Program-made: the position numbers and the translations under genes
In this document: piece by piece, positions 1-64,000 of the stretch
Numbering within the stretch: position 1 is the first letter of the stretch
Layout of the letters: the number at the start of each line of letters is the position of its first letter
NCBI GenBank assembly: GCA_019114005.1
Contig: DXGH01000051.1
Span: forward strand, 1-64,000
Direction: 5' to 3'
Length of the DNA stretch: 64,000 bases
Source: Candidatus Acetatifactor stercoripullorum
GTDB taxonomy: Bacteria > Bacillota > Clostridia > Lachnospirales > Lachnospiraceae
Notes under the pieces: generated by a model
The model's database searches: none
What the model was told of the DNA's origin: nothing
What the model saw: the letters and a program-made list of their open reading frames with translations, nothing else

Positions 1-34
1 GATTCTTAATTGCCCGTTTTTCAGCTCTTGTCAT
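1..34 (-). CDS. 5' end of an unidentified gene leaving the window
   Basis: An ATG at position 34 on the minus strand follows a GAGGTG ribosome site and opens a frame reading MTRAEKRAIKN up to the window edge. Eleven residues are too few to assign a family. It lies just downstream of the truncated kinase, so it may belong to whatever replaced the missing kinase sequence; that link is inference. Confidence 0.35.
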   Translation of the reverse strand, partial: MTRAEKRAIKN

Positions 35-98
35 AATAAGCACCTCTGTGAAAAAGTTTTTCTTTTATTTTACTGCTTCACAGAAAATATGCCTATAT

Positions 99-341
99 TT
101 ATTGCGAAAAAAATTTACCTTTCAAGGCTGACAGATCGTCTGCAAACAGGCTTACCTGACGGCGCTGGTACCATGCCCAGAGGCCCACTACCGCATAAAT
201 GGCGGCGCACAAGGCAAGGATGGCCCAGCGCACTGCTGCCAGGGGGACGGTTTCCCACAAAAGCCACAACAAGGCGGCAAACAGCGCCGCCGACAAAAGA
301 GCCATGCCATAGCCCATAATGGTCATGCTGCGATGCTTCAT
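99..341 (-). pseudogene. Truncated sensor histidine kinase (N-terminal fragment)
   Basis: The 80-residue product has two hydrophobic segments (about residues 8-30 and 34-56) followed by the juxtamembrane stretch RRQVSLFADDL. That is the usual N-terminus of small VanS-like kinases paired with OmpR-type regulators. After residue about 71 the resemblance stops, and eight unrelated residues (ALKGKFFS region) lead to a stop. The dimerisation/phosphoacceptor and ATPase domains are missing. Its ATG overlaps the stop of the response-regulator gene (ATGA), the normal arrangement of a two-component operon. I read it as a kinase cut off by a deletion or insertion close to position 115. Confidence 0.7.
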
Positions 342-1027
342 TTGGAACCTCCTGTCCAGAGATACCCCATTCCCCGCACTGTTTTGATGTAGGTATGGGC
401 ATCGTCTTCAATTTTGGTGCGCAGACGGTTCATGGTGACGGTGAGCGTGTGGTCGTCGATAAAGTTTCCTGCATTGTCCCACAGACGGTCCAGTAAAACC
501 TGCCGGGTCAGGATGCGGCCGGCATGATCGGTCAAAAGCTTCAGCAGCTTGTATTCATTTGGGGTGATGACCAGGGTTTCACTGCCCCGTTTGGCGGTGA
601 GAGCAGAAAAGTCCAGGGACAAATAGCCATCGCTCCAGCAGTCTGCCCCGGGCTCTTTGGACTGTTCTGCGCGGCGCATAGCCACTTGAATCCGTTTGAG
701 CAAAATCTGCATATGGAAGGGCTTTGTCACATAGTCCTCCGCCCCCATATCGAAACCATTCAACACATCCTCATCCAGATCGTTGGCAGTCAGAAAAATA
801 ACCGGCAGATCGGGCCTTTGGGCCTTAATTTCCCTGCAGAGCGCAAAACCATTGCCATCAGGAAGATTTACATCCAAAAGCACCAGCCCGGGCTGCTGCT
901 GTGCAAGGAAATAGCGTGCCTTGGCACAGTTATATGCAGGCAGGGAAGCATAGCCTGCCGCATCTAATTCAAAACAAAGACCTGTGCTCAGCGCCAGATC
1001 ATCCTCCACAACAAGAATTTGTTTCAT
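338..1027 (-). CDS. OmpR/PhoB-family response regulator
   Basis: Cytoplasmic transcription factor of 229 residues. An N-terminal receiver domain (about 1-120) carries the acidic pair D9/D10, phosphoacceptor D52 in LLDVNLPDGNG, the switch threonine T80 and K102 in the VTKPF motif. A C-terminal winged helix (about 130-225) ends in the typical VRGMGYLW. It is translationally coupled by ATGA overlap to a kinase gene that is truncated, so it has no intact cognate kinase here. It may be silent, or driven by another kinase or a small-molecule phosphodonor. The upstream DNA holds a dense group of inverted repeats. Confidence 0.92.
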   Translation of the reverse strand: MKQILVVEDDLALSTGLCFELDAAGYASLPAYNCAKARYFLAQQQPGLVLLDVNLPDGNGFALCREIKAQRPDLPVIFLTANDLDEDVLNGFDMGAEDYVTKPFHMQILLKRIQVAMRRAEQSKEPGADCWSDGYLSLDFSALTAKRGSETLVITPNEYKLLKLLTDHAGRILTRQVLLDRLWDNAGNFIDDHTLTVTMNRLRTKIEDDAHTYIKTVRGMGYLWTGGSK

Positions 1028-1338
1028 ACCAATTCCTCATTTCTGAGCGACTTGTCGCGAAGAGGCGACGCAAATATCAAATTTGCGTCTGCCATCATGG
1101 CTATTTGTTTTCGCTCAGAAACAAATAGTCATGTGAAAAATCAGCACATCAGTGTGATTTTTCACATTAATCTCCATTCCATATTTGAAAGTGTGCCGAG
1201 CTAAGTATATCAAATATCGGGAGAGCAGGGAAGATATCTTTAGGAGATTCCCAAAGTAAAGGTTGTGAGCGGATAAAAGAACGGATATAATAAAATGGAG
1301 ACGTACAGAAGGCCTGTTCCCGGAAGGAAGGTGGTAGA
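1028..1338. other. 311-bp intergenic region with nested inverted repeats
   Basis: No gene is seen between the response regulator (minus) and the Vsr-like gene (plus). The half nearest the regulator (1040-1165) is filled with inverted repeats, listed separately. The other half (1170-1338) is AT-rich and would have to hold the plus-strand promoter of the vsr-galactosidase pair; I could not pick a convincing -35/-10 pair. Confidence 0.6.
1040..1165. repeat. Structured element with mutually exclusive hairpins
   Basis: Five perfect stems can be drawn. The outer stem is TTTCTGAGCGA (1040-1050) with TCGCTCAGAAA (1111-1121). Hairpin A is GTCGC/GCGAC (1054-1069). Hairpin B is GACGCAAAT/ATTTGCGTC (1067-1089). 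Hairpin C is CTATTTGTTT/AAACAAATAG (1101-1128). Hairpin D is GTGAAAAATC/GATTTTTCAC (1133-1165). A and B share bases 1067-1069, and C shares bases with the outer stem, so alternative folds compete. It lies immediately upstream of the response-regulator start and would form its 5' leader if transcribed on the minus strand. It could equally be a dispersed palindromic repeat. Confidence 0.6.
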
Positions 1339-1815
1339 TTGGACAATCTTACACGTGCGCAGCGGCACAAAAATATGCAGAATATTAAATCAAAGGATAC
1401 TGCTATTGAGGTGCTTTTGCGGAAAGCCTTATGGAAAAAGGGAATCCGTTATAGAAAAAATTTTCAGGCTCTGCCGGGAAAGCCTGACATTGCAATCACA
1501 AAATATAAAATCGCCATTTTCTGTGACGGGGAATTTTTTCACGGAAGGGATTGGGAGGTTTTAAAGCCAAGGCTGGAAAAAAGCAATAACAGCCAGTACT
1601 GGATCAGCAAAATATCAAAAAACAGAGAACGGGATGACCAGGTGAATAAACAATTATTGTTCAGAGGCTGGACGGTAATCAGATTTTGGGGAAACGACAT
1701 AAAGAAGCACACAGAGGAGTGCATTCAGGTTGTGGAGGAGGCTATTTTTGATCAGAAGCTTTTAGAGATCGAAGCATCCGAGAAAAAACGAAAGGAAACG
1801 GGACAAAAGGCATGA
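1339..1815 (+). CDS. Vsr-like very-short-patch-repair endonuclease
   Basis: The 158-residue protein matches the Vsr family fold: the opening RAQRHKNMQNIKSKDT, then LLRKALWKKGIRYR, the catalytic-aspartate motif LPGKPDI, and KIAIFCDGEFFHG. Vsr enzymes nick the strand carrying T at T:G mismatches arising from deaminated 5-methylcytosine. Translation probably starts at a TTG (1339), 8 nt after GGAAGGAAG. The cysteine-rich zinc site of E. coli Vsr (Cys before FWH and Cys after the His cluster) is not apparent: the equivalent region reads GEFFHGRDWEV. No cytosine methylase lies next to it, which is unusual. The stop overlaps the start of the alpha-galactosidase gene (ATGA), so the two are co-translated. 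Confidence 0.8.
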   Translation: MDNLTRAQRHKNMQNIKSKDTAIEVLLRKALWKKGIRYRKNFQALPGKPDIAITKYKIAIFCDGEFFHGRDWEVLKPRLEKSNNSQYWISKISKNRERDDQVNKQLLFRGWTVIRFWGNDIKKHTEECIQVVEEAIFDQKLLEIEASEKKRKETGQKA

Positions 1816-3074
1816 AAGCATATTTGACCAAACCGCCTATGGGCTGGAACAGCTGGGACTGCTATGGGGCAAGCGTAACGGAGGAAGAGGTGCGGCGCAA
1901 TGCAGAATATATGGCGGCAAATCTAAAGCAGTTTGGGTGGGAGTATGTGGTTGTGGACATTCAGTGGTATGAGCCAAATGCCGCAGGAGCGGACTACAAC
2001 AAGAATGCAGAGCTTATCATGGATGAATATGCAAGGCTGCTTCCCGCCCCCAATCGTTTTTGGTCGGCCGAAGGCGGCAGAGGCTTTCAGCCTCTTGCAG
2101 ACTTTGTTCACAGTCTCGGACTGAAATTCGGAATACATATTTTAAGAGGCATTCCCAGACAGGCAGTGCGGCAAAACGCCAAAATCCTGAGTACGACGCA
2201 CACTGCGGCGGAAATTGCCGATCTGGGCAGTGTGTGTCTATGGAACGACGATATGTGTGGTGTGGACATGACCAGAGACGGAGCCCAGGCCTATTATGAT
2301 TCTATCGTTTCCCTGTACGCCAGCTGGGGAGTTGATTTCATAAAGGCGGATGATATGGCAAGGCCATACCATAAGGCGGAAATCGAAGCCTTGCAAAGGG
2401 CCATACAAAACAGCGGCAGGCAGATGCTTCTTTCCCTGTCTCCGGGAGAAGCCCCCTTGAAGGAGGCCCTTCATCTGCACGAAAATGCGCATATGTGGCG
2501 AATGACCGACGATTTTTGGGACAGCTGGGAACAGCTTAGGAAAATGTTTGATTATTGTAGGGATTGGTTTGCGTATGTGGGACGGGGCGGCTTTCCGGAC
2601 TGCGATATGCTGCCCCTGGGAAGAATCGGAATCCGCTCCCACGGGGGCGATCGGAGAACCCGCTTTACCAAAGAGGAGCAGAAGGTGCTGTTTACGCTGT
2701 GGTGTATGTTTCGGTCGCCGCTTATGTTTGGCGGCGACATGACGGATAACGATGCGTTTACCCTGTCCCTGATGCAAAATGAGACGCTGATCAAGATCAA
2801 TCAGCAGAGCCATGCGGGCAGAGAGGTTTACAGAAGGGGAAATGAAATCGTGTGGGCGGCAAACGGGCGTGACGGAGAAACCTATGTGGCCCAGTTTAAT
2901 GTGGGAGAAGAACCTCTTACTGCCGCAACGGACCTGGCCTTTGTGGGGATTGGCTCCGGTGCGGTAATCAGAGAGGTCTGGGAAGACAGGGCGGCAGAGC
3001 CTGACGAAGAGAATGTGCTTCGCTCGGCTCTTATGCCCCATAGTGTAAAGCTGTTTGAGATAAAGCCCTTTTAA
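1812..3074 (+). CDS. GH27-family alpha-galactosidase
   Basis: A 420-residue enzyme with no signal peptide, so cytoplasmic. It should hydrolyse terminal alpha-1,6-galactose from raffinose-type oligosaccharides or melibiose. The GH27/GH36 (clan D) signature PPMGWNSWDCYG lies at residues 8-19. The likely nucleophile is D180 in the strand-end motif DFIKADD, and the likely acid/base is D233 or D234 in RMTDDFWDSW. A C-terminal beta domain follows from about residue 330. No transporter sits beside it. It overlaps the upstream Vsr-like gene by 4 nt, an odd functional pairing that is probably incidental operon assembly. Alpha-N-acetylgalactosaminidase or isomalto-dextranase activity also occurs in GH27 and cannot be excluded. 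Confidence 0.9.
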   Translation: MKAYLTKPPMGWNSWDCYGASVTEEEVRRNAEYMAANLKQFGWEYVVVDIQWYEPNAAGADYNKNAELIMDEYARLLPAPNRFWSAEGGRGFQPLADFVHSLGLKFGIHILRGIPRQAVRQNAKILSTTHTAAEIADLGSVCLWNDDMCGVDMTRDGAQAYYDSIVSLYASWGVDFIKADDMARPYHKAEIEALQRAIQNSGRQMLLSLSPGEAPLKEALHLHENAHMWRMTDDFWDSWEQLRKMFDYCRDWFAYVGRGGFPDCDMLPLGRIGIRSHGGDRRTRFTKEEQKVLFTLWCMFRSPLMFGGDMTDNDAFTLSLMQNETLIKINQQSHAGREVYRRGNEIVWAANGRDGETYVAQFNVGEEPLTAATDLAFVGIGSGAVIREVWEDRAAEPDEENVLRSALMPHSVKLFEIKPF

Positions 3075-3082
3075 AGGTGAGG

Positions 3083-3829
3083 CTATACCCTGGCCATTCC
3101 GTCCACGCTGAGCACAACGCCGGTAATGTAGGAGGCCTCATCGGAAGCCAAAAAGACAAAGGCATTTGCGATATCCTCGGGCTGTCCAAGGCGGCCCAGG
3201 GGAATCTGCTTGATCATAGGCTCAATCACCTCTTTGGGAACCGCCTTCATCATGTCGGTTTCGGTAATGCCGGGAGCCACCGCATTGACCCGGATTCCTT
3301 TGGGGCCAAGCTCTCTAGCCAGGGAGAGGGTGAAGCCGTTGACGGCAAATTTGGAAGAGGGATAGGCTATGCCGCTTGGCTGGCCGGAAATGCTGACCAT
3401 GGAGGACGTGGAAAGAATCACGCCGCTTTTGCGGGAAACCATGTAGGGCACGGCCGCCAAAGAGGCGTTGAATACGCCCTTTATATTCAGATCCATTACC
3501 TTGTCGAAAATCTCCTCAGTGTAATCTGTAAAAGGGGTGCTGTCGGAAATACCGGCGTTGTTTACCAGAATATCAATACAGCCGTATTTGGCGTTTATCT
3601 CTCCAAAGACTTCCTGCACAGCTTCCAGACTTGCCAGATTCGGACTGATTCCGTCCACAACAGCGTCGGGATACTTTTCCCGTAGTCGTTCTACCGCCCG
3701 GTCTGCAGATGCCTGGGTGCTGGCGGCAAGAATAACCACAGCTCCCTCCTGCAGAAACCTCTCTGCGGTGGCAAAGCCGATTCCACGGCTTCCTCCAGTG
3801 ATGATGGCAACCTTACTTTTCAATCTCAT
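3083..3829 (-). CDS. SDR-family oxidoreductase (FabG-like)
   Basis: A classical short-chain dehydrogenase of 248 residues. The nucleotide-binding motif TGGSRGIG is at 11-18, NNAG at 90-93, the catalytic serine near 142-143, and Tyr156/Lys160 in the YxxxK motif. The C-terminus IxGVVLSVDGMARV is typical of the 3-oxoacyl-ACP reductase/glucose dehydrogenase group. Substrate cannot be set from sequence. As a lone gene convergent with an alpha-galactosidase it is more likely a sugar or steroid-type alcohol dehydrogenase than the FabG of fatty-acid synthesis. A GAGGA ribosome site precedes the ATG at 3829. Confidence 0.88.
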   Translation of the reverse strand: MRLKSKVAIITGGSRGIGFATAERFLQEGAVVILAASTQASADRAVERLREKYPDAVVDGISPNLASLEAVQEVFGEINAKYGCIDILVNNAGISDSTPFTDYTEEIFDKVMDLNIKGVFNASLAAVPYMVSRKSGVILSTSSMVSISGQPSGIAYPSSKFAVNGFTLSLARELGPKGIRVNAVAPGITETDMMKAVPKEVIEPMIKQIPLGRLGQPEDIANAFVFLASDEASYITGVVLSVDGMARV

Positions 3830-3880
3830 GTAGATGTCCTCCTTATTTTTTTATGAAGATAAGTAATGCAAAACGAACGG

Positions 3881-3908
3881 CAAAGTCACGAACCTGGTCA
3901 TAATAACC
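3881..3908 (+). repeat. 28-nt dispersed repeat, copy 1
   Basis: The segment from CAAAGTCACGAAC to CATAATAACC matches 26 of 28 bases with a second intergenic copy at 50076-50103. Both copies are in the same orientation and contain GGTCA-like direct halves. Function unknown. Confidence 0.6.
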
Positions 3909-4092
3909 CAAAACGGGTTCCGGAGAAGTTCTCCCCCAGTCAAAGGATTTCCCTCCATCTATGTTTTTATCAGTGATTTTCATGAGCTGTACCGCCTTTT
4001 TTATATTTACAGTATATCAGATTCTGCCCCGGATGTCATTTGAAGTATTCTGTAGTTATTTGTGAATTTTTCTGGAAATTTCTGAAGGCCTA

Positions 4093-4101
4093 TGCTATAC
4101 T
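4093..4101 (+). promoter_or_regulatory. Extended -10 promoter for the yjbR operon
   Basis: TGC followed by TATACT (4096-4101) forms a TGn-TATAAT-type extended -10 without a recognisable -35. It would give a leader of about 125 nt before the ATG at 4233. Confidence 0.4.
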
Positions 4102-4232
4102 TGGTGCATACAAAAGATAAAGGGTCGCCGCATGCGGCTGATCAGACGAAGGGGCGCCTTTCTCCGCAGATGGGGAAGGGCGTTTCTTTTCAGGAAGCTG
4201 CCGGAATAAACCTGCAGATGGAGGGAGCCTGT

Positions 4233-4589
4233 ATGACCACAAGAGAACAGGTATTGGCCTATGGTCTCACTTTTCCTGAGACCTATGTGGATAAGCCTTT
4301 TCACGATGATAACTGGGTGCTGGTGCGCTGCCGGAAAAATAAAAAAGCCTTTCTGTGGACCTATGTGTATGGAGGACAGCTGCGGGTTAATGTGAAGGTG
4401 GCCCCCCAATGGAGGGATTTCTGGAGGCAGATATACCCGTCGGTGATCCCGGGATATCATCAAAACAAGGAGCACTGGAACACTTTGATCTTGGACGGCA
4501 CCATACCCGAGAAGGACATAAAGCGAATGATTGGGGAGAGCTATGATCTGGTGTCGGGAAAGCATCCGGAAACAGGGAAAAGGAAATAG
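4233..4589 (+). CDS. MmcQ/YjbR-family DNA-binding-fold protein
   Basis: A 118-residue protein with the YjbR double-wing fold signature: LTFPETYVDKPFHDDNWVL near the N-terminus, RVNVKVAP in the centre, and the closing NKEHWNTLILDGTIPEKDI. The family binds DNA or acts as a small cytosolic protein of unclear role; E. coli YjbR is the structural reference. The start at 4233 is chosen because GGAGGGA lies 6 nt upstream and homology begins at MTTREQ; the longer frame upstream has no ribosome site. It lies 10 nt before the cyclase gene, so the two are probably co-transcribed. Confidence 0.85.
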   Translation: MTTREQVLAYGLTFPETYVDKPFHDDNWVLVRCRKNKKAFLWTYVYGGQLRVNVKVAPQWRDFWRQIYPSVIPGYHQNKEHWNTLILDGTIPEKDIKRMIGESYDLVSGKHPETGKRK

Positions 4590-4599
4590 GAGGGCACGA

Positions 4600-5214
4600 A
4601 TGCAGATATACGATATTTCACAGGAGGTATTTGGAAGCCGGGTTTATCCAGGAGACCCGTCGCCTGCAAGAGAAAGCCTTTTATCCATGGAAAAGGGAGA
4701 CGCCTGTAATCTTACGGCATTTTCCATGTGCGCCCACAACGGCACTCATGTGGACGCCCCCTTTCATTTTTATCAGGAGGGAAAAACCGTCGATCAGATG
4801 GAGCTGTCCGCCTATGTGGGATGGGCCTGTGTGGTCGCTCATACAGGAGAGGTCATGGCAGAGCATGCCCGTCATATGCTGGAGACAGCTCTTTTGAGAA
4901 AGAGGGAGGCGGTAAAAAGGATTTTGATCAAGGGAAGGGCCGTTGTAACCGCTCAGGCAGCCGCCGTGTTTGCAGAGGAAGGGATTTCCCTGCTGGGAAA
5001 CGAGTCTCAGACCGTGGGGCCGGAGGAGAACCCGGAGGAGGTGCATCTGCGGCTTCTGGGGGCGGGGATTACACTTTTGGAGGGAATATGCCTGGGACAG
5101 GTGCCGGAGGGGGTATATTTTCTGTGCGCCGCCCCCTTAAAGCTTGGGGGTGCGGACGGAGCGCCCTGTAGGGCCGTGCTGCTGAAAGGCTTGGAAGAGG
5201 AGAAGGAAACTTGA
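4600..5214 (+). CDS. Cyclase-family metal-dependent hydrolase (kynurenine formamidase-like)
   Basis: A 204-residue protein of the cyclase family (Pfam PF04199). The metal-binding motif HxGTHxDxPxHF is present as HNGTHVDAPFHF, giving H46, H50, D52 and H56 as ligands. Family members hydrolyse amides or lactones, such as arylformamidase or isatin hydrolase. The N-terminal IYDISQEVFGSRVYPGDP is typical. The start at 4600 has AGGAGGG just upstream. No tryptophan catabolism genes are near, so the substrate remains open. It sits between yjbR and an alkyltransferase-like gene in one tightly spaced run. Confidence 0.85.
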   Translation: MQIYDISQEVFGSRVYPGDPSPARESLLSMEKGDACNLTAFSMCAHNGTHVDAPFHFYQEGKTVDQMELSAYVGWACVVAHTGEVMAEHARHMLETALLRKREAVKRILIKGRAVVTAQAAAVFAEEGISLLGNESQTVGPEENPEEVHLRLLGAGITLLEGICLGQVPEGVYFLCAAPLKLGGADGAPCRAVLLKGLEEEKET

Positions 5215-5242
5215 CTAAAATGCCAATGGAAAGGGAAAGGAA

Positions 5243-5605
5243 ATGGATTTTTACAAAAGAGCCTCTCTGGCGGTAAGGAGCGTTCCCAAGGGAAGGGTGG
5301 CAACCTACGGACAGATTGCCCTTTTGTGCGGCGTCCCTAATTATGCAAGACAGGTAGGGCATGCCTTAAATGGGGAACGCTTAGGACAGGTGCCGGCACA
5401 CCGTATTGTAAACAGTCGGGGAATCTTAAGCGGGGCTGCGGCCTTTGAGACCTTCGACCTTCAGAAACGGCTGCTTGAGGCGGAAGGGGTGGAAGTGGCG
5501 CAGACGGATAGAGGCTTTTGGGTGGATTTAAAAAAATACCGCTGGGAAAACACCTTTGAGGAGGCTCTTTGGCTGAAGCAGGAATTTGACCGCCTTGGCA
5601 TCTGA
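5243..5605 (+). CDS. Alkyltransferase-like protein (MGMT-family without the active cysteine)
   Basis: The 120-residue protein is the C-terminal DNA-binding domain of the O6-alkylguanine-DNA alkyltransferase family. It shows the helix-turn-helix VPKGRVATYGQIA, an arginine-finger region NYARQVGHAL, and VPAHRIVNSRG. The catalytic PCHR motif reads PAHR here, with alanine at position 52, so it cannot accept an alkyl group. Such ATL proteins bind O6-alkylguanine and flag it for nucleotide excision repair. An intact PCHR enzyme is encoded at 26311. A purine-rich GGGAAAGG ribosome site precedes the start, 28 nt after the cyclase stop. Confidence 0.9.
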   Translation: MDFYKRASLAVRSVPKGRVATYGQIALLCGVPNYARQVGHALNGERLGQVPAHRIVNSRGILSGAAAFETFDLQKRLLEAEGVEVAQTDRGFWVDLKKYRWENTFEEALWLKQEFDRLGI

Positions 5606-5638
5606 AAAAGCTGCAGAGCTAAAGCCGCAGGGCCAAAG

Positions 5639-6319
5639 CTACAGAGTTTCCATGGAACAATACTTTGCCAGGGCGGAAGGGTCTGTGACGATAATCTGCC
5701 TGCGGTTTGTGACGATTATGTTTTCTTCCCGCAGCCTGGCAAGCCCTCTGGTGAGATGGACGCGGCTGATTCCCAGGATATCCGCCAGATCGCTTTGGGG
5801 AATGTGCACAGGACTGCGCTTATTTTCATCCACCAAAAGAAGATAGAGCAGATTGCACAGCTTATGGAAGGAGCAGTTGTATTCCTGATGGGCGGTATCA
5901 TAAAGCAGCAGGTTTACATACATGGAAAACCACTCAACGATTCTGGCGCTCAAAGCGGAATTTTCTTCAAACATGGAACGAAACTGCTCCTTGGAAAATT
6001 CAAGCACCTCCATGGGGGAGAGAGCCGTTGTGACAATGGAGCTTTCAATGCGGTAATCCTGCTGGTGATAGCCGGGGAAAACCGTTCCGCTGCCGTGGAA
6101 GGATAAAATTTTCTTCCGGCCGCTTTCGTGCTCCACATAGCTTTGCTCCACGCCGGAAATGATGTAGTGAATCCGCCCGAAGGGCTCTCCCGGCTTCCAC
6201 AGACAGCTGCCCTCCGGGAAGGTTCTCTTTTTGTGAGGGCGGGAGAGAAAGTATTCATAAAAATCATTGAAATCATTGGTGAAAAAATAGCGGGGTGTCA
6301 GCATCATAAAATTCCCCAT
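5639..6319 (-). CDS. Crp/Fnr-family transcriptional regulator
   Basis: A 226-residue protein with an N-terminal cyclic-nucleotide-binding-type beta-roll (about 25-130, with FPEGSCLWKPGEP and the variable GTVFPGYH loop) and a C-terminal helix-turn-helix near 170-210 (IPQSDLADILGISRVHLTRGLARLREENII). No cysteine cluster for an Fe-S centre is seen, so it is not an Fnr-type oxygen sensor, and the ligand is unknown. An alternative start MMLTPRYFF at 6307 is possible. It is divergent from the TIGR04076-like gene, which it might control. Confidence 0.88.
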   Translation of the reverse strand: MGNFMMLTPRYFFTNDFNDFYEYFLSRPHKKRTFPEGSCLWKPGEPFGRIHYIISGVEQSYVEHESGRKKILSFHGSGTVFPGYHQQDYRIESSIVTTALSPMEVLEFSKEQFRSMFEENSALSARIVEWFSMYVNLLLYDTAHQEYNCSFHKLCNLLYLLLVDENKRSPVHIPQSDLADILGISRVHLTRGLARLREENIIVTNRRQIIVTDPSALAKYCSMETL

Positions 6320-6485
6320 TTCTGCGCGCTTTTTGCATGTTGTTATTGTTTTATTGTATCCTTTCTGCCATTTTTCGTAAATAAATTTTTGCGAAGCGCC
6401 GGGTTTGCATCATTTGTAGCAGACGGCAGGATGTGAGGATGGTAAGCTGTTGCTTAGAACTGACGGAAAAAGGAGGAGCTTAAGA

Positions 6486-6749
6486 ATGCGAAAGGTAAAG
6501 ATCACAGTACTGCGAACCATGTTCAATGAGGATCTGGCGGCGGAATACGGCGCCGAGGGCTTGAAGGCCATCTACCAGTATGTTTTTGCTCTGGCTCATG
6601 GGGATGGCACGGAAATTTTCTATTACGGCGACTGGATCAGAAAACCGGGAACCGCCATCTGCAGCTGCAATGACGGTCTGCGCCCGGTGATCTTTAAGCT
6701 GGAGGCCACCAATGAGGAAGCACAGATAGATTATGAGCCGGTCAGATGA
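6486..6749 (+). CDS. TIGR04076-like small protein, probably internally shortened
   Basis: The 87-residue product has the start (RKVKITVLRTMFNEDLA) and end (DWIRKPGTAICSCNDGLRPV) that I associate with the TIGR04076 family, whose function is unknown. The family's central segment, with conserved cysteines and the YADYAKPEGFCDEAW-type sequence, seems absent: EYGAEGL runs directly into KAIYQYVFALAHG. The missing part would be roughly 25-30 residues removed in frame. An AGGAG site at 6473 supports the start. The family comparison is from memory and should be checked by alignment. Confidence 0.6.
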   Translation: MRKVKITVLRTMFNEDLAAEYGAEGLKAIYQYVFALAHGDGTEIFYYGDWIRKPGTAICSCNDGLRPVIFKLEATNEEAQIDYEPVR

Positions 6750-6768
6750 CCGGCTCTACGTTTCGTAG
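6735..6768 (+). other. Near-perfect palindrome across the stop codon plus a second hairpin
   Basis: GAGCCGGTCA (6735-6744) and TGACCGGCTC (6747-6756) are perfect inverted repeats separated by 2 nt and include the last codons and stop of the TIGR04076-like gene. CTACG-TTT-CGTAG (6756-6768) follows directly. There is no T-run, so this is not a standard terminator. A 3'-end stabiliser or protein site is possible. Confidence 0.5.
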
Positions 6769-6796
6769 AGGGGGAAATTGCTCCCAGGGTTCCGCT

Positions 6797-7567
6797 TTAA
6801 TCCTTCTGGTTCACCTCATACGCAATATATTCATGTGATAATTCATACCCTAATTTTTCTGCCAAATGAACGGACCAAAGATTTTGTGCATCCCAGCTTG
6901 GATATAATCCCCGCTCAAGGCATTCAAGAATAAGTTTCGCACAACAAGCAGTGGCAAGATGCTTTCGCCTTTCATCCATTCTTGTATCCACTTGAATTTC
7001 TATGCCTTCCTGGTATCTTGTATAAGAAGAAGCACCTGCAACAATTTGACCATTTTTTACGGCGGCTACACCAAGCCCCTTTTCCAGATACCTATTTTTA
7101 GATTCGAATACAGAAACCAAGTCCCTTGACCATTGATGATTGAAGCATTGGTCAAAAAGATTTTCATCAATCAACTGCAAATTGTAACCCTTTGGAAGTT
7201 TGGCAATCAACCCTGTTAAATGATTCTTATCAAATACTGTATTCTTTTTCATTGCATATCTGGTTACTTGTCTGCATTTGTCTTTATAATACGCTTTAAT
7301 GAAATGTGCCCATTCATCAGTTTGTGGTACCATAATCACAAAACCGTTGAAGTTACTCTCGACTAACTCTTTGCAAGGTTCTCCTGCAAAAAAGATAAAA
7401 TCTCCAAGCTTTGCCATAACCGATTTGGGATTATTTTTCTCGGCTGCAAAAAGCTTTCCCATGGTTTTTTGGACACAGGAATATATCATTGTTTCTTCCC
7501 AATTTCCAAATAAATGCTTTGCACAAGCTGTATCTTCTAATTCATATATCATCGTTAATTGCCTCAA
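6797..7567 (-). CDS. GNAT-family N-acetyltransferase
   Basis: A 256-residue protein with a C-terminal acetyltransferase core. The acceptor part includes GLGVAAVKNGQIVAGASSYTRYQEGIEIQVDT; the coenzyme A loop is in DERRKHLATACCAKLILECLERG; and the strand SWDAQNLWSVHLAEKLGYEL follows. This matches the GNAT_acetyltran group (PF12746) often found alone in Clostridia. The substrate is not predictable. Translation may start at MIYELE (7552) rather than 7567, because family homology begins there. It is convergent with the TIGR04076-like gene and stands alone. Confidence 0.8.
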   Translation of the reverse strand: MRQLTMIYELEDTACAKHLFGNWEETMIYSCVQKTMGKLFAAEKNNPKSVMAKLGDFIFFAGEPCKELVESNFNGFVIMVPQTDEWAHFIKAYYKDKCRQVTRYAMKKNTVFDKNHLTGLIAKLPKGYNLQLIDENLFDQCFNHQWSRDLVSVFESKNRYLEKGLGVAAVKNGQIVAGASSYTRYQEGIEIQVDTRMDERRKHLATACCAKLILECLERGLYPSWDAQNLWSVHLAEKLGYELSHEYIAYEVNQKD

Positions 7568-8606
7568 ATGCCCCAGCTGTACTGCGTCCCCTTACAAACT
7601 TCCCCGCCGCCTGGCCCTTGGCACTGTACGGCGGCAAGGGTGTGTATTTTATTTCATTATAATGGCTGTGGGGCCTTCCTGTAAAGGCATGAAGTTTAAT
7701 TCCGTTTATCCTAATAATAATGTGATTATAATAAAAATGTGGCAAAAATCACTAAATTAGCTATAAAAGCGTGATGGGGTGTGTATATGGAACGATTGAT
7801 TTTGAAAGGTGTGCGTCAGGCCGGTAAGACCTGGATTTTGCAGAATCTGATGCTGGCAAGCGGTCAGAAGATTTTGCTGGAAAAGACCCTCATTATTTTT
7901 GACGAAATACAGAAAGCTCCGGAGCTGTTTGAACAGATTAAGATCATGTGTGACGAAACCGAAGAAAGGGGCTTGTTCTGGCTGACCGGCTCTTGGCAGT
8001 ATAAGATGATGAAAAATATTCGTGATACGCTGGCCGGAAGAATTGGAATTCTGGAGCTATACAGCCTTTCCAAAAATGAAGTGGACGGAAAAATTTTTAC
8101 AAACAAACTGGATTTCTCTCTGCCATGCCTTTTGGAACGGCAGAAAGCAGCAAAAAAGAATGATATTGTGGATGTGTTCGAGCATATTTGGCGCGGCGGG
8201 ATGCCGGATGCTTTAAGCGCAGACGGCGAGCAGAGGCAGGAATATTTCAATTCTTATATTGAAACCTACCTGATGCGGGATGTAGCGGAAGAAGGCGGCA
8301 TAACTGATTCTGTACGTTTCCGAAAATTTCTGAATGCCTGTGCCGCCTTGACCGCCGAGCAGGTAAATTATAAAACTCTGGCGGAGACAGCCGAAATTTC
8401 CCAGCCTACGGCCAAAGAATGGCTGCGGATATTGCAGGGGTCAGGTATTGTTTACCTTCTGCCGCCCTTTGCCAATAATGAATTGAAGCGACTGACAAAA
8501 ACACCAAAGCTGTATTTCTGCGATACTGGGTTATGTGCCTATTTGTCTATGTGGCTGACCAGAGATACCTTGATGAATGGCGCCGCAAATGCCTGTGGAT
8601 TCCAGC

Positions 8607-8635
8607 TTTACTTTAGCGTGCTACTATGGTACAAT
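8607..8635 (+). promoter_or_regulatory. Sigma-A-type promoter for the amino-acid ABC operon
   Basis: TTTACT (8607-8612), a 17-nt spacer and TACAAT (8630-8635). It lies inside the degraded end of the upstream pseudogene and about 90 nt before the binding-protein start. Confidence 0.5.
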
Positions 8636-8663
8636 ACGAAAGGATTTAAAGCTTTTATAAAAG

Positions 8664-8694
8664 GCCGGGGGCAGCGCGGCGCTTCCGGCTTTTT
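8664..8694 (+). terminator. Terminator-like hairpin in the leader of the ABC operon
   Basis: GCCGG (8664-8668) pairs with CCGGC (8685-8689), an inner AGCG/CGCT stem adds stability, and a T5 run follows. It lies between the promoter at 8607-8635 and the lipoprotein ATG at 8728. It therefore either ends transcription from the upstream remnant or acts as an attenuator for the transporter. Confidence 0.55.
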
Positions 8695-8727
8695 CACAAA
8701 GAAGGGCCGCGCAGAAATGAGGAGATT

Positions 8728-9516
8728 ATGAAGAAGAAAGCAGCATTGATTCTAACGGCAGCGCTGGCTGTGGGAAGCCTTACCGCCTGCGGCAGCAAAG
8801 AGACAGGTGGGGAAAGCGCAATGGTTTATGCAGTGGAGGCCGGCTCCGCAGGAGAGGCGGCAGCGGAGGAAAACGGATTTTCCTACAACTCTGTGGCTTC
8901 TCAGGCAGACGCTTTGATGGAGGTGGCTTCTGGAACCTCAGATGCAGCCATTATTGACCTCTTAATGGCAGGAGCCATGATCGGCGAGGGCACCAGCTAT
9001 CCCGATTTGACCTATACCGACCAGCTGACGACGGAGGAGTACGGCGTGGGCTGCCGCAAGGGCTCTGATCTGGCTTCCTATATCAACTCCGTTTTCGGAG
9101 AGGCTTACGCGGATGGAACCATGCTCCAGATTGCCGAACAGTATGGTGTCCAGGAGTCGCTGCTGGAACAGAGCGCGTCAGAGTATACACCCGCTGAGGA
9201 AAGCGATGTGGCGTACATACAGGAAAAAGGGACTTTGATTGTGGGAATCACCGACTTTGAGCCCATGGATTACAAGGATGAATCGGGAAACTGGATCGGC
9301 TTTGACGCGGATATGGCCAGACTGGTGGCGGAAAAGCTGGGCGTTGAGGCACAGTTTGTAGAAATCGACTGGGACAACAAGATCATGGAGCTGGATTCCC
9401 AGAATATTGATGTGGTATGGAACGGCATGACTCTTACCGAGGAAGTGACCTCCGCCATGGAATGCACCAATGCTTACTGCAACAACGCACAGGTAGTTGT
9501 GGTGCCGGCTGAATAG
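8728..9516 (+). CDS. Amino-acid ABC substrate-binding lipoprotein with permuted lobes
   Basis: A secreted lipoprotein: signal peptide with lipobox LTAC, lipidated Cys21. The 262 residues hold a complete SBP_bac_3-type domain in swapped order. Residues about 33-147 are what is normally the second half (YAVEAGSAGEAAA, SGTSDAAIID, LTTEEYGVGCRKGSDL, YADGTMLQIAEQYG). A linker (148-168) follows, and residues 169-262 are the normal first half (GTLIVGITDFEPMDYKD, WIGFDADMARLVAEKLGV, DVVWNGMTLTEE, AYCNNAQVVVVPAE), ending exactly where the first hinge strand would lead into lobe II. Both halves look complete, so this is a circular permutation rather than a truncation. The downstream permease and ATPase genes support a working polar amino-acid importer. 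Confidence 0.85.
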   Translation: MKKKAALILTAALAVGSLTACGSKETGGESAMVYAVEAGSAGEAAAEENGFSYNSVASQADALMEVASGTSDAAIIDLLMAGAMIGEGTSYPDLTYTDQLTTEEYGVGCRKGSDLASYINSVFGEAYADGTMLQIAEQYGVQESLLEQSASEYTPAEESDVAYIQEKGTLIVGITDFEPMDYKDESGNWIGFDADMARLVAEKLGVEAQFVEIDWDNKIMELDSQNIDVVWNGMTLTEEVTSAMECTNAYCNNAQVVVVPAE

Positions 9517-9538
9517 ACCGGGAGAAAAGAGGGAAATT

Positions 9539-10195
9539 ATGTTTTGGACTGTGACACTATCGCTGCTGAACGGTCTGGCTACAACCTTTCAGATTTTCAT
9601 ACTGACCCTTTTGTTTTCGCTGCCCTTAGGACTGCTGTTTGCCTTTGCATCCATGAGCAGATGCAGGCTGCTTCGCTATTTCATGCAGCTTGTAGTCTGG
9701 GTAGTCAGGGGAACGCCTCTGATGCTGCAGCTGATCATTATTTTTTACGGGCCGGGGCTGTGGCTGGATCACAATATCTGGAGCGGCAATGAGACGGGGC
9801 GGCTGACGGCCACGGTGGTGGCTTTTACCTTCAATTATGCCTGCTATTTTTCGGTAATCTTTCGGGGTGGAATCGAGGGTGTGCCTGCAGGACAGCGGGA
9901 AGCCGGCCAGGTGCTGGGCATGACCCGCAGCCAGATTTTTTTCAAGATCACGCTGCTGCAGATGATCAAGCGGGTGGTGCCTCCCATGTCCAACGAGGTG
10001 ATTACCCTGGTGAAGGATACTTCTCTTGCCAGGATTATTGCCGCCTACGAGCTGACCTTTGCGGGCTATTCCTTTATGAAGTCCGATGGGATTACCTGGC
10101 CTTTGTTTTACACGGGCGTATTTTACCTGGTGTTTGTAGGCATTCTGACGCTTTTGTTCAATTATTTGGAGCGCAGGCTGGATTATTTCAGGTAG
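9539..10195 (+). CDS. Amino-acid ABC transporter permease (HisM/GlnP-type)
   Basis: A 218-residue inner-membrane protein. The N-terminal segment LLNGLATTFQIFILTLLFSL is the usual first helix of polar amino-acid permeases. The coupling EAA loop appears as VPAGQREAGQVLGMTRSQIFFKITL, and about five membrane spans are visible. It would form a homodimeric channel with the ATPase encoded next. The start at 9539 is chosen because GAGGGAAA lies upstream and the family N-terminus begins there. It follows the binding protein by 22 nt. Confidence 0.92.
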   Translation: MFWTVTLSLLNGLATTFQIFILTLLFSLPLGLLFAFASMSRCRLLRYFMQLVVWVVRGTPLMLQLIIIFYGPGLWLDHNIWSGNETGRLTATVVAFTFNYACYFSVIFRGGIEGVPAGQREAGQVLGMTRSQIFFKITLLQMIKRVVPPMSNEVITLVKDTSLARIIAAYELTFAGYSFMKSDGITWPLFYTGVFYLVFVGILTLLFNYLERRLDYFR

Positions 10196-10220
10196 AGGAT
10201 TTCAGATAAGGAGTTGACTC

Positions 10221-11006
10221 ATGGCAATTTTGGAAGTAACAGAGATTGAAAAGCATTTTGGAAACACAAGGGTGTTAGAAAACGTCAGCTTTTCTCTGGA
10301 GGAAGGAAATGCGTTAGCCATCATCGGCTCCTCCGGCTCGGGAAAGACCACGCTGCTGCGGTGCCTGAATTTTTTGGAGACGCCCGACAGGGGAGTGATC
10401 ACTGTCCGGGGAGAGAAGCTTTTTGATGCCTCCCTTCCTGCAAAGGAGCGGGAGAGAGACCTTCGCAAAAAACGCCTGCATTTTGGCATGGTGTTTCAGT
10501 CCTTTCACTTGTTTCCCCAGTATACGGCCTTGGAGAACGTGACGCTGGCAGAGCTTTTGCTGGCAAAGGAGCGGCCGGATTTTAAACAGAGGAAACGGGA
10601 AATCATGGAGGAGATCGACGCCCATGGAAGAGAGCTGCTGGAACGGATGGGACTGTCCGAAAGAAGCGGGCATTATCCCCATCAGCTTTCGGGAGGGCAG
10701 CAGCAGCGGGTGGCCATTGCCAGGGCGCTGGCGCTTAAGCCGGACATCCTGTGCTTTGACGAGCCTACATCAGCCCTGGACCCGGAGCTGACGGGAGAGG
10801 TGCTTAAGGTGATCAGAGGGCTTGCACAGCAAAAAACCACCATGATTATTGTGACCCATGAGATGGCCTTTGCAAGAGATGTGGCAGATCAGGTTATTTT
10901 TATGGACGAGGGTGTGATCGTGGAGCAGGGAGATCCCAGACAGGTGATCGATAACCCCAGGCAGGAACGTACAAAGCAGTTTTTGGCCCGGTACACGCAA
11001 GGGTGA
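10221..11006 (+). CDS. Amino-acid ABC transporter ATP-binding protein (GlnQ-type)
   Basis: A 261-residue ATPase with Walker A GSSGSGKTT (36-44), Q-loop in FGMVFQSFHLFPQYT, signature LSGGQQQRVAIARAL, Walker B ILCFDEPTSALDPE and the switch histidine in IVTHEMAFARD. It is slightly longer than typical GlnQ (about 240) because of an insert (LAKERPDFKQRKREIMEEID) between the Q-loop and the signature. It is the last gene of the binding protein-permease-ATPase operon and is followed by a clear terminator. Confidence 0.94.
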   Translation: MAILEVTEIEKHFGNTRVLENVSFSLEEGNALAIIGSSGSGKTTLLRCLNFLETPDRGVITVRGEKLFDASLPAKERERDLRKKRLHFGMVFQSFHLFPQYTALENVTLAELLLAKERPDFKQRKREIMEEIDAHGRELLERMGLSERSGHYPHQLSGGQQQRVAIARALALKPDILCFDEPTSALDPELTGEVLKVIRGLAQQKTTMIIVTHEMAFARDVADQVIFMDEGVIVEQGDPRQVIDNPRQERTKQFLARYTQG

Positions 11007-11016
11007 GCGGGCGCAG

Positions 11017-11052
11017 AAAACGGGCAGTCTCACAGGGAGGCTGCCCGTTTTT
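11017..11052 (+). terminator. Intrinsic terminator of the amino-acid ABC operon
   Basis: AAAACGGGCAG (11017-11027) pairs with CTGCCCGTTTT (11041-11051) across a 13-nt loop and is followed by Ts. An outer GCGC/GCGC pair extends the stem. Confidence 0.85.
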
Positions 11053-11082
11053 GCGCGTGGTATATCCCAAGGCGCATATTTT

Positions 11083-12816
11083 CTACTGAATTCCCCAGCT
11101 TAGGCTGATTTCCTGGAGCTTTACCATGTGAGGGTAAATCCTGCCTGTTTCCATCAGTCCGGCAGGCGTGCCCTGTTCAGCCACGGTTCCCTCGGAAAGC
11201 ACCACTACCTTGTCGGCGCCGCTTACCGTGCGCATGCGGTGGGCGATAACGAGAACGGTTTTGTCCTTGATCAGCCTTGACAGGGCGGTCTGTATCAGGG
11301 TTTCGTTCTCTACGTCGAGACTTGCAGTGGCCTCGTCCAAAAGAACAATGGGGGCGTCCTTGAGAAAGGCTCTGGCGATGGAGATACGCTGTCTTTCTCC
11401 GCCGGAAAGCTCACAGCCGTTTTCGCCGATCATGCTGTGGTAGCCATGGGGAAGCTTTTGGGCAAATTCCTCACAGTTTGCCAGCCTTGCCGCCGCAATC
11501 ACCTCCTCGTCGGTGGCGTCCTTTCTGCCGATTCGGATATTTTCCATGATGGTATTGTTAAAAAGGGTCACATCCTGAAACACGATGGAATATAAAGAAA
11601 GCAGTGTTTCCGGTTCCACTGACGTGATATCCATGCCGCCCACGGTGATTTTTCCCCGGTCCGCATCCCAGAATCTTGCAGCCAGCCGGGAAACGGTGGT
11701 TTTACCGCCGCCGGAGGGCCCCACCAGAGCGGTGACCTCTCCCTGCTTTGCGGTAAAGGATACATCCTTTAAAATGGTTTCCCCGCTGTTGTAGGCAAAG
11801 CCCACATGGTCAAATACAATATCATATCCCTGGCAGGTTATGCTGTGGCCGCCCTTTTGAATGGGATGGTCAAGAATCTCATTCATCCGGTTTATATTTG
11901 TCTTGGAGGAAATCACTGCGGCAAGATTCTGCAGCGCGCCCTCCAAAGGGGAGTAGAGTCTGGACGCCACTAGGAGAAACAGAAAGAACAGGGGAATATC
12001 AATTTCACCGTTTATGAGCAGTACAGAGCCAGTAAGGGCCACGGTGGCAATTCCAAACTTTAAGATCAGCGTGGAGGACACCACAAACAAGGCGGTTCCC
12101 AGCTCTGTGACAATATGGCGCTTTTCTGCGTAATCAATTTTTTTGTCCAATCCCTGTAAATAGTCCTGCTCCGCGTTGTTGGCCTTCAGATCCTGAAGGC
12201 TTTCAATGCACTCCTGCACGCCTTCCTCCAGAGCCACATTGGCCTTTACGGATTTGCTGTTGAAATATTCCTGTATCCGGGAGGACAACAGGGTGATGGC
12301 AAAGGCAATGGGAAGCACCCAGACCGCCGAAAGGGCCATGCGCCAGTCGTAGAAAAAGAGGCAGACAGAGATCAGGGTGGTAGAGATCAGAGAGCCGATC
12401 AGAGCGGGCACATAATGGGAAAAGGTAGTTTCCAGTGTGGCACAGTCCCCCATAATGGAATTTGTCAGATCCGCAAGATCCTTTTTCCCGAAAAAGGACA
12501 GTGGAATTTTGCGCAGCTTTTCCGCCAGAGAAATCCGCCTCACGCCGCTTTCCACATAGGTTGCCAGATAGGTGGCATTATACTGAAACCAAGTCACCCA
12601 AAAGATCAGGGCGAGACAAAACACGCAGCCTGCTGTGTAGAAGGCAATCCGGCTCCCCCAAACGCCTCCGTTCATGGTATCCAGCACAAACTGATACAAT
12701 AGTCCCACGGGAAGCATAAAAGAGAGGTCTTGTAAGACGCAGGCCAGGCATCCCTTGATCAAATCCACCGCTCCCTGTCTTGATAAAGCGAAACGTCTCT
12801 GTAATTTCTGAATCAT
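11083..12816 (-). CDS. ABC exporter half-transporter, subunit 2
   Basis: A 577-residue type-I exporter subunit: an ABC_membrane domain with six predicted helices (about 1-310), then a nucleotide-binding domain with Walker A VGPSGGGKTT, signature LSGGERQRISIARAF, Walker B IVLLDEATASLD and the switch histidine in VLVIAHRMRT. The start codon overlaps the stop of the upstream half-transporter (ATGA), pointing to an obligate heterodimer. Such pairs under TetR control usually export drugs, bile-type compounds or peptides, and some relatives (IrtAB/YbtPQ-like) move siderophores; the substrate is unknown. Confidence 0.9.
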   Translation of the reverse strand: MIQKLQRRFALSRQGAVDLIKGCLACVLQDLSFMLPVGLLYQFVLDTMNGGVWGSRIAFYTAGCVFCLALIFWVTWFQYNATYLATYVESGVRRISLAEKLRKIPLSFFGKKDLADLTNSIMGDCATLETTFSHYVPALIGSLISTTLISVCLFFYDWRMALSAVWVLPIAFAITLLSSRIQEYFNSKSVKANVALEEGVQECIESLQDLKANNAEQDYLQGLDKKIDYAEKRHIVTELGTALFVVSSTLILKFGIATVALTGSVLLINGEIDIPLFFLFLLVASRLYSPLEGALQNLAAVISSKTNINRMNEILDHPIQKGGHSITCQGYDIVFDHVGFAYNSGETILKDVSFTAKQGEVTALVGPSGGGKTTVSRLAARFWDADRGKITVGGMDITSVEPETLLSLYSIVFQDVTLFNNTIMENIRIGRKDATDEEVIAAARLANCEEFAQKLPHGYHSMIGENGCELSGGERQRISIARAFLKDAPIVLLDEATASLDVENETLIQTALSRLIKDKTVLVIAHRMRTVSGADKVVVLSEGTVAEQGTPAGLMETGRIYPHMVKLQEISLSWGIQ

Positions 12817-14588
12817 TCTGCTGCCTCCTTTTCAATTTTCCATTCTGCCGCTTTCGCGTAATTATTCCACATATGGGTAAAAATACCGTTCTTTTCAAGC
12901 AGTTCTTTGTGTGTGCCCCTTTCGGCAATCTGGCCGTCCTGCAGCACATAGATACAGTTCGCTTCGGTGATGGAGGAGAGCCTGTGTGCGATCATAAGCA
13001 CTGTCTTTCCCTTGGAGAGGGTGGTCAGGGCCTGCTGAACACGCACCTCATTGTCTGGATCAGCAAATGCTGTAGCCTCATCAAGAATCAGTATGGGCGC
13101 GTTTTTTAAAATGGCACGGGCAATGGCGATTCTCTGCTGTTCGCCGCCGGATAAGTAAACGCCCTTTGTGCCTACAACGGTGTCCACGCCCTTTGGCAGC
13201 TTTTCTATGATATCCGTGCACTGGGCCGCCTGCAGCGCGCGGTCAACCTCCTTGCGGGACGCGCCGGGCCTGCCCATGCGCACATTTTCAAGTATGGACG
13301 CCTTGATCAGGCGGCTGTTTTGAAACACGAAGGAAACCTGTTCCATGAGCTTCTCCTTGGGAATTTGTCTGATATCGATATTTCCGATGAGAACCCGGCC
13401 CTTCTGGGGGTCAAAAAATCTGGCTGCCAGATTGGCAAGGGTGGTCTTGCCGCCGCCGGAGGGCCCCACCAATGCAACGGTTTCTCCCGGCTGTATGGTC
13501 ATGGAAACATCCAAAAGAGCGTCCTTTTTGCCGTCATAGCTGTAGCTTACGTGCTCCAGCGTAATGGAATAGTCTTGAGGCTCCTGGGGCGCAGCGCTCT
13601 CCTCCAGGGGCTTTTGGGCCAAAAGGTCGTCGATTCTTTGCAGGGCGTCGTTTACAATCATGGAATCCTCGCTCATAAACATGATCTTTGTGAGAGTGGT
13701 GCCGATGACCGGCGTAATAATGATATAAAAAATCAGATTTAATAAAAATTCACTGTCAACGCCGTTTCTGGTAAAAAGAATGCCTCCTGCAATCAAAAAG
13801 GCAAACACGGCGTTGATGGCAGTGGTATAGCACATCATGGGAAGCCGCAGCGCCTTGGTGTAGGCAATCACCCATTTTTCATAGTTGTCAATGGAGGTCT
13901 TGAACCGCTTGAAGGAAAATACGGTCTGCCCAAAGGTTTTTACCACAGGTATGCCCCTGACATACTCCACCGCTTCGTTGGACATATCCGACAGGGCGTT
14001 TTGGTACTCCTTCATTTTTTCTTCCATGTCCTTTCCGGTCATTTTCATCATAATCAGAAAGCCGAGCACTACCGGAATCAGACTTAAAAGCCCAAGCCGC
14101 CAGTCAAACACAAGCAGTAGAAGGAGCAGCCCTATGGGCGTGGCGATGGCTCCGGCCTTATCCGGCAGTCTGTGGGCCAGATAAGTTTCCGTGGCCGTGC
14201 TGGAGGTGTTGACGATCCTGCGCAGCCTGCCGCTGCCATACTTCTGGGTTACCCCCAAGGGCAGCGCCGCAATATGACGCATCAGCTCCTTTCGGATGTT
14301 GGAAGCCACTCTAAAGGCGCTTAGGTGGGAACACATCAGGGCAGAGATATAGACCACAATGGATAAAACCGCAAACCCCACGGCAGCCCAGCCGTAGGCC
14401 GTCACATTCCCAGCCTGTGAGAAATTGGGAGAAGCCGCCAGAATATCGCGGATAATGCGCCACAGGCACCAAAAGGGAACCAGGGCCAGCAGCGCGCTTG
14501 CCGCCGACAATATCCAGGACAGCCAGGTGAGGACCCTATGCCCTCCGGCATAGTCCATCAGCCTTGATAAATTTGACTTTTGTTTCAT
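12813..14588 (-). CDS. ABC exporter half-transporter, subunit 1
   Basis: A 591-residue fused membrane/ATPase subunit, with six helices up to about residue 320 and an ATPase domain with Walker A VGPSGGGKTT, signature LSGGEQQRIAIARAI and Walker B ILILDEATAFADPD. The D-loop is atypical (AFAD instead of ASLD), hinting at asymmetry between the two ATP sites. The start at 14588 (MKQKSNL) is preferred because AAGGAGG sits 7 nt upstream. It is the first gene of the two-gene operon, downstream of the TetR gene and the 204-bp palindromic element. Confidence 0.9.
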   Translation of the reverse strand: MKQKSNLSRLMDYAGGHRVLTWLSWILSAASALLALVPFWCLWRIIRDILAASPNFSQAGNVTAYGWAAVGFAVLSIVVYISALMCSHLSAFRVASNIRKELMRHIAALPLGVTQKYGSGRLRRIVNTSSTATETYLAHRLPDKAGAIATPIGLLLLLLVFDWRLGLLSLIPVVLGFLIMMKMTGKDMEEKMKEYQNALSDMSNEAVEYVRGIPVVKTFGQTVFSFKRFKTSIDNYEKWVIAYTKALRLPMMCYTTAINAVFAFLIAGGILFTRNGVDSEFLLNLIFYIIITPVIGTTLTKIMFMSEDSMIVNDALQRIDDLLAQKPLEESAAPQEPQDYSITLEHVSYSYDGKKDALLDVSMTIQPGETVALVGPSGGGKTTLANLAARFFDPQKGRVLIGNIDIRQIPKEKLMEQVSFVFQNSRLIKASILENVRMGRPGASRKEVDRALQAAQCTDIIEKLPKGVDTVVGTKGVYLSGGEQQRIAIARAILKNAPILILDEATAFADPDNEVRVQQALTTLSKGKTVLMIAHRLSSITEANCIYVLQDGQIAERGTHKELLEKNGIFTHMWNNYAKAAEWKIEKEAAE

Positions 14589-14622
14589 TGAAAAACCTCC
14601 TTGCCTATACTTGGAATGGTTA

Positions 14623-14826
14623 GATGATTGCAAAACAAATTATTTTGAAGGTTTCTATGGGCACATTTCATATTTCAACACAGACACGCTTTCGCTCCAA
14701 GCTGACCGCAGCGGTACATAAGGCTGCAAAGGACGCAGCCTAAATACCGGCGGTCAGCAAGGGTCTGCTTATGAAACATGCAATGTGCACGATTTCACAT
14801 AAAATAAATTTCGTTTTGCACTCATC
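14623..14826. repeat. 204-bp imperfect palindrome (possible MITE or structured leader)
   Basis: Nested inverted repeats fill the gap between tetR and the exporter genes. Outer arms: GATGATTGCAAAAC with AAATTATTTT on the left against AAAATAAATTTC and GTTTTGCACTCATC on the right, about 24 of 26 paired. Second layer: GCACATTTCATATTTCA against TGAAACATGCAATGTGC. Inner stems: GCTGACCG/CGGTCAGC with CGGTA/TACCG, and AGGCTGC/GCAGCCT around a 7-nt loop. No coding frame fits. It lies in the 5' region of the exporter operon, so it may act as its leader or be a non-autonomous palindromic insert. Confidence 0.6.
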
Positions 14827-14888
14827 TTAAATAAAATTCCATGATACTTAGTTAGTTAAAACTAACCTATATGTAAAAATTATAGGGC

Positions 14889-15506
14889 TTACTGCCCCAT
14901 AATTTTCATCCATCCTGCCGTGTAGAAGTCTCGCATCTCCGCCAGGTAATGCTCTGCCCGCTCTAAGGGCATTTCATGGAGAATCAATTCAAAAAAGGCG
15001 TTGAACATGCCCGTGATCAAAATATGCTCCAGGCGCTCGTCAATGGGAGGTGCCGGTCTGCCCAAATCTGCAAGCACCTTCAGGTAGTCGTGGGTTCCCT
15101 GAAGCTCGATTCCCACCATTTCGTCGATAAAATGGGAAAAGCGGGTTCCCTCTGCGCCGCACAAAAGAAGCTTAAACTCATCTAAATGCTGGTAGGCATA
15201 CAAAAGCATCTGGTGCATACACGCGCCGGAGTCAATGCCCAGGTGCTCGGGCTGTTCCTGGGGAGGTAGCTTGGCGAAATCCCGCTGGGCCTGACAGAAG
15301 CAGTCCATAAAATAATCGTACTGTTCCCCCACCAGCGCCTCAAATAGAGCCTCCTTGCTGTGGTAGTAGCCATAGAAAGCGCCTGTTGTGACGCCTGCCT
15401 GCTTTACGATATTTCTAAGGGAAGCGGCCTGAAAGCCCTTTTCCAGAAATTCCTGCATGGCTGCCTTGAGAATCAAGCTTTGGGTAGTCTGCTGCGCTTC
15501 GCTCAT
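14889..15506 (-). CDS. TetR-family transcriptional repressor
   Basis: A 205-residue regulator. The N-terminal helix-turn-helix spans about residues 8-55 (ILKAAMQEFLEKGFQAASLRNIVKQAGVTTGAFYGYYHSK split over the domain), and a variable ligand-binding C-terminus follows. It lies upstream of and codirectional with the exporter pair, and divergent from the Nudix-GNAT gene. A near-palindrome in the divergent gap (15555-15578) is a candidate operator. Likely role: ligand-responsive repressor of the exporter and of itself. Confidence 0.88.
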   Translation of the reverse strand: MSEAQQTTQSLILKAAMQEFLEKGFQAASLRNIVKQAGVTTGAFYGYYHSKEALFEALVGEQYDYFMDCFCQAQRDFAKLPPQEQPEHLGIDSGACMHQMLLYAYQHLDEFKLLLCGAEGTRFSHFIDEMVGIELQGTHDYLKVLADLGRPAPPIDERLEHILITGMFNAFFELILHEMPLERAEHYLAEMRDFYTAGWMKIMGQ

Positions 15507-15554
15507 CTGAATCCCTCATTTCCTCCATCTAAATTCCGTCCATGCTCTTAATTG

Positions 15555-15578
15555 TAACAATGTTATATATCACTGTTA
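15555..15578. promoter_or_regulatory. Candidate TetR operator
   Basis: TAACAATG, an 8-nt AT spacer, then CACTGTTA: 7 of 8 positions are symmetrical. It sits about 50 bp upstream of the TetR start in the divergent promoter region. Confidence 0.4.
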
Positions 15579-15748
15579 TATCGTACAGCAGACAAAGGCA
15601 TTTGTCAATGCCTGTTTTTTTTCCTGCCCAAAAAGGCGCGTGGGAGAAACACTCCACACGGAGAAGCCTTGCACGGAAAAAAGCCTTGTGCTACAATTTG
15701 GAAAAGATTTTAAGGCAGAAAAAATACAGCCGGAAAGGAACAATAGCT

Positions 15749-16765
15749 ATGGCCGGAAGAATGGAAAATATGAGCACGCTGTGCTATCTGGAGAGAGACG
15801 GGGAATATCTGATGCTGCACCGGACGGTGAAAAAGCAGGATGTGAATAAGGACAAATGGATTGGCGTGGGCGGCCACTTTGAAGAGGGGGAAAGCCCCGA
15901 GGAATGTGTGCTGCGGGAGGTGAAGGAGGAGACCGGATATACGCTGACTTCCTTTCGCTATCGCGGCTTATTGACCTTTTTGTCGGGGGATGGGGTGACA
16001 GAATACATCTCTTTGTTTACTGCGGACGGATTTATGGGAGAGCCCATTGCCTGTGACGAGGGAGAGCTTGTGTGGGTTTCCCGGGAAAAGCTGTTTGATT
16101 TAAACCTTTGGGAGGGAGATAAAATCTTTTTTAAGCTGCTGGAGGAGGAGAGGCCTTTTTTCTCTCTGAAGCTGGTTTACGACGGCCACAGCAGACTGAC
16201 AGAAGCTGTGCTGGATGGATGGCCCTTGGACCTTTCAAAGCTGCCTGCTCTTTTGCCGCCCCAATGGGAGATCAGGCATGGAACCATAGAAGACTTGGAG
16301 GCGGTGGCGGCGCTGGAGGCAGCGTGCTTTCCTGAGGCGGAGGCTGCAGGAAAGGAGGCGCTCAGACAGCGCCTTTTAACCTATCCCGAGCATTTTTGGC
16401 TGCTTTTCTGGGACGGAGAGCTGGCCGGTCTGATAGACGGCATGGTGACAAACGAGGCGAAGCTGCGGGATGAGATGTTTGAAAATGCCAGTCTCCACAA
16501 AGAGGACGGAGACTGGCAGATGCTGTTTGGCGTGGCTGTGCTGCCCAAATATCAAAGACAGGGGGTATGCGCAGCAGTGATGAGACAGGTGATCACAGAT
16601 GCCAAAGCTCAGGGAAGAAAGGGGATTTTCCTCACCTGCAAGGAGGAGCTGATCCCCTATTATGAGCGGTTTGGCTTTGTAAAGGAGGGCGTCTCACAAT
16701 CTGTCCACGGCGGCGCAGTGTGGTACGATATGCGACTTACGCTGCAGCCGATGCGTTCTGTTTAA
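15749..16765 (+). CDS. Nudix hydrolase fused to a GNAT acetyltransferase
   Basis: A 338-residue two-domain protein. The N-terminal Nudix domain (about 8-150) has the full Nudix box at residues 41-63 (GGHFEEGESPEE, then REVKEETGY), as in MutT-like 8-oxo-dGTP or NDP-sugar hydrolases. The C-terminal GNAT domain (about 185-335) shows the coenzyme A motif VLPKYQRQGVCAAVMRQV and PYYERFGF. Start 15749 follows GGAAAGGAAC; an earlier in-frame region lacks homology. Its last bases overlap the convergent symporter gene by 4 nt. How the two activities are linked is unknown. Confidence 0.88.
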   Translation: MAGRMENMSTLCYLERDGEYLMLHRTVKKQDVNKDKWIGVGGHFEEGESPEECVLREVKEETGYTLTSFRYRGLLTFLSGDGVTEYISLFTADGFMGEPIACDEGELVWVSREKLFDLNLWEGDKIFFKLLEEERPFFSLKLVYDGHSRLTEAVLDGWPLDLSKLPALLPPQWEIRHGTIEDLEAVAALEAACFPEAEAAGKEALRQRLLTYPEHFWLLFWDGELAGLIDGMVTNEAKLRDEMFENASLHKEDGDWQMLFGVAVLPKYQRQGVCAAVMRQVITDAKAQGRKGIFLTCKEELIPYYERFGFVKEGVSQSVHGGAVWYDMRLTLQPMRSV

Positions 16766-18132
16766 AACAAAACATCCTTGATTCCCAGCACAAAGATCAC
16801 CAGAATGATGATGGGAAGGATATAGGTCATGTAGAAGCGCAGACCGTTACGCAGCTTCAAGCCCTTTCCGGTGTTGGCCTCCTCCAGAAAGTTTTTCCAG
16901 CCCCAGCCATAGCGCGAGGTACAGAAAAGCAGATAAATCAGAGAGCCGATGGGAAGGGTGATATTGCTCACCAGGAAATCCTCCAGGTCCATAATGGAGG
17001 TTCCTTCACCCAGAGGCTCAAAGCCGGAAAGCAGGTTAAAGCCAAGCACACAGGGAAGGGAGAGCAGAATCATCAAAAACACATTGACGAAAGCCGCTTT
17101 TTTGCGGCTGCAGCCGGTCAGGTCCATGCAGCAGGAAATAATATTTTCAAACACGGCAATGACGGTGGAAAAGGCGGCAAAGGCCATGAAAAGAAAGAAA
17201 AGGCTTCCCCACACCCGTCCTCCGGCCATGTGATTGAAAATGTTGGGCAATGTAATAAAAATCAGGTTAGGCCCGCTGTCCGCATCCACGCCGAAGGCGA
17301 AGCAGGCCGGGAATATGATCAATCCGGCGGTTATGGCCACAAAGGTGTCAAGCAGGCAGACTCTGAGGGACTCTCCTGCCAGGGAACGCTCCTTGCCTAT
17401 GTAGCTTCCGAAAATGGCCATGGCACCGATACCAAGGCTTAGGGTAAAAAAGGATTGGTTCATTGCAGCGGCAATGGTGGCGCCGATGCCAGTTTCGGCC
17501 ATTCTGCTGAAATCGGGCAGCAGGTAAAATTTCAGCCCCTCCATTCCGCCATCCAGCATCAGACTGTTTACCGCCAGCACTACAATCAGGAAGAACAGCG
17601 CCAGCATCATCACCTTGGTTATTTTTTCCACGCCGGCCTGAACGCCCCTGGAGCAGATAAAAAATCCAACTACCACCACCAGAATCATCCAAAGACTCAT
17701 CACAAGGGGGTCGGAGAGCATTTCTCCGAAAATAGCTTCCACTCTGTCCACATCTGCATTTTCAAAGGTGCCGGAGGCGGTGAGGTAAAAATAATGAAGC
17801 ATCCATCCTGAAACAGTGGTGTAGAACATCATCAGCAGATAATTTCCGGCCATGGCCATATATCCCTGTAGATGCCATTTCTGTCCGGGCTTTTCCAACA
17901 CCTTGCAGGCCAGAAGAGGGCTTTTTCTGCTGGCCCGTCCGATGGAAAATTCCATGGTGAGCATGGGAATGCCCATAACCACCAAAAAGAAAAGGTAAAT
18001 CAGCACGAAGGCACCGCCCCCGTAAAGTCCGGTTATGTAAGGAAATTTCCAGACATTTCCGATGCCGATGGCACAGCCTGCGGAAAGCAGCAAAAAGCCC
18101 AGGCGTGAACCCAGTCGTTCTCTCTCTTTCAT
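16762..18132 (-). CDS. Neurotransmitter:sodium symporter (NSS/LeuT-fold) family transporter
   Basis: A 456-residue membrane protein with about 11-12 helices. The first helix has the NSS signature SRLGFLLLSAGCAIGIGNVWKFPY in two adjoining blocks (unwound Gly-rich centre, NVWKFPY), and the following GAFVLIYLFFLVVMGIPMLTMEF is also typical. These bacterial proteins cotransport Na+ with amino acids such as leucine, tryptophan or tyrosine. The length is shorter than LeuT (about 515), as usual for the 11-helix bacterial group. It stands alone and is convergent with the Nudix-GNAT gene. Confidence 0.9.
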   Translation of the reverse strand: MKERERLGSRLGFLLLSAGCAIGIGNVWKFPYITGLYGGGAFVLIYLFFLVVMGIPMLTMEFSIGRASRKSPLLACKVLEKPGQKWHLQGYMAMAGNYLLMMFYTTVSGWMLHYFYLTASGTFENADVDRVEAIFGEMLSDPLVMSLWMILVVVVGFFICSRGVQAGVEKITKVMMLALFFLIVVLAVNSLMLDGGMEGLKFYLLPDFSRMAETGIGATIAAAMNQSFFTLSLGIGAMAIFGSYIGKERSLAGESLRVCLLDTFVAITAGLIIFPACFAFGVDADSGPNLIFITLPNIFNHMAGGRVWGSLFFLFMAFAAFSTVIAVFENIISCCMDLTGCSRKKAAFVNVFLMILLSLPCVLGFNLLSGFEPLGEGTSIMDLEDFLVSNITLPIGSLIYLLFCTSRYGWGWKNFLEEANTGKGLKLRNGLRFYMTYILPIIILVIFVLGIKDVLF

Positions 18133-18232
18133 TTTTATCCTCCACTCTTACTTTAAGTTTATTCCAGAATATGATAACATTCTGATCAACGTAATGTCTA
18201 TAGCAATCTAAAAAACAAGGCAGGACTGCACC

Positions 18233-20761
18233 CTAATGGAGGGCCTTGTTGAGAACCTCCTCCATAAGCTTAAAGTCAATGGGCTTGGAAAGATGGTCGT
18301 TCATGCCTGCCGCCTTTGTTCTTGCGATATCCTCCGCAAAAGCGTTTGCAGTGACTGCAATAATGGGCACTGTCTTAGCATCCGGCCGATCCAGAGAGCG
18401 GATCGCCTGGCTTGCGGCGCACCCGTCCATCTCCGGCATCTGCATGTCCATCAGAATCGCATCTATGGAACCGGGGGCTGCGGCGCTGAAAATTTCCACC
18501 GCCTCTCGTCCGTTCCAGGCGGAAATCACCTGAGCGCCCAGGGCGCAGAGACACTCGGATGCGATTTCCATGTTGATCTCATTATCCTCTGCAATCAATA
18601 TTTTTTTGTTTTGTAACCCCTGGGGATTGACTGCGGGCTCTTTTTTTGGTGAAGGAGGAAGCGCTTCGCTTTCTGCAATCTGAAGGGGAAGAATGATGGT
18701 GAATGTGCTGCCCTCACCCAGAGTGCTTTCCACGGTAATTTCTCCGCTCATCTGCTGGACCAGGCTCTTAACAATGGGCATTCCCAGGCCGGTGCCGGAG
18801 ATTTTGGAAGGGGCGAACAAGGTCTCTCTGGAAAAGGGCTCAAAAATGTGCTCCATAAATTCCCTGGACATGCCGATGCCGGTGTCGCTTACCGTGAGCT
18901 GGTATCTGCTTCGGTTTGACTGCACGCCTGTCTCGGCAAGATTCACTGTAATCCTTGCACCGCTCATACTGTACTTTAACGCATTGGACAAAAGGTTGTT
19001 GATTACCTGGCTTAGGCGGAAGGGATCGCAGTAAACGGCGGGATGCTGCAGATGAACCGAAACAGTTAATTCCTTTTGCTCTGTCAGGGCCTGGTCTTTG
19101 AAAAGAGAGACAGATTCCTGGAGAAAGGTTTCCAGATTCATGACGGTATAATCCAGTGTGCTGCCTGTGCCCTTCTCCAGCCTTGACATATCCAGAATGT
19201 CGTTCACCAGGGTTAAAAGCTGTGTGCCGGCCTGCTCAATTTTGGCCGTATAATCCCTTATCTTTTCCGGGTGGTCAAGCTGGTCCTTCATCAGCTTGGA
19301 CAGACCGATGATAGCGTTTAAAGGGGTACGCATATCGTGAGATACATGGCTGAAAAAGGCATTTTTCTTCTCTGCCGTCTGACGGGCGGACTTGAGAGCA
19401 TTTTCCAAAAGGATATGCTGTTTCAGCTGCCTGCGCTTTTCTGCGTCAATTTCTCGAAAACACATGATCACATGGTTCAGCTTCATGGATTTATTGTAAA
19501 TGATTTTTATGCTGACCCATTTGTAGTCCTCCCCGAACCGGCGCTGGTAATCTCCCCCAAACTCGTAAATCTGATCCTGAATCAGTTTTTTTATGTTTTC
19601 CAGGGAAAAGCTTTGTTCAAATTCTGTATAGGTCCGCTGATCTACATACTCCTTTACCACATCAATTAAATGCTGATAACTGCCGCCGCTTCCCAGAAGG
19701 CTGCTTACGTCGTCAGAGGATTTGATGGACTCATAAGTGGCTTTTTCGTAATCGATCCGGTAGATGGCATAATAGGTATCTCCCAGAATCTGCAGCGTAT
19801 CCTGAACGTGCTGCATTTTGCGGCTGCCAAACCAAAAACGCAGGATGATGCCGCAGGCTGTAAGAAGGAGAGCGGCGCAGATTCCAAAGAGCAGAAGGAA
19901 GGTGGCGTCCATATTGTCCGTAAGGAGGCTTTGTACGGGCATGGTAATCACGGATATCCAGCCGTTTTCCATGATATGGTAATAAACGCTGCGGTTTTTC
20001 CCCTCCAAATCCCGGATGGCGGCAGAGTAGCTTTGAAGGCTCCCGTCCTGTATGCGGGTCAGCAGATTTTCTGCGTATTGTCTCACATCAGGGTCTTTGA
20101 TGTCCAGGCTGCCGCTTAAGTAAATCAGATTGCCGTTTCCGTCATACAGAAAGTAGGAGCTGTTCTGAGGCAGGGAGGCTTTGTTTTCGTGGAGATGAAA
20201 ATTTTCCAGAAGAATATCAAAGGCCAGTACGTTTCCGGAACCGTTCAGCTTCTTGGCGAGGGTAATCAGGTACTTTCCCGTGACGGCGTCCAAATAGGCG
20301 TTGGTAAAAATAACATCCCCATTTTGCGAAAGGGCTTTTTGGTACCATTCGGTGCTTTGATAGTCATAATTTTGATCTCCCTCCCAGGGGGTGGCGGCAA
20401 TAATAGCTCCGTCAATTACTGCATAAGGGTCAATGACGGAGGAGCCCAGGATATGCGTCAGGTGGCTGGAGTAATCCGTAAGCCATTCCTGGATCTGCTG
20501 GCTGCTTCCTCCCTTTTCCAGCGTGTTGTTGATGCTTGTGGAGGCCAAATTTAAAAGCATTTGATAGATGGCAATGCGGTTTTCCTCCTCGGAGGCATAG
20601 CTTTCCGCCAGGGAGGTTCCCAATTCGTCTGCATTGGCTAAAAGCCTGTCGCGCACCAGAAAAATGCCCCAGACAATGAGAACGGAGAAAAGCACTACAA
20701 TAAAGATATTCAGCTTCATGGAAAAATCAAATCGGGAAGTTTTTCTTTTTTTGGGTTTCAT
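18233..20761 (-). CDS. Hybrid sensor histidine kinase with Cache-type sensor and receiver domain
   Basis: An 842-residue membrane kinase. TM1 is at about 17-36 and TM2 at about 285-310, enclosing an extracellular double-Cache-like sensor. A cytoplasmic linker of PAS-like size follows, then the dimerisation domain with phosphoacceptor His near 475 (SHVSHDMRTPLNAI), the ATPase domain (about 585-700, with NNLLSNALKYS and DTGIGMS), and a C-terminal receiver (about 720-840) with D near 774 in ILMDMQMPEMDG. It probably senses an extracellular small molecule. No output regulator is adjacent, so phosphotransfer must pass to a distant partner. Confidence 0.92.
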   Translation of the reverse strand: MKPKKRKTSRFDFSMKLNIFIVVLFSVLIVWGIFLVRDRLLANADELGTSLAESYASEEENRIAIYQMLLNLASTSINNTLEKGGSSQQIQEWLTDYSSHLTHILGSSVIDPYAVIDGAIIAATPWEGDQNYDYQSTEWYQKALSQNGDVIFTNAYLDAVTGKYLITLAKKLNGSGNVLAFDILLENFHLHENKASLPQNSSYFLYDGNGNLIYLSGSLDIKDPDVRQYAENLLTRIQDGSLQSYSAAIRDLEGKNRSVYYHIMENGWISVITMPVQSLLTDNMDATFLLLFGICAALLLTACGIILRFWFGSRKMQHVQDTLQILGDTYYAIYRIDYEKATYESIKSSDDVSSLLGSGGSYQHLIDVVKEYVDQRTYTEFEQSFSLENIKKLIQDQIYEFGGDYQRRFGEDYKWVSIKIIYNKSMKLNHVIMCFREIDAEKRRQLKQHILLENALKSARQTAEKKNAFFSHVSHDMRTPLNAIIGLSKLMKDQLDHPEKIRDYTAKIEQAGTQLLTLVNDILDMSRLEKGTGSTLDYTVMNLETFLQESVSLFKDQALTEQKELTVSVHLQHPAVYCDPFRLSQVINNLLSNALKYSMSGARITVNLAETGVQSNRSRYQLTVSDTGIGMSREFMEHIFEPFSRETLFAPSKISGTGLGMPIVKSLVQQMSGEITVESTLGEGSTFTIILPLQIAESEALPPSPKKEPAVNPQGLQNKKILIAEDNEINMEIASECLCALGAQVISAWNGREAVEIFSAAAPGSIDAILMDMQMPEMDGCAASQAIRSLDRPDAKTVPIIAVTANAFAEDIARTKAAGMNDHLSKPIDFKLMEEVLNKALH

Positions 20762-20889
20762 TCTATCAATGCTCCTTTTTCACACTCCGTAAAAGCAAGT
20801 ACAAATAGAAGTATACCACACACGGAATAAAGTAAAAAGGAAAAGGGAGGAAAATAAGAAAAGTTACAAAAGATAGTACAGAAAAGCGC

Positions 20890-20918
20890 TTGACAGCAAC
20901 TGTATTAAGTGTTATATT
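20890..20918 (+). promoter_or_regulatory. Sigma-A promoter of the dnaJ-like gene
   Basis: TTGACA (20890-20895), 17-nt spacer, TATATT (20913-20918), about 40 nt before the start. No CIRCE element is seen here, unlike the Hsp20 promoter. Confidence 0.7.
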
Positions 20919-20956
20919 GCAAATAGAACAAAATATTTTGTGGAAAGAGAAAGAGG

Positions 20957-22000
20957 GTGAAAGAATTGCGTACCAAAAGAGATTATTATGAGGTTCTGGG
21001 CGTAAACAGAAACGCCGATGCGTCGGCGATCAAGAAAGCCTACCGTAAACTGGTAAAGCAGTATCACCCGGACAGCAATTCGGGAAATGCCCAGGCAGAA
21101 GAAAAGTTTAAAGAGATTACAGAAGCCTATGAAATATTAAGCGATGAAAAGAAGAGAAAGCTGTACGATCAGTTCGGACACGCTGCCTTTGAGGAAGGCG
21201 GCGCACAGTCCCAGGGATATGGAAGCACAGGGAATCCCTTTGGGGTCAGCCCCTTTGGAAATGGGGATTTTTTCACAGGCGCAGGCGGGCCCTTTGGCGG
21301 GGGAGGCACCTACAGAAGAACCTATAGCGGACCCCAGGGACAATATCAGGAAGTACATTTTGACAGCGGGGAAAATATGGACGACATTCTGCGTGATTTG
21401 TTCGGAGGCGCCTTCCGGGAGACAGGCTCTGCCGGATTCCACGAAAATGGCGCAGACCTTCATGGGGAAGTGGAGATTTCCTTTGAGGAGGCAGCCTTTG
21501 GGGGCAAAAAGGTAGTCCGCCTGCAGGATGCTGCGGGAGGAGTACAGTCACTGGAGGTAAAAATTCCTGCGGGCATCGAATCCGGAAAGACCATACGCTT
21601 AAGCGGCAAGGGAATGCCGGGAACAGGAAAGGGACACCCCGGAGATCTGCTTCTAAAGGTAACCGTGCGGGAGAAGCCGGGCTTTCGGCGAGAGGGGGCA
21701 GACCTCTACACCATAGCAAGAATTCCCTTTACCACCGCCATTTTCGGCGGCGAGGCCAAGATACAGACGCTTTACGGGGATGTGCTGTGCAAGATTAAAG
21801 AAGGCACCCAGCCGGGAAGCAAGATTCGCTTAAAAGGAAAGGGACTGCCTTCCATGAAAAATCCTTCTGTGCGGGGCGACCAATATGCGACCATAGAGAT
21901 TCAGGTGCCGGAAAGCTTAAGCCCGGAGGCCAGACAAAAATTAAAGGAGTTCGAGCAGGCCCTGCAGAAACAAAGCAGGCAGAGAGGCCATGTGGCATAA
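20957..22000 (+). CDS. DnaJ-like co-chaperone of the CbpA type (no zinc finger)
   Basis: A protein of about 345 residues. The J domain at 8-72 has the HPD motif (H37-D39), then a Gly/Phe/Ser-rich linker (about 75-150) and the C-terminal DnaJ substrate-binding domains (about 160-335, with [17 protein letters not shown] and [16 protein letters not shown]). The four CxxCxGxG zinc repeats of canonical DnaJ are absent, so it is a class-B/CbpA-type Hsp70 partner. Start choice is open: GTG at 20957, or TTG at 20966 ([12 protein letters not shown]) with AGAGGGTG 6-8 nt upstream, which may be better. A terminator follows the stop. Confidence 0.9.
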
Positions 22001-22011
22001 TGCGTAATATA

Positions 22012-22047
22012 AGGGCGGTGCATCAGAGCACCGCCCTAAATTTTTTT
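22012..22047 (+). terminator. Intrinsic terminator after the dnaJ-like gene
   Basis: AGGGCGGTGC (22012-22021) pairs perfectly with GCACCGCCCT (22028-22037) over a 6-nt loop, then AAA and a T7 run. Confidence 0.9.
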
Positions 22048-22065
22048 GTCCAATTTCACTGGAAT

Positions 22066-22683
22066 TTAAAAATCCAGATTTTCATAATCAATAGCTCTGT
22101 TTTTAAAATAGTATTCTTTATCATGTTCATTTACTTCACGCAGAATCCGGCAAGGGTTTCCCACAGCCACAACATTGGAGGGCAGGTCCTTTGTCACAAC
22201 GCTTCCTGCGCCTACAACTACGTTATCCCCGATGGTAATGCCTGGAAGAATGATGGCTCCCCCTCCAATCCAGCAATTTCTGCCAATGTGCACGGGCATA
22301 TTGTACTGATAGGATTTTTCCCGGAGGGCGGGCAAAATGGGATGCCCTGCTGTGGCAACGATCACATTGGGGCCGAACATGGTATAGTCTCCCACATAGA
22401 TATGAGTGTCATCCACCATTGTCAGACCGAAATTCGCATAGACATTTTTCCCAAAATGGACATGACCGCCGCCGAAATTTGCATGGAAGGGCGGTTCAAT
22501 GTAGCAGCCTTCTCCGATCTCCGCAAACAGTTCCTTTAACAATTTTTCCCGTTTGTCCATTTCCGAAGGGCGCGTCTGATTGAAATCATACAGACGGTCA
22601 AGCCTTTTTAACTGTTCCTCCATAATTTCCGCATCTCCCGGCAGATACAGCTCCCCGGTGTGCATTTTTTCCTTCATGCTCAT
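22066..22683 (-). CDS. Maltose/galactoside O-acetyltransferase (hexapeptide-repeat family)
   Basis: A 205-residue left-handed beta-helix enzyme. The N-terminal KMHTGELYLPGDAEIMEEQL is the maltose-acetyltransferase domain. The hexapeptide repeats include NFGGGHVHFGKNVYANFG, HIGRNCWIGGGAIILPGITIG and NVVVGAGSVVTKDLP, with the catalytic histidine in the ATAGHP loop. It uses acetyl-CoA to acetylate sugars such as galactosides or maltose, probably for detoxification. It is monocistronic and convergent with the dnaJ-like gene; AGGAGGA precedes the start. Confidence 0.92.
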   Translation of the reverse strand: MSMKEKMHTGELYLPGDAEIMEEQLKRLDRLYDFNQTRPSEMDKREKLLKELFAEIGEGCYIEPPFHANFGGGHVHFGKNVYANFGLTMVDDTHIYVGDYTMFGPNVIVATAGHPILPALREKSYQYNMPVHIGRNCWIGGGAIILPGITIGDNVVVGAGSVVTKDLPSNVVAVGNPCRILREVNEHDKEYYFKNRAIDYENLDF

Positions 22684-22815
22684 GTGAAAGTCCTCCTGTA
22701 AATGTGCCTACAGTGTAGCAAAAAAAACTGTAAATTTCAATACTTGTGCTTCCCCCTTATGTTTGGTAGAATGAGACATCAGATGTACCAGATCACTGCA
22801 GGAGTGAAATAAAAT

Positions 22816-23364
22816 ATGAGTAGGATGAATACCTTTTCGGGAAAGAAATTCGACCCAATGGACATCAAGGCGGAGGATATCTGCCTGGAAGATATTGCCC
22901 ATGCCCTCAGTCTTTTGTGCAGAGGAGGGGGACACTTAAAGCATTTTTATTCCGTAGGGCAGCATTCCATCAACTGCATGAAAGAAGCCCGGGAGCGAGG
23001 GTGGTCTGAGAGGGTGCAGGCGGCCTGCCTTCTCCATGACGCAAGCGAGGCCTATATTTCAGATATTATCAGACCGGTCAAGATGTATCTGTCCAATTAT
23101 GCTGAAATTGAAAAAAAGATCATGGATAAGATTTGGGAGCGCTTTCACCTAAACGACCTGAGTGCGGAAGAAAATCAAAAATGGAAGCTGATTGACGATG
23201 AGATATTAAACTGCGAATTAAGGGAGCTGATGAGGGGAGCCCAGGATACGGAAGTCAAAGAGCTGTATTCCCGTCCAGATACCGCAGAAAAGCCCTGGAA
23301 GACGGTGGAAGCTGAATTTATGCAGATGGCAGCTTCCCTGTGCTGCCTGAAAAGCTGGCTGTGA
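22816..23364 (+). CDS. HD-domain phosphohydrolase (YfbR-like)
   Basis: A 182-residue protein of the HD superfamily. H50, the H74-D75 pair in CLLHDASEAY and a downstream aspartate form the metal site. The N-terminal FDPMDIKAEDICLEDIAHALS is seen in YfbR-like proteins that act on 5'-deoxynucleotides or similar phosphates. The GCAGGAG ribosome site upstream of ATG 22816 fits. It stands alone; the next gene (DUF1266) starts 81 nt downstream. Confidence 0.82.
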   Translation: MSRMNTFSGKKFDPMDIKAEDICLEDIAHALSLLCRGGGHLKHFYSVGQHSINCMKEARERGWSERVQAACLLHDASEAYISDIIRPVKMYLSNYAEIEKKIMDKIWERFHLNDLSAEENQKWKLIDDEILNCELRELMRGAQDTEVKELYSRPDTAEKPWKTVEAEFMQMAASLCCLKSWL

Positions 23365-23445
23365 AAAACAGGAAAAAAGACAGGTAGCTTTTGCATATAA
23401 GGTATGGTAGACTGATGGAAATAGAGGGAAGGATGCAGGTAGAAA

Positions 23446-24033
23446 ATGGGTTTATTTGATATTTTTGGGAAAAAGGGGGCAGAAAGCGAGACGATGCCCC
23501 AGAATGATACGGAAAGGTGGATTGCAGCCACCTATGCCGCATGGGCGGTAAACACAGGGGGAGACTGGCATTATTTTGCCGGTGCTAAGGAGAAAAACAG
23601 ACAGGAAGGAGCTTCCATGCGTACGATGCTGCGCAGAGACTGGGGAGTGACGGACAGAGCCAGTCTTTTGGATATGGTAAGCTACCTGACTACACTTTAC
23701 AGCGAGGGAGAAGATTGTGAAGCAGAGGACGTTGCTTCAGGAGCCTGGGATTTGTGCCGTGCCTGCCAGATTCTTGGAATGGGATTTGTGGGAGGCTATA
23801 TTGACCGGGATGAAATGGTGCAGCGGTCTATAGAGGTTGGGAGAGTCATGCAGTGTTATTACCATTCCTGGGCGGAACTGTATGACAGCTACACGAAAGG
23901 ATACGGGGACTGGAGAAGCGGCCAGGGCGGCGACACCCAGAAGGATATCGCAGACAGGGAAAAATTGTGTTTCGATCTGCGCAGCCAGCCGGATGGCCCT
24001 TGCTGCGTAGAATGGGGACTGGCATTGGAATAA
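23446..24033 (+). CDS. DUF1266-family protein
   Basis: A 195-residue cytoplasmic protein. The tryptophan-rich pattern (RWIAATYAAWAV, LRRDWGVTDRASLLDMVSYL, AWDLCRACQILGMGFVGGYI) is characteristic of DUF1266, a family of unknown function found mostly in bacteria with gut or host lifestyles. AGGATGCAGG precedes the start. No enzymatic motif is evident. It precedes a broken methyltransferase gene by 19 nt and may once have been co-transcribed with it. Confidence 0.75.
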   Translation: MGLFDIFGKKGAESETMPQNDTERWIAATYAAWAVNTGGDWHYFAGAKEKNRQEGASMRTMLRRDWGVTDRASLLDMVSYLTTLYSEGEDCEAEDVASGAWDLCRACQILGMGFVGGYIDRDEMVQRSIEVGRVMQCYYHSWAELYDSYTKGYGDWRSGQGGDTQKDIADREKLCFDLRSQPDGPCCVEWGLALE

Positions 24034-24052
24034 AAAAGGAATGAAAAATAAA

Positions 24053-24579
24053 ATGTCTGATTGGAATTCGACTTTATATCTTAAATTTAAAAAGGAACGT
24101 ACCCAGCCAGCAGTTGATCTGGCTAATCGTGTCCGGGAATATATGCCCGGAAAAATTGCTGATATCGGATGCGGCCCTGGAAAGAGCACCCCGAATTAAA
24201 ATTTGCGCTGTGTGATGTGATGGACATGGAAAGCGGATATGATATGCTTTTTTCCAATGCCTGTTTTCAATGGATTCCTGATCACACATTGCTTTTACCC
24301 AGGCTTATGGGTAAGCTTAACGAGGGAGGAGTGCTGGCGGTACAGATGCCAATGAACGGCGACGAGCCGCTCTTTCGCATCATTGATGAGACAGCCTCAA
24401 ATCCCCAATGGGGACTTGGCAATACCTGTTTTGCGTTTAATGGTACGCTTACGCCGGATGAATATTATGATATTCTTTCCGGCTGTTCCTCGAATTTTCA
24501 AATATGGGAAACGGTTTACTGCAGAAAAGTGATCAGGAAAAGCTGTTTTCCACTACGCCTGGAAGAAGCTTGTAGATAG
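24053..24579 (+). pseudogene. Trans-aconitate-methyltransferase-like gene, frameshifted
   Basis: The start (MSDWNSTLYLKFKKERTQPA, then KIADIGCGPGKST) is the N-terminus and SAM-binding motif I of the Tam family. It runs into a stop at 24197. A second frame then carries the middle of the same family (HPELKFALCDVMDM, SNACFQWIPDH, GGVLAVQMPMN) up to about 24530. Between the two halves about 25-30 codons plus a frame are missing, and the C-terminus after ETVYC is lost where the gene meets the convergent HD gene. It is non-functional as a methyltransferase. Confidence 0.8.
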
Positions 24580-25132
24580 AGCCGTTTATTTTTTCCTCAA
24601 ACCTATTTTTGATTTCCAGTATTTTTTTCCAGCGTTCCACTAAAATGGGTGAAGCGCCGTAACGGATGGCCACATCTACAAAACGTTTTTCCAAAAGACA
24701 AAAGCCGGTGGGCAGCGCCAATGCGTCGCACAGCTGTACCAGTCTGTCGTAATCATCGTAGACAGCGTTTTTGACAAAGCGCTCCATGAATTCATAATCC
24801 TCCTGGGACATATCAAATCTGCCAATGGAGGTTTTTATGTCCTGTATCATAAAAGCATGGGAGATACAAACTTGCGCAGCCTTCTCCCATCCTCGTTCCA
24901 TACAGAATCGGTATCCGTCTATCAGATGCTTTTCTGAGCTTACCCCGGCATAGCGTCCAATATCATGCAGCAATCCGAAGCAATAGGCCATGTCAGGGGA
25001 TAAATCCTTGCAGCGTGAAGCTATATTTCTGCAGGCAAGCGCCACAAAGCGGGAGTGCGCAACCCAATCTCCCGGATTTAATATTCCCGCCTGCTCCAAT
25101 TCCATTTCAGCTGTTTTGCAGTTTAATTCCAA
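24533..25132 (-). CDS. HD-domain protein
   Basis: A 199-residue protein with the HD metal site H26, H56-D57 (FGLLHDIGRYAG) and a distal aspartate in LVQLCDALALP. It resembles small stand-alone HD hydrolases linked to nucleotide or phosphodiester turnover. The substrate is unknown. Its 3' end overlaps the decayed methyltransferase frame, suggesting that the deletion that cut the methyltransferase brought the two together. Confidence 0.8.
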   Translation of the reverse strand: MELNCKTAEMELEQAGILNPGDWVAHSRFVALACRNIASRCKDLSPDMAYCFGLLHDIGRYAGVSSEKHLIDGYRFCMERGWEKAAQVCISHAFMIQDIKTSIGRFDMSQEDYEFMERFVKNAVYDDYDRLVQLCDALALPTGFCLLEKRFVDVAIRYGASPILVERWKKILEIKNRFEEKINGSIYKLLPGVVENSFS

Positions 25133-25249
25133 CTTGATTTCCTTTCTAACGGGGAAGAACCTGACAAAAACAGTCAGGCCCTTTTATGATGAAATATTTA
25201 CATACTTGTATTATATTGCCTGCCGGATAATTAAAATATCTTTTTCCTG

Positions 25250-26167
25250 TCACTTTTTAGTATTATCCTGCCATTTCCGACGGTATTCCAAGGGCGTACA
25301 GCCTGCATATTCATGGAAAATTTTACCAAAATAGCTGGCATTTCCCAGTCCGCAGCTTAGGCCGATCTCTGTTATGGATTCCCGGCCCTGGGCAAGCATT
25401 TGACAAGCCATCTGCAGGCGATAGCTTCTCATGTACTCTGTGGGCGTCATGTGCAGGCAATTTTGAAAAACCCGGTAGCATTCTCTTTCACTCAGAAAAG
25501 CTGCGGCTGCAAGCTTTGAGATAGAAATCTTTTCGGCGTAATGCTCATGTATATAGATCATCATGGACTTTATTTTATCTGTTTTTCCAGCGTCCGCGTC
25601 TGAACTGTTTTGGAGAAGGGGACTGCATAATTTTAAAAGCTGTAACCATATCCTTGATAAGGCTTCTCTGATGCGCAGCTCGTAGCCAAATTCATTTTCG
25701 GATAATTGAAATGCCTGGCGGATTTCATTGAGTATGGCTGCCTGGGCCGGATCGTCCGGATACAGGGGGATCATTTCAAGCTGGGAGGCCGTGACCATGG
25801 GTGTGGTATATTTTTGTTCAATGGCGCTTCCGCATTTTCCTGCAATGAAATCCGGGTCGAAAATATGAAGAAGCTGTATGTTTTTTTCCCGGCTTGTAAG
25901 TATCTGCGTCATGTGCAATACATTGGAATTCACCATGCCCCCGGAACCTGCCGGAAACACCAGAGTCTCATTGGGCGTACAATATTTTAACTCTCCGCTT
26001 TCTATGTAAAACAATTCTACGGCCTTGTGCCAGTGCCATGGAACAAAGAGCTCTCTGTAATAATCTAATTCAGCCCGCGATGCAATGTAAGGAAACTCCG
26101 GCGTAAAATCCGGCAGTTTTTCCTCTTTGCTGCCGCTGTGAAATTCTAAACTGCGTATAATTCTCAT
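25250..26167 (-). CDS. AraC-family transcriptional regulator with cupin sensor
   Basis: A 305-residue regulator. An N-terminal cupin-like AraC-binding domain (about 30-150, with PWHWHKAVELFYIESGEL) is followed by two C-terminal helix-turn-helix motifs (about 205-300, ISKLAAAAFLSERECYRVF and SITEIGLSCGLGNASYFGKIF). Such proteins usually sense sugars. GGAGGCGCGC precedes the start. It is divergent from ogt and has no sugar genes next to it, so its target is likely elsewhere. Confidence 0.9.
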   Translation of the reverse strand: MRIIRSLEFHSGSKEEKLPDFTPEFPYIASRAELDYYRELFVPWHWHKAVELFYIESGELKYCTPNETLVFPAGSGGMVNSNVLHMTQILTSREKNIQLLHIFDPDFIAGKCGSAIEQKYTTPMVTASQLEMIPLYPDDPAQAAILNEIRQAFQLSENEFGYELRIREALSRIWLQLLKLCSPLLQNSSDADAGKTDKIKSMMIYIHEHYAEKISISKLAAAAFLSERECYRVFQNCLHMTPTEYMRSYRLQMACQMLAQGRESITEIGLSCGLGNASYFGKIFHEYAGCTPLEYRRKWQDNTKK

Positions 26168-26310
26168 TCTGCGCGCCTCCTGCCGCTATTTTACCATAAA
26201 ACATAATTTTTGAAAAATTTCTGCGATTCAGATATAATGCAGGCAGAAAAATTCTGGTGTGGTTTTGGCCGCTGTGATAAAATCAAAGGTAGATAGAATG
26301 GAGGTGTGAC

Positions 26311-26817
26311 ATGCAGTATATCAGTCATTATGTATCCCCCATGGGGAATATTCTTTTAGCGGCAGATGATATGGGGCTGACCGGGTTATGGTTTGAGGGA
26401 CAGAAGTACTTTGCCCTTTCCCTGGACAAGGAGCATACGGAAAGGGAAATCCCGCTATTTGAAAAAGTGAAGAGCTGGCTTGCTGTTTATTTTTCAGGGA
26501 AAGAGCCGGATTTTACGGTGCCGCTTCATTTTACAGGAACCTCTTTTCAGAAGCAGGTGTGGGAAATTCTCTGTTCCATTCCTTATGGCCGGACCATGAC
26601 CTATGGAGAGATTGCAAGTCAGGTCGCTGCAAAAAGAAGCCTGCCTCATATGTCTGCCCAGGCGGTGGGCGGCGCAGTGGGGCATAATCCTATTTCTATT
26701 ATTGTTCCCTGCCACCGGGTTGTGGGAACGGACGGCAGTCTCACAGGATACGCGGGAGGGATTGATAAAAAGGTGAGGCTGCTTAAGCTGGAAGGGATAA
26801 GAATATGCAAAAATTGA
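26311..26817 (+). CDS. ogt: Methylated-DNA--protein-cysteine S-methyltransferase
   Basis: A 168-residue suicide DNA-repair enzyme that removes alkyl groups from O6-alkylguanine. It has an N-terminal ribonuclease-like domain, then the DNA-binding domain with IPYGRTMTYGEIASQV and the catalytic PCHRVV with acceptor Cys134. An intervening segment QAVGGAVGHNPI supplies the usual Asn-Pro contact. GGAGGTG lies 6 nt before the ATG. Together with the PAHR protein at 5243, the window carries one active and one inactive member of the fold. The final codons overlap the next, degraded P-loop frame. Confidence 0.93.
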   Translation: MQYISHYVSPMGNILLAADDMGLTGLWFEGQKYFALSLDKEHTEREIPLFEKVKSWLAVYFSGKEPDFTVPLHFTGTSFQKQVWEILCSIPYGRTMTYGEIASQVAAKRSLPHMSAQAVGGAVGHNPISIIVPCHRVVGTDGSLTGYAGGIDKKVRLLKLEGIRICKN

Positions 26818-27143
26818 TGATACTTAGAGGTAATTCAGGCAGTGGAAAAACCACCATTGCGAATCACGAGAGTTGGCGAAAAGATACAGCCTGTTGGTTT
26901 ATGATGCTGATGAATTTTTTTGGACGTACCGTTGAGGAATATCAAATTTCACAAAAACCGGTCAAGCCATACGGATATCAATTTCATTATATGAATACCT
27001 TGCTCATGGTTGACAACTTTCTTCCCAATTTTGAAATCAATGAAGAAAATAGGAAAAGATACAGAAAGCCGGAAACGCAGAGAGATTGCAGAAAAAGAAA
27101 AAGGCAGAGAGCCGACAAAAAGAAGTTGACTGCTTGTTTCTGA
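26805..27143 (+). pseudogene. Degraded P-loop kinase/ATPase fragment
   Basis: The frame begins MQKLMILRGNSGSGKTTIA, a Walker A motif of the small AAA/zeta-like kinases. It then loses similarity and ends in a lysine/arginine-rich tail that looks frameshifted. A second, offset frame reads YDADEFF just before a run of seven Ts, after which the main frame continues GRTVEEYQ, consistent with a +1 slip. The gene overlaps the end of ogt by 13 nt. I read it as a remnant, not an active enzyme. Confidence 0.55.
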
Positions 27144-27200
27144 AAATGTATGAGGACAGAGCCGGTGGAACTCATCAAGGAAAATGCGGAGGGAAGCTTT

Positions 27201-27380
27201 ATGAAGAAGAAAGTCTGTTTAGTAATTACAATTTTTGCAGTCATTACATTATTGACAGGGATTCCACATTTAGTTTATGGAATACAAGCACGGGGAATAG
27301 ATGGTGTTAATTATGGACGAGTGATTTTTCCATTACTAATTGGCATAATTGCATTTTATATGTATAAAAAGCAGGAATAA
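27201..27380 (+). CDS. Small two-helix membrane protein
   Basis: A 59-residue product with two predicted membrane helices (about 4-26 and 38-54) joined by a short loop, ending in KKQE. ATG 27201 follows GGAGGGAAG. No family recognised. It sits in a tract of small and decayed genes. Confidence 0.5.
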   Translation: MKKKVCLVITIFAVITLLTGIPHLVYGIQARGIDGVNYGRVIFPLLIGIIAFYMYKKQE

Positions 27381-27416
27381 GAAAACTGAATACCAGCCGC
27401 CACTGGCGGCACACCT

Positions 27417-27478
27417 GGCAGGAAATCAGAAACGGTTTCCTGCCTTTCCTTTACCCGGATGCCGGGAGAAAGGAGGGA
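27417..27478 (+). repeat. Copy 1 of a degenerate ~50-bp repeat, with hairpin
   Basis: GGCAGGAAA (27417-27425) pairs with TTTCCTGCC (27436-27444). From 27429 the DNA (GAAACGGTTTCCTGC, then ACCCGGATGCCGGG) resembles 28274-28323 at about three quarters of positions. Both copies lie just after the stop codons of tiny membrane-protein genes. Confidence 0.4.
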
Positions 27479-27606
27479 AGCTACACTGCCCTTGCGCTGC
27501 AGGCTGTTCCCGCCCGGTAAGTTTACAATTTGTCTATTCCCCAAAGTAACTGGTCATAGTATAATAAAGTCAGCGATAAAGCAGTATTTGATAAAGGTGA
27601 CAAATT

Positions 27607-27993
27607 ATGAAACGGTTTGCTGTCCAGATGATAGACGGTTCTATTTCATCCGATTGGTGGAAAACGATAATGGAACATTTTACGAATGTTGGCGATACTT
27701 TTGAAATCCGGTGCTGGAAAGAAGAATTATCCGAGATTGCAAGAGCATCTTTATATGGTGCTGCCATAGATGATAAAAATGAGGTGTCAATCAAGGGCAT
27801 TGTAACCAAAGAACTACTCGAAGAATTACTGACAGATAACCCTGAGGATAAAACGATCTATAACAAAATGACGAGCTTTTTCACAGTCAATATAAAAAAT
27901 GACTTGTATGATATTTGGAGCGAGCATTATGGTACGGAAATGTATTTAGAAATAGCTGCTGCCAAGGATATAGCTTTTTTGAACAGGTCATAA
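27607..27993 (+). CDS. Hypothetical protein of unknown function
   Basis: A 128-residue soluble, acidic protein starting MKRFAVQMIDGSISSDWW. AAAGGTGAC lies 7 nt before the ATG. It has the length and composition of a genuine small gene, with an even spread of charged residues and an ending NDLYDIWSEHYGTEMY. I do not recognise the family. Neighbours are small membrane proteins. Confidence 0.6.
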   Translation: MKRFAVQMIDGSISSDWWKTIMEHFTNVGDTFEIRCWKEELSEIARASLYGAAIDDKNEVSIKGIVTKELLEELLTDNPEDKTIYNKMTSFFTVNIKNDLYDIWSEHYGTEMYLEIAAAKDIAFLNRS

Positions 27994-28089
27994 ATCAGTA
28001 TTCCGATCAGTTTAGTATCGGAACACTATAGCAACAAAGCCCTATTTGTCGAAAAATGAGCCGCATAAAAATCAGTTTAGGAGGAAAAT

Positions 28090-28275
28090 ATGACCAAGAA
28101 GTATTCGAGAATTATTGCTGCCATTATGCTGATAACTGCGATTGTTTTTATTTTTATTGCATTGAATAACCCGCAGGCAAGTTTTCCGTGGAGCAATGCA
28201 ATTACATATATTCTTTATGGGATATATGTTTTCCTAATGATTGTGCTGTTTATTGCTCCATTTAAGAAAACTTGA
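28090..28275 (+). CDS. Small two-helix membrane protein
   Basis: A 61-residue product with hydrophobic helices at about 8-26 and 37-56, separated by NNPQASFPWSNAI. TAGGAGGAAAAT directly upstream is a strong ribosome site. Family unknown. An inverted repeat TTCCGAT/ATCGGAA lies about 70 nt upstream (near 28003-28025). Confidence 0.5.
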   Translation: MTKKYSRIIAAIMLITAIVFIFIALNNPQASFPWSNAITYILYGIYVFLMIVLFIAPFKKT

Positions 28276-28477
28276 AACAGGTTCCCTGCTCTTTTTATGC
28301 CCGGACGCTGGAGGAGAAAGGGATTTTGTAACACGATTACACGCATGAAGAGACGTGTGCAGGAATATGCAGGAAGCCATGTCACAGACAGTTTGACTGC
28401 AGGAATATTCTGGAAAAATATTTGCCGTCTGATATGCTTGTGGATGCGTGGCAGCTATTGGTATTTCCGACACACTA

Positions 28478-28585
28478 AAAGGGGAAACGAAAATAGCCGC
28501 CACTACTGCCAATAGTGACGGCTGATGTAAAACATTAGCTTTTAACTTTTCGGAGGGTAGCCGCTTCTATGGCTTTCCCTTTTGT
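28478..28585 (-). ncRNA. Probable small RNA (antisense/antitoxin-like)
   Basis: On the minus strand TTGAGT (28615-28620), a 17-nt spacer and TATAGT (28592-28597) form a good sigma-A promoter. About 65 nt downstream lies a terminator hairpin: AGCCGTCACTA pairing with TAGTGGCGGCT (28495-28523), followed by ATTTTCGTTT. The about 100-nt transcript has a further AGCC...GGCT hairpin near its 5' end and no ORF. The sequence style reminds me of the RatA-like RNAs found opposite small holin-like toxins in Firmicute mobile elements, but no toxin ORF survives on the plus strand. Confidence 0.45.
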
Positions 28586-28832
28586 ATTTTAACTATAGCA
28601 TATCCAGCGGAAGGACTCAAGGGACAAACGCACGTTTTGCAAGTGGCCCCAAAGGCTGACCTGCTGACCTATCATTCTCTTATCAGACATTTCCTCTTTT
28701 CAGAATATCCACAGGAACACGCCACAAGCCCCAAATCTCGATTTTAACGGCATAGACGAAGGAGCCTGCCGATTTCAACGACACTATATAAATTCTTATT
28801 TTATCAGCTTTTTAGAAATAATTTATAAATAA

Positions 28833-28859
28833 TTAGCACTCACCTCTTGACAGTGCTAA
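28833..28859 (+). promoter_or_regulatory. CIRCE operator (HrcA-binding site)
   Basis: TTAGCACTC, 9-nt spacer, CAGTGCTAA: 17 of the 18 arm positions match the CIRCE consensus TTAGCACTC-N9-GAGTGCTAA. The right arm overlaps the -35 box of the Hsp20 promoter, so HrcA binding would block transcription. Confidence 0.85.
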
Positions 28860-28875
28860 CAATGAGTGTTATAGT
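28847..28875 (+). promoter_or_regulatory. Sigma-A promoter of the hsp20 operon
   Basis: TTGACA (28847-28852), 17-nt spacer, TATAGT (28870-28875), about 115 nt before the first Hsp20 start. Five bases of the CIRCE right arm fall within or next to the -35 hexamer. Confidence 0.8.
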
Positions 28876-28992
28876 ACACTTAGAACAAAGGAAAGGGATA
28901 AAAAGAAAAAGTCCCGATCCGATGCAGTAACACGACACCTCGGATTTCACCGATAGTGCTAAAAGATTTAGTTATGGAAGGAGATATGACTT

Positions 28993-29442
28993 ATGTTGAG
29001 ACCTAGTATTTTTGGAGAAGATTTATTTGATGAAATGATGAGTTTTCCTTTTGGGGATGAATTTTTTGGGAAGAAGAATCCGTTGTACGGCAAGAATGCA
29101 AAGAACATGATGAAGACGGACGTAAAAGAGCTGGATGATGGCTATGAAGTAGACATTGATCTGCCGGGCTTCAAGAAAGAGGAAGTAAGCGTTGAGCTGA
29201 AGGATGGTTATCTTACCGTTTCCGCAGCCAAGGGACTTGATAAGGATGAAAAGGATGAAAAGTCCGGAAGGTACATCCGCAGAGAGCGTTATGCGGGCAG
29301 CATGAGCAGGAGCTTCTATGTGGGTGAGAACGTGACGCAGGATGAGGTGAAGGCAAAATATGAGAATGGTATTTTGAGGCTGAGTGTTCCCAAGAAGGAA
29401 GCAAAGGCCGTTACCCAGAATAATTACATTGCCATTGAATAA
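28993..29442 (+). CDS. Hsp20/alpha-crystallin small heat-shock protein, copy 1
   Basis: A 149-residue ATP-independent holdase. The alpha-crystallin domain spans about 38-135, with VDIDLPGFKKEEVSVELKDGYL, the RSFYVGENVTQDEVKAKYENGIL region and the C-terminal LSVPKKE with the IxI/V-type tail. The N-terminus MLRPSIFGEDLFDEM is shared with the following copy, so they are recent tandem duplicates. GGAAGGAGAT lies upstream. It is first in the CIRCE-controlled operon. Confidence 0.94.
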   Translation: MLRPSIFGEDLFDEMMSFPFGDEFFGKKNPLYGKNAKNMMKTDVKELDDGYEVDIDLPGFKKEEVSVELKDGYLTVSAAKGLDKDEKDEKSGRYIRRERYAGSMSRSFYVGENVTQDEVKAKYENGILRLSVPKKEAKAVTQNNYIAIE

Positions 29443-29490
29443 AATCTGAATTGTGAAAGAAAATAGAGAGAAGAAAAGGAGAGATGACTT

Positions 29491-29943
29491 ATGTTGATGC
29501 CTAGTGTTTTTGGAGAAAATTTATTTGATGATGATTGGTTTAACTTCCCGTTTGAAAGCGAATTTTTCGGCAGGAAAAATCCCCTGTACGGCAAGCGCGC
29601 TCAAAACATTATGAAAACGGATATCCGCGAGACGGATGAGGGCTATGAGCTGGATATTGACCTGCCCGGCTTTAAGAAAGAGGAAATCAATGCAAAGCTG
29701 GAGAATGGTTATCTGACTGTTACCGCCTCCAAGGGGCTTGACAAGGATAAACAGGATAAAAAGGGTAAATATATCCGTCAGGAGCGCTATGCAGGCAGCA
29801 TGAGCAGAAGCTTCTACGTGGGCGAGAATCTGCGTCAGGAGGACATCAAAGCGAAATATGAGCACGGCATTTTGAAGCTGTGTCTGCCCAAGGAGCAGCC
29901 CAAAGCTGTGGAAGAGAACAAATATATTGCAATCGAAGGCTGA
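29491..29943 (+). CDS. Hsp20/alpha-crystallin small heat-shock protein, copy 2
   Basis: A 150-residue paralogue of the preceding gene. It has the same start (MLMPSVFGENLFDD), the same alpha-crystallin core (LDIDLPGFKKEEINAKLENGYL) and the end LCLPKEQPKAVEENKYIAIEG. GAAAAGGAGAG precedes the ATG, 48 nt after copy 1, so both are on one transcript that ends at the terminator at 29964. The duplication may allow mixed oligomers. Confidence 0.94.
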   Translation: MLMPSVFGENLFDDDWFNFPFESEFFGRKNPLYGKRAQNIMKTDIRETDEGYELDIDLPGFKKEEINAKLENGYLTVTASKGLDKDKQDKKGKYIRQERYAGSMSRSFYVGENLRQEDIKAKYEHGILKLCLPKEQPKAVEENKYIAIEG

Positions 29944-29963
29944 GACTGATACCTTAAAAAGTG

Positions 29964-30005
29964 ATTCCCTTGGGGAGGAGGAGACTTCTCCCCAAGGGAA
30001 TTTTT
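29964..30005 (+). terminator. Intrinsic terminator of the hsp20 operon
   Basis: ATTCCCTTGGGGA (29964-29976) pairs perfectly over 13 bp with TCCCCAAGGGAAT (29989-30001), followed by a T5 run. Confidence 0.92.
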
Positions 30006-30097
30006 GTCTCGGGAATCAGATTTAAAAATGGACTTTGGGAAAGCTTTTTTATATAATAGGCTTAAGATGTGTGTGATCAGAATACGGAGGGATGGCA

Positions 30098-30772
30098 ATG
30101 AGAATACTGCTTGCTGAGGATGAGAGAGATTTGAATCGTATCATCAGGCAAAAGCTTACATCGGACGGGTATGGTGTGGACAGCTGCTTTGACGGTCTTG
30201 AGGCTTTGGAGCATTTCAGAAGTATAACGTATGATGCAGCTATTTTAGATGTCATGATGCCGAAAATGGATGGCATCACATTGCTTAAGAAAATCAGGCA
30301 GGAGGGAAATCAGACGCCGGTGTTAATTTTGACGGCCAGAGATGCGGTATCCGACAAGGTGACCGGCCTGGACAGCGGTGCAAACGATTATCTTGTAAAG
30401 CCCTTCTCCTTTGAAGAGCTGGGAGCCAGGCTGCGGGCGATGACCCGCAGCGCCTTCGGAGAGTCGAGCAGCGTACTGGCTGTGGCGGATTTGACCCTTG
30501 ACACCGCAACCCATGAGGTAAAACGGGCAGGCAGGGAGATCACTCTTTCGGCCAAGGAATATGCACTGCTGGAATACCTGATGTACAACAAGGGAGTAGT
30601 GCTGTCAAGGGAAAAAATTGAGGATCATATTTGGAATTACGACTATGAAGGCGGCACCAATGTGGTGGATGTATATATCAGCTATCTGCGCAAAAAAATT
30701 GACAGCGGCCATGAGACAAAGCTGATTCATACCCTGCGGGGCAGAGGCTACGTGCTGAAGGAAGGACTGTAA
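30098..30772 (+). CDS. OmpR/PhoB-family response regulator
   Basis: A 224-residue regulator. The receiver domain has phosphoacceptor D51 (AILDVMMPKMDG), K101 in LVKPFSF, and a winged-helix C-terminus (LTLDTATHEVKRAG, VDVYISYLRKKID, TLRGRGYVL). ATG 30098 is preferred over 30092 because the CGGAGGG site ends about 8 nt upstream. It is directly followed by its kinase and then by a PepSY protein and an LspA-like gene, all on one strand. Confidence 0.94.
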   Translation: MRILLAEDERDLNRIIRQKLTSDGYGVDSCFDGLEALEHFRSITYDAAILDVMMPKMDGITLLKKIRQEGNQTPVLILTARDAVSDKVTGLDSGANDYLVKPFSFEELGARLRAMTRSAFGESSSVLAVADLTLDTATHEVKRAGREITLSAKEYALLEYLMYNKGVVLSREKIEDHIWNYDYEGGTNVVDVYISYLRKKIDSGHETKLIHTLRGRGYVLKEGL

Positions 30773-32185
30773 ATGAAAAGACTGTCCATAAGATTAAAAG
30801 TGACCATTTGGTTTGCAGCGGCGTTATTTTTAAATGCCGTTTTGTTGTTCGCAGCCGTTTTGTCTGTGAGTAACTCTGTGATTCAAAAAACCATACGGGA
30901 TAATCTGGTAGAGACGGTGATGGACAATGTGGACGAGATTGCGTTTTTTCATGCCGGAGACATGAGCCGGTATGCAAACGACTGGGATCACTATATTGTT
31001 TACGGCAGCGGCTTTCTGGAGATTGATGATGATTTCCTTGACGCGGTAAACGGGGTATACACTTCACTGATGAATGTGGACGGCAGCCTGCTGTATGGAG
31101 AAAATCCGATTCTTAAGGGAACAGCGGGACTGGAGCTTTTGGATGGAGAGATTCAGAGACTGCGGGTGGAAGGAACGCTGTACTATGTTTATGACAGAGA
31201 GCTTACAAGACAGGGGCTGGAGGGCTTATGGCTTCGCGGAATTGTGTCGGAAACACAGGGAGAAGCACAGCTTTCCTCCATCGCCAGGCTTTCCCTGATT
31301 CTGCTTCCCACCCTGGCAATTCTGGCTGTTGTAGGCGGATACATGGTGGCGGGAAGGGCGCTTAAGCCCATTCAGAAGATTTCTGCGGCGGCGGCCCAGA
31401 TACGCCAGGGAGGCGATCTGAAAAAAAGGATAGAGCTGGGCGAGGGCAAGGATGAGCTTCATGAGCTTGCAGATAATTTCAATCAGATGTTTGAACGGCT
31501 GGATGACTCCTTTGAAGCGGAGAGACGTTTTACCTCCGATGCCTCCCATGAGCTGAGGACTCCCATGTCGGTGATTATGGCCCAGTGTGAATATACACTG
31601 GAAAAGCCAAGAAGTGTGGAAGAGTACCAGGAAGCGCTGGAGGTGATACACAGACAAGGCAGCAGGATGTCTGGGCTGATTCGGAACATGCTGGATTTTA
31701 CAAGGCTGGAGGGTAAGGCGGAGAGCTTTGGAAGGGAGATTGTGGATTTATCGGAGCTTGCCGCGTCGGTCTGCGAGGATATGGCACTGGTCCAGGAGAA
31801 GGGAATCCGGCTGACCAGCAGCATCGAGGAAGGCGTGCTTGTGGAAGGTAACAGAAGCCTGCTTTCCAGACTGCTTGTAAATATGATTACCAACGCATAC
31901 CGCTATGGAAGGGAAAATGGAGAAATCCGGGTCACTCTGGAGGAGGACGAAAAGGAGATACGGCTTCTCGTGGCGGATAATGGAATCGGCATTGCCGACG
32001 AGGACCAGGAAAAAATTTTTTCCCGGTTTTATCAGGTGGACGCTTCCAGGACAGGCAGAGGCAGCGGACTTGGGCTTTCCATGGTGCGGCAGATTGCCCA
32101 GTTTCACGGCGGGCAAATCACGGTAAAAAGCCGATTAGGAGAGGGAAGCTGCTTTATTTTTTCCATTCCGAAAAAAAATATTTGA
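30773..32185 (+). CDS. Sensor histidine kinase
   Basis: A 470-residue membrane kinase. TM1 is at about 10-32, then an extracellular domain (about 33-175), TM2 at about 178-198, a HAMP domain (200-250), the phosphoacceptor H259 in SDASHELRTPMSVI, and an ATPase domain with NMITNAYRYG, DNGIGIADED and GRGSGLGLSM. It starts immediately after the regulator's stop codon. It probably senses envelope stress or a peptide, judging from the PepSY neighbour; that part is inference. Confidence 0.94.
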   Translation: MKRLSIRLKVTIWFAAALFLNAVLLFAAVLSVSNSVIQKTIRDNLVETVMDNVDEIAFFHAGDMSRYANDWDHYIVYGSGFLEIDDDFLDAVNGVYTSLMNVDGSLLYGENPILKGTAGLELLDGEIQRLRVEGTLYYVYDRELTRQGLEGLWLRGIVSETQGEAQLSSIARLSLILLPTLAILAVVGGYMVAGRALKPIQKISAAAAQIRQGGDLKKRIELGEGKDELHELADNFNQMFERLDDSFEAERRFTSDASHELRTPMSVIMAQCEYTLEKPRSVEEYQEALEVIHRQGSRMSGLIRNMLDFTRLEGKAESFGREIVDLSELAASVCEDMALVQEKGIRLTSSIEEGVLVEGNRSLLSRLLVNMITNAYRYGRENGEIRVTLEEDEKEIRLLVADNGIGIADEDQEKIFSRFYQVDASRTGRGSGLGLSMVRQIAQFHGGQITVKSRLGEGSCFIFSIPKKNI

Positions 32186-32256
32186 TTCTAATGTTGTTTT
32201 AATATTTGGTTTTTATAATAGGAGTTACAAAAGGAAAGAAGAGGAGATGAGACATT

Positions 32257-33117
32257 ATGAAATTCTTGAAAAAACTTTTTGCAACCCCTGTGAGAGCCAT
32301 CATTACCTGCTTCTGTATGCTGGCGGTGATCTGCATTGTTGGAATCGTTGCAGCAGTAAGCGTGATTACGAACAGTATTGAAAGGCAGGCTGGACTGGAA
32401 GCATCCAGAAGCACTCAGACAGTAGTGGCAGAGCAGAATACGGCGGCAAATCAAAGCCAGCCGGAACAGAGCACCATTACCAGCCAGACTCAGGGCACAG
32501 ATCAGAGCGCAGCAGACCAGGCTCAGACTGCTGCACAGAGCAGCACTACAAACCAGGCACAGTCCTCGACTCAGAGCGGCACTGCAAATCAGGCACAGCC
32601 TTCCACTCAGAGCGCAGCTGCCAACCAGGCGCAGAGCGGCTCTCAGACAGCAGGCATTGGTCTGGAGGCCGCAAAGGAAATCGCCCTGGCGGATGCGGGA
32701 CTGACTGCTGCTGACGTTACCTTTACCAAGGAAAGGTATGAGAGAGAGGATTTCGTATATGTATATGAGATAGATTTCTATACCTCCACGCAGGAGTATG
32801 ACTATGAAATCAATGCAGATACAGGCGAAATTTACAGCAGGTCTGTGGAATCCTTCCAGACGGGAGCCCAGGTAAATACGGGCAGTGGGACAAATGCGAA
32901 TCATTCCTATATTGGTGTGGATGCGGCAAAGTCTGCAGCGTTAAGCCATGCGGGAGTTTCCGCTGACAGCGCAACCTTTTCCAAGGCGAAGCTGGATAAT
33001 GATGACGGACGCATGGAATATGAAATCGAATTCTATGCAGGTGGAATGGAATATGACTATACCATAGATGCCTTTGACGGCACAATTTTAGAGTATGACA
33101 GCGAGCGCTGGGATTGA
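32257..33117 (+). CDS. Membrane-anchored protein with two PepSY domains
   Basis: A 286-residue protein. An N-terminal membrane helix (about 15-38) is followed by a low-complexity extracellular linker (about 50-128) rich in Gln, Ser, Ala and Thr in NQAQSSTQSG-like units. Two PepSY domains follow (about 130-190, GLEAAKEIALADAGL through EINADTGEIYS, and about 215-285, GVDAAKSAALSHAGV through TIDAFDGTILEYD). PepSY domains are thought to inhibit or modulate extracellular proteases. GAGGAGATGAG precedes the start. The gene lies 71 nt after the kinase, so the TCS probably controls it. Confidence 0.88.
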   Translation: MKFLKKLFATPVRAIITCFCMLAVICIVGIVAAVSVITNSIERQAGLEASRSTQTVVAEQNTAANQSQPEQSTITSQTQGTDQSAADQAQTAAQSSTTNQAQSSTQSGTANQAQPSTQSAAANQAQSGSQTAGIGLEAAKEIALADAGLTAADVTFTKERYEREDFVYVYEIDFYTSTQEYDYEINADTGEIYSRSVESFQTGAQVNTGSGTNANHSYIGVDAAKSAALSHAGVSADSATFSKAKLDNDDGRMEYEIEFYAGGMEYDYTIDAFDGTILEYDSERWD

Positions 33118-33136
33118 ATTTAGGAAAGGGCATACG

Positions 33137-33595
33137 ATGACAATCTTGGGCTGTTTGGGAATTATATCAGGTATTTTTTTGGGAGACCTTTGGATCAAAA
33201 ATAAAGTGGAGAAGAGCCTGGCAGAGGGCGAAACCAGAGAATTGTTTGGGGGAAGGCTTCTGCTGCGCAGGCATCATAACAGAGGGGCGGCGTTGAATTT
33301 CGGAGAGCGAAAGCGTCCTGTGATCGCTGCCCTTTCTCTTCTGTTAACGGCTTTTGCCCTGGGAGCGCTGCTCCTTAGTCTGGGACAGAAGGGAAACGGG
33401 ATGCTGAAAGCGGGATTGTCCCTGCTTGTGGGAGGCGCCTTCAGCAACACTTACGACAGACTGAAAAGAAAGTATGTGGTGGATTATATCAGCTTTGGCG
33501 TAAAGTGGAAGGGACTTAGAAAAGTGGTGTTTAATGTATCGGATTTCTGCATTATAATAGGCGCGTTGCTGGCGGCTTTTGGGGCCGGGCGGTAA
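33137..33595 (+). CDS. Signal-peptidase-II (LspA)-like protein
   Basis: A 152-residue membrane protein with four hydrophobic segments. It carries the LspA motifs: HHNRGAALNFGE (NxGAA type), the GAFSNTYDR motif, VVDYISF with the first catalytic aspartate, and FNVSDFCI with the second. LspA cleaves lipoprotein signal peptides at the lipid-modified cysteine. The sequence is divergent from housekeeping LspA, so it may be a second, specialised copy. Start 33137 has AGGAAAGGG upstream. It is last in the TCS-PepSY run. Confidence 0.85.
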   Translation: MTILGCLGIISGIFLGDLWIKNKVEKSLAEGETRELFGGRLLLRRHHNRGAALNFGERKRPVIAALSLLLTAFALGALLLSLGQKGNGMLKAGLSLLVGGAFSNTYDRLKRKYVVDYISFGVKWKGLRKVVFNVSDFCIIIGALLAAFGAGR

Positions 33596-33663
33596 CGCGC
33601 CTGTTTGAATCGGTTTTTGAACAAACAGCCTTTGGCCAGTCAGCCCTTGAGACAGCCTGCCCT

Positions 33664-34599
33664 TCAGGCTGTGATCAAAGTGCCTGTTTTCCCCTTTATG
33701 GCATCCTTGACACACTTCATGGAAGTGATGAGTACTCTGCCCTTTGGAACCTTTTGCAGATACTCCACAGCGGCTTCAATCTTGGGCAGCATGGTGCCTG
33801 CCTCAAACTGCCCTTCCGAGATGTATTGTCTGGCCTGATCAAGATTCATTGCAGAAATGGGTGTCTGATTCTGTGAGCCGAAATCTTTGTATACATGGTC
33901 TACAGAAGTCAGAATAATCAATTCGTCACAGGCAAGGTCTGCCGCAAGCTTTCCGGCGATGGCATCCTTTTCGATGACGGCGGAGGCTCCCTTCAGCGCG
34001 TTCTTCTGCTCGATAACGGGAATGCCGCCTCCTCCGCAGGCGATTACTACCTGATCAGCCTCGGCCAGGGTGCGGATGGCTTCGATTTCCACGATATCAA
34101 TGGGCTTGGGAGCTGCTACCACCCGGCGGAAGCCTCTGCCGGGATATTCCTTCACATAATTGCCCTTTTTTAATTCGATCTCCGCATCCTCTTTGGACAT
34201 ATAACGTCCAATCACCTTGGTGGGCTCGTAAAAGGCCTCATCGTAGGGGTCCACGGTGACCTGGGTCAGTATGGTGCTGACCGGTTTGGAAATGCCCCGG
34301 CTTAAAAGCTCCGCCCGCAGTGAGTTTTGAATGTCATAGCCCACATAGCCCTGACTCATGGCGGAGCACACGCACATGGGCGCCGGCGTGTAATCAATAT
34401 ACACCCGGCGAAGCTCTGTCATGGCCTTGTGGATCATGCTGACCTGGGGACCGTTGCTGTGGGTGATGGTCAGCTGGTAATCCTCCTCCACCAGATCGGC
34501 CAGGGCCCTGGCGGTTATCTTGACGGCGTCCCACTGCTCTGTGGTGGTGTAGCCGAGAGCGTCATGTCCAAGGGAAACAACTACTTTCTTCTTACTCAT
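33664..34599 (-). CDS. arcC: Carbamate kinase
   Basis: A 311-residue amino-acid-kinase-fold enzyme making ATP and carbamate from carbamoyl phosphate and ADP. Visible motifs: VVSLGHDALG (usual GGNAL), THSNGPQVS (usual THGNGPQVG), the PTK-containing EPTKVIGRYM, VVIACGGGGIPV, EKDAIAGKLAADLACDELIILTSVDHV and the closing GTLI. The start at 34599 has GAGAGGTATTT upstream. No arginine deiminase or ornithine carbamoyltransferase is near. The neighbouring nucleobase permeases suggest a role at the end of purine/ureide breakdown. Confidence 0.9.
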   Translation of the reverse strand: MSKKKVVVSLGHDALGYTTTEQWDAVKITARALADLVEEDYQLTITHSNGPQVSMIHKAMTELRRVYIDYTPAPMCVCSAMSQGYVGYDIQNSLRAELLSRGISKPVSTILTQVTVDPYDEAFYEPTKVIGRYMSKEDAEIELKKGNYVKEYPGRGFRRVVAAPKPIDIVEIEAIRTLAEADQVVIACGGGGIPVIEQKNALKGASAVIEKDAIAGKLAADLACDELIILTSVDHVYKDFGSQNQTPISAMNLDQARQYISEGQFEAGTMLPKIEAAVEYLQKVPKGRVLITSMKCVKDAIKGKTGTLITA

Positions 34600-34680
34600 A
34601 GAAATACCTCTCTGTCTCATCTGAAAATCTGTAAATATGAAATAAGTATACCATAATCTGAAAAAAGTGTATAGTGAAAA

Positions 34681-36009
34681 TCAGTCCGCCGCAAGCTGGC
34701 GTATTACCTGATCCAGCACCTGAAAATAGGTTTCAAAGGTTTTGCGGCAGCAGCCGGGGTTGTCTATGATGATTCCCTCGCTGCGAAGGCCCGTCAGGGC
34801 AAAACCCATAGCCATCCGGTGGTCGTCGTAGGTGTGTATTAGAGCGGGCTTCGGCGTGCCAGGCCATATGGTGATGCTGTCCTGATCCTCTCTGCAGCGG
34901 ATGCCCATTCTGCCAAGCTCTGTACAGATAGCCTTCATACGGTCGCACTCCTGGAAACGGATGTGGCCAATGCCTGTGATGGTGGTGGGGCCGTCTGCAA
35001 AAGGGGCGATGGCGGCCAGAGTGATAGCCTGATCTGAGCAGGCGGACATATCAGCCTTGATCCCGTGAAAAATTCCCTGATCCGGCGGGGTCACTAAAAT
35101 CCCATCCTCGGTATCTTTTACGCCGCAGCCCATCTGTTCCAGAATCTTTAGGAAAGCTACATCCCCCTGCAGAGAATGAAAATGCACATGGCTTGTGATT
35201 ACGGGAATCCCAAGAAGAGGCGCTAAAGCATAAAAATAGCAGGCGGCGGACACATCCGGTTCTATCCTGTAGTCAAGAGCCTGATAGCGCTGGCCCTTCT
35301 TAGTGAGAAAAAGCCCTGGCTTTGGCTGCAAAACCTGAACGCCGAACTGCTCCATCATTTTGCAGGTCATTTCGATGTAAGCCATGCCGTGGGAGCCTTC
35401 CACCTGAATGGAAAAATCCTCAGGGCAGAGGCAGGAGGAAATTAACAGGGCGCTTAAAAATTGGCTGCTGTGGCCGATGTGGATGGAAATGGAATTTTTG
35501 CCAAAGCCGTCTCCGCAAAGCGTGAAGGGGAAAAAGCCCCGCTCACCCTGATAGGTGATTTTACATCCCAGCTCCTCCAGAGAAGAAAGAAGGGGAGCCA
35601 TGGGGCGTCTGCGCATCTGCTCGGAGGCGTCCATATGGTAAATCCCCTTGGAAACGCCCAGACAGGCGGTGATAAAACGTGCCGCCGTACCTGCGCTTCC
35701 TACATACAGGGAAGCTTCCCCCTTGGGAATTTGGCCGCCCAGACCCGCTACCATGATCTCACAGGCATCCTCCCGGGCCACAGCCTCAAAGCCCAGAGAC
35801 TGGACGCACTTCAGAAAATGTCTGGAATCGTCGGAAAACAGCGCACCCCGAAGGATGGACTGACCGGAGGCCAGGGTGGCTAAGAGCAGCGCCCGGTTTG
35901 TAATGCTTTTGGACCCGGGGACGCTTACTGTAAGGGGACCCCGGAACGAATTGTTCCTGCCCTGAAGTATTTTATACAGGGCAGGAACAGGATAAACGGA
36001 AAAATCCAT
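34681..36009 (-). CDS. aroA: 3-phosphoshikimate 1-carboxyvinyltransferase (EPSP synthase)
   Basis: A 442-residue enzyme of the shikimate pathway that joins shikimate-3-phosphate and PEP. The N-terminal PGSKSITNRALLLATLASG, the central GSAGTAARFITACLG and the C-terminal HTYDDHRMAMGFALTGL are diagnostic. The extra about 25 N-terminal residues are not conserved. It is isolated from other aro genes and lies between carbamate kinase and a nucleobase permease, only 12 nt from the latter, so it is probably co-transcribed with it. Confidence 0.93.
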   Translation of the reverse strand: MDFSVYPVPALYKILQGRNNSFRGPLTVSVPGSKSITNRALLLATLASGQSILRGALFSDDSRHFLKCVQSLGFEAVAREDACEIMVAGLGGQIPKGEASLYVGSAGTAARFITACLGVSKGIYHMDASEQMRRRPMAPLLSSLEELGCKITYQGERGFFPFTLCGDGFGKNSISIHIGHSSQFLSALLISSCLCPEDFSIQVEGSHGMAYIEMTCKMMEQFGVQVLQPKPGLFLTKKGQRYQALDYRIEPDVSAACYFYALAPLLGIPVITSHVHFHSLQGDVAFLKILEQMGCGVKDTEDGILVTPPDQGIFHGIKADMSACSDQAITLAAIAPFADGPTTITGIGHIRFQECDRMKAICTELGRMGIRCREDQDSITIWPGTPKPALIHTYDDHRMAMGFALTGLRSEGIIIDNPGCCRKTFETYFQVLDQVIRQLAAD

Positions 36010-36021
36010 AATAACTCCATT

Positions 36022-37413
36022 CTATTTTTCTTTTGGCTCACCGATGCTTAAGAGCAGATTTAAGAAAATTCCAAAGATAGCTGCTCCGGCAATACAAGGC
36101 ACCTGAAGGCCAAAGAAGGGAATGTTGCCGCCGAAGGCATAGTTGCCGCCGATGCCGATCACCATGATGGATGCAATTACGGCAATGTTTTTGGAGGAGA
36201 ACATGTCCACCTTCTTTTCGATCATGATGGCAATACCCTGGGCCGCAATGGCGCCGAACAGATAGATTTCAAGACCGCCGATGACTGCAAGGGGGATGCC
36301 GTAGATGATCTGAATCAAAGGGGTAAAGAAGCTGATCACCATGGCAATCACTGCAGCAACTGCCAAAACAGCGGTGGAAAATACCTTTGTAATGGCCATG
36401 GTGCTGATGTTCTCTCCGTAATTTGTGCCTGCGGGACCTCCCACAAAGCCGGAAATCATGTCGCAGATACCGTCACCGATCAGGTTGCGGTCCAAAAGGT
36501 CCGCCAGGTTGTATTTCTTATCCTTCCCCTTGCGCTTTGCCACATCGTTCACATAAATGTCCAGCTGGTACATATGGGCAGTGGACTCAGGTATGGTGGC
36601 AATGGCGATGGGCATAATGGCCGCGCAGGCCGTCCATGACACCTTGGGAAGAGAAAAGGCGGGCACGGCAAAGATGGAGCCGTCTCCCAGCTTCCAGACA
36701 GATGCCTCTAAAGCGGCAGCGGGCATGGCCCGGAATAAGTTTACATCCATAAAAAAGTAGGCTATGGCTGCAAAAACACAGCCGGTCAGGGCTCCCAGAA
36801 GAAGGGGAAGCTGGCCCAGAAAGCCCTTTAGATATTTGGAATAGAGAATGGTGGAGATCAGTGTGATCAACGCAACCACCAGCCACCAGCTGCCTTCTGC
36901 AGTCACACCCTCTGTGACGGGAACGGCGTCGCTTAAGGCGTTGCCTGCAAGGGTCAGGCCAATGATCATGGCCACGGGACCGGTCACCGAGGCGGGCAGA
37001 ATGGTTTCCACCGCCTTTCGCCCGCAGAAGCGAACCAGCAGTCCGGCGGCAATGGAAATCAATCCCGAGAGAATAATGCCGAACTGAGCGTATTGAATGG
37101 CCTCCGTGGGAAGGATGCCGTCCACCTTGGTAAAGCCTTCAGCCGCACACATGCTGGAAATAGCAGTCAGGTAGGCAAAGCTGGAGCCGTAATAAAGGGG
37201 GATTTTGCGTCCTGTTATGAGAATGAAAAACAGGGTGGCAAGTCCGCTGGCAAAAATAGTGGTGGAAACCTGAAAGCCGGTTACCAGAGCCACTGTTACC
37301 GTAGCAGGGAACATGACGATCACCTGCTGAAGAGCATAAAGAATCAGCTTCCCGGGGCTGGGACATTCATCCGGCAGATAGCCCACCGCTGTATGATTTT
37401 TTTCTTTTTGCAT
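36022..37413 (-). CDS. NCS2 uracil/xanthine permease
   Basis: A 463-residue membrane protein of about 14 spans in the UraA/XanQ group. Typical stretches are LQQVIVMFPATVTVALVTGF, YYGSSFAYLTAISSM, PIAIATIPESTAHMYQLD (helix 8 with the substrate glutamate) and GFVGGPAGTNYGENISTMA (helix 10, NG motif). It probably takes up uracil or xanthine with a proton. It is encoded 34 nt after a second, AzgA-like permease, giving the cell two nucleobase importers in one transcript. Confidence 0.9.
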   Translation of the reverse strand: MQKEKNHTAVGYLPDECPSPGKLILYALQQVIVMFPATVTVALVTGFQVSTTIFASGLATLFFILITGRKIPLYYGSSFAYLTAISSMCAAEGFTKVDGILPTEAIQYAQFGIILSGLISIAAGLLVRFCGRKAVETILPASVTGPVAMIIGLTLAGNALSDAVPVTEGVTAEGSWWLVVALITLISTILYSKYLKGFLGQLPLLLGALTGCVFAAIAYFFMDVNLFRAMPAAALEASVWKLGDGSIFAVPAFSLPKVSWTACAAIMPIAIATIPESTAHMYQLDIYVNDVAKRKGKDKKYNLADLLDRNLIGDGICDMISGFVGGPAGTNYGENISTMAITKVFSTAVLAVAAVIAMVISFFTPLIQIIYGIPLAVIGGLEIYLFGAIAAQGIAIMIEKKVDMFSSKNIAVIASIMVIGIGGNYAFGGNIPFFGLQVPCIAGAAIFGIFLNLLLSIGEPKEK

Positions 37414-37447
37414 GGAAGATATCTCCTTTTATAAATTTTGCGCGGGC

Positions 37448-38803
37448 TTACAGAAGCGCCAGCAGGACGAAATTCAGTACAAACAGAGCTGTGCATACCC
37501 ACAAAAGGGGATGAATCTCCTTTGCTTTTCCCTTGCAGACCTTTACGATGCAGTAGAAAACGAAGCCTGCAGCAATACCATAGGAAATGCTGTAGCACAA
37601 TGCCATAAAGATACCTGCAAAGAAAGCGGGAATGGCCTCGCCTAAGTCGTTCCAGTTGATTTCCTTGAAGGAGGAAACCATCATAATTCCTACAGCCACC
37701 AGGGCGGGAGCGGTTGCTGCAAAGGGAACCGCGCTGACAAAGGTGGCAAGAAATGCAGAGAGAGCAAAGCAGATAGCCACAACCACAGAGGTAAGGCCGG
37801 TGCGTCCCCCTGCAGCGATGCCGGAAGCGCTTTCTACAAAGGTAGTGGTGTTTGAAGTGCCGAATAAGGCGCCGATTGAGGTTGCCGTAGCGTCGGCAAA
37901 CAATGCCTTGTCAAGTCTTGACTTAAAGCCGGCCTTGCTTTCCATCAGCTTCTCATCCTCTTCACTGAAGATGCCGCTGCGGCGTCCGGTTCCGATAAAG
38001 GTTCCCAGAGTATCGAAAGTATCGGAAATACTAAAGGAAAAGATGGTGATCAACACCAGGGGAAGCTTGGAGGCATCCGAAAAGAGGCTTGTAATGCCGC
38101 CCTCCTTAAAAATAGCTAAAAAGGTGGTGGGCAGAGCCTGACAGGCCTCGGTAAAGCTGGTGGTGTCCTGGGGAGCGGTCACGCCGAAGGGAATACCTAC
38201 CAAAGTAGTCACCACGATGGAAATCAGGATGGCTCCCTTTACATTCAGCACCAGAAGAATAATGGTGCAGGCAAGGCCGAACAGAAATACCAGGAAGGAA
38301 GGCTGATTTAATGTGGAGAGAGCGGGAACGCCGCCGTCAAAGTTGATGATGCCCACATTCAGCAGTCCTATATATGCCACGAAAATGCCGATGCCGCCGC
38401 CGATTGCGTTTTGAAGGCTGCGGGGAATGGACTTTATGATGTATTTGCGCACCTTGGTTACGGTTATAATGATATTAAGGATACCACAGATGAAAACCAT
38501 GGAAAGAGCCTGCTGCCAGGTGAAACCGAGGCCGAAGCAGACCGTATAAACAAAAAATGCGTTCAGACCCATGCCTGGAGCCTGGGCATAAGGCACGTTG
38601 GCAACCAGACCCATCACCAGAGTGCCGATGATAGAGGCAATGATAGTTGCCAGAAAAACAGCGCCCCACTCCATTCCGGACTGCGACAGAATGCTGGGGT
38701 TGACGACAATGATGTAGGACATCGCAAAGAAAGTGGTGAGACCGGCCATGATCTCGGTAGAGACGCTGGTGCCGTTCTCTTTGAGCTTGAAGAACTTCTC
38801 CAT
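37448..38803 (-). CDS. NCS2 permease, AzgA-like (guanine/hypoxanthine)
   Basis: A 451-residue membrane protein with the AzgA signature: NGTSVSTEIMAGLTTFFAMSY at the N-terminus, PGMGLNAFFVYT, FSFSISDTFDTLGTFIG and SNTTTFVESASGIAAGGRTG. These carry adenine, guanine or hypoxanthine. It is the first gene of the permease-permease-aroA-carbamate kinase run on the minus strand. A GGAGGTC ribosome site is present. I found no purine riboswitch in its upstream DNA. Confidence 0.92.
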   Translation of the reverse strand: MEKFFKLKENGTSVSTEIMAGLTTFFAMSYIIVVNPSILSQSGMEWGAVFLATIIASIIGTLVMGLVANVPYAQAPGMGLNAFFVYTVCFGLGFTWQQALSMVFICGILNIIITVTKVRKYIIKSIPRSLQNAIGGGIGIFVAYIGLLNVGIINFDGGVPALSTLNQPSFLVFLFGLACTIILLVLNVKGAILISIVVTTLVGIPFGVTAPQDTTSFTEACQALPTTFLAIFKEGGITSLFSDASKLPLVLITIFSFSISDTFDTLGTFIGTGRRSGIFSEEDEKLMESKAGFKSRLDKALFADATATSIGALFGTSNTTTFVESASGIAAGGRTGLTSVVVAICFALSAFLATFVSAVPFAATAPALVAVGIMMVSSFKEINWNDLGEAIPAFFAGIFMALCYSISYGIAAGFVFYCIVKVCKGKAKEIHPLLWVCTALFVLNFVLLALL

Positions 38804-38917
38804 GAGGACCTCCTTATAAGTAAAGTATTATTTTTCCCTAAATAATATCATAAATTTTTATAAAAATCTACAGGTTTGTCATTTTTTAAACAACCTATGG
38901 ACCCATGATAATTTTCC

Positions 38918-38980
38918 TTGACAGCATGAAAAAAGCATAGTAACATTCCATTCATAGCATTCATAATAATCATATATAAT
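38918..38980 (+). promoter_or_regulatory. Promoter region of the cysK-metNIQ operon
   Basis: Two candidates. TTGACA (38918-38923), 17-nt spacer, TAACAT (38941-38946); and a perfect TATAAT (38975-38980) with only a weak -35 (TTCATA, 38951-38956). The AT-rich DNA between and after them could hold the site of the Rrf2 regulator encoded at the end of the operon. Confidence 0.5.
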
Positions 38981-39048
38981 TACTGGGAAATAACCGGAAA
39001 GAAGCAAAAGGTGCTGCGCAGCGTTTACGACGCGGAAAAGAGGAGAGT

Positions 39049-40008
39049 ATGAGCAGAATATTTACAAAGAGCACACAGTTGATTGGAAAGACCCCCCTGC
39101 TTAGGGTGGAGAATTATATGAAGGACCAGAATATCACAGGGGTGGATCTTTTAGTGAAGCTGGAGTATCTCAACCCGGCGGGCAGCGTAAAGGACAGGGT
39201 TGCCCTGGCCATGGTGGAGGAAGCGGAAAAGAAGGGGATTTTAAAGCCGGGGGCGGTTATCATTGAGCCTACCTCGGGAAACACGGGCATTGGTCTGGCA
39301 AGTGTGGCTGCCGCCAAGGGCTACCGGACGATTTTGACTCTGCCGGATACGATGAGCGTGGAGAGAAGAACGCTTCTTGGGGCTTATGGCGCAGAACTTG
39401 TGCTGACGGAAGGCGCCAAGGGAATGAAGGGCGCTATAGAGAAGGCGGAAGAACTTAAGAAAACCATCCCCGGAGCGGTGATCTTAGGACAGTTTGACAA
39501 TCCTGCCAATCCGGCGGCCCATGCGGCATATACGGGCCCTGAGATATGGGAGGACACGGATGGAAAGGTAGATATTTTCGTGGCGGGCGTGGGCACCGGC
39601 GGAACCATCACGGGCGTGGGAGCTTATCTCAAGGCAAAGAATCCGGGGATCAGGGTGGCAGCAGTGGAGCCTGCGGATTCTCCTGTGCTGTCAGGCGGAA
39701 AGCCGGGCCCCCACAAGCTGCAGGGAATCGGAGCGGGATTTGTTCCTTCTATATTAAATACCCGGGTGTATGATGAAATTATCACGGTAACGACGCAGCA
39801 GGCCTACGAGGCGGGGCGGCTTTTGGCCCATAGAGAAGGCATTTTAGTGGGGATTACCTCCGGGGCGGCCCTTTACGCTGCGGCCAGTCTGGCTAAGCGT
39901 CCGGAAAACGGGGGAAAGACCATTGTGGCTCTTTTGCCTGACTCCGGAGACCGTTATCTGTCCACACCCATGTTTACACCAGAGCAGGCTTATGATAAAA
40001 TGCAGTAA
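39049..40008 (+). CDS. cysK: Cysteine synthase (O-acetylserine sulfhydrylase)
   Basis: A 319-residue PLP enzyme. It forms cysteine from O-acetylserine and sulfide. The lysine binding PLP is K48 in NPAGSVKDR. The substrate-binding loop [10 protein letters not shown] and the phosphate-binding GTGGTITG are present, as is [22 protein letters not shown] lies just before the ATG. It opens a five-gene run with metNIQ and an Rrf2 regulator, so it serves sulfur amino-acid supply. Confidence 0.95.
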
Positions 40009-40062
40009 AATCGTGAAGCTGTAATGGGTATGCCCTAAAGCCCATAGGAAGGATACAAGCGT

Positions 40063-41073
40063 ATGGAAACCATGATTCGGATTGAAAATGTCACCAAGAC
40101 CTTTAGCGGGCGGGAGGGTAAGGTAGAAGCATTAAAGGGCATCAGCCTATCCATCAATAAGGGTGAGATTTACGGGATTATCGGCATGAGCGGAGCCGGA
40201 AAATCCACATTGGTGCGGTGCCTGAATTTTCTGGAGAAGCCGACCACGGGGACGGTTTTTATAGAGGATCAGGATTTGTCGTCTCTGGGAGAGAGGAGGC
40301 TTCGGGAGGTACGCACAGATATTGCCATGATCTTTCAGCATTTTAACCTGCTCATGCAGAGAAATGTGCTGGATAATGTGTGTTTTCCCATGGAGATCAG
40401 AGGAGAAAAGAAGGCCCAGGCCAGAAAAAGAGCCATGGAGCTTTTGGAGATTGTGGGGCTTACGCAAAAGGCGGAGAGTTATCCCGCCCAGCTGTCGGGC
40501 GGACAAAAGCAGAGGGTGGCTATCGCCAGGGCTTTGGCCAACAATCCCAAGATACTTTTGTGCGACGAGGCTACCAGCGCCCTGGACCCGACGACTACCA
40601 AGGCGATTCTTAAGCTTTTGCAGGAGATTAACAAAAAATATGGAATTACCATGGTCGTTATCACCCACGAGATGGCGGTGGTGCAGGAAATCTGTACCCA
40701 TGTGGCTATTATTGACGCAGGAGAGCTGGTGGAGAAGGGAACCGTGGAGGAGGTGTTTTCCAACCCTCAGACAGCGGCGGCCAGAAGGCTTGTGTTTATG
40801 GCAGACAAGCCCACGGAAAAAATGAAGGGGAAACGCTGTATCCGTATTGTGTTTGACGGAAAATCCTCCTTTGAGCCTGTGATCGCCAATATGATTCTGG
40901 AATGCCGGGCGCCCGTGAATATTCTGATGGCGGACACCAAGGACATCGGGGGCATTGCCTATGGACAGATGGTCCTGCAGCTGCCGGAGGATGATACGGC
41001 GGCGGAAAGGATGATACGCTTTTTGCAGGAGAGAAAACTTACGGTAAAGGAGCTGGATTCTTATGTGGAATAA
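40063..41073 (+). CDS. metN: Methionine ABC transporter ATP-binding protein
   Basis: A 336-residue ATPase with Walker A GMSGAGKST, signature LSGGQKQRVAIARAL, Walker B ILLCDEATSALDP and the C-terminal NIL regulatory domain (about 260-335) that binds methionine in the E. coli protein and shuts the transporter. It overlaps the start of metI by 11 nt. It works with MetI and MetQ encoded next. Uptake of cystine-type substrates instead of methionine is possible, given the cysK and Rrf2 company. Confidence 0.94.
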   Translation: METMIRIENVTKTFSGREGKVEALKGISLSINKGEIYGIIGMSGAGKSTLVRCLNFLEKPTTGTVFIEDQDLSSLGERRLREVRTDIAMIFQHFNLLMQRNVLDNVCFPMEIRGEKKAQARKRAMELLEIVGLTQKAESYPAQLSGGQKQRVAIARALANNPKILLCDEATSALDPTTTKAILKLLQEINKKYGITMVVITHEMAVVQEICTHVAIIDAGELVEKGTVEEVFSNPQTAAARRLVFMADKPTEKMKGKRCIRIVFDGKSSFEPVIANMILECRAPVNILMADTKDIGGIAYGQMVLQLPEDDTAAERMIRFLQERKLTVKELDSYVE

Positions 41074-41725
41074 TGCAACGGTGATGATGCTGGCGGAGGG
41101 AACCCTGGTTACCCTTTATATGACATTGGTGTCTACTCTGTTTGCCTACATTTTGGGGCTGCCTATGGGGATTGCCCTGGTGCTTACCGCCAAGGAGGGG
41201 CTCAGGCCCAATCAAATCATATATAAGCTGCTGGATACGGTGGTGAATGTGGTGAGAAGTATCCCATTTTTGATTTTATTGATCCTTGTGATTCCGCTGA
41301 CCAGGGCTATTGTGGGCCAGAGCTATGGCGCAACGGCAACCATTGTGCCCCTGACCCTTGCGGCGGCTCCTTTTGTAGCCAGGATGGTGGAGTCCTCGCT
41401 GCTGGAGGTGGACAAGGGGGTCATTGAAGCGGCTCAGAGTATGGGAGCGGGACTTTGGACCATTGTCTGGAAGGTGATGCTGGGCGAGGCAAGGACTTCC
41501 CTGATTGTGGGAGGAACCATTGCCCTGGGAACCATCCTGGGGTATTCGGCCATGGCGGGAGCCGTGGGAGGCGGCGGTCTGGGAGATATTGCCATCCGGT
41601 ATGGCTACCATCGCTATCAGACGGATATCATGCTGGTGACAGTGGTGCTTTTGGTGCTTCTGGTACAGATCCTGCAGTATGTGGGCACAAAGCTGTCTAA
41701 AAAGCTGGATAGACGTTTGAAATAG
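41063..41725 (+). CDS. metI: Methionine ABC transporter permease
   Basis: A 220-residue, five-span membrane protein. The coupling loop is VIEAAQSMGAGLWTIVWKVML, and SAMAGAVGGGGLGDIAIRYGY is characteristic of the MetI family. It starts inside the end of metN, implying coupled translation. Confidence 0.94.
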   Translation: MWNNATVMMLAEGTLVTLYMTLVSTLFAYILGLPMGIALVLTAKEGLRPNQIIYKLLDTVVNVVRSIPFLILLILVIPLTRAIVGQSYGATATIVPLTLAAAPFVARMVESSLLEVDKGVIEAAQSMGAGLWTIVWKVMLGEARTSLIVGGTIALGTILGYSAMAGAVGGGGLGDIAIRYGYHRYQTDIMLVTVVLLVLLVQILQYVGTKLSKKLDRRLK

Positions 41726-41745
41726 AAAGAATGAGGAGGCAAATT

Positions 41746-42558
41746 ATGAAAAAGAAGATTTTGGCCCTGGCTGCGGTGGCAGTGCTGGGCACAGGCGTAC
41801 TTGGAGGCTGCGCGGGAACGGAGACGGACGACAAGACCATCAGGGTGGCGGCGTCGGCAGTTCCTCATGCGGAAATTTTGGAGCAGGCAAAGCCCCTTTT
41901 GGAGGAACAGGGCTATACCCTGGAGGTGCAGATTTTTGACGATTATGTGCAGCAGAACAATGTGGTGGATTCCGGAGAATTTGACGCAAACTACTTTCAG
42001 CATGTGCTTTATCTGGAAAGCTACAATGAGGAGAGGGGAACGAACCTTGTAAGTGCAGGATATATTCATTATGAGCCCTTTGGTCTGTATCCCGGAACCC
42101 AGACGGATACTTCCAATATGGAGGGGGCTACCATTGCGGTGCCAAACGATACGTCAAATGAAGCGCGGGCGCTGCTGCTTTTACAGGAAAACGGCTATAT
42201 CACCCTGAGAGAGGGCGCGGGACTGAACGCAACGGTAAACGACATTGTGGAGAATCCTTATAATATTGAGATCGTGGAGCTGGAAGCGGCTCAGATTCCC
42301 AGAATGCTTTCTGAGGTGTCCTTTGGCATCCTTAATGGCAATTATGCAATGCAGGCGGGCATGACGGTTGCTGAGGATGCGCTTTTGTATGAGAGCAGCC
42401 AGTCGGAGACCGTAGCCAATTATGTGAATGTGGTGGCGGTAAAGGAAGGAAATGAGGAGCTGGAAAAGATTAAGGCTCTTGTGGAGGCTCTGCAGTCGGA
42501 TACCATCAGACAGTATATCCTGGACAACTATAACGGGGCGGTCATTCCCTACACATAA
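41746..42558 (+). CDS. metQ: Methionine-binding lipoprotein
   Basis: A 270-residue NlpA/MetQ-type lipoprotein with a signal peptide and lipobox LGGC, lipidated Cys22. Typical stretches: RVAASAVPHAEILEQ, FDDYVQQNNVVDSGEFDANYFQH, IAVPNDTSNEARALLLLQ and the closing RQYILDNYNGAVIP. It captures L-methionine outside the membrane and passes it to MetNI. GAGGAGG lies 7 nt before ATG 41746. Confidence 0.95.
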   Translation: MKKKILALAAVAVLGTGVLGGCAGTETDDKTIRVAASAVPHAEILEQAKPLLEEQGYTLEVQIFDDYVQQNNVVDSGEFDANYFQHVLYLESYNEERGTNLVSAGYIHYEPFGLYPGTQTDTSNMEGATIAVPNDTSNEARALLLLQENGYITLREGAGLNATVNDIVENPYNIEIVELEAAQIPRMLSEVSFGILNGNYAMQAGMTVAEDALLYESSQSETVANYVNVVAVKEGNEELEKIKALVEALQSDTIRQYILDNYNGAVIPYT

Positions 42559-42582
42559 ACCGGATAAAAAAGGAATGGTAAC

Positions 42583-43029
42583 ATGAAAATATCAACAAAG
42601 GGCAGATATGCGGTGCGGGTTATGCTTGACCTGGCGCTGCACGATACGGGAGAATGTATCAAGGTAAGGGAAATTGCAGAGCGTCAGAATATTTCTGAAA
42701 AGTATCTGGAACAGATCATTTCTGTGCTGAATCGGGCCGGATGCGTAAAAAGCGTGCGGGGAGCCAGAGGCGGCTATCGCATCGCCAAGAATCCGGAGGA
42801 ATACACGGTGGGAATGATACTGCGCCTGACGGAAGGCTCCCTTGCCCCTGTAGCCTGCCTGGATGAAAAGGCTGATGAATGCCGGATGTGCGATATCTGC
42901 GAGACTCTTGGCGTCTGGAAGGAGCTTTATGCCGCCATCAATCAAGTGGTAGACAATGTGACTATCGCCGATCTGGTAAAGCGGCATAAAGAGAGAAACG
43001 GCGCTATTACCCGGGGCAAGAATTACTGA
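42583..43029 (+). CDS. Rrf2-family transcriptional regulator (CymR/IscR-like)
   Basis: A 148-residue winged-helix regulator. MKISTKGRYAVRVMLDLA and the recognition helix region VKSVRGARGGYRIAK are typical. It carries a cysteine group C92, C100, C103, C106 like the Fe-S-binding IscR members, so it may hold a cluster. In Firmicutes the cysteine-synthase-associated member CymR represses sulfur uptake genes together with CysK. Its place at the end of cysK-metNIQ supports such autoregulation. Both identities, CymR-like and Fe-S-binding, stay open. Confidence 0.9.
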   Translation: MKISTKGRYAVRVMLDLALHDTGECIKVREIAERQNISEKYLEQIISVLNRAGCVKSVRGARGGYRIAKNPEEYTVGMILRLTEGSLAPVACLDEKADECRMCDICETLGVWKELYAAINQVVDNVTIADLVKRHKERNGAITRGKNY

Positions 43030-43033
43030 TATT

Positions 43034-44932
43034 CTAGGATTCAAACTTTCGGTCATACAACAGTGCCGCAATCAACACAACAAAGCAGGAGCCTGCGTTA
43101 TGCACCAATGCTCCGGTTGTTGGCGTCAAAACCTCCATCAGGGAAAGTACAATGGCCGCAAAATTGATACACATAGACAAAGTGATACTTGCTTTAATCG
43201 TCTTAACTGTAGCATTGGACAGCCGTTTTAAATATGGGATTTTTGAAATATCATCGCTCATCAGGGCAATATCTGCGGCCTCCACTGCGATGTCGCTTCC
43301 CATGCTGCCCATTGCTACACTTACATCCGCAGTTTTTAAAGCAGGTGCGTCGTTGACGCCGTCGCCAATCATGCAAACCTTGTGATTTTTATTTTGCAAA
43401 TCCTCAATGCTTAGCACCTTTTCTTCCGGCAGCAGCTCTGCCCGGACTTGGGAGATGCCAGCCTGGTGGGCAAAGTAATTTGCCGTTTTTTTATTGTCGC
43501 CCGTCAGCAGCACCACTTGCGTCTGCATGGCAGCTAAACGGGAAACCATATCCTTTGCTTCAGGGCGCAGCACATCCGAAAGGGCAATCACACCAAGACA
43601 TTTTTTTTCGTCCGCTACCAGAATAGACGCTTTTCCCTGTGCCCTCAGCCGGTCTAATACAGATTGAATATCCCTGTCAATGGAAATTCTGTTTTCAATC
43701 AGGAATTTTTCATTTCCGCAAAGCAATTTGAAGCTTTCAACCTCTGCATAAATACCCTTGCCGGTTGTCATCTTAAAGGAAGCTGATTCTGTAATTTCAG
43801 CTTCTTTTGATTTTGCATAAGCCACAATTGCTTTTCCCAGCGGGTGCTCGCTTTTTGCTTCGGCGGATGCTGCCAGAGAAAGCAGCTTGGTTTCGTCGAT
43901 AGAATCGTCGAATGAAAGAATATCGCTTACATCCATGCGCCCGTAGGTCAGCGTACCGGTTTTGTCAAATGCGATCGTATCTACTTTTCCCATTTTTTCA
44001 AGAGCTTCACCGGATTTGATGATTACGCCGTGCTTTGTTGCCTGCCCGATTGCCGCCATAATGGCGGTAGGTGTTGCAAGCACAAGCGCACAAGGGCAGA
44101 AAACAACCAGCACTGTCACGGCAGTAACGATATTTCCCGAAAAGATGTAGGCTCCAATAGCAATAGCCAGAGCCACCGGCACCAGCCAGCTTGCTGCTCT
44201 GTCTGCCAGACGCTGCATGGGAGCCTGCTTATTCTCCGCATCCTGCACCATGCGGATCAGTTTCTGAAGGGAGCTGTCCTCGCCAACTTTTGTTGCAGAA
44301 ATATCAATGGAGCCAAAGCGGTTGATGGTGCCGCAGTAGACTTCCTCGCCCACGCCTTTGTCTACAGGCAGGGATTCGCCTGTCATGATGGACTGGTCAA
44401 CCGATGTTTCGCCACTTATAATTTTGCCGTCTGCCGGTATGGTTTCACCAGGGAGGATACGCAGAATATCTCCCTGTCTGATCTCTTCTGCCGATATCAT
44501 TTCTTCCTTGCCGTCCTTCAGCCTGCGCCCACTGGAAGGCGTAAGCTGAATCAGCGTTTTTAATCCCTTTTTTGCCCGGTTGGTGGTGGCTTCCTCCAAA
44601 AGCGCTCCAATGGCCATAATAAATACGACCTCACCGGCTGCAAACAGGTCGCCGATATAGATTGCTGCAAACATCGCAATACATATCAACAGAGCAGACG
44701 AAATTTTTCTGATACCGGGATTATGAATGATTCTCCATATGGCAAGATACAAAAGGGGAATGCCGCTGATAATTATGGTTATCCACGCAGGATCAAATGG
44801 AAGAAAGGGCAGATGTATTGCCTCGCCGCCAAATTCCGCTGTCAAGTGAGGAACCAAATCCAAAAGCAGGAATACACCGGCGACAATCGTCATGGGAAGT
44901 CCGGCTAAAAAATCAACGAATTTCTTTAACAT
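43034..44932 (-). CDS. Heavy-metal P1B-type ATPase
   Basis: A 632-residue metal-exporting ATPase. It has the metal-binding CPC motif in VVFCPCALVLATP, phosphorylation site DKTGTLT, the SEHPLGKAI motif of the nucleotide domain and MIGDGVNDAPAL. There is no N-terminal HMA metal-binding domain, and the protein is short. CPC with SEHPLGKA fits Cd/Zn/Pb or Cu exporters. It is divergent from a TetR-type gene, with two clear palindromes in between, so it is probably induced by a metal or stress signal through that regulator. Confidence 0.92.
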   Translation of the reverse strand: MLKKFVDFLAGLPMTIVAGVFLLLDLVPHLTAEFGGEAIHLPFLPFDPAWITIIISGIPLLYLAIWRIIHNPGIRKISSALLICIAMFAAIYIGDLFAAGEVVFIMAIGALLEEATTNRAKKGLKTLIQLTPSSGRRLKDGKEEMISAEEIRQGDILRILPGETIPADGKIISGETSVDQSIMTGESLPVDKGVGEEVYCGTINRFGSIDISATKVGEDSSLQKLIRMVQDAENKQAPMQRLADRAASWLVPVALAIAIGAYIFSGNIVTAVTVLVVFCPCALVLATPTAIMAAIGQATKHGVIIKSGEALEKMGKVDTIAFDKTGTLTYGRMDVSDILSFDDSIDETKLLSLAASAEAKSEHPLGKAIVAYAKSKEAEITESASFKMTTGKGIYAEVESFKLLCGNEKFLIENRISIDRDIQSVLDRLRAQGKASILVADEKKCLGVIALSDVLRPEAKDMVSRLAAMQTQVVLLTGDNKKTANYFAHQAGISQVRAELLPEEKVLSIEDLQNKNHKVCMIGDGVNDAPALKTADVSVAMGSMGSDIAVEAADIALMSDDISKIPYLKRLSNATVKTIKASITLSMCINFAAIVLSLMEVLTPTTGALVHNAGSCFVVLIAALLYDRKFES

Positions 44933-44995
44933 AGGGATGCCTCCAATCCGTACAGTTTTTATACAGTTTCACTCTTGACGGGCACCTGTATTTAC

Positions 44996-45020
44996 TGTAC
45001 TATGAATTTCATAGCGTACA
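44996..45020. promoter_or_regulatory. Candidate TetR operator 1 (divergent region)
   Basis: An extended odd palindrome: CTATGAA-T-TTCATAG, flanked by TGTA on the left and TACA on the right with one extra base. It lies between the P-type ATPase and TetR starts. Confidence 0.5.
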
Positions 45021-45055
45021 TATTGTTCTTTTTTTATTGTAGGTAACCAGCCAGT

Positions 45056-45088
45056 GAAATACAAGAGATAATATCAAGCTTGTATTTC
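45056..45088. promoter_or_regulatory. Candidate TetR operator 2
   Basis: GAAATACAAG (45056-45065) and CTTGTATTTC (45079-45088) are perfect 10-bp inverted arms with a 13-nt spacer, ending 39 bp before the TetR ATG at 45128. Confidence 0.5.
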
Positions 45089-45127
45089 GTATGGAACATT
45101 TTCAAAAAAATGTACGGAAGGAGTTAT

Positions 45128-45691
45128 ATGGACAGAAGGCAACAGAAAACAAGATCGGCCATCTTTGCAGCATTCGGCGCTCTTTTGGCACAGAAAAGTT
45201 ATAGTAAAATTACAGTACAGGAAATCATAGATACCGCCAATGTGGGACGGACGACTTTTTATGCTCATTTTGAAGCAAAGGACGATTTACTGAAAGCTCT
45301 ATGTGAGGAGCTGTTCGGACATATTATCAACAGCGCCATGGATTGTACCCATACTCACGGGCTGTATTCGGAACAAAACGCACCGGAATCCGTATTCTGC
45401 CATTTGTTACAGCATTTGCAGGAAAATGAAAACAATATTCTCGGCTTGCTTTCCTGTGAAAGCAGCGAGCTCTTCCTGCGGTATTTTAAAGACAGTTTAA
45501 ACGATTTGATACGAAACCAATTTGTGAATCAAAACCGAAGAAACAATCAAGATATACCACAGGATTTTCTTATCAACCATATCTCCGGCAGCTTTGTGGA
45601 AATGGTTCTATGGTGGCTGAAAGACAAGAAAAAACACACGCCGGAGGAATTAGACAGCTATTTCCGTGCAGTCATTGAGCCCATTTTATGA
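45128..45691 (+). CDS. TetR-family regulator
   Basis: A 187-residue regulator with the N-terminal helix-turn-helix (about 5-55; ITVQEIIDTANVGRTTFYAHF) and an AcrR-like C-terminal domain (TetR_C_8-type ending RAVIEPIL). GGAAGGAG lies 4-7 nt before ATG 45128. Being divergent from the metal ATPase, with two inverted repeats in the shared control region, it is the likely regulator of that ATPase. Metal responsiveness would be unusual for this family. Confidence 0.88.
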   Translation: MDRRQQKTRSAIFAAFGALLAQKSYSKITVQEIIDTANVGRTTFYAHFEAKDDLLKALCEELFGHIINSAMDCTHTHGLYSEQNAPESVFCHLLQHLQENENNILGLLSCESSELFLRYFKDSLNDLIRNQFVNQNRRNNQDIPQDFLINHISGSFVEMVLWWLKDKKKHTPEELDSYFRAVIEPIL

Positions 45692-45704
45692 AAAAAATTC
45701 CCAT

Positions 45705-46038
45705 TTACAAATGCGCCTGGGCGGCGTACGTTTTTATTTTTTGGGCGATTTCTTCAATGACCTGCACAAAGCATTCATCGCTCTTGCCTGTCGGATCAGG
45801 AAGCCCCCAGTTATCGTCAAATGCTCTGCCAATATAGGGACAGCCCACATCACACCCCATTGAAATGGCAATATCGGGCGTGGGGATTTTATCAATCGTC
45901 TTGCTGTATTGGCTTTGTTTCTGTTCCGGCAGAATAGAAATCAAACTGATCTCCCGCCAAATGTTTGCCGAGCGCTTCCGCAATCTGACTGCGGCAGGAG
46001 TTGTGCACGCAGATAAAAGCTACCTTTTTCTTATTCAT
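45705..46038 (-). pseudogene. arsC: Arsenate reductase (thioredoxin-type ArsC), internally deleted
   Basis: The N-terminal part, from ATG 46038, reads [20 protein letters not shown], the phosphatase-like CxxxxxR loop of low-molecular-weight arsenate reductases, and continues to [14 protein letters not shown] before a stop. The C-terminal part is in another frame ([34 protein letters not shown], to the stop at 45705). About 20 codons that normally link GTETKP to QYSKTI are missing, and the join falls at CAATACAGCAAGAC, consistent with a deletion at short homology that shifts the frame. No other ars genes are seen nearby. Confidence 0.85.
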
Positions 46039-46075
46039 CGTTCAGCTCCCCAGCCGCTTACTTGCCATCCCTATG

Positions 46076-47218
46076 TCAGGACTGGTATTCAAAAAGGGCG
46101 TTTTCAAAGGACAGTGTGTCAATCAACTGCTTTTTGCCTGAAACCCTTCTGTAAATCTGGATGGTTCCGTATCCATCTCCTCCGCCCCACAGTGTGGGAG
46201 ACGGCTTTGCGCCCTCCGGCGTCTCATAGCGAAGGGGCATCATCCCATCTTTTCTGCAGCAGCCCGAAATGCGGATCACGGCATCCTTGTTTTGGGCATT
46301 GATGTGCCAGAGATAGCGCTTGTTGGTCTCCTTCATCTTCCATTTTGAGCGGCAGAAGCTTCCGGGTTTGGCGAAAAGAAATTCAAAGTCCTCTCCCATA
46401 TAAGTGAGTTGAATCATCAGCCGCCGCTTTAGAGTAAAACACAAAAAACGAGGGCAGCAGCCATCAATGGCCAGCGCAGAATGCTTCAGCTCTCTGCCGG
46501 TGCGCTCACTGGTAAGACGGCAGGAGGAAAGCTGAAACCAGGGGTGATTGTAATTCCGTCCCCAATGCTTATCAGCATATCCACAGCTGCTTTCCGGCTC
46601 CACCCGGTAAAGGCTTCCGTCCAAAATCACATGCCCCCGGTAGAAGGTGCGTATGCCTTCTCCATGCCAAAAGCTGTTCAATGCGTGCAAAGCTGTAAAA
46701 AAGGCGCTGGAGAGAATGCCGGTGTGGCAGGAAACTGCTTTGTGCACTTCTAAATCCCATTCCATGCTGCCGGCGTCTGTCATAAGGCTGCGGTGCCTGG
46801 CCTCCTGCTTTGTGACGTCTACGAAGCCGGAAATATGATTTTCGCTGTAGAAGCAATCTTCAATCTGCATCACAAGAGGCTTTCCCGTAGCCTTCAGGGA
46901 GGAGATAGGGTAGAAGGCATGAAGCTCCCTGCCGGGAAGCTTTTCTGTGTCCGAAGAAGCCTTGCCTGGGAAAACGCCGGCCTTTATCATCACATAAGAA
47001 GGCTTCAGGCCTCTCTTTTTAAAATAAGGATGCTGGCCTAAAATAGGCTGATCGCTTCCAAGCCCCGGATTTATGATAAAATATTCCACAAAAAAGGTGC
47101 GGGATTCCCCTGTTTCCTCCTGTGTACCCACAAAGGAATGCCACCACCGCAGGTATCCGCGCCGGGCGTAAGAGCCGCCCGGCATATATGCGTTTCTATC
47201 TAAATCCGATTTGTTCAT
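46076..47218 (-). CDS. Tocopherol-cyclase-like (lipocalin-type) protein
   Basis: A 380-residue cytoplasmic protein. The central ESSCGYADKHWGRNYNHPWF and the later WFQLSSCRL are the pattern of the tocopherol cyclase family (PF14249), which also occurs in anaerobic Clostridia that make no tocopherol; their role is unknown. GYLRWWHSFVGTQEE near the start and a run of beta-strand-rich sequence fit the family. The start at 47218 is chosen because GGGGAGA is about 10 nt upstream. It stands alone, between the broken arsC and lacI-type genes. Confidence 0.72.
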   Translation of the reverse strand: MNKSDLDRNAYMPGGSYARRGYLRWWHSFVGTQEETGESRTFFVEYFIINPGLGSDQPILGQHPYFKKRGLKPSYVMIKAGVFPGKASSDTEKLPGRELHAFYPISSLKATGKPLVMQIEDCFYSENHISGFVDVTKQEARHRSLMTDAGSMEWDLEVHKAVSCHTGILSSAFFTALHALNSFWHGEGIRTFYRGHVILDGSLYRVEPESSCGYADKHWGRNYNHPWFQLSSCRLTSERTGRELKHSALAIDGCCPRFLCFTLKRRLMIQLTYMGEDFEFLFAKPGSFCRSKWKMKETNKRYLWHINAQNKDAVIRISGCCRKDGMMPLRYETPEGAKPSPTLWGGGDGYGTIQIYRRVSGKKQLIDTLSFENALFEYQS

Positions 47219-47360
47219 TGGTAAATCAATTCTCCCCGAGCCTTCTGTCATTGGTTGCTTGAAATGGTACAGACCTATATTTCGTAGTCATTGTACCTAT
47301 TATAATACAAGATATAGTGAATGACAATAGTGTCGGAGAAATCTTAAGAAATAAAACAGC

Positions 47361-48380
47361 TTATATATTCTCACGAATCCGGATGTCTACCGCTACATAG
47401 TTGTACTCCTTTTCCGGACGCTCCCCGGTGGTCAGATAGGCGAATAAAAGCGCGAGGGGCTTGCTGCCCTGGATTTTGGGCTGCTGGCAGATGATGGCCG
47501 AAATGGTGCCGTCAGCCACCAGCTCTTTCGTGGTGGGCACCTTGTCAAAGGCCACAATGCAGATATGGTTCTTGCGGTTTAAGGCACATACGCTTCGGCA
47601 GCCCCCGTACACGCCTCCTGCTGCAAAAAAAAGCGCGTTGATTTCAGGATGCGCCTGCAAAAGGGCCGTAGTCTTTTCGTAGCTTTCAATCTCATCATCG
47701 TGAACCTCTATGATTTCCGTAATGTGTATGTGATCCTGCCAGGGGCGGAGTGTCTCTGTAAACCCGGCAATCCGCTCTGTGTGGCAGAGTATGCCGGAGG
47801 AGCCGGTGACAATTCCCACATGCACCTCTCCATGGGTCATAAGCCGAAGAAGCCCGGCGGCGGTTGCGCCGCTTTTGGTGTAATTGCTCCCCACGTAGGC
47901 AAGCCGTTTGGAATTTTCGATATCGGTGTTAAAGGTCACCACAGGAATGCCTCTTTCGGAAAGTGCATTGATGCTCTGACGGATGCGTTCGTCGTTGCAG
48001 GGAGCCATGGCAATGCCGTTCGCCTCCTGCGCCACAAGCTCCTCCATGGCCTGAAGCTGTGCCTCCGGGTTCAAAGGGATCTGGCGGATCAAAACAGTGC
48101 AGTTGTAGCCCTCCAGTTCCTGTGCCTTTTCATTGGCCCCCTCCAGCACATCTATAAAAAAGGGATTATCCAGAGAAAAGAGAATCATTCCAAGCTTCAG
48201 CTTTTTCTTCTGGGCGGCAAGCACCAGCCCCGCGCGGTTTGGCTTATAATCCAGCGCCTTTGCAATTTCCCTGATCTTTGCGGCGGTGGCGGGATTTACC
48301 GCGCCCCGGTTGTTTAAGACCCGGTCAACAGTTCCTCTGGAAACGCCTGCAAGCGCAGCGATCTCTTTGATGGTTGCCAT
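47361..48380 (-). CDS. LacI-family transcriptional regulator
   Basis: A 339-residue repressor. The N-terminal helix-turn-helix MATIKEIAALAGVSRGTVDR and hinge helix NRAGLVLAAQ are typical, and a periplasmic-binding-like sensor domain (about 60-335) follows, with FNTDIENSKRLAYVGSNY as a sugar-binding stretch. AGGAGGTGATT lies before ATG 48380. It is divergent from the xylulokinase-DUF4867-isomerase operon, and two near-identical palindromes lie in the gap. It is therefore the probable repressor of both units, released by the substrate sugar or its ketose. Confidence 0.93.
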   Translation of the reverse strand: MATIKEIAALAGVSRGTVDRVLNNRGAVNPATAAKIREIAKALDYKPNRAGLVLAAQKKKLKLGMILFSLDNPFFIDVLEGANEKAQELEGYNCTVLIRQIPLNPEAQLQAMEELVAQEANGIAMAPCNDERIRQSINALSERGIPVVTFNTDIENSKRLAYVGSNYTKSGATAAGLLRLMTHGEVHVGIVTGSSGILCHTERIAGFTETLRPWQDHIHITEIIEVHDDEIESYEKTTALLQAHPEINALFFAAGGVYGGCRSVCALNRKNHICIVAFDKVPTTKELVADGTISAIICQQPKIQGSKPLALLFAYLTTGERPEKEYNYVAVDIRIRENI

Positions 48381-48443
48381 AGGAATCACCTCCTGATTTG
48401 CTGTTTCATTAACAAGGTAACATAAATGAAAAAGGAAGTCAAC

Positions 48444-48455
48444 GTGTTCGAGCAC
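48444..48455. promoter_or_regulatory. LacI-type operator O1
   Basis: GTGTTCGAGCAC, one base from the perfect palindrome GTGCTCGAGCAC, 64-75 bp upstream of the regulator's own start. It matches the operator at 48567 in 10 of 12 positions. Confidence 0.7.
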
Positions 48456-48528
48456 AGTTTGGGATTCGTCACTTTCAACAGAAAAGAGACTTTCAAATTT
48501 GACATTTTCATGAAAATCATTTCAGCTA

Positions 48529-48557
48529 TTGATTTTTTATTGAGAAACCTTTATGAT
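48529..48557 (+). promoter_or_regulatory. Promoter of the xylulokinase operon
   Basis: TTGATT (48529-48534), 17-nt spacer, TATGAT (48552-48557). The operator at 48567 begins 9 bp downstream, covering the start of transcription. Confidence 0.7.
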
Positions 48558-48566
48558 TAAAGTGGT

Positions 48567-48578
48567 GTGCACGAGCAC
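48567..48578. promoter_or_regulatory. LacI-type operator O2
   Basis: GTGCACGAGCAC shares the half-site CGAGCAC with O1, with the centres 123 bp apart. Its location just after the -10 box fits repression by blocking initiation, and the pair could support looping. Confidence 0.7.
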
Positions 48579-48598
48579 GATTAGAGAGGAGCAGATTT

Positions 48599-50071
48599 AT
48601 GCTGTATATAGGCGTTGATTTGGGAACATCGGCGGTGAAGCTGCTTTTGATGGACAGCGATGGGAAGATTCAAAATATTGTATCTAAGGAGTATCCTTTG
48701 TATTTTCCCAATCCTGGCTGGTCCGAGCAAAGGCCCGAGGATTGGTATGATCAGACCATGGAAGGCATCAAGGAGCTTCTGCAGGAGGCAGACAAAAGCA
48801 AGGTGGCCGGTATCAGCTTTGGCGGACAGATGCACGGTCTGGTGATTCTGGACAAGGAGGATCGGGTAATCCGCCCGGCGATTCTGTGGAATGACGGCAG
48901 GACCGGGAAGGAGACGGATTATCTCAATGAGGTGATCGGCAGGGAAAAGCTGTCTCAGTATACTGCCAATATTGCTTTTGCAGGCTTTACGGCGCCCAAG
49001 CTTTTATGGGTGAGAAAAAATGAGCCGGACAACTTTGAGAAAATAGAAAAGATCATGCTGCCGAAGGATTACATAGCTTACCGGCTGACGGGGATACACT
49101 GTACGGACGTGTCGGACGCTTCGGGTATGCTGTTGTTTGATGTGAAGAACCGCAGATGGTCTCAGGAGATGTGCGATATCTGCGGCATATCCATGTCTAA
49201 ACTGCCGCAGTGCTTTGAGAGCTATGAGCCCGTGGGCAGGGTGCGTCCTCAGATTGCAAAGGAGCTTGGAATTCCTGAAAATGTGATTGTTGCGGCCGGA
49301 GCCGGAGACAATGCGGCGGCGGCTGTGGGCACAGGCACAGTGGGGGATAATAAATGTAATATTTCCCTGGGCACCAGCGGAACCATATTTATTTCCTCCA
49401 AAAATTTCAGGGTTGACAGTCATAACGCCCTTCATTCCTTTGCTCATGCCGACGGCAGCTATCATTTGATGGGCTGTATGCTCAGCGCAGCTTCCTGCAA
49501 CAAATGGTGGATGGATGAGATTCTGGGCACAGGCGATTATGGAAAGGAGCAGACGGCAATCAAAAATCTGGGCCGTAATCATGTATTTTTCCTGCCCTAC
49601 CTGATGGGAGAACGCTCCCCTCATAACGACCCCGATGCAAGAGGCGTTTTTTTGGGGATGACCATGGACACAACCAGAACGGATATGACCCAGGCAGTGT
49701 TAGAGGGTGTTGCCTTTGCGCTGCGGGATTCCCTTGAGGTGGCAAAATCTCTGGGAATTCATTTGGAACGCACTAAGATATGCGGGGGCGGAGCCAAAAG
49801 TCCTTTGTGGAGAAAAATGATCGCCAACATACTGAATCTGAAGGTGGATGCCATTGAGAGCGAGGAGGGGCCTGCTTTGGGAGGGGCCATGCTGGCAGCG
49901 GTAGCCTGCGGCGAGTATGCAAGCGTTGAAGAGATTGCGGACAAGGTGGTGAAGGTCACAGAAACCATCCTGCCCGAGCCTGAGCTGGCGCAAAGATACG
50001 ATGAGCGGTACGCACAGTTTAAAGAAATCTATCCCGCCTGCCGCCCTGTATTTGCTCTTTTAGCCAAATAG
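48599..50071 (+). CDS. xylB: Xylulokinase (FGGY family)
   Basis: A 490-residue sugar kinase. The N-terminal phosphate loop is IGVDLGTSAVKLLLMDSDG, SFGGQMHGLVILD is the xylulokinase-type sugar site, ILWNDGRTGKE follows, and the C-terminal ATP site is RTKICGGGAKSPLWRKMIAN. It phosphorylates D-xylulose or a related ketose at the 5-position. AGAGAGGAGCAG precedes the start. It lies first in an operon with a DUF4867 protein and an L-fucose/arabinose-isomerase-family enzyme, so the real substrate may be the ketose made by that isomerase. Confidence 0.9.
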   Translation: MLYIGVDLGTSAVKLLLMDSDGKIQNIVSKEYPLYFPNPGWSEQRPEDWYDQTMEGIKELLQEADKSKVAGISFGGQMHGLVILDKEDRVIRPAILWNDGRTGKETDYLNEVIGREKLSQYTANIAFAGFTAPKLLWVRKNEPDNFEKIEKIMLPKDYIAYRLTGIHCTDVSDASGMLLFDVKNRRWSQEMCDICGISMSKLPQCFESYEPVGRVRPQIAKELGIPENVIVAAGAGDNAAAAVGTGTVGDNKCNISLGTSGTIFISSKNFRVDSHNALHSFAHADGSYHLMGCMLSAASCNKWWMDEILGTGDYGKEQTAIKNLGRNHVFFLPYLMGERSPHNDPDARGVFLGMTMDTTRTDMTQAVLEGVAFALRDSLEVAKSLGIHLERTKICGGGAKSPLWRKMIANILNLKVDAIESEEGPALGGAMLAAVACGEYASVEEIADKVVKVTETILPEPELAQRYDERYAQFKEIYPACRPVFALLAK

Positions 50072-50075
50072 CTGC

Positions 50076-50103
50076 CAAGGTCACGAAACTGGTCATAATA
50101 ACC
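50076..50103 (+). repeat. 28-nt dispersed repeat, copy 2
   Basis: This segment matches 26 of 28 bases with 3881-3908. It lies between the xylulokinase stop and the DUF4867 start, inside the operon's transcript. Confidence 0.6.
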
Positions 50104-50130
50104 AAAAAAGAAAAGAAAGAGGTGGATTCC

Positions 50131-50772
50131 ATGAAAATTCTGTCAGTTACGGATCAGGCCTTTCGGAAATATGGAAGAGTCATCCAGAACGTGGATTTTG
50201 GGGAGCTTGTGGAAGCGCTGAAAAAGATGCCGATTCCCCAGGATGTGGTTTATGAGCCCAGTGTGGAGGCCCTTGAAGAGCTCCCTGTGAAAGCGGAGCT
50301 GACGAAGGTTGTCTTTGGGGAGATACCCATTCAGATCGGCTACTGCAATGGACACAATTCTTTGTTAAACGCGTTGGAATATCACAGAAGCTCGGAGATT
50401 AATGTGGCAGCCCGGGATGCGGTGCTCATGCTGGGATGCCAGCAGGATGTGGAGGAGGATTTTACCTATGACACCTCCCTGGTGGAGGCGTTTTTGGTAC
50501 CTGCGGGCACTGCTGTGGAGCTGTACGCCACTACCCTGCACTATGCGCCCTGTGGTGTGGATGGAAAGGGATTTCAGGTGGCAGTGGTGCTTCCCAGAAA
50601 GACCAATTATCCACTGGAGGAGAAGCATGCCCATTTGGAGCAGGGAAAGGCTTTGGATGAGGACGCTTTGCTTACCGCAGTGAACAAATGGCTCATCGGC
50701 CATGAGGAGGGTGGTCTTGAACCGGGCTGCTTTCTGGGTCTGAAGGGGAAAAACCTGAATATCAATGATTAA
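50131..50772 (+). CDS. DUF4867-family protein
   Basis: A 213-residue soluble protein that I place in DUF4867, a cupin-like family found in Clostridia beside sugar genes; function unproven. Histidine-bearing strands (YCNGHNSLLNALEYHRSSEI and TLHYAPC) resemble the metal site of ureidoglycolate-lyase/cupin sugar isomerases, although the real ligands are not certain. A GTG nine nucleotides earlier (50122) is also in frame, but ATG 50131 has AAAGAGGTGG at the right distance. Its place between a kinase and an isomerase suggests a mutarotase or second isomerase step; that is inference. Confidence 0.75.
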   Translation: MKILSVTDQAFRKYGRVIQNVDFGELVEALKKMPIPQDVVYEPSVEALEELPVKAELTKVVFGEIPIQIGYCNGHNSLLNALEYHRSSEINVAARDAVLMLGCQQDVEEDFTYDTSLVEAFLVPAGTAVELYATTLHYAPCGVDGKGFQVAVVLPRKTNYPLEEKHAHLEQGKALDEDALLTAVNKWLIGHEEGGLEPGCFLGLKGKNLNIND

Positions 50773-50791
50773 ATTATAGGAGGAATGGAAA

Positions 50792-52276
50792 ATGAATAAT
50801 CTGCCAGAAGTAAAAGTAGGAATTGTTGCGGTGAGCCGGGACTGTTTTCCCGAGAGCCTGTCCGTCAACAGAAGAAAGGCATTGGTAAAGGCTTACGCCG
50901 ATCAGTATGGTATGGAGGGGATTTACGAGTGCCCTGTCTGCATTGTGGAAAGCGAGATTCATATGGTGCAGGCTCTTGAAGATATCAAGGCGGCCGGATG
51001 CAACGCCCTGTGCGTTTATCTTGGAAACTTCGGGCCCGAAATTTCTGAGACACTGCTTGCAAAGCATTTTGACGGTCCGGCTATGTTTATTGCAGCTGCG
51101 GAGGAGACCCAGAACGATCTGGTGGGCGGCCGCGGCGACGCATACTGCGGTATGCTCAATGCAAGCTACAACCTAAAGCTGCGCAATGTAAAAGCTTATA
51201 TTCCTGAAAATCCCGTTGGCACAGCGAAAGAGTGCGCGGACATGATTCATGAATTTCTGCCCATCGCAAGAGCCATCATAGGACTGCATGATTTAAAGAT
51301 CATATCCTTTGGCCCCAGGCCCTTGAATTTCCTTGCCTGCAACGCTCCCATCAAGCCCCTTTATGATCTGGGCGTAGAGATCGAAGAAAACTCCGAGCTG
51401 GATTTGTTTGAGGCCTTCCACAAGCATGATGGAGACGAGAGAATTCCCGCAAAGGTAAAGGAAATGGAGGAAGAGCTGGGCGCAGGCAATTTAAAGCCCG
51501 AGGTACTGCCTAAGCTTGCCCAGTATGAGCTGACTTTGCTTGACTGGGTGGAGGAGCACAGGGGCTATCGCAAATACGTTGCCATTGCCGGAAAATGCTG
51601 GCCTGCATTCCAGACCCAGTTTGGCTTTGTCCCCTGTTATGTGAACAGCCGTCTTACCGGTATGGGCATCCCTGTCTCCTGTGAGGTGGATATTTACGGC
51701 TGCTTAAGCGAATTTATCGGCTCCTGTGTAAGTCAGGATGTGGTAACGCTGTTAGATATTAATAATACCGTTCCCGACGATATGTATGAGGAATCCATCA
51801 AAGGCAAATTCAACTATACGCATAATGACACCTTCATGGGCTTCCACTGCGGCAACACGAACACAAAGAAGCTTACCTCCTGCAGCATGAAGTATCAGAT
51901 GATCATGGCTAGAAATCTTCCCGAGGAGGTGACCCAGGGTACTTTGGAGGGAGATATCATTCCCGGGGATATTACCTTCTACCGCCTGCAGTCCACCGCA
52001 GACTGTAAGCTGAGGGCATACATAGCCCAGGGAGAGGTGCTTCCTGTGGCTACAAAGTCCTTTGGAGGCATCGGTGTGTTTGCGATTCCTGAAATGGGAC
52101 GCTTCTACCGCCATGTGCTTATTGAGAAGAATTACCCTCATCACGGCGCGGTGGCCTTCGGCCATTTTGGAAAGGCTCTCTATGAGGTATTTAAGTATAT
52201 CGGCGTTCCGGTTGAGGATTTGAATTTCAATCAGCCTAAGGGCATGCGGTATCCTACGGAAAATCCTTTCGCATAA
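50792..52276 (+). CDS. L-fucose/L-arabinose isomerase-family protein
   Basis: A 494-residue aldose-ketose isomerase. The N-terminal EVKVGIVAVSRDCFPESLS, the central FGPRPLNFLACNAP, and YVNSRLTGMGIPVSCEVDIYG with GFHCGNT carry the family's manganese-site acidic residues (E/D/H). The C-terminal domain ends HHGAVAFGHFGKALYEVF. It is too diverged to say whether it acts on fucose, arabinose, xylose or another sugar. AGGAGGAATGG precedes the ATG. It ends the operon, followed by a strong terminator. Confidence 0.85.
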   Translation: MNNLPEVKVGIVAVSRDCFPESLSVNRRKALVKAYADQYGMEGIYECPVCIVESEIHMVQALEDIKAAGCNALCVYLGNFGPEISETLLAKHFDGPAMFIAAAEETQNDLVGGRGDAYCGMLNASYNLKLRNVKAYIPENPVGTAKECADMIHEFLPIARAIIGLHDLKIISFGPRPLNFLACNAPIKPLYDLGVEIEENSELDLFEAFHKHDGDERIPAKVKEMEEELGAGNLKPEVLPKLAQYELTLLDWVEEHRGYRKYVAIAGKCWPAFQTQFGFVPCYVNSRLTGMGIPVSCEVDIYGCLSEFIGSCVSQDVVTLLDINNTVPDDMYEESIKGKFNYTHNDTFMGFHCGNTNTKKLTSCSMKYQMIMARNLPEEVTQGTLEGDIIPGDITFYRLQSTADCKLRAYIAQGEVLPVATKSFGGIGVFAIPEMGRFYRHVLIEKNYPHHGAVAFGHFGKALYEVFKYIGVPVEDLNFNQPKGMRYPTENPFA

Positions 52277-52281
52277 GAAAG

Positions 52282-52324
52282 AAACTTCGTGGAGGTTTTA
52301 TGATGCTTCCACGAAGTTTTTTTT
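52282..52324 (+). terminator. Terminator of the sugar operon
   Basis: AAACTTCGTGGA (52282-52293) pairs perfectly with TCCACGAAGTTT (52308-52319) over a 14-nt loop, continuing into a T8 run. Confidence 0.92.
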
Positions 52325-52473
52325 CTGTAAAAATCACAGCAAAATACTACATAAAACAGACTGATTTTGGCAAAAAAACACATTGCAGTTTTCCCTTGCT
52401 GCGTTTATACTCTGATACGCAATCAAGAAGAGCTGCCGGTTTTGTAATCCGGCTTTTGGGAGGAAGAAGTGTT

Positions 52474-53829
52474 ATGACGAAGGATATGACAAAGGGAACG
52501 CCCATGAAATTGATACTGGGATTTTCCGTGCCCCTGTTGTTTGGGTTTTTGTTTCAGCAGTTTTATAATCTGGTGGATACAGTGATCGTCGGGAAATTTC
52601 TGGGTGTGGATAATCTGGCAGCGGTTGGCTCCACCGGCTCTGTGAACTTTTTGGTGATCGGCTTCTGTATGGGGGTGTGCAATGGATTTTCCATTCCGGT
52701 TTCTCACAAATTCGGTGCGGGAGACTACACGGGAATGCGCAGGTATGTGGCTAACTGCATGTGGCTGGGCATAGGCTTTGCGGCGGTGATGACTGTGGTC
52801 ACCACGGTTTTCTGCCGGGATATTCTGGTGCTTATGAAAACCCCGGAGAATATTCTGGATGGGGCGTATGCCTATATCTGGGTGATCTTTCTGGGCATTC
52901 CCACCACCTTTTTATATAACATTGTCTCCGGCGTCATCCGGGCGCTGGGAGACAGTAAGACGCCGGTTATTTTTCTGGTGCTGTCCTCCATTGTGAACGT
53001 GGCGCTGGATCTTTATTTTATTATCAATCTGCATATGGGAGTGGCGGGAGCAGCCTGGGCCACTGTGATTGCCCAGGGAGTTTCCGGCGTAAGCTGCCTT
53101 ATTTTTATGATTAAGAAATTTGAAATTCTGCGCATCAGAAAGGGAGAGTGGGCTGCGGACTCCCATATGATGGGGGTGCTGTGCGGCATGGGAATTCCCA
53201 TGGGGCTGCAGTATTCCATCACAGCCATCGGCAGCGTTGTGCTTCAGGCGGCGGCTAACACCCTGGGGTCAGGGGCCGTTGCCGCTATGACGGCTGCAGG
53301 CCGTATCGGTAACTTTCTCGCATGCCCCTTTGACGCTATGGGCTCCACCATGGCTACCTACGGGGGACAGAATGTGGGGGCCGGAAGGCTGGAGCGTCTG
53401 GGACAGGGACTTAAGTCCTGTGTGCTTCTGGGCGCGGGCTATTCGGTGATTGCCTTTGTCATCAGCATTTTCTTAGGCCGTCCTCTTGCAGTTTTATTTA
53501 TGGATGGTTCGGAAACCGCCATCATTGCCGATGTCAGGCTGTTTCTTCTTTTGAACACGCTGTTTTATTTTCCGCTGGCGCTGGTGAATATCATCCGGTT
53601 TTTGATACAGGGCATGGGATTTCCCAAATTTGCCATTCTGGCGGGAGTTTTTGAGATGATTGCCAGAGCGGCGGCAGGCTTTCTTTTGGTTCCTGTGCTG
53701 GGCTTTACCGGGGTATGCCTGGGAAGCCCTATTGCATGGATTATGGCGGACGCCTTTTTAATTCCGGCCTACTTCCATGTGAGCAGGAAGCTGCAGAGGA
53801 AATTCGAGCCGGCTGGCGCCGCCGCATAA
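52474..53829 (+). CDS. MATE-family efflux transporter
   Basis: A 451-residue membrane protein with about 12 spans in two related halves. MTKGTPMKLILGFSVPLLFGF and QQFYNLVDTVIVGKFLG are typical of the Clostridium-type MATE group, and IRALGDSKTPVIFLVLSSIVN marks the centre of the first half. It exports cationic drugs or dyes using Na+ or H+. ATG 52474 is chosen because GGGAGGAAG lies upstream; the frame before it is non-coding in character. It is convergent with an ArsR-headed regulator. Confidence 0.92.
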   Translation: MTKDMTKGTPMKLILGFSVPLLFGFLFQQFYNLVDTVIVGKFLGVDNLAAVGSTGSVNFLVIGFCMGVCNGFSIPVSHKFGAGDYTGMRRYVANCMWLGIGFAAVMTVVTTVFCRDILVLMKTPENILDGAYAYIWVIFLGIPTTFLYNIVSGVIRALGDSKTPVIFLVLSSIVNVALDLYFIINLHMGVAGAAWATVIAQGVSGVSCLIFMIKKFEILRIRKGEWAADSHMMGVLCGMGIPMGLQYSITAIGSVVLQAAANTLGSGAVAAMTAAGRIGNFLACPFDAMGSTMATYGGQNVGAGRLERLGQGLKSCVLLGAGYSVIAFVISIFLGRPLAVLFMDGSETAIIADVRLFLLLNTLFYFPLALVNIIRFLIQGMGFPKFAILAGVFEMIARAAAGFLLVPVLGFTGVCLGSPIAWIMADAFLIPAYFHVSRKLQRKFEPAGAAA

Positions 53830-53845
53830 TGACACAGTGGGAAAA

Positions 53846-54757
53846 TCAGGTATAGAAGGCCTTTACACGGATGGCCTGATTGTAGTCTCCAAACTGTTCT
53901 CCGAAAAGGGTGCAGCCGCCGCAGTTTAAGGTGTCTCTGGGAACCTCAATGCGAAGGGTAATCAGGCTGTTGTAGTCGATGTGCAGATCCTCTGTGGTGA
54001 CGCCCGACAGCTTCTGGCCGCCGTCCATAAAGGTGCCTTCTCTGCTGATGATCAGGTTTTTCAAAAGGCCGTACTGGTTTAAGGAGGAAGGCCACCAGGA
54101 GGGAGAAACATAGCCCCGTCTGGCTCCATAGTCCCCGGGGCTGATCCATACGCCCAGAGGGATGCCGTTTATGGAAAAATGGATATCTGAGGGATAATCC
54201 TCGTTAAAGCCCGGGCACTCGGAGGAAATTTCAAAGGAAATTTCCAGCCGCTCCAGCTTCTGCCCCGGCTGCAGATGGTTGGGGAGAAGGTATTCCACAT
54301 AGCCGCTTGCAAACCACAAAATTTCCGCCTCGAAATGCTCCGGGAAGGTAAAGGCCCTTACATCGTCCAGGGCGCCGATGATGCCCTGACAGGTGGCAAG
54401 GCCGCAGGTGGGAGCAATACCAAAGGAGGTAAAGCAGCCCACGCGGATGTCGTCCTGATAATAGAGCTCCTCTCTGCGGCTTTGAGCCATGTCGATCACC
54501 AGACGGTCAAAGCAGGGGCTGACCAGCTTTGCGCTGCCCCGCCGTCCCGGGGCAGCGTCAATACGCACCAGCCCGGCCTGGGCAAGCTTGGCTACGTGCA
54601 GGGAGACAGCGCTGTTGGTAAGCCCCAGGGCTTTGGCCAGCTGATCCATGCTCTGCCCAGGCGTATTATAGAGTAATTTTAGAATTTCTACCCGCATGGG
54701 AGCGTTCAAAGCTGCGATGACATTTTTTGCTTCCTCCAGAGAAGATAAGTATAACAT
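53846..54757 (-). CDS. ArsR-type winged-helix regulator with a C-terminal ligand domain
   Basis: A 303-residue protein. An N-terminal ArsR-like helix-turn-helix (about 15-75; MDQLAKALGLTNSAVSLHVAKL) is fused to a 220-residue beta-rich domain with no recognisable metal-binding motif. That domain has SCECPGF-like and LNCGGCTLFGE cysteines near the C-terminus. Ligand unknown. A promoter-like TATACT lies about 45 bp before the start, so it can be transcribed alone as well as from the serine-hydrolase gene 74 bp upstream. Confidence 0.75.
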   Translation of the reverse strand: MLYLSSLEEAKNVIAALNAPMRVEILKLLYNTPGQSMDQLAKALGLTNSAVSLHVAKLAQAGLVRIDAAPGRRGSAKLVSPCFDRLVIDMAQSRREELYYQDDIRVGCFTSFGIAPTCGLATCQGIIGALDDVRAFTFPEHFEAEILWFASGYVEYLLPNHLQPGQKLERLEISFEISSECPGFNEDYPSDIHFSINGIPLGVWISPGDYGARRGYVSPSWWPSSLNQYGLLKNLIISREGTFMDGGQKLSGVTTEDLHIDYNSLITLRIEVPRDTLNCGGCTLFGEQFGDYNQAIRVKAFYT

Positions 54758-54831
54758 GGCAAAACCTCCCTTTTCCTGTCAACCAGTATACAATATTTTT
54801 ATCTTCTGCAAAAGGAGATTCTCGATAAATC

Positions 54832-56007
54832 TTAGAAAATTCCCTCGTATGCCAGATCACGCAGCTTAGGGTGAATTTCGCTGTAAACCTTGGGAAAGCC
54901 CAGAATGTGCTGCACATAAAAGATACTGATGTGGTTTACAGGATCCGCCAATGCGAAGGCTCCGGCAGCGCCGTCCCAGCCGAATTCCCCTAAAGGAGAG
55001 CGGGAGCAGGAGGAATCAATCAGCACACGCACGCCAAGTCCGTAGCCATAGCCCTTTTTCCCTGTGGCCTGGAAATCCTCCAGCATCTTTCCTGTAATAT
55101 AATTGGTGGAAAGAAGGGAGAGGGTTCCGGGAGAGAGGAGGCGGTATCCGTTTGCCGCCTTTCCGCCGCCGCAGAGAGCGTCCAGGAAAACACTGTAATC
55201 ATCTACGGAACCGATCAGTCCTGCACCGCCGCTTTCATAATTCTGGGTCAGCTGGAAGCGGGAGGCCATTTCCTGGGAGGCGGGAGAAAATCTGCCCGTA
55301 TCAAAATCTGCCGCATAGAGTGCGGAAAGCCTTTGCTCTTCTTTAGGTCCCACGTGAAAAGTAAAATCCTTAAGCTCCAGGGGATCAAAAATATATTTGT
55401 GCAGATATTGGCTAAACGGCATATCCGATACAGCCTCCACGACACCGGCCAGCACATCGTGGGCCAGGCTGTATCCCCAGCGGGTCTGGGGCTCATAAAT
55501 CAGGGGCATCTGCGCCATAGCGGAGATAACCTCCCTGGTGGAGGCCTTGTCATTGCTGGCCTTTTTGATCTCCCGAAGGGGGGCTGCTTCCGTATCGTAG
55601 GAGAGTCCGGCAGTCATGGTCAGCAGGTCGATAATGCGGATACAGCCGTGCATCAGATGACATTTGGTATTTTCATTGGGCCACTCAATGGGAAAGTGAT
55701 CCAGCTCAAATTGGTCTGCCGCCTTAAGATTGGTAAATTCCGGGAGAAATCTGCGCACATCATCATACAGATCCAATTTTTTTCTTTCCATCAGCTGAAG
55801 CACTGCCGTAGCAGTAATGACCTTTGTGGCAGAATAAAGGCGGTACAAATCCTGATCAGAGACGGGAAACTGACCCGCGTAATCGCGGCAGCCTGTCATA
55901 TGGCGGTAGACCACCTGATGATCCTTTGTGATTTTGCAGTCTGTGGCGGGAATGCCGTAGACCTCCTGTAAAGAGTCCTGAAATGCTTCGAGCTTGTTGA
56001 AATTCAT
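54832..56007 (-). CDS. Serine beta-lactamase-fold hydrolase
   Basis: A 391-residue protein of the class-C beta-lactamase/esterase family. The SxxK motif is SATK (nucleophile S59) in YRLYSATKVITATAVLQL. The YSLAHDVLAGVVEA region supplies the Tyr-x-Asn-like element. No signal peptide is visible, so it is likely cytosolic and an esterase or D-amino-acid hydrolase rather than an antibiotic-resistance enzyme. ATG 56007 is preferred to 56016 because GAAAGGA lies directly against the latter. Confidence 0.85.
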   Translation of the reverse strand: MNFNKLEAFQDSLQEVYGIPATDCKITKDHQVVYRHMTGCRDYAGQFPVSDQDLYRLYSATKVITATAVLQLMERKKLDLYDDVRRFLPEFTNLKAADQFELDHFPIEWPNENTKCHLMHGCIRIIDLLTMTAGLSYDTEAAPLREIKKASNDKASTREVISAMAQMPLIYEPQTRWGYSLAHDVLAGVVEAVSDMPFSQYLHKYIFDPLELKDFTFHVGPKEEQRLSALYAADFDTGRFSPASQEMASRFQLTQNYESGGAGLIGSVDDYSVFLDALCGGGKAANGYRLLSPGTLSLLSTNYITGKMLEDFQATGKKGYGYGLGVRVLIDSSCSRSPLGEFGWDGAAGAFALADPVNHISIFYVQHILGFPKVYSEIHPKLRDLAYEGIF

Positions 56008-56121
56008 AAGATTCATCCTTTCTTTTGTGTAATAGGTTATTTGACTTTTGTCTATTGGACAGCTACAATAATATTATTGTAGGAATTGTAAGGCTTCTCT
56101 TTCGGCACACGGGGTATAGGC

Positions 56122-57909
56122 ATGATAAAGTTTAAGGCGTCCAGGGCAGCGGCCAAGGCTGCGGAAAAAAGCGGTTTGTCTCAAAAAAAATATTCCTTCA
56201 AGCATTTATTGGGCGTTTATTTTGTCCTGTTAATGCTGATTATCCTATGCAGCTTGACGGCAGTGCTGGCCTATGCCATATACGGCGGCCTGCGGCAGAT
56301 GCGGACTGCTAACAATGCGGTGCTGAATGTCTATCTTTCGGAGCTGCAAAAGGAGATGGAAGACCTGACGGCCTTTTGCCAGGAGCTTTATGCCGACAAT
56401 TACAGCTTTGAGATATTGGCAAGGGGACGTTATCAAAGCGGCAGGAAACCGGAGTATGAATACGAGCTGCGCAACATGGTAAATAATGCCGTGCCGTATT
56501 ATGGGGCCATTCTGATTTTTGACCAAAAGGGGGATATTTCCATCACCCGCTTTGGCGCCGGCTATGGGCCGGAGGAAACCCTGGAGTGCAATGAATTAAA
56601 GGACCGCATCAAGCAATATTGGCGGGACTGTGACAATAGCCGGCTCTTTCAATGGCAGGCATATGTTGATCAGGATCGTACCTTTTTGATGAGCGCCTAT
56701 CGCTTGGAGGATCTGTATTTGTGCTCCCTGATTGATCTGGACAGGTTTGTCCTGCAAAGCAGGGCGGCTGAGGACAGCAGCCAGTTTCAAGTGTTTTTCT
56801 ACAGCGAAACACAGGAGCTGCCGGGAAACGGCCGGCTGGAGCAGCTTGGCATTTTGCAGGAGGCGCAGAGCGGCCAGAGGGAGATGCTGCTTTCTTTAAA
56901 GGAGAGCTATCTGGTTGACACCCAGGCGCTGGACCAGACCCCCCTGCGTATCTGCTGCGTTGTGCCGGTTCAGTATTTATGGAGCCTGTCCCAGTTTTCG
57001 CTGCTTGTGATTCTGGGGGCGGGAGCCATTGTTTTTGCCCTGATTCTTATCATGTTTTTTTCCTTTCGCAAAATTCTGGTTTACCCGCTGGACAGACTGG
57101 CTTCGGCTTCGGAGCTTTTGGAGCAGAAGAGCCAGGCGGGGCGGCCGCCGGCTTATACCGGTGAAAGCAAGATTGAAGAGCTTCAGAAAATCAATGAAGC
57201 GATAAAGCGCCTGGTGGAACAAAAGGTATCTCTGGAACAGGAAAACCTGACCAGACAGCAGGAAAAGCAGCATGCCCAGCTGCAGTATTATCAGCTGCAG
57301 ACCCAGCCCCATTTCTATATAAATTGTTTGAAAAGCCTGTATAATATGCTGGAAAATCAGGAGTATGGAAGGATGCAGAGAATGATCCTTGCATTCTCCA
57401 GCCACCTGAGATATATATTTCATAACACCCTGTCTCTGGTAACCCTGAGGGAGGAGCTGGAGGAGGTCAATCATTATTACAGCATTGTGCTTTTGGACCG
57501 TTCCAAGCCCATCATTCTTACCCAGAAGGTAGAGGAGTCGCTTTTGGAGGAAAAGGTTCCGCCGCTCTTGATTCAGACGTTTCTGGAAAACGCGGTAAAA
57601 TACAACGGGCGCAATGATGAAATTCTGCGCTTTTTGATCCAGATTGATGCTGTCACATGGGAGGAAAAGCCTTATATGAGAATCCGTTTAAGCGACAACG
57701 GCGTGGGCTACAGTAAGGAGGTGCTGGAGAAAATCAACAGCAGACAGGAACCTTACGGCAGACAGCATGTGGGAATTGCCAACCTGAAAAAAAGGTTAGC
57801 GCTCATTTATCAGACGGATTTTCAAATCATTTTTTACAATGAGGCCAAAGGAGGGGCCTGTGTGTTCTTGTGTCTTCCCCTTGACAGGAAGGCGCTTGTG
57901 GAGGAGTAA
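56122..57909 (+). CDS. YesM-type sensor histidine kinase
   Basis: A 595-residue membrane kinase. TM1 is at about 32-55, a large extracellular sensor at 60-285, TM2 at about 292-312, then a HAMP-like linker and a short His_kinase domain (PF06580) with phosphoacceptor H397 in TQPHFYINCL and an HATPase domain (PLLIQTFLENAVKYNG, SDNGVGYS). This class partners with YesN-type AraC regulators and senses oligosaccharides, often with a binding protein. The partner gene follows after 5 nt. Confidence 0.93.
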   Translation: MIKFKASRAAAKAAEKSGLSQKKYSFKHLLGVYFVLLMLIILCSLTAVLAYAIYGGLRQMRTANNAVLNVYLSELQKEMEDLTAFCQELYADNYSFEILARGRYQSGRKPEYEYELRNMVNNAVPYYGAILIFDQKGDISITRFGAGYGPEETLECNELKDRIKQYWRDCDNSRLFQWQAYVDQDRTFLMSAYRLEDLYLCSLIDLDRFVLQSRAAEDSSQFQVFFYSETQELPGNGRLEQLGILQEAQSGQREMLLSLKESYLVDTQALDQTPLRICCVVPVQYLWSLSQFSLLVILGAGAIVFALILIMFFSFRKILVYPLDRLASASELLEQKSQAGRPPAYTGESKIEELQKINEAIKRLVEQKVSLEQENLTRQQEKQHAQLQYYQLQTQPHFYINCLKSLYNMLENQEYGRMQRMILAFSSHLRYIFHNTLSLVTLREELEEVNHYYSIVLLDRSKPIILTQKVEESLLEEKVPPLLIQTFLENAVKYNGRNDEILRFLIQIDAVTWEEKPYMRIRLSDNGVGYSKEVLEKINSRQEPYGRQHVGIANLKKRLALIYQTDFQIIFYNEAKGGACVFLCLPLDRKALVEE

Positions 57910-57914
57910 ATGCT

Positions 57915-59504
57915 ATGAACCTACTGCTGATTGACGATCAAATTTCTGTGGTCAGGGGAATCGAAAAGGGGATTCGCTTTCAGGAGCTGAAAATTGACCA
58001 GGTCTATACCGCCAACAGCGCCGCACAGGCAAGGGAAATTTTGCTGCACAATGAAATCAGCATTATGCTTTGCGACATTGAAATGCCGGAAGAAAACGGA
58101 CTGCAGCTAAACCAGTGGGTTATGGAGAACATGCCGGGCATCGTCAGGATTCTTTTAACCTCTCATGCGGATTTTGCCTATGCCAAGGAAAGCCTGCGCC
58201 TGGGCTGCTTTGACTATATTGTGCAGCCTGCGCCCTATGATGAAATTGCAGACTGCATAAGAAGGGCGGTTCATAAGCTGGAGGCAGAGCAAAGGAAAAA
58301 GAAGCTCTATGATTACGGCATGATCTATGAAAAATACAAGCCTGAAATGAGCGACCGGATTGTTATGAATTTATATTCTGACAATCAGGAGAATGTAAAG
58401 CAATCACTGCTTGCTTTGGAGCAGATGGGGTATGATCTTCGAAAACAGTCTCCTATCCGCATCCTGATTGTGGACATTTTTTCCTATAGCAAGGCGACAC
58501 AGTCTGTTCTGTTCGACATATCGATCCGCTACAGTCTGATAGGCAGCCTGCGTGCGGGAAAGATAGAGGAACCCATTGAAGCATTGATTACAATGAACCG
58601 ATTCCGTCAGTTTGTGATTTTACTCTTCTGTAATGATGAATCCCTCCTTTCCTGTACAAGTGAAAACTATCAAAGGTTTTATGACACACTGAACGATTCC
58701 CTGAACACGGACATTGCCTGCTATGTAGGAGAATATTCGGTGTTTTCAGGGCTGCGCGCTGAGCTGGGCAGAATCCATGAATTTATCAATAATAACGTAA
58801 GTAAAAGGCCTGGCCTTTATATGACGGAGGAAAATCATTTTTCCCAGGAATCCCTGGATATCTCCGAAAATAGAAAGCGGTGGCAGCGCCTTTTGAAGGA
58901 GAATCAGTTAGAAAAGGTAAGGGATAGTGTTCTTTCCTACCTTGATTTTATCGTATCTGTCAACAAAACAAACTTTAGCGGGCTCTGTGAGCTGCACCAG
59001 CAGCTGACCCAGATGTTCTTTAACTGTGCTTATGACAACCAGATTGACATCATGGATCTGTTTACGGACGACTATGGATACAACGATTACATGGACGCGT
59101 TTAAGGATGTGGAGTCCCTGCGCTTCATGGTCTGCTTTATCACAAAGGCTCTGCAGTCCGGCGGCGCCTGCGCTCTGGCCAAGGATGATATCCAAAAAGC
59201 CAAAATGTATATATTGGATCATATTTCAAACAACCTGTCCGTAAAAGAGGTGGCGGAATATGTCCATTTGAGTCCGGAATATTTTACAAAGCTTTTTAAG
59301 AAGGAGACCGGACAGAACATAAAAACCTATATCATGCAGCAGAAGGTGGAGGTCGCCAAGGATTTGCTGGATCATTCGGAAATCCCCGTAAGTCTGGTTG
59401 CCCTGGAGCTGGGGTATTCAAATTTTTCCCACTTTACCCAGATGTTCAAAAAATTTGAAAACATGACGCCCTCCGAGTACCGGAAGAAAAAACCGGAAGC
59501 CTAA
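57915..59504 (+). CDS. YesN-type response regulator with AraC output
   Basis: A 529-residue regulator. An N-terminal receiver domain has phosphoacceptor D54 (MLCDIEMPEENG). A long middle region follows, and a C-terminal AraC double helix-turn-helix (about 425-525; VKEVAEYVHLSPEYFTKLF and PVSLVALELGYSNFSHFTQMF) completes it. It most likely activates the convergent or nearby carbohydrate genes (59501-64000) when the kinase detects the substrate. Its 3' end overlaps the deacetylase gene by 4 nt. Confidence 0.93.
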   Translation: MNLLLIDDQISVVRGIEKGIRFQELKIDQVYTANSAAQAREILLHNEISIMLCDIEMPEENGLQLNQWVMENMPGIVRILLTSHADFAYAKESLRLGCFDYIVQPAPYDEIADCIRRAVHKLEAEQRKKKLYDYGMIYEKYKPEMSDRIVMNLYSDNQENVKQSLLALEQMGYDLRKQSPIRILIVDIFSYSKATQSVLFDISIRYSLIGSLRAGKIEEPIEALITMNRFRQFVILLFCNDESLLSCTSENYQRFYDTLNDSLNTDIACYVGEYSVFSGLRAELGRIHEFINNNVSKRPGLYMTEENHFSQESLDISENRKRWQRLLKENQLEKVRDSVLSYLDFIVSVNKTNFSGLCELHQQLTQMFFNCAYDNQIDIMDLFTDDYGYNDYMDAFKDVESLRFMVCFITKALQSGGACALAKDDIQKAKMYILDHISNNLSVKEVAEYVHLSPEYFTKLFKKETGQNIKTYIMQQKVEVAKDLLDHSEIPVSLVALELGYSNFSHFTQMFKKFENMTPSEYRKKKPEA

Positions 59505-60382
59505 ACCTCCAGGGGCGGCAGAAGCTCTGCATACTGACCGGGAGATACCTTCACTGTCTGAGAGCAGAACATTCCCCCAAGCCACACCGGGACGGCGGAG
59601 GGATTGTACACAAATCTGCTGTCCGCAGAAAAAACCAGGCGCTTGTAGGCGGTAACGTAGGAGCAAATTTCCCCGTTGGAGGCGTACCATACATCCTCAT
59701 GACCGGAAACCTTCTGCAGAAAGGTCTCCATCCGGTTCCAGTTGTCATTCTGGTCAAATTCATAGCTGTGGCCCCACACATAAAAAAGCTTGGCCGGGCT
59801 GAAAAAGGAAAAATAATTTTCATCTGACAAAAAGCTGTCCGCCAGGGGAAAAAGCTGTTTGTCGTCGTGATGGCAGGTGGGATCCCACATAAGGAAATCC
59901 TCCGGGATATCAAAGGAGTGCGTGGAGCGGATGGTGCGGCCATAGGAAATGCCGCAGGAAACCAAAGCCCTTCGTATGGTGTCGTTTACGGCTCCGAAGG
60001 CGTAGGCAAACCCGGTGAGGGGCTTTTGAAAAATGGATTCCAGCTGTGTTCTGCAGCTTAAGATTTCCTGTGCGCATCTTCCTGCATCCATGCCGTACAT
60101 ACAGCAGTGGAGCTGGCCGTGGGAAGCGGGCTCATGCCCCTTGTACACGGCAGGAAGCTCTTCTTTTGGAAGCTTGTCATGGCTGGCCTTTTTTTCTCCC
60201 GTCTCTACGGTGCCTCTGATTCCAAGGAGCCCGGCGTTTAGATTGAAGGTGGCTTTTACTCCGTAACGATTGAAAAGCTCTATCAGCCGCAGATCCTGGC
60301 TTACCCCATCGTCATAGCTGAAAGTCACAGCTTTGGTCCGGCCCTCCGGCCAGAACATTCTGTCATTGATCTGAAAACTCAT
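59501..60382 (-). CDS. Polysaccharide deacetylase-family (CE4-like) protein
   Basis: A 293-residue protein with no signal peptide. The metal and catalytic motif is TFSYDDGVSQD (adjacent aspartates), and SHGQLHCCMYGMD offers the HxxxH pair of the NodB fold. The family removes acetyl groups or hydrolyses related amides from sugars. GGAGGTC is 12-13 nt before ATG 60382; a longer start at 60403 is possible. It is downstream of the esterase, 30 nt away, in the sugar locus. Confidence 0.82.
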   Translation of the reverse strand: MSFQINDRMFWPEGRTKAVTFSYDDGVSQDLRLIELFNRYGVKATFNLNAGLLGIRGTVETGEKKASHDKLPKEELPAVYKGHEPASHGQLHCCMYGMDAGRCAQEILSCRTQLESIFQKPLTGFAYAFGAVNDTIRRALVSCGISYGRTIRSTHSFDIPEDFLMWDPTCHHDDKQLFPLADSFLSDENYFSFFSPAKLFYVWGHSYEFDQNDNWNRMETFLQKVSGHEDVWYASNGEICSYVTAYKRLVFSADSRFVYNPSAVPVWLGGMFCSQTVKVSPGQYAELLPPLEV

Positions 60383-60412
60383 TTTAATCTTTCTGACCTC
60401 CATTTTTTTATT

Positions 60413-61249
60413 TTAAAAAGGATTGCCGCCTGCTTTCGGCAGCCCAAAGAAATCCAGCGCCTTTTGGATAGCTCTGTCCCAGAAAGACCATTCATGTCCG
60501 TAGCCCGCAAGGGAGAACCATTCCGCCTTTAATCCTATGGTGTGACAGTGGGCTTTAAAAGCGAGAAAGTTTGGATACAGCAGCTTATCCTCCTCGCCGC
60601 AGGCGAAAAGCAGCCTGGGGAGGACATTTTTATCAGCCTTTTCGGTGATCAGCCGCCACACATTTTCTTCGGAATTTACATACGCCTCCAGTCCTCCGGC
60701 ATTTGCGATAGCCGCCTTCAGCCGGGGCTCATCGGGATTTAAAAAGGCACAGGGATTGCCGGGACTCATATAGGAAAAGTCTACCGGCACGGCGGAGAGA
60801 ACGGCGGCCGCTTCAAACCGTTCGGGGAAGTTGACGGCATACTTTACCGCGCCTCTTCCTCCCATGGACAGGCCCGCTATGAAGTTGTCCTCCCGCCTTG
60901 AAGATACAGGGAACCAGCCGTAAATGAGCGGCATCAGCTCCTTGGTGAGATAGTCGTACATGGAGTAGCCCATCATACAGTGCTCCCAGTTGGAGTAATT
61001 GGAATTTAAGGCCGGGGGCATCACCACCGCAAGATTTCTCTCACAGGCGTAGCGCTCTATATTTGTCTTTCGGATCCAGTCGGTCTGGTCTCCGAAGGTG
61101 CCGTGCAGAAGCCAGAGCACCTTATATTTTTTCCCGCTTTGATAAAATTCCTCCGGGGACAGCTCTCTGGGCTTGTCGGGGAGGATCACCGCAATTTCAT
61201 GATTCCCCTTTAAATACTGACTTTCAAAATCATAGGACAAAAGAGACAT
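60413..61249 (-). CDS. Alpha/beta-hydrolase esterase (EstA/feruloyl-esterase-like)
   Basis: A 278-residue serine esterase. The nucleophile elbow is GLSMGGRGAV, an oxyanion-type LLHGTFGDQTDW lies upstream, and the C-terminal WSFWDRAIQKALDFF includes the catalytic histidine region (GYGHEWSFW). Relatives are tributyrin esterase and S-formylglutathione/feruloyl esterases. No signal peptide. Together with the deacetylase and the second esterase it suggests removal of acyl groups from imported oligosaccharides. Confidence 0.88.
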   Translation of the reverse strand: MSLLSYDFESQYLKGNHEIAVILPDKPRELSPEEFYQSGKKYKVLWLLHGTFGDQTDWIRKTNIERYACERNLAVVMPPALNSNYSNWEHCMMGYSMYDYLTKELMPLIYGWFPVSSRREDNFIAGLSMGGRGAVKYAVNFPERFEAAAVLSAVPVDFSYMSPGNPCAFLNPDEPRLKAAIANAGGLEAYVNSEENVWRLITEKADKNVLPRLLFACGEEDKLLYPNFLAFKAHCHTIGLKAEWFSLAGYGHEWSFWDRAIQKALDFFGLPKAGGNPF

Positions 61250-61262
61250 TAAATTTTCCTCC

Positions 61263-62333
61263 TTACTTGTGCTGGCTTATCAGCCAGTCCATAATTCCAT
61301 GCTCATTGTGGTAGGTCAGAATCCAGGAGCTGTGATTTTCGGAAAGCTTTTTCGAAAGCGGCATATCCGGGTCTGTGGAAAGACCATATTTTTCCAGCTC
61401 CTCCGGTGCATAGAGAGTCAGATGGACATTTTTGTTTCCCGTGTCCTTAAGCTTCATCACAGCGTCCACAATATATTTATGGCGGTAAAGGGTATGATCT
61501 GCATAAGCGGTGGAAATCCATATTTTGGCATCCGTCAGGGAGCAGAGAATGTTGTAGGTCTCAGGAATCATGGTAGGGCATACGGGAGCTGCCGCTGCAA
61601 ACAGGCCGGCTCCTACAGACAGCGCCCGCAGGGTGCCTGCGCCGCCCATGGATGCTCCCGTTACATAAATTCGGTTTTCGTCCACCTTTTTCTCCCGGAT
61701 CAGGCGGCGGATAATGTCGCAGACTGCTCCCAGATATTCCCGATGCCACCCTGTCCCCTTTGGCTGATAAAAGCTTGTAAAGGTGTTGCGGTAAAAGGCG
61801 GCTTTGTCCGGCATCATATCCGATAAAAGCCCAGGCGCCTGGGGGGCCATGACAAACAGATCAGGGTAGGACTCAGAAAGCTTGATGGCGCCGAAAATTC
61901 CAGTCATCTGGCTTAGGTTATCGTAACCGCACTCTCCGCCGCCGTGAAGAAACAGAATCAGGGGCCTTGGGCCGGATGCGGCGGGGGAATACAGGCGGTA
62001 TAAGACGCCGTTTTCCTCAAGGGCCTTAAACTGGTCGAGCCCCTGGATGAGGGTTTCGGAAATATCCTCGTTAGTAAATACAAGGCTGCCGTCCTCCAAG
62101 GCTGCGGTCAGAGCAAAGGGCGTATCGGAAGGAAAGGGTCTGCAGGTCAGAAACAGTTCCTGGCTGTCCCTTTCAATGGACAAAATGGGCCATTCCTTTG
62201 CAGCTGCGCCGGAACCGATTTGACAGGAAAAGGAATCCGCCTGCGTCTGCAGGATTGGCTTCTGTGTTTTCAGCAAAAACCCGGTGTATTCCACCCCTAA
62301 GTTTCCTGTACGTGCGTGCATAACTAATTTCAT
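61263..62333 (-). CDS. Prolyl-oligopeptidase/PHB-depolymerase-type esterase
   Basis: A 356-residue alpha/beta hydrolase. The nucleophile elbow is GASMGGAGTLRAL, LILFLHGGGECGYDNLSQ holds the oxyanion hole, and the C-terminal NEHGIMDWLISQ carries the histidine. The N-terminal about 120 residues form an Ig-like or beta-sandwich accessory region. MKLVMHART at 62333 is the likely start, since GGAGAA lies 7 nt before it. It is the second esterase of the locus. Confidence 0.82.
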   Translation of the reverse strand: MKLVMHARTGNLGVEYTGFLLKTQKPILQTQADSFSCQIGSGAAAKEWPILSIERDSQELFLTCRPFPSDTPFALTAALEDGSLVFTNEDISETLIQGLDQFKALEENGVLYRLYSPAASGPRPLILFLHGGGECGYDNLSQMTGIFGAIKLSESYPDLFVMAPQAPGLLSDMMPDKAAFYRNTFTSFYQPKGTGWHREYLGAVCDIIRRLIREKKVDENRIYVTGASMGGAGTLRALSVGAGLFAAAAPVCPTMIPETYNILCSLTDAKIWISTAYADHTLYRHKYIVDAVMKLKDTGNKNVHLTLYAPEELEKYGLSTDPDMPLSKKLSENHSSWILTYHNEHGIMDWLISQHK

Positions 62334-62351
62334 AAGCTTCTCCATTATTTT

Positions 62352-63812
62352 TTATATTGTTCTCCATTCTTTTGTCTGGGCGTCAAGATACCGTATGGTA
62401 TAGGCCTTAGTGCCAAAATCTGCTTCCAGAGTCACGCAGCTTTCCCCCTTTGTCCAGGTGACAGACAGGGTGCCGTCCTTTTTGTCGGGTCCCACAGTAA
62501 TGTCTCCGCCAAAGGCAGGATAGGAATTGCGGAAACGCATGATCTCATACATCCGCTGCAGCATGGGCTTTTTTATGGCCCTGTCAATCTCTTCCTCCGA
62601 GAAGGTATGACGATTGATGCTGCGGGGCTCTTCTCCGCGCTTGAGCGCTTCCACGTCGTTTTCCCCTGCCAAAAGCCCCACGTAATAAACCTGTGGAATT
62701 CCGGGAGTGAAAAACTGCACGATGCGGGCCAGAAGATAGGCGTCGTCATCGCAGTTTAAAGCAGAGTAGTAGGTACACCCAAGCTGGTAGAGCTGGGCTT
62801 TTTTGCCGCTTGTCTTTATGGTGATCGGGTATTTCATATAGGGCTTGGCGTCTTTCAGGATTTCATCCACATCCTCCCTGACCAAATCGATCTCGTCCAT
62901 GGAAAGCAGTCCCACCACATCCACAACGCCAATCCCGTCATGGGTGTCCAGGGTGGTAAACTGTTTTCGGGGACAGATGTTCAGCCAATGGATCAGACGG
63001 TCTGTGCGCCCGGTTTTTAAGCCGTGCAGAAGCAGCATGGGGAGGGCAAAGTCATATACCCAGTAACCCTTCTCTGCCATTTTCATTTGAATGGTATAAT
63101 TTTCGTGGATTTCCGGGAGCATCTGTGTGCCGCTTTCCCGAAGGGGATTCATGCCGATTTCAAGCACCTCCCAGATGTCCGGCTCCACAAAAAAGCAGCT
63201 GGTGCCGGGACGCTTGGAGGCATAGGCGAAGGCGTCAAACCGGATCAGAGGCACATGGGAGGCAATCCGCTTCAGATTTCTGTCATAGTAATCCTGGGTG
63301 GCCTTTGCGTAAGGATCAATGTCCACCTGTTCTTCAAAAAAGGTGTTCCAAAGACGCACCTGTTTTCCGTCCTTGCGGGTAAAGGTCAGATAAGGTCCTC
63401 CCTCCTTTCTGCGGTACATCACCTCCATATCTTCCTTTGTGGGACGGCCCTTGGGCCAGAATTCATCCCAGTGGATAAACATATGGCGGTAAGGGGAATT
63501 GTCGCCCTTTTCCATATAATCCTTAAATTCATGGCTGCGTATGGAGACATGATTGAGCATGAAATCCGCCATCATATAATACTGATCCGCCAGCTGGTCA
63601 ATGTCCTCCCAGGTGCCGAAGGAAGGCTCCACGGTGTCGTAATCGATTACGGCAAAGCCTCTGTCGCCTGAGGAGGGATAAAAGGGAAGGACGTGGAGGC
63701 CGCCAAAAAGCCCCGGAAATTTTTCCGATAAAATCCGGTCCAAATCCTTCAGATTTCGGCCCAGGGTGTCCGCATAGGTAATCAGCATAATCTTATTTTC
63801 TATTTTTCGCAT
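62352..63812 (-). CDS. Sucrose-phosphorylase-family enzyme (GH13_18)
   Basis: A 486-residue GH13 enzyme. Nucleophile D193 (LIRFDAFAYASK), acid/base E234 (MLPEIHENY) and the transition-state stabiliser D292 (LDTHDGIG) fall at almost the same positions as in Bifidobacterium sucrose phosphorylase. There is no signal peptide. It converts sucrose and phosphate to glucose-1-phosphate and fructose, or acts on a related glucoside such as sucrose-6F-phosphate or glucosylglycerate. AGAAAGGAGC precedes the start. It is directly downstream of an ABC permease gene (gap 16 nt). Confidence 0.9.
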   Translation of the reverse strand: MRKIENKIMLITYADTLGRNLKDLDRILSEKFPGLFGGLHVLPFYPSSGDRGFAVIDYDTVEPSFGTWEDIDQLADQYYMMADFMLNHVSIRSHEFKDYMEKGDNSPYRHMFIHWDEFWPKGRPTKEDMEVMYRRKEGGPYLTFTRKDGKQVRLWNTFFEEQVDIDPYAKATQDYYDRNLKRIASHVPLIRFDAFAYASKRPGTSCFFVEPDIWEVLEIGMNPLRESGTQMLPEIHENYTIQMKMAEKGYWVYDFALPMLLLHGLKTGRTDRLIHWLNICPRKQFTTLDTHDGIGVVDVVGLLSMDEIDLVREDVDEILKDAKPYMKYPITIKTSGKKAQLYQLGCTYYSALNCDDDAYLLARIVQFFTPGIPQVYYVGLLAGENDVEALKRGEEPRSINRHTFSEEEIDRAIKKPMLQRMYEIMRFRNSYPAFGGDITVGPDKKDGTLSVTWTKGESCVTLEADFGTKAYTIRYLDAQTKEWRTI

Positions 63813-63828
63813 AGATAGCTCCTTTCTG

Positions 63829-64000
63829 TCAGCCCTTTACAGAACCGATGGTAATGCCCTTTACAAAGGACTTCTGGAAAAAGGGATAGGCAATCAGAAT
63901 GGGGATTACCGCAATCACGGCCAGGGCCATGCGGATGCTGACGCTGGGAAACCGCTGGGCGTTGCTTAAGCCCGTGGAGTGGGACTGCAGTGCAGTTACA
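63829..64000 (-). CDS. Carbohydrate ABC transporter permease (MalG-type), C-terminal end
   Basis: The 57 C-terminal residues of a MalG-like permease run to the window edge: MALAVIAVIPILIAYPFFQK and FVKGITIGSVKG, the latter the standard C-terminal signature of the family. The rest lies outside the window. It is the importer component of the sugar locus; the gene spacing to the sucrose-phosphorylase-like gene suggests one operon. Confidence 0.9.
   Translation of the reverse strand, partial: VTALQSHSTGLSNAQRFPSVSIRMALAVIAVIPILIAYPFFQKSFVKGITIGSVKG

What the first reader, a model, noticed from the sequence alone, without database searches (positions are those of the whole stretch)
8728..9516. 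Circularly permuted amino-acid binding protein in an otherwise normal ABC operon
Seen directly: signal peptide and lipobox, then the usual second half of an SBP_bac_3 domain (from YAVEAGSAGE to LQIAEQYG), then a linker, then the usual first half (from KGTLIVGITDFEP to NAQVVVVP), with the stop where the hinge normally crosses. Both halves appear whole. Known: in type II binding proteins two hinge strands join the lobes, so opening one hinge and joining the old termini is structurally feasible. Inference: the protein is functional, because the permease and ATPase genes follow intact with normal spacing. The lipid anchor now attaches to lobe II instead of lobe I, which could alter docking on the permease.
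Basis: partly seen in the sequence, partly recalled or inferred. Interest (0 to 1): 0.75.

Follow-up and report, generated by a model that had tools for sequence, protein, structure and literature searches.

The report
Naturally permuted nutrient-binding protein of transporter
A gut bacterium's nutrient-catching protein is built with its parts in rotated order, yet is predicted to fold normally and is conserved beside its transporter; close relatives keep the usual order, and such rotation seems to have happened more than once.

Summary
The 262-aa lipoprotein at 8728-9516 is a circularly permuted SBP_bac_3 binding protein. Call the canonical segments A (first segment of lobe I), B (lobe II) and C (last segment of lobe I): canonical order is A-B-C, here it is B-C-A, cut at hinge 1, with the old termini joined by a short linker. 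It is no artefact: 79 of 80 fetched genome loci carry this order, named isolates such as Roseburia faecis M72 included. The same SBP-permease-ATPase operon occurs elsewhere with a canonical-order SBP, 78/75/75% identical in A/B/C. AlphaFold2 gives pLDDT 93, pTM 0.85; dN/dS is 0.05-0.08. Permease and SBP trees put the focal proteins in one clade but reject one clade for all B-C-A proteins (AU p 0.010 and 0.00012), so rearrangement recurred within one transporter family (gain and loss cannot be told apart). Precedents exist (TpMglB-2; probably PfVFT1). The ligand is unknown; the usual carboxylate-binding Arg is Val. Three-lobed proteins that look like intermediates are mosaics, probably assembly chimeras.

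The parts
8720..8724 (+). AGGAG, possible ribosome-binding site
   Evidence: read from sequence
8728..8787 (+). signal peptide, residues 1-20
   Evidence: a lipobox-like motif precedes segment B in 72 of 80 distinct focal ORFs
8779..8790 (+). lipobox LTAC with Cys21
8821..9024 (+). segment B = lobe II (residues 32-99), canonically the middle of the protein
   Evidence: 75% identical to canonical-order L131
9025..9168 (+). segment C = C-terminal segment of lobe I (residues 100-147), canonically the end
   Evidence: 75% identical to L131
9169..9213 (+). linker (residues 148-162) joining the old C-terminus to the old N-terminus
   Evidence: looks like the canonical C-terminal tail plus the canonical mature N-terminus without signal peptide
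9214..9504 (+). segment A = N-terminal segment of lobe I (residues 163-259), canonically the start; ends at hinge strand 1
   Evidence: 78% identical to L131
8728..9516 (+). whole permuted substrate-binding lipoprotein gene (B-C-A)
9539..10195 (+). amino-acid-type ABC permease
   Evidence: PF00528; TIGR01726 above its cut-off
10221..11006 (+). ABC ATPase (best NCBIfam hit TcyN, below its cut-off)

Best explanation
The gene encodes a real, working circularly permuted class II (SBP_bac_3) substrate-binding lipoprotein. Shown: segment order B-C-A, cut at hinge 1, old termini joined by a short linker, same operon as canonical-order relatives, one clade, purifying selection. Predicted: it folds into the ordinary two-lobed cleft, now held by one unbroken hinge strand. 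Inferred: it captures a ligand and docks on the adjacent permease-ATPase as a normal SBP does, with its lipid tether leaving from the lobe II/hinge region. Inferred origin: tandem duplication or tandem SBD fusion (A-B-C-A-B-C), with loss of the first A after the signal peptide, loss of the internal stop and signal peptide, and truncation after the second A. Trees of its operon family indicate that rearrangement, at hinge 1 or hinge 2, happened more than once.
Against: No coordinates were available, so no permutation-aware superposition of the focal model was done. Its whole-length alignments in PDB searches are loose (e.g. OpuAC, 199 residues at 4.2 A; TM 0.53) and may reflect pseudo-symmetry of the lobes. 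No ligand, binding or transport data. The Arg of amino-acid SBPs (role recalled) is Val in 71 and Thr in 9 of 80 distinct focal sequences, so 'amino acid' is unproven. No credible duplicated intermediate was found. Trees count changes, not gains: one old permutation with returns to canonical order is unlikely but not excluded. In the permease tree one clade for C-A-B is not rejected (p 0.443). An engineered permuted ribose-binding protein showed swapped elements (PMC10601554, passage), which favours the dimer rival.
Confidence: 0.86

Rival explanations
1. The protein is a domain-swapped dimer: B-C of one chain pairs with A of another, so it is permuted in sequence but works only as an oligomer.
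For: The linker is short (14-20 residues). Swapped elements were seen in engineered circularly permuted ribose-binding protein (PMC10601554, passage).
Against: High-confidence single-chain model; contiguous C-A aligns as one lobe with PfVFT1. A monomer prediction cannot exclude swapping.
Confidence: 0.08
2. Misassembly, decayed gene or chimera.
For: The window comes from a 73-contig assembly, and mosaic three-lobed relatives occur in metagenomes.
Against: Same order in 79 of 80 loci including named isolates; intact frame; low dN/dS.
Confidence: 0.01
3. Fusion of halves from two different transporters rather than permutation of one gene.
For: None found.
Against: All three segments are about equally close to one canonical relative, and the linker matches that family's own C-tail and N-terminus.
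Confidence: 0.02
4. It is a sensor or ligand chaperone rather than the transporter's main binding protein.
For: The Arg recalled as carboxylate binder is lost.
Against: Directly upstream of its permease and ATPase; no other close SBP found in the own genome; canonical relatives lack the Arg too.
Confidence: 0.03

Closest known systems
Canonical SBP_bac_3 / class II amino-acid SBPs such as TmArgBP, GlnH, HisJ
   Same: All three segments homologous; Asp77 aligns with an Asp of TmArgBP in the alignment (by recall the alpha-amino-binding Asp); operon type
   Different: Cyclic order B-C-A; hinge 1 cut; anchor on the lobe II side; Val240 at the position of a conserved Arg
Tp0684 (TpMglB-2), 'Type Ic / Cluster Bc' SBPs (PMC4990184, passages read)
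   Same: Natural circular permutation of a tethered SBP that binds its ligand and changes conformation
   Different: Type I fold, sugar ligand; its permutation adds a fourth hinge crossing; the permuted part shows only 13% identity to its counterpart
Plasmodium PfVFT1 (PDB 5jkq; paper not held; title seen in a reference list)
   Same: The VIA alignment runs over C then A in sequence (model 91-235, chain 29-197), so its lobe I appears contiguous as here
   Different: By inference C-A-B rather than B-C-A; eukaryotic. The topology statement is mine, from the alignment
GlnPQ tandem SBD1-SBD2 (6h30)
   Same: B-C of SBD1 plus A of SBD2 gives the permuted order; distant permuted protein P0241 matches it colinearly
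   Different: Two complete canonical SBDs
OpuAC (2b4m and others)
   Different: 12% identity; loose fit. I recall, unsure, a reported domain rearrangement between OpuAC and ProX; one OpuAC paper searched for such terms has none (PMC2861598, passages)

Membership tests
SBP_bac_3 (PF00497) | Pfam gathering score | tested here: met
   93.2 bits vs 26.4, but over profile 2-92 of 132 only
SBP_bac_3 (PF00497) | Canonical segment order A-B-C | tested here: not met
   B-C-A
Amino-acid binding SBP | Arg for ligand carboxylate (recalled from LAO/GlnH) | tested here: not met
   Val240; V in 71 and T in 9 of 80 distinct focal sequences; V also in 39 of 40 distinct close canonical sequences, one not readable
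Amino-acid binding SBP | Asp for ligand amino group (role recalled) | tested here: met
   Asp77 aligns with the TmArgBP Asp; invariant in 52 rows
Natural circular permutant | All segments homologous to one canonical protein, in rotated order, old termini joined | tested here: met
Natural circular permutant | Same overall fold as canonical form | tested here: inconclusive
Type Ic / Cluster Bc (TpMglB-2) | Type I SBP fold | tested here: not met
   The sequence matches are to SBP_bac_3 type II proteins; structure listings agree but are no exclusion
Order C-A-B (as inferred for PfVFT1) | Cut at hinge 2 | tested here: not met
   Focal protein is cut at hinge 1; relatives such as L164, L165, L167, L169, L173, L174, L176, L177 are C-A-B

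The most novel reading that the evidence does not exclude
Class II amino-acid-type SBPs of Clostridia have been circularly permuted repeatedly, at either hinge strand: within one orthologous transporter family both trees need five changes of order, and other transporter families show more. Hinge strands would then be natural evolutionary breakpoints, and permutation would retune hinge mechanics or lipid tethering while transport is kept. (Odds lowered from 0.6 to 0.55 on recheck, because the trees cannot tell gain from loss.)
Probability: 0.55. Interest if true: 0.72.

Novelty: new variant of a known kind. Interest (0 to 1): 0.6.

Why it matters
It gives natural sets of binding proteins in all three cyclic orders with homologous operon partners; A-B-C and B-C-A members reach about 76% identity. 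That makes direct tests possible of what each hinge strand and the anchor position do in ABC import. It also shows a blind spot: Pfam and names such as 'transporter substrate-binding domain-containing protein' hide the rearrangement.

Tried and rejected
Three-lobed proteins as duplication intermediates: 35 B-C-A-B-C and 14 A-B-C-A among 121 proteins (120 listed hits plus the query), 50 and 11 among the 120 listed. Rejected as evidence: 25 of 35 and 45 of 50 B-C-A-B-C proteins are in at least one discordant pair, one end 97% or more identical and the other under 85% (down to 48%), the mark of chimeric assembly or recombination; the A-B-C-A ones were not put through that test. I saw none complete in the match listings, but those searches score few candidates per genome and the listings of 28 and 29 are cut. 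L081 is a partial A-B-C-A at the edge of a 3,028-base contig.

Low-identity colinear tblastn hits in rhizobial and Paracoccus plasmids (26-30%) were not counted: for the one examined with gene annotation, Paracoccus, the match starts in the upstream permease gene and the SBP gene begins inside the match, so it looks like an extension artefact; a Sinorhizobium hit had no annotation. Distant Clostridial ones were counted only after segment HMMs placed the segments in one frame.

Loss of Arg as a consequence of permutation: rejected, canonical relatives share it. Regulatory RNA in 8300-11200: none at gathering score. Promoter/terminator scan: 5 promoter-like sites against 2.3 expected, 3 terminator-like against 2.9, not informative. 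Literature: searches listed no report of permuted SBP_bac_3 proteins that I could recognise from titles and abstract starts; subscription papers are mostly not held. The AU test of the L161/162/163/175 group did not finish.

Full report
OBSERVATION. The ORF at 8728-9516 is intact and encodes a 262-aa lipoprotein. Against PDB sequences its C-terminal part matches the start of T. maritima ArgBP and its N-terminal part matches the later part of the same chain. Pfam sees only the C-terminal part. I split the canonical fold into A (N-terminal segment of lobe I), B (lobe II) and C (C-terminal segment of lobe I). Segment HMMs give B 32-99, C 100-147, A 163-259. So this is a cut at hinge 1, and lobe I becomes contiguous as C-linker-A.

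NOT AN ARTEFACT. Of 80 loci kept from 351 relatives in genome contigs, 79 show the same order and one (L081) is a truncated A-B-C-A. The 80 are those ranked best with a permuted query, so they are enriched for this order. They include Roseburia faecis M72, Roseburia porci, Oscillibacter sp. PC13 and bacterium 1xD42-87. dN/dS is 0.053-0.078 in the four of seven comparisons where dS could be computed; in the other three it was saturated.

CANONICAL RELATIVES. One search found one permuted copy in the own genome; its nearest canonical-order SBP is 35% identical in the lobe-I match. Other genomes of the family carry A-B-C proteins in the same SBP-permease-ATPase operon. The closest (L131/L112) is 78, 75 and 75% identical in A, B and C. 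In 101 genus genomes 15 have the permuted form, 11 a canonical form with lobe I at 53% or more, none both (counted by hand); four canonical loci fetched from these (L125-L128) showed no permease beside them. In 299 family genomes 8 have the focal permuted form, none with a second hit at E 1e-20 among the candidates scored.

JUNCTIONS. In 80 distinct focal ORFs the C-to-A linker is 14-20 residues, 15 or 16 in 73, and reads as the canonical C-terminal tail (GVQxxLxEQ) followed by the canonical mature N-terminus (SDVAYIQxKGTL) without signal peptide; 1-4 residues follow A. In 40 distinct canonical sequences the A-to-B hinge stretch is always 16 residues; permuted proteins lack it. This fits duplication or tandem fusion with loss of the outer parts. 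A distant permuted protein, P0241, matches the GlnPQ SBD1-SBD2 tandem colinearly across its junction.

RECURRENCE. All three cyclic orders occur: 98 B-C-A, 83 A-B-C and 8 C-A-B of 201 ORFs with hits (seven more C-A, three A-C, one A-B, one A-B-C-A). The loci were fetched with a permuted query and some are duplicates, so these are not frequencies. All eight genomes behind those C-A-B loci bear one family code, f42. For trees, 161 distinct permeases were thinned to 98; a first quick tree of the 98 needed 12 changes over six labels, with long branches. Eight distant rows (L002, L114, L115, L116, L117, L120, L122, L124) were then dropped. In the permease tree of 90 rows, which does not use the trait, focal B-C-A (22 rows plus L081) is one clade (100/98) beside canonical ones; L161, L162, L163 and L175 (41-45% identical B-C-A) lie in another clade with canonical rows; five changes of order are needed. 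All B-C-A as one clade is rejected, AU p 0.0104. A tree of the SBP segments agrees: focal 100/91, five changes, all B-C-A as one clade p 0.00012, C-A-B as one clade p 0.00911. Against this, the permease tree does not reject one clade for C-A-B (p 0.443), and change counts cannot tell gain from loss. The best reading is five changes, at least two for B-C-A and one for C-A-B if returns to canonical order are ruled out. Other transporter families add more: distant B-C-A proteins L114-L117, one fused to its permease (L115), and L122, L124 and L152, read by eye as C-A-B.

FUNCTION. The most likely role is the ordinary one: capture a solute and deliver it to the adjacent permease. Asp77 is kept, but the position of the Arg (recalled as the carboxylate binder) is Val240, also in close canonical relatives; B-C-A proteins of the distant family keep Arg, 5 of 5. 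Trp215 and Trp231 are invariant. An amine or otherwise non-standard ligand is possible; this is a guess.

KNOWN. TpMglB-2 is a crystallised, glucose-binding, circularly permuted type I SBP, for which its authors proposed a subclass (PMC4990184, passages). PfVFT1 appears, from the alignment, to have the C-A lobe order; its paper was not held. Engineered permuted ribose-binding protein has been made and showed swapped elements (PMC10601554, passage). Ten paper searches listed no report of permuted SBP_bac_3 proteins that I recognised. The kind (natural permutant SBP) is therefore known; the class, the two cut points and the recurrence among relatives look new in what I could search.

Noticed in passing
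L115:2530-4197, L120:1969-3552: SBPs fused to the permease in one frame: L115 is B-C-A-permease; in L120 the HMMs found C-A-permease with no B hit.
   Followed up: partly
three-lobed proteins among P0002-P0121 and P0242-P0360: Many three-lobed SBPs in metagenomic protein sets are mosaics of permuted and canonical genes; a warning for protein databases.
   Followed up: yes
window 7781-8731 (+): ORF upstream has only the end of AAA_14 (profile 62-127 of 129) plus part of DUF4143 (2-103 of 160) and runs into the SBP start; probably a truncated ATPase gene.
   Followed up: no
window 11083-14633 (-): Two adjacent genes that look like ABC exporter halves lie convergent to the operon; only the first was scanned (ABC_membrane plus ABC_tran).
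   Followed up: no
P0001 Val240 and relatives: Loss of the Arg recalled as carboxylate binder in the close family, canonical or permuted, hints at an unusual ligand.
   Followed up: partly
L046:6268-7167: An SBP-like ORF near a permuted SBP shows C then A with weak scores, perhaps another divergent permutant.
   Followed up: no
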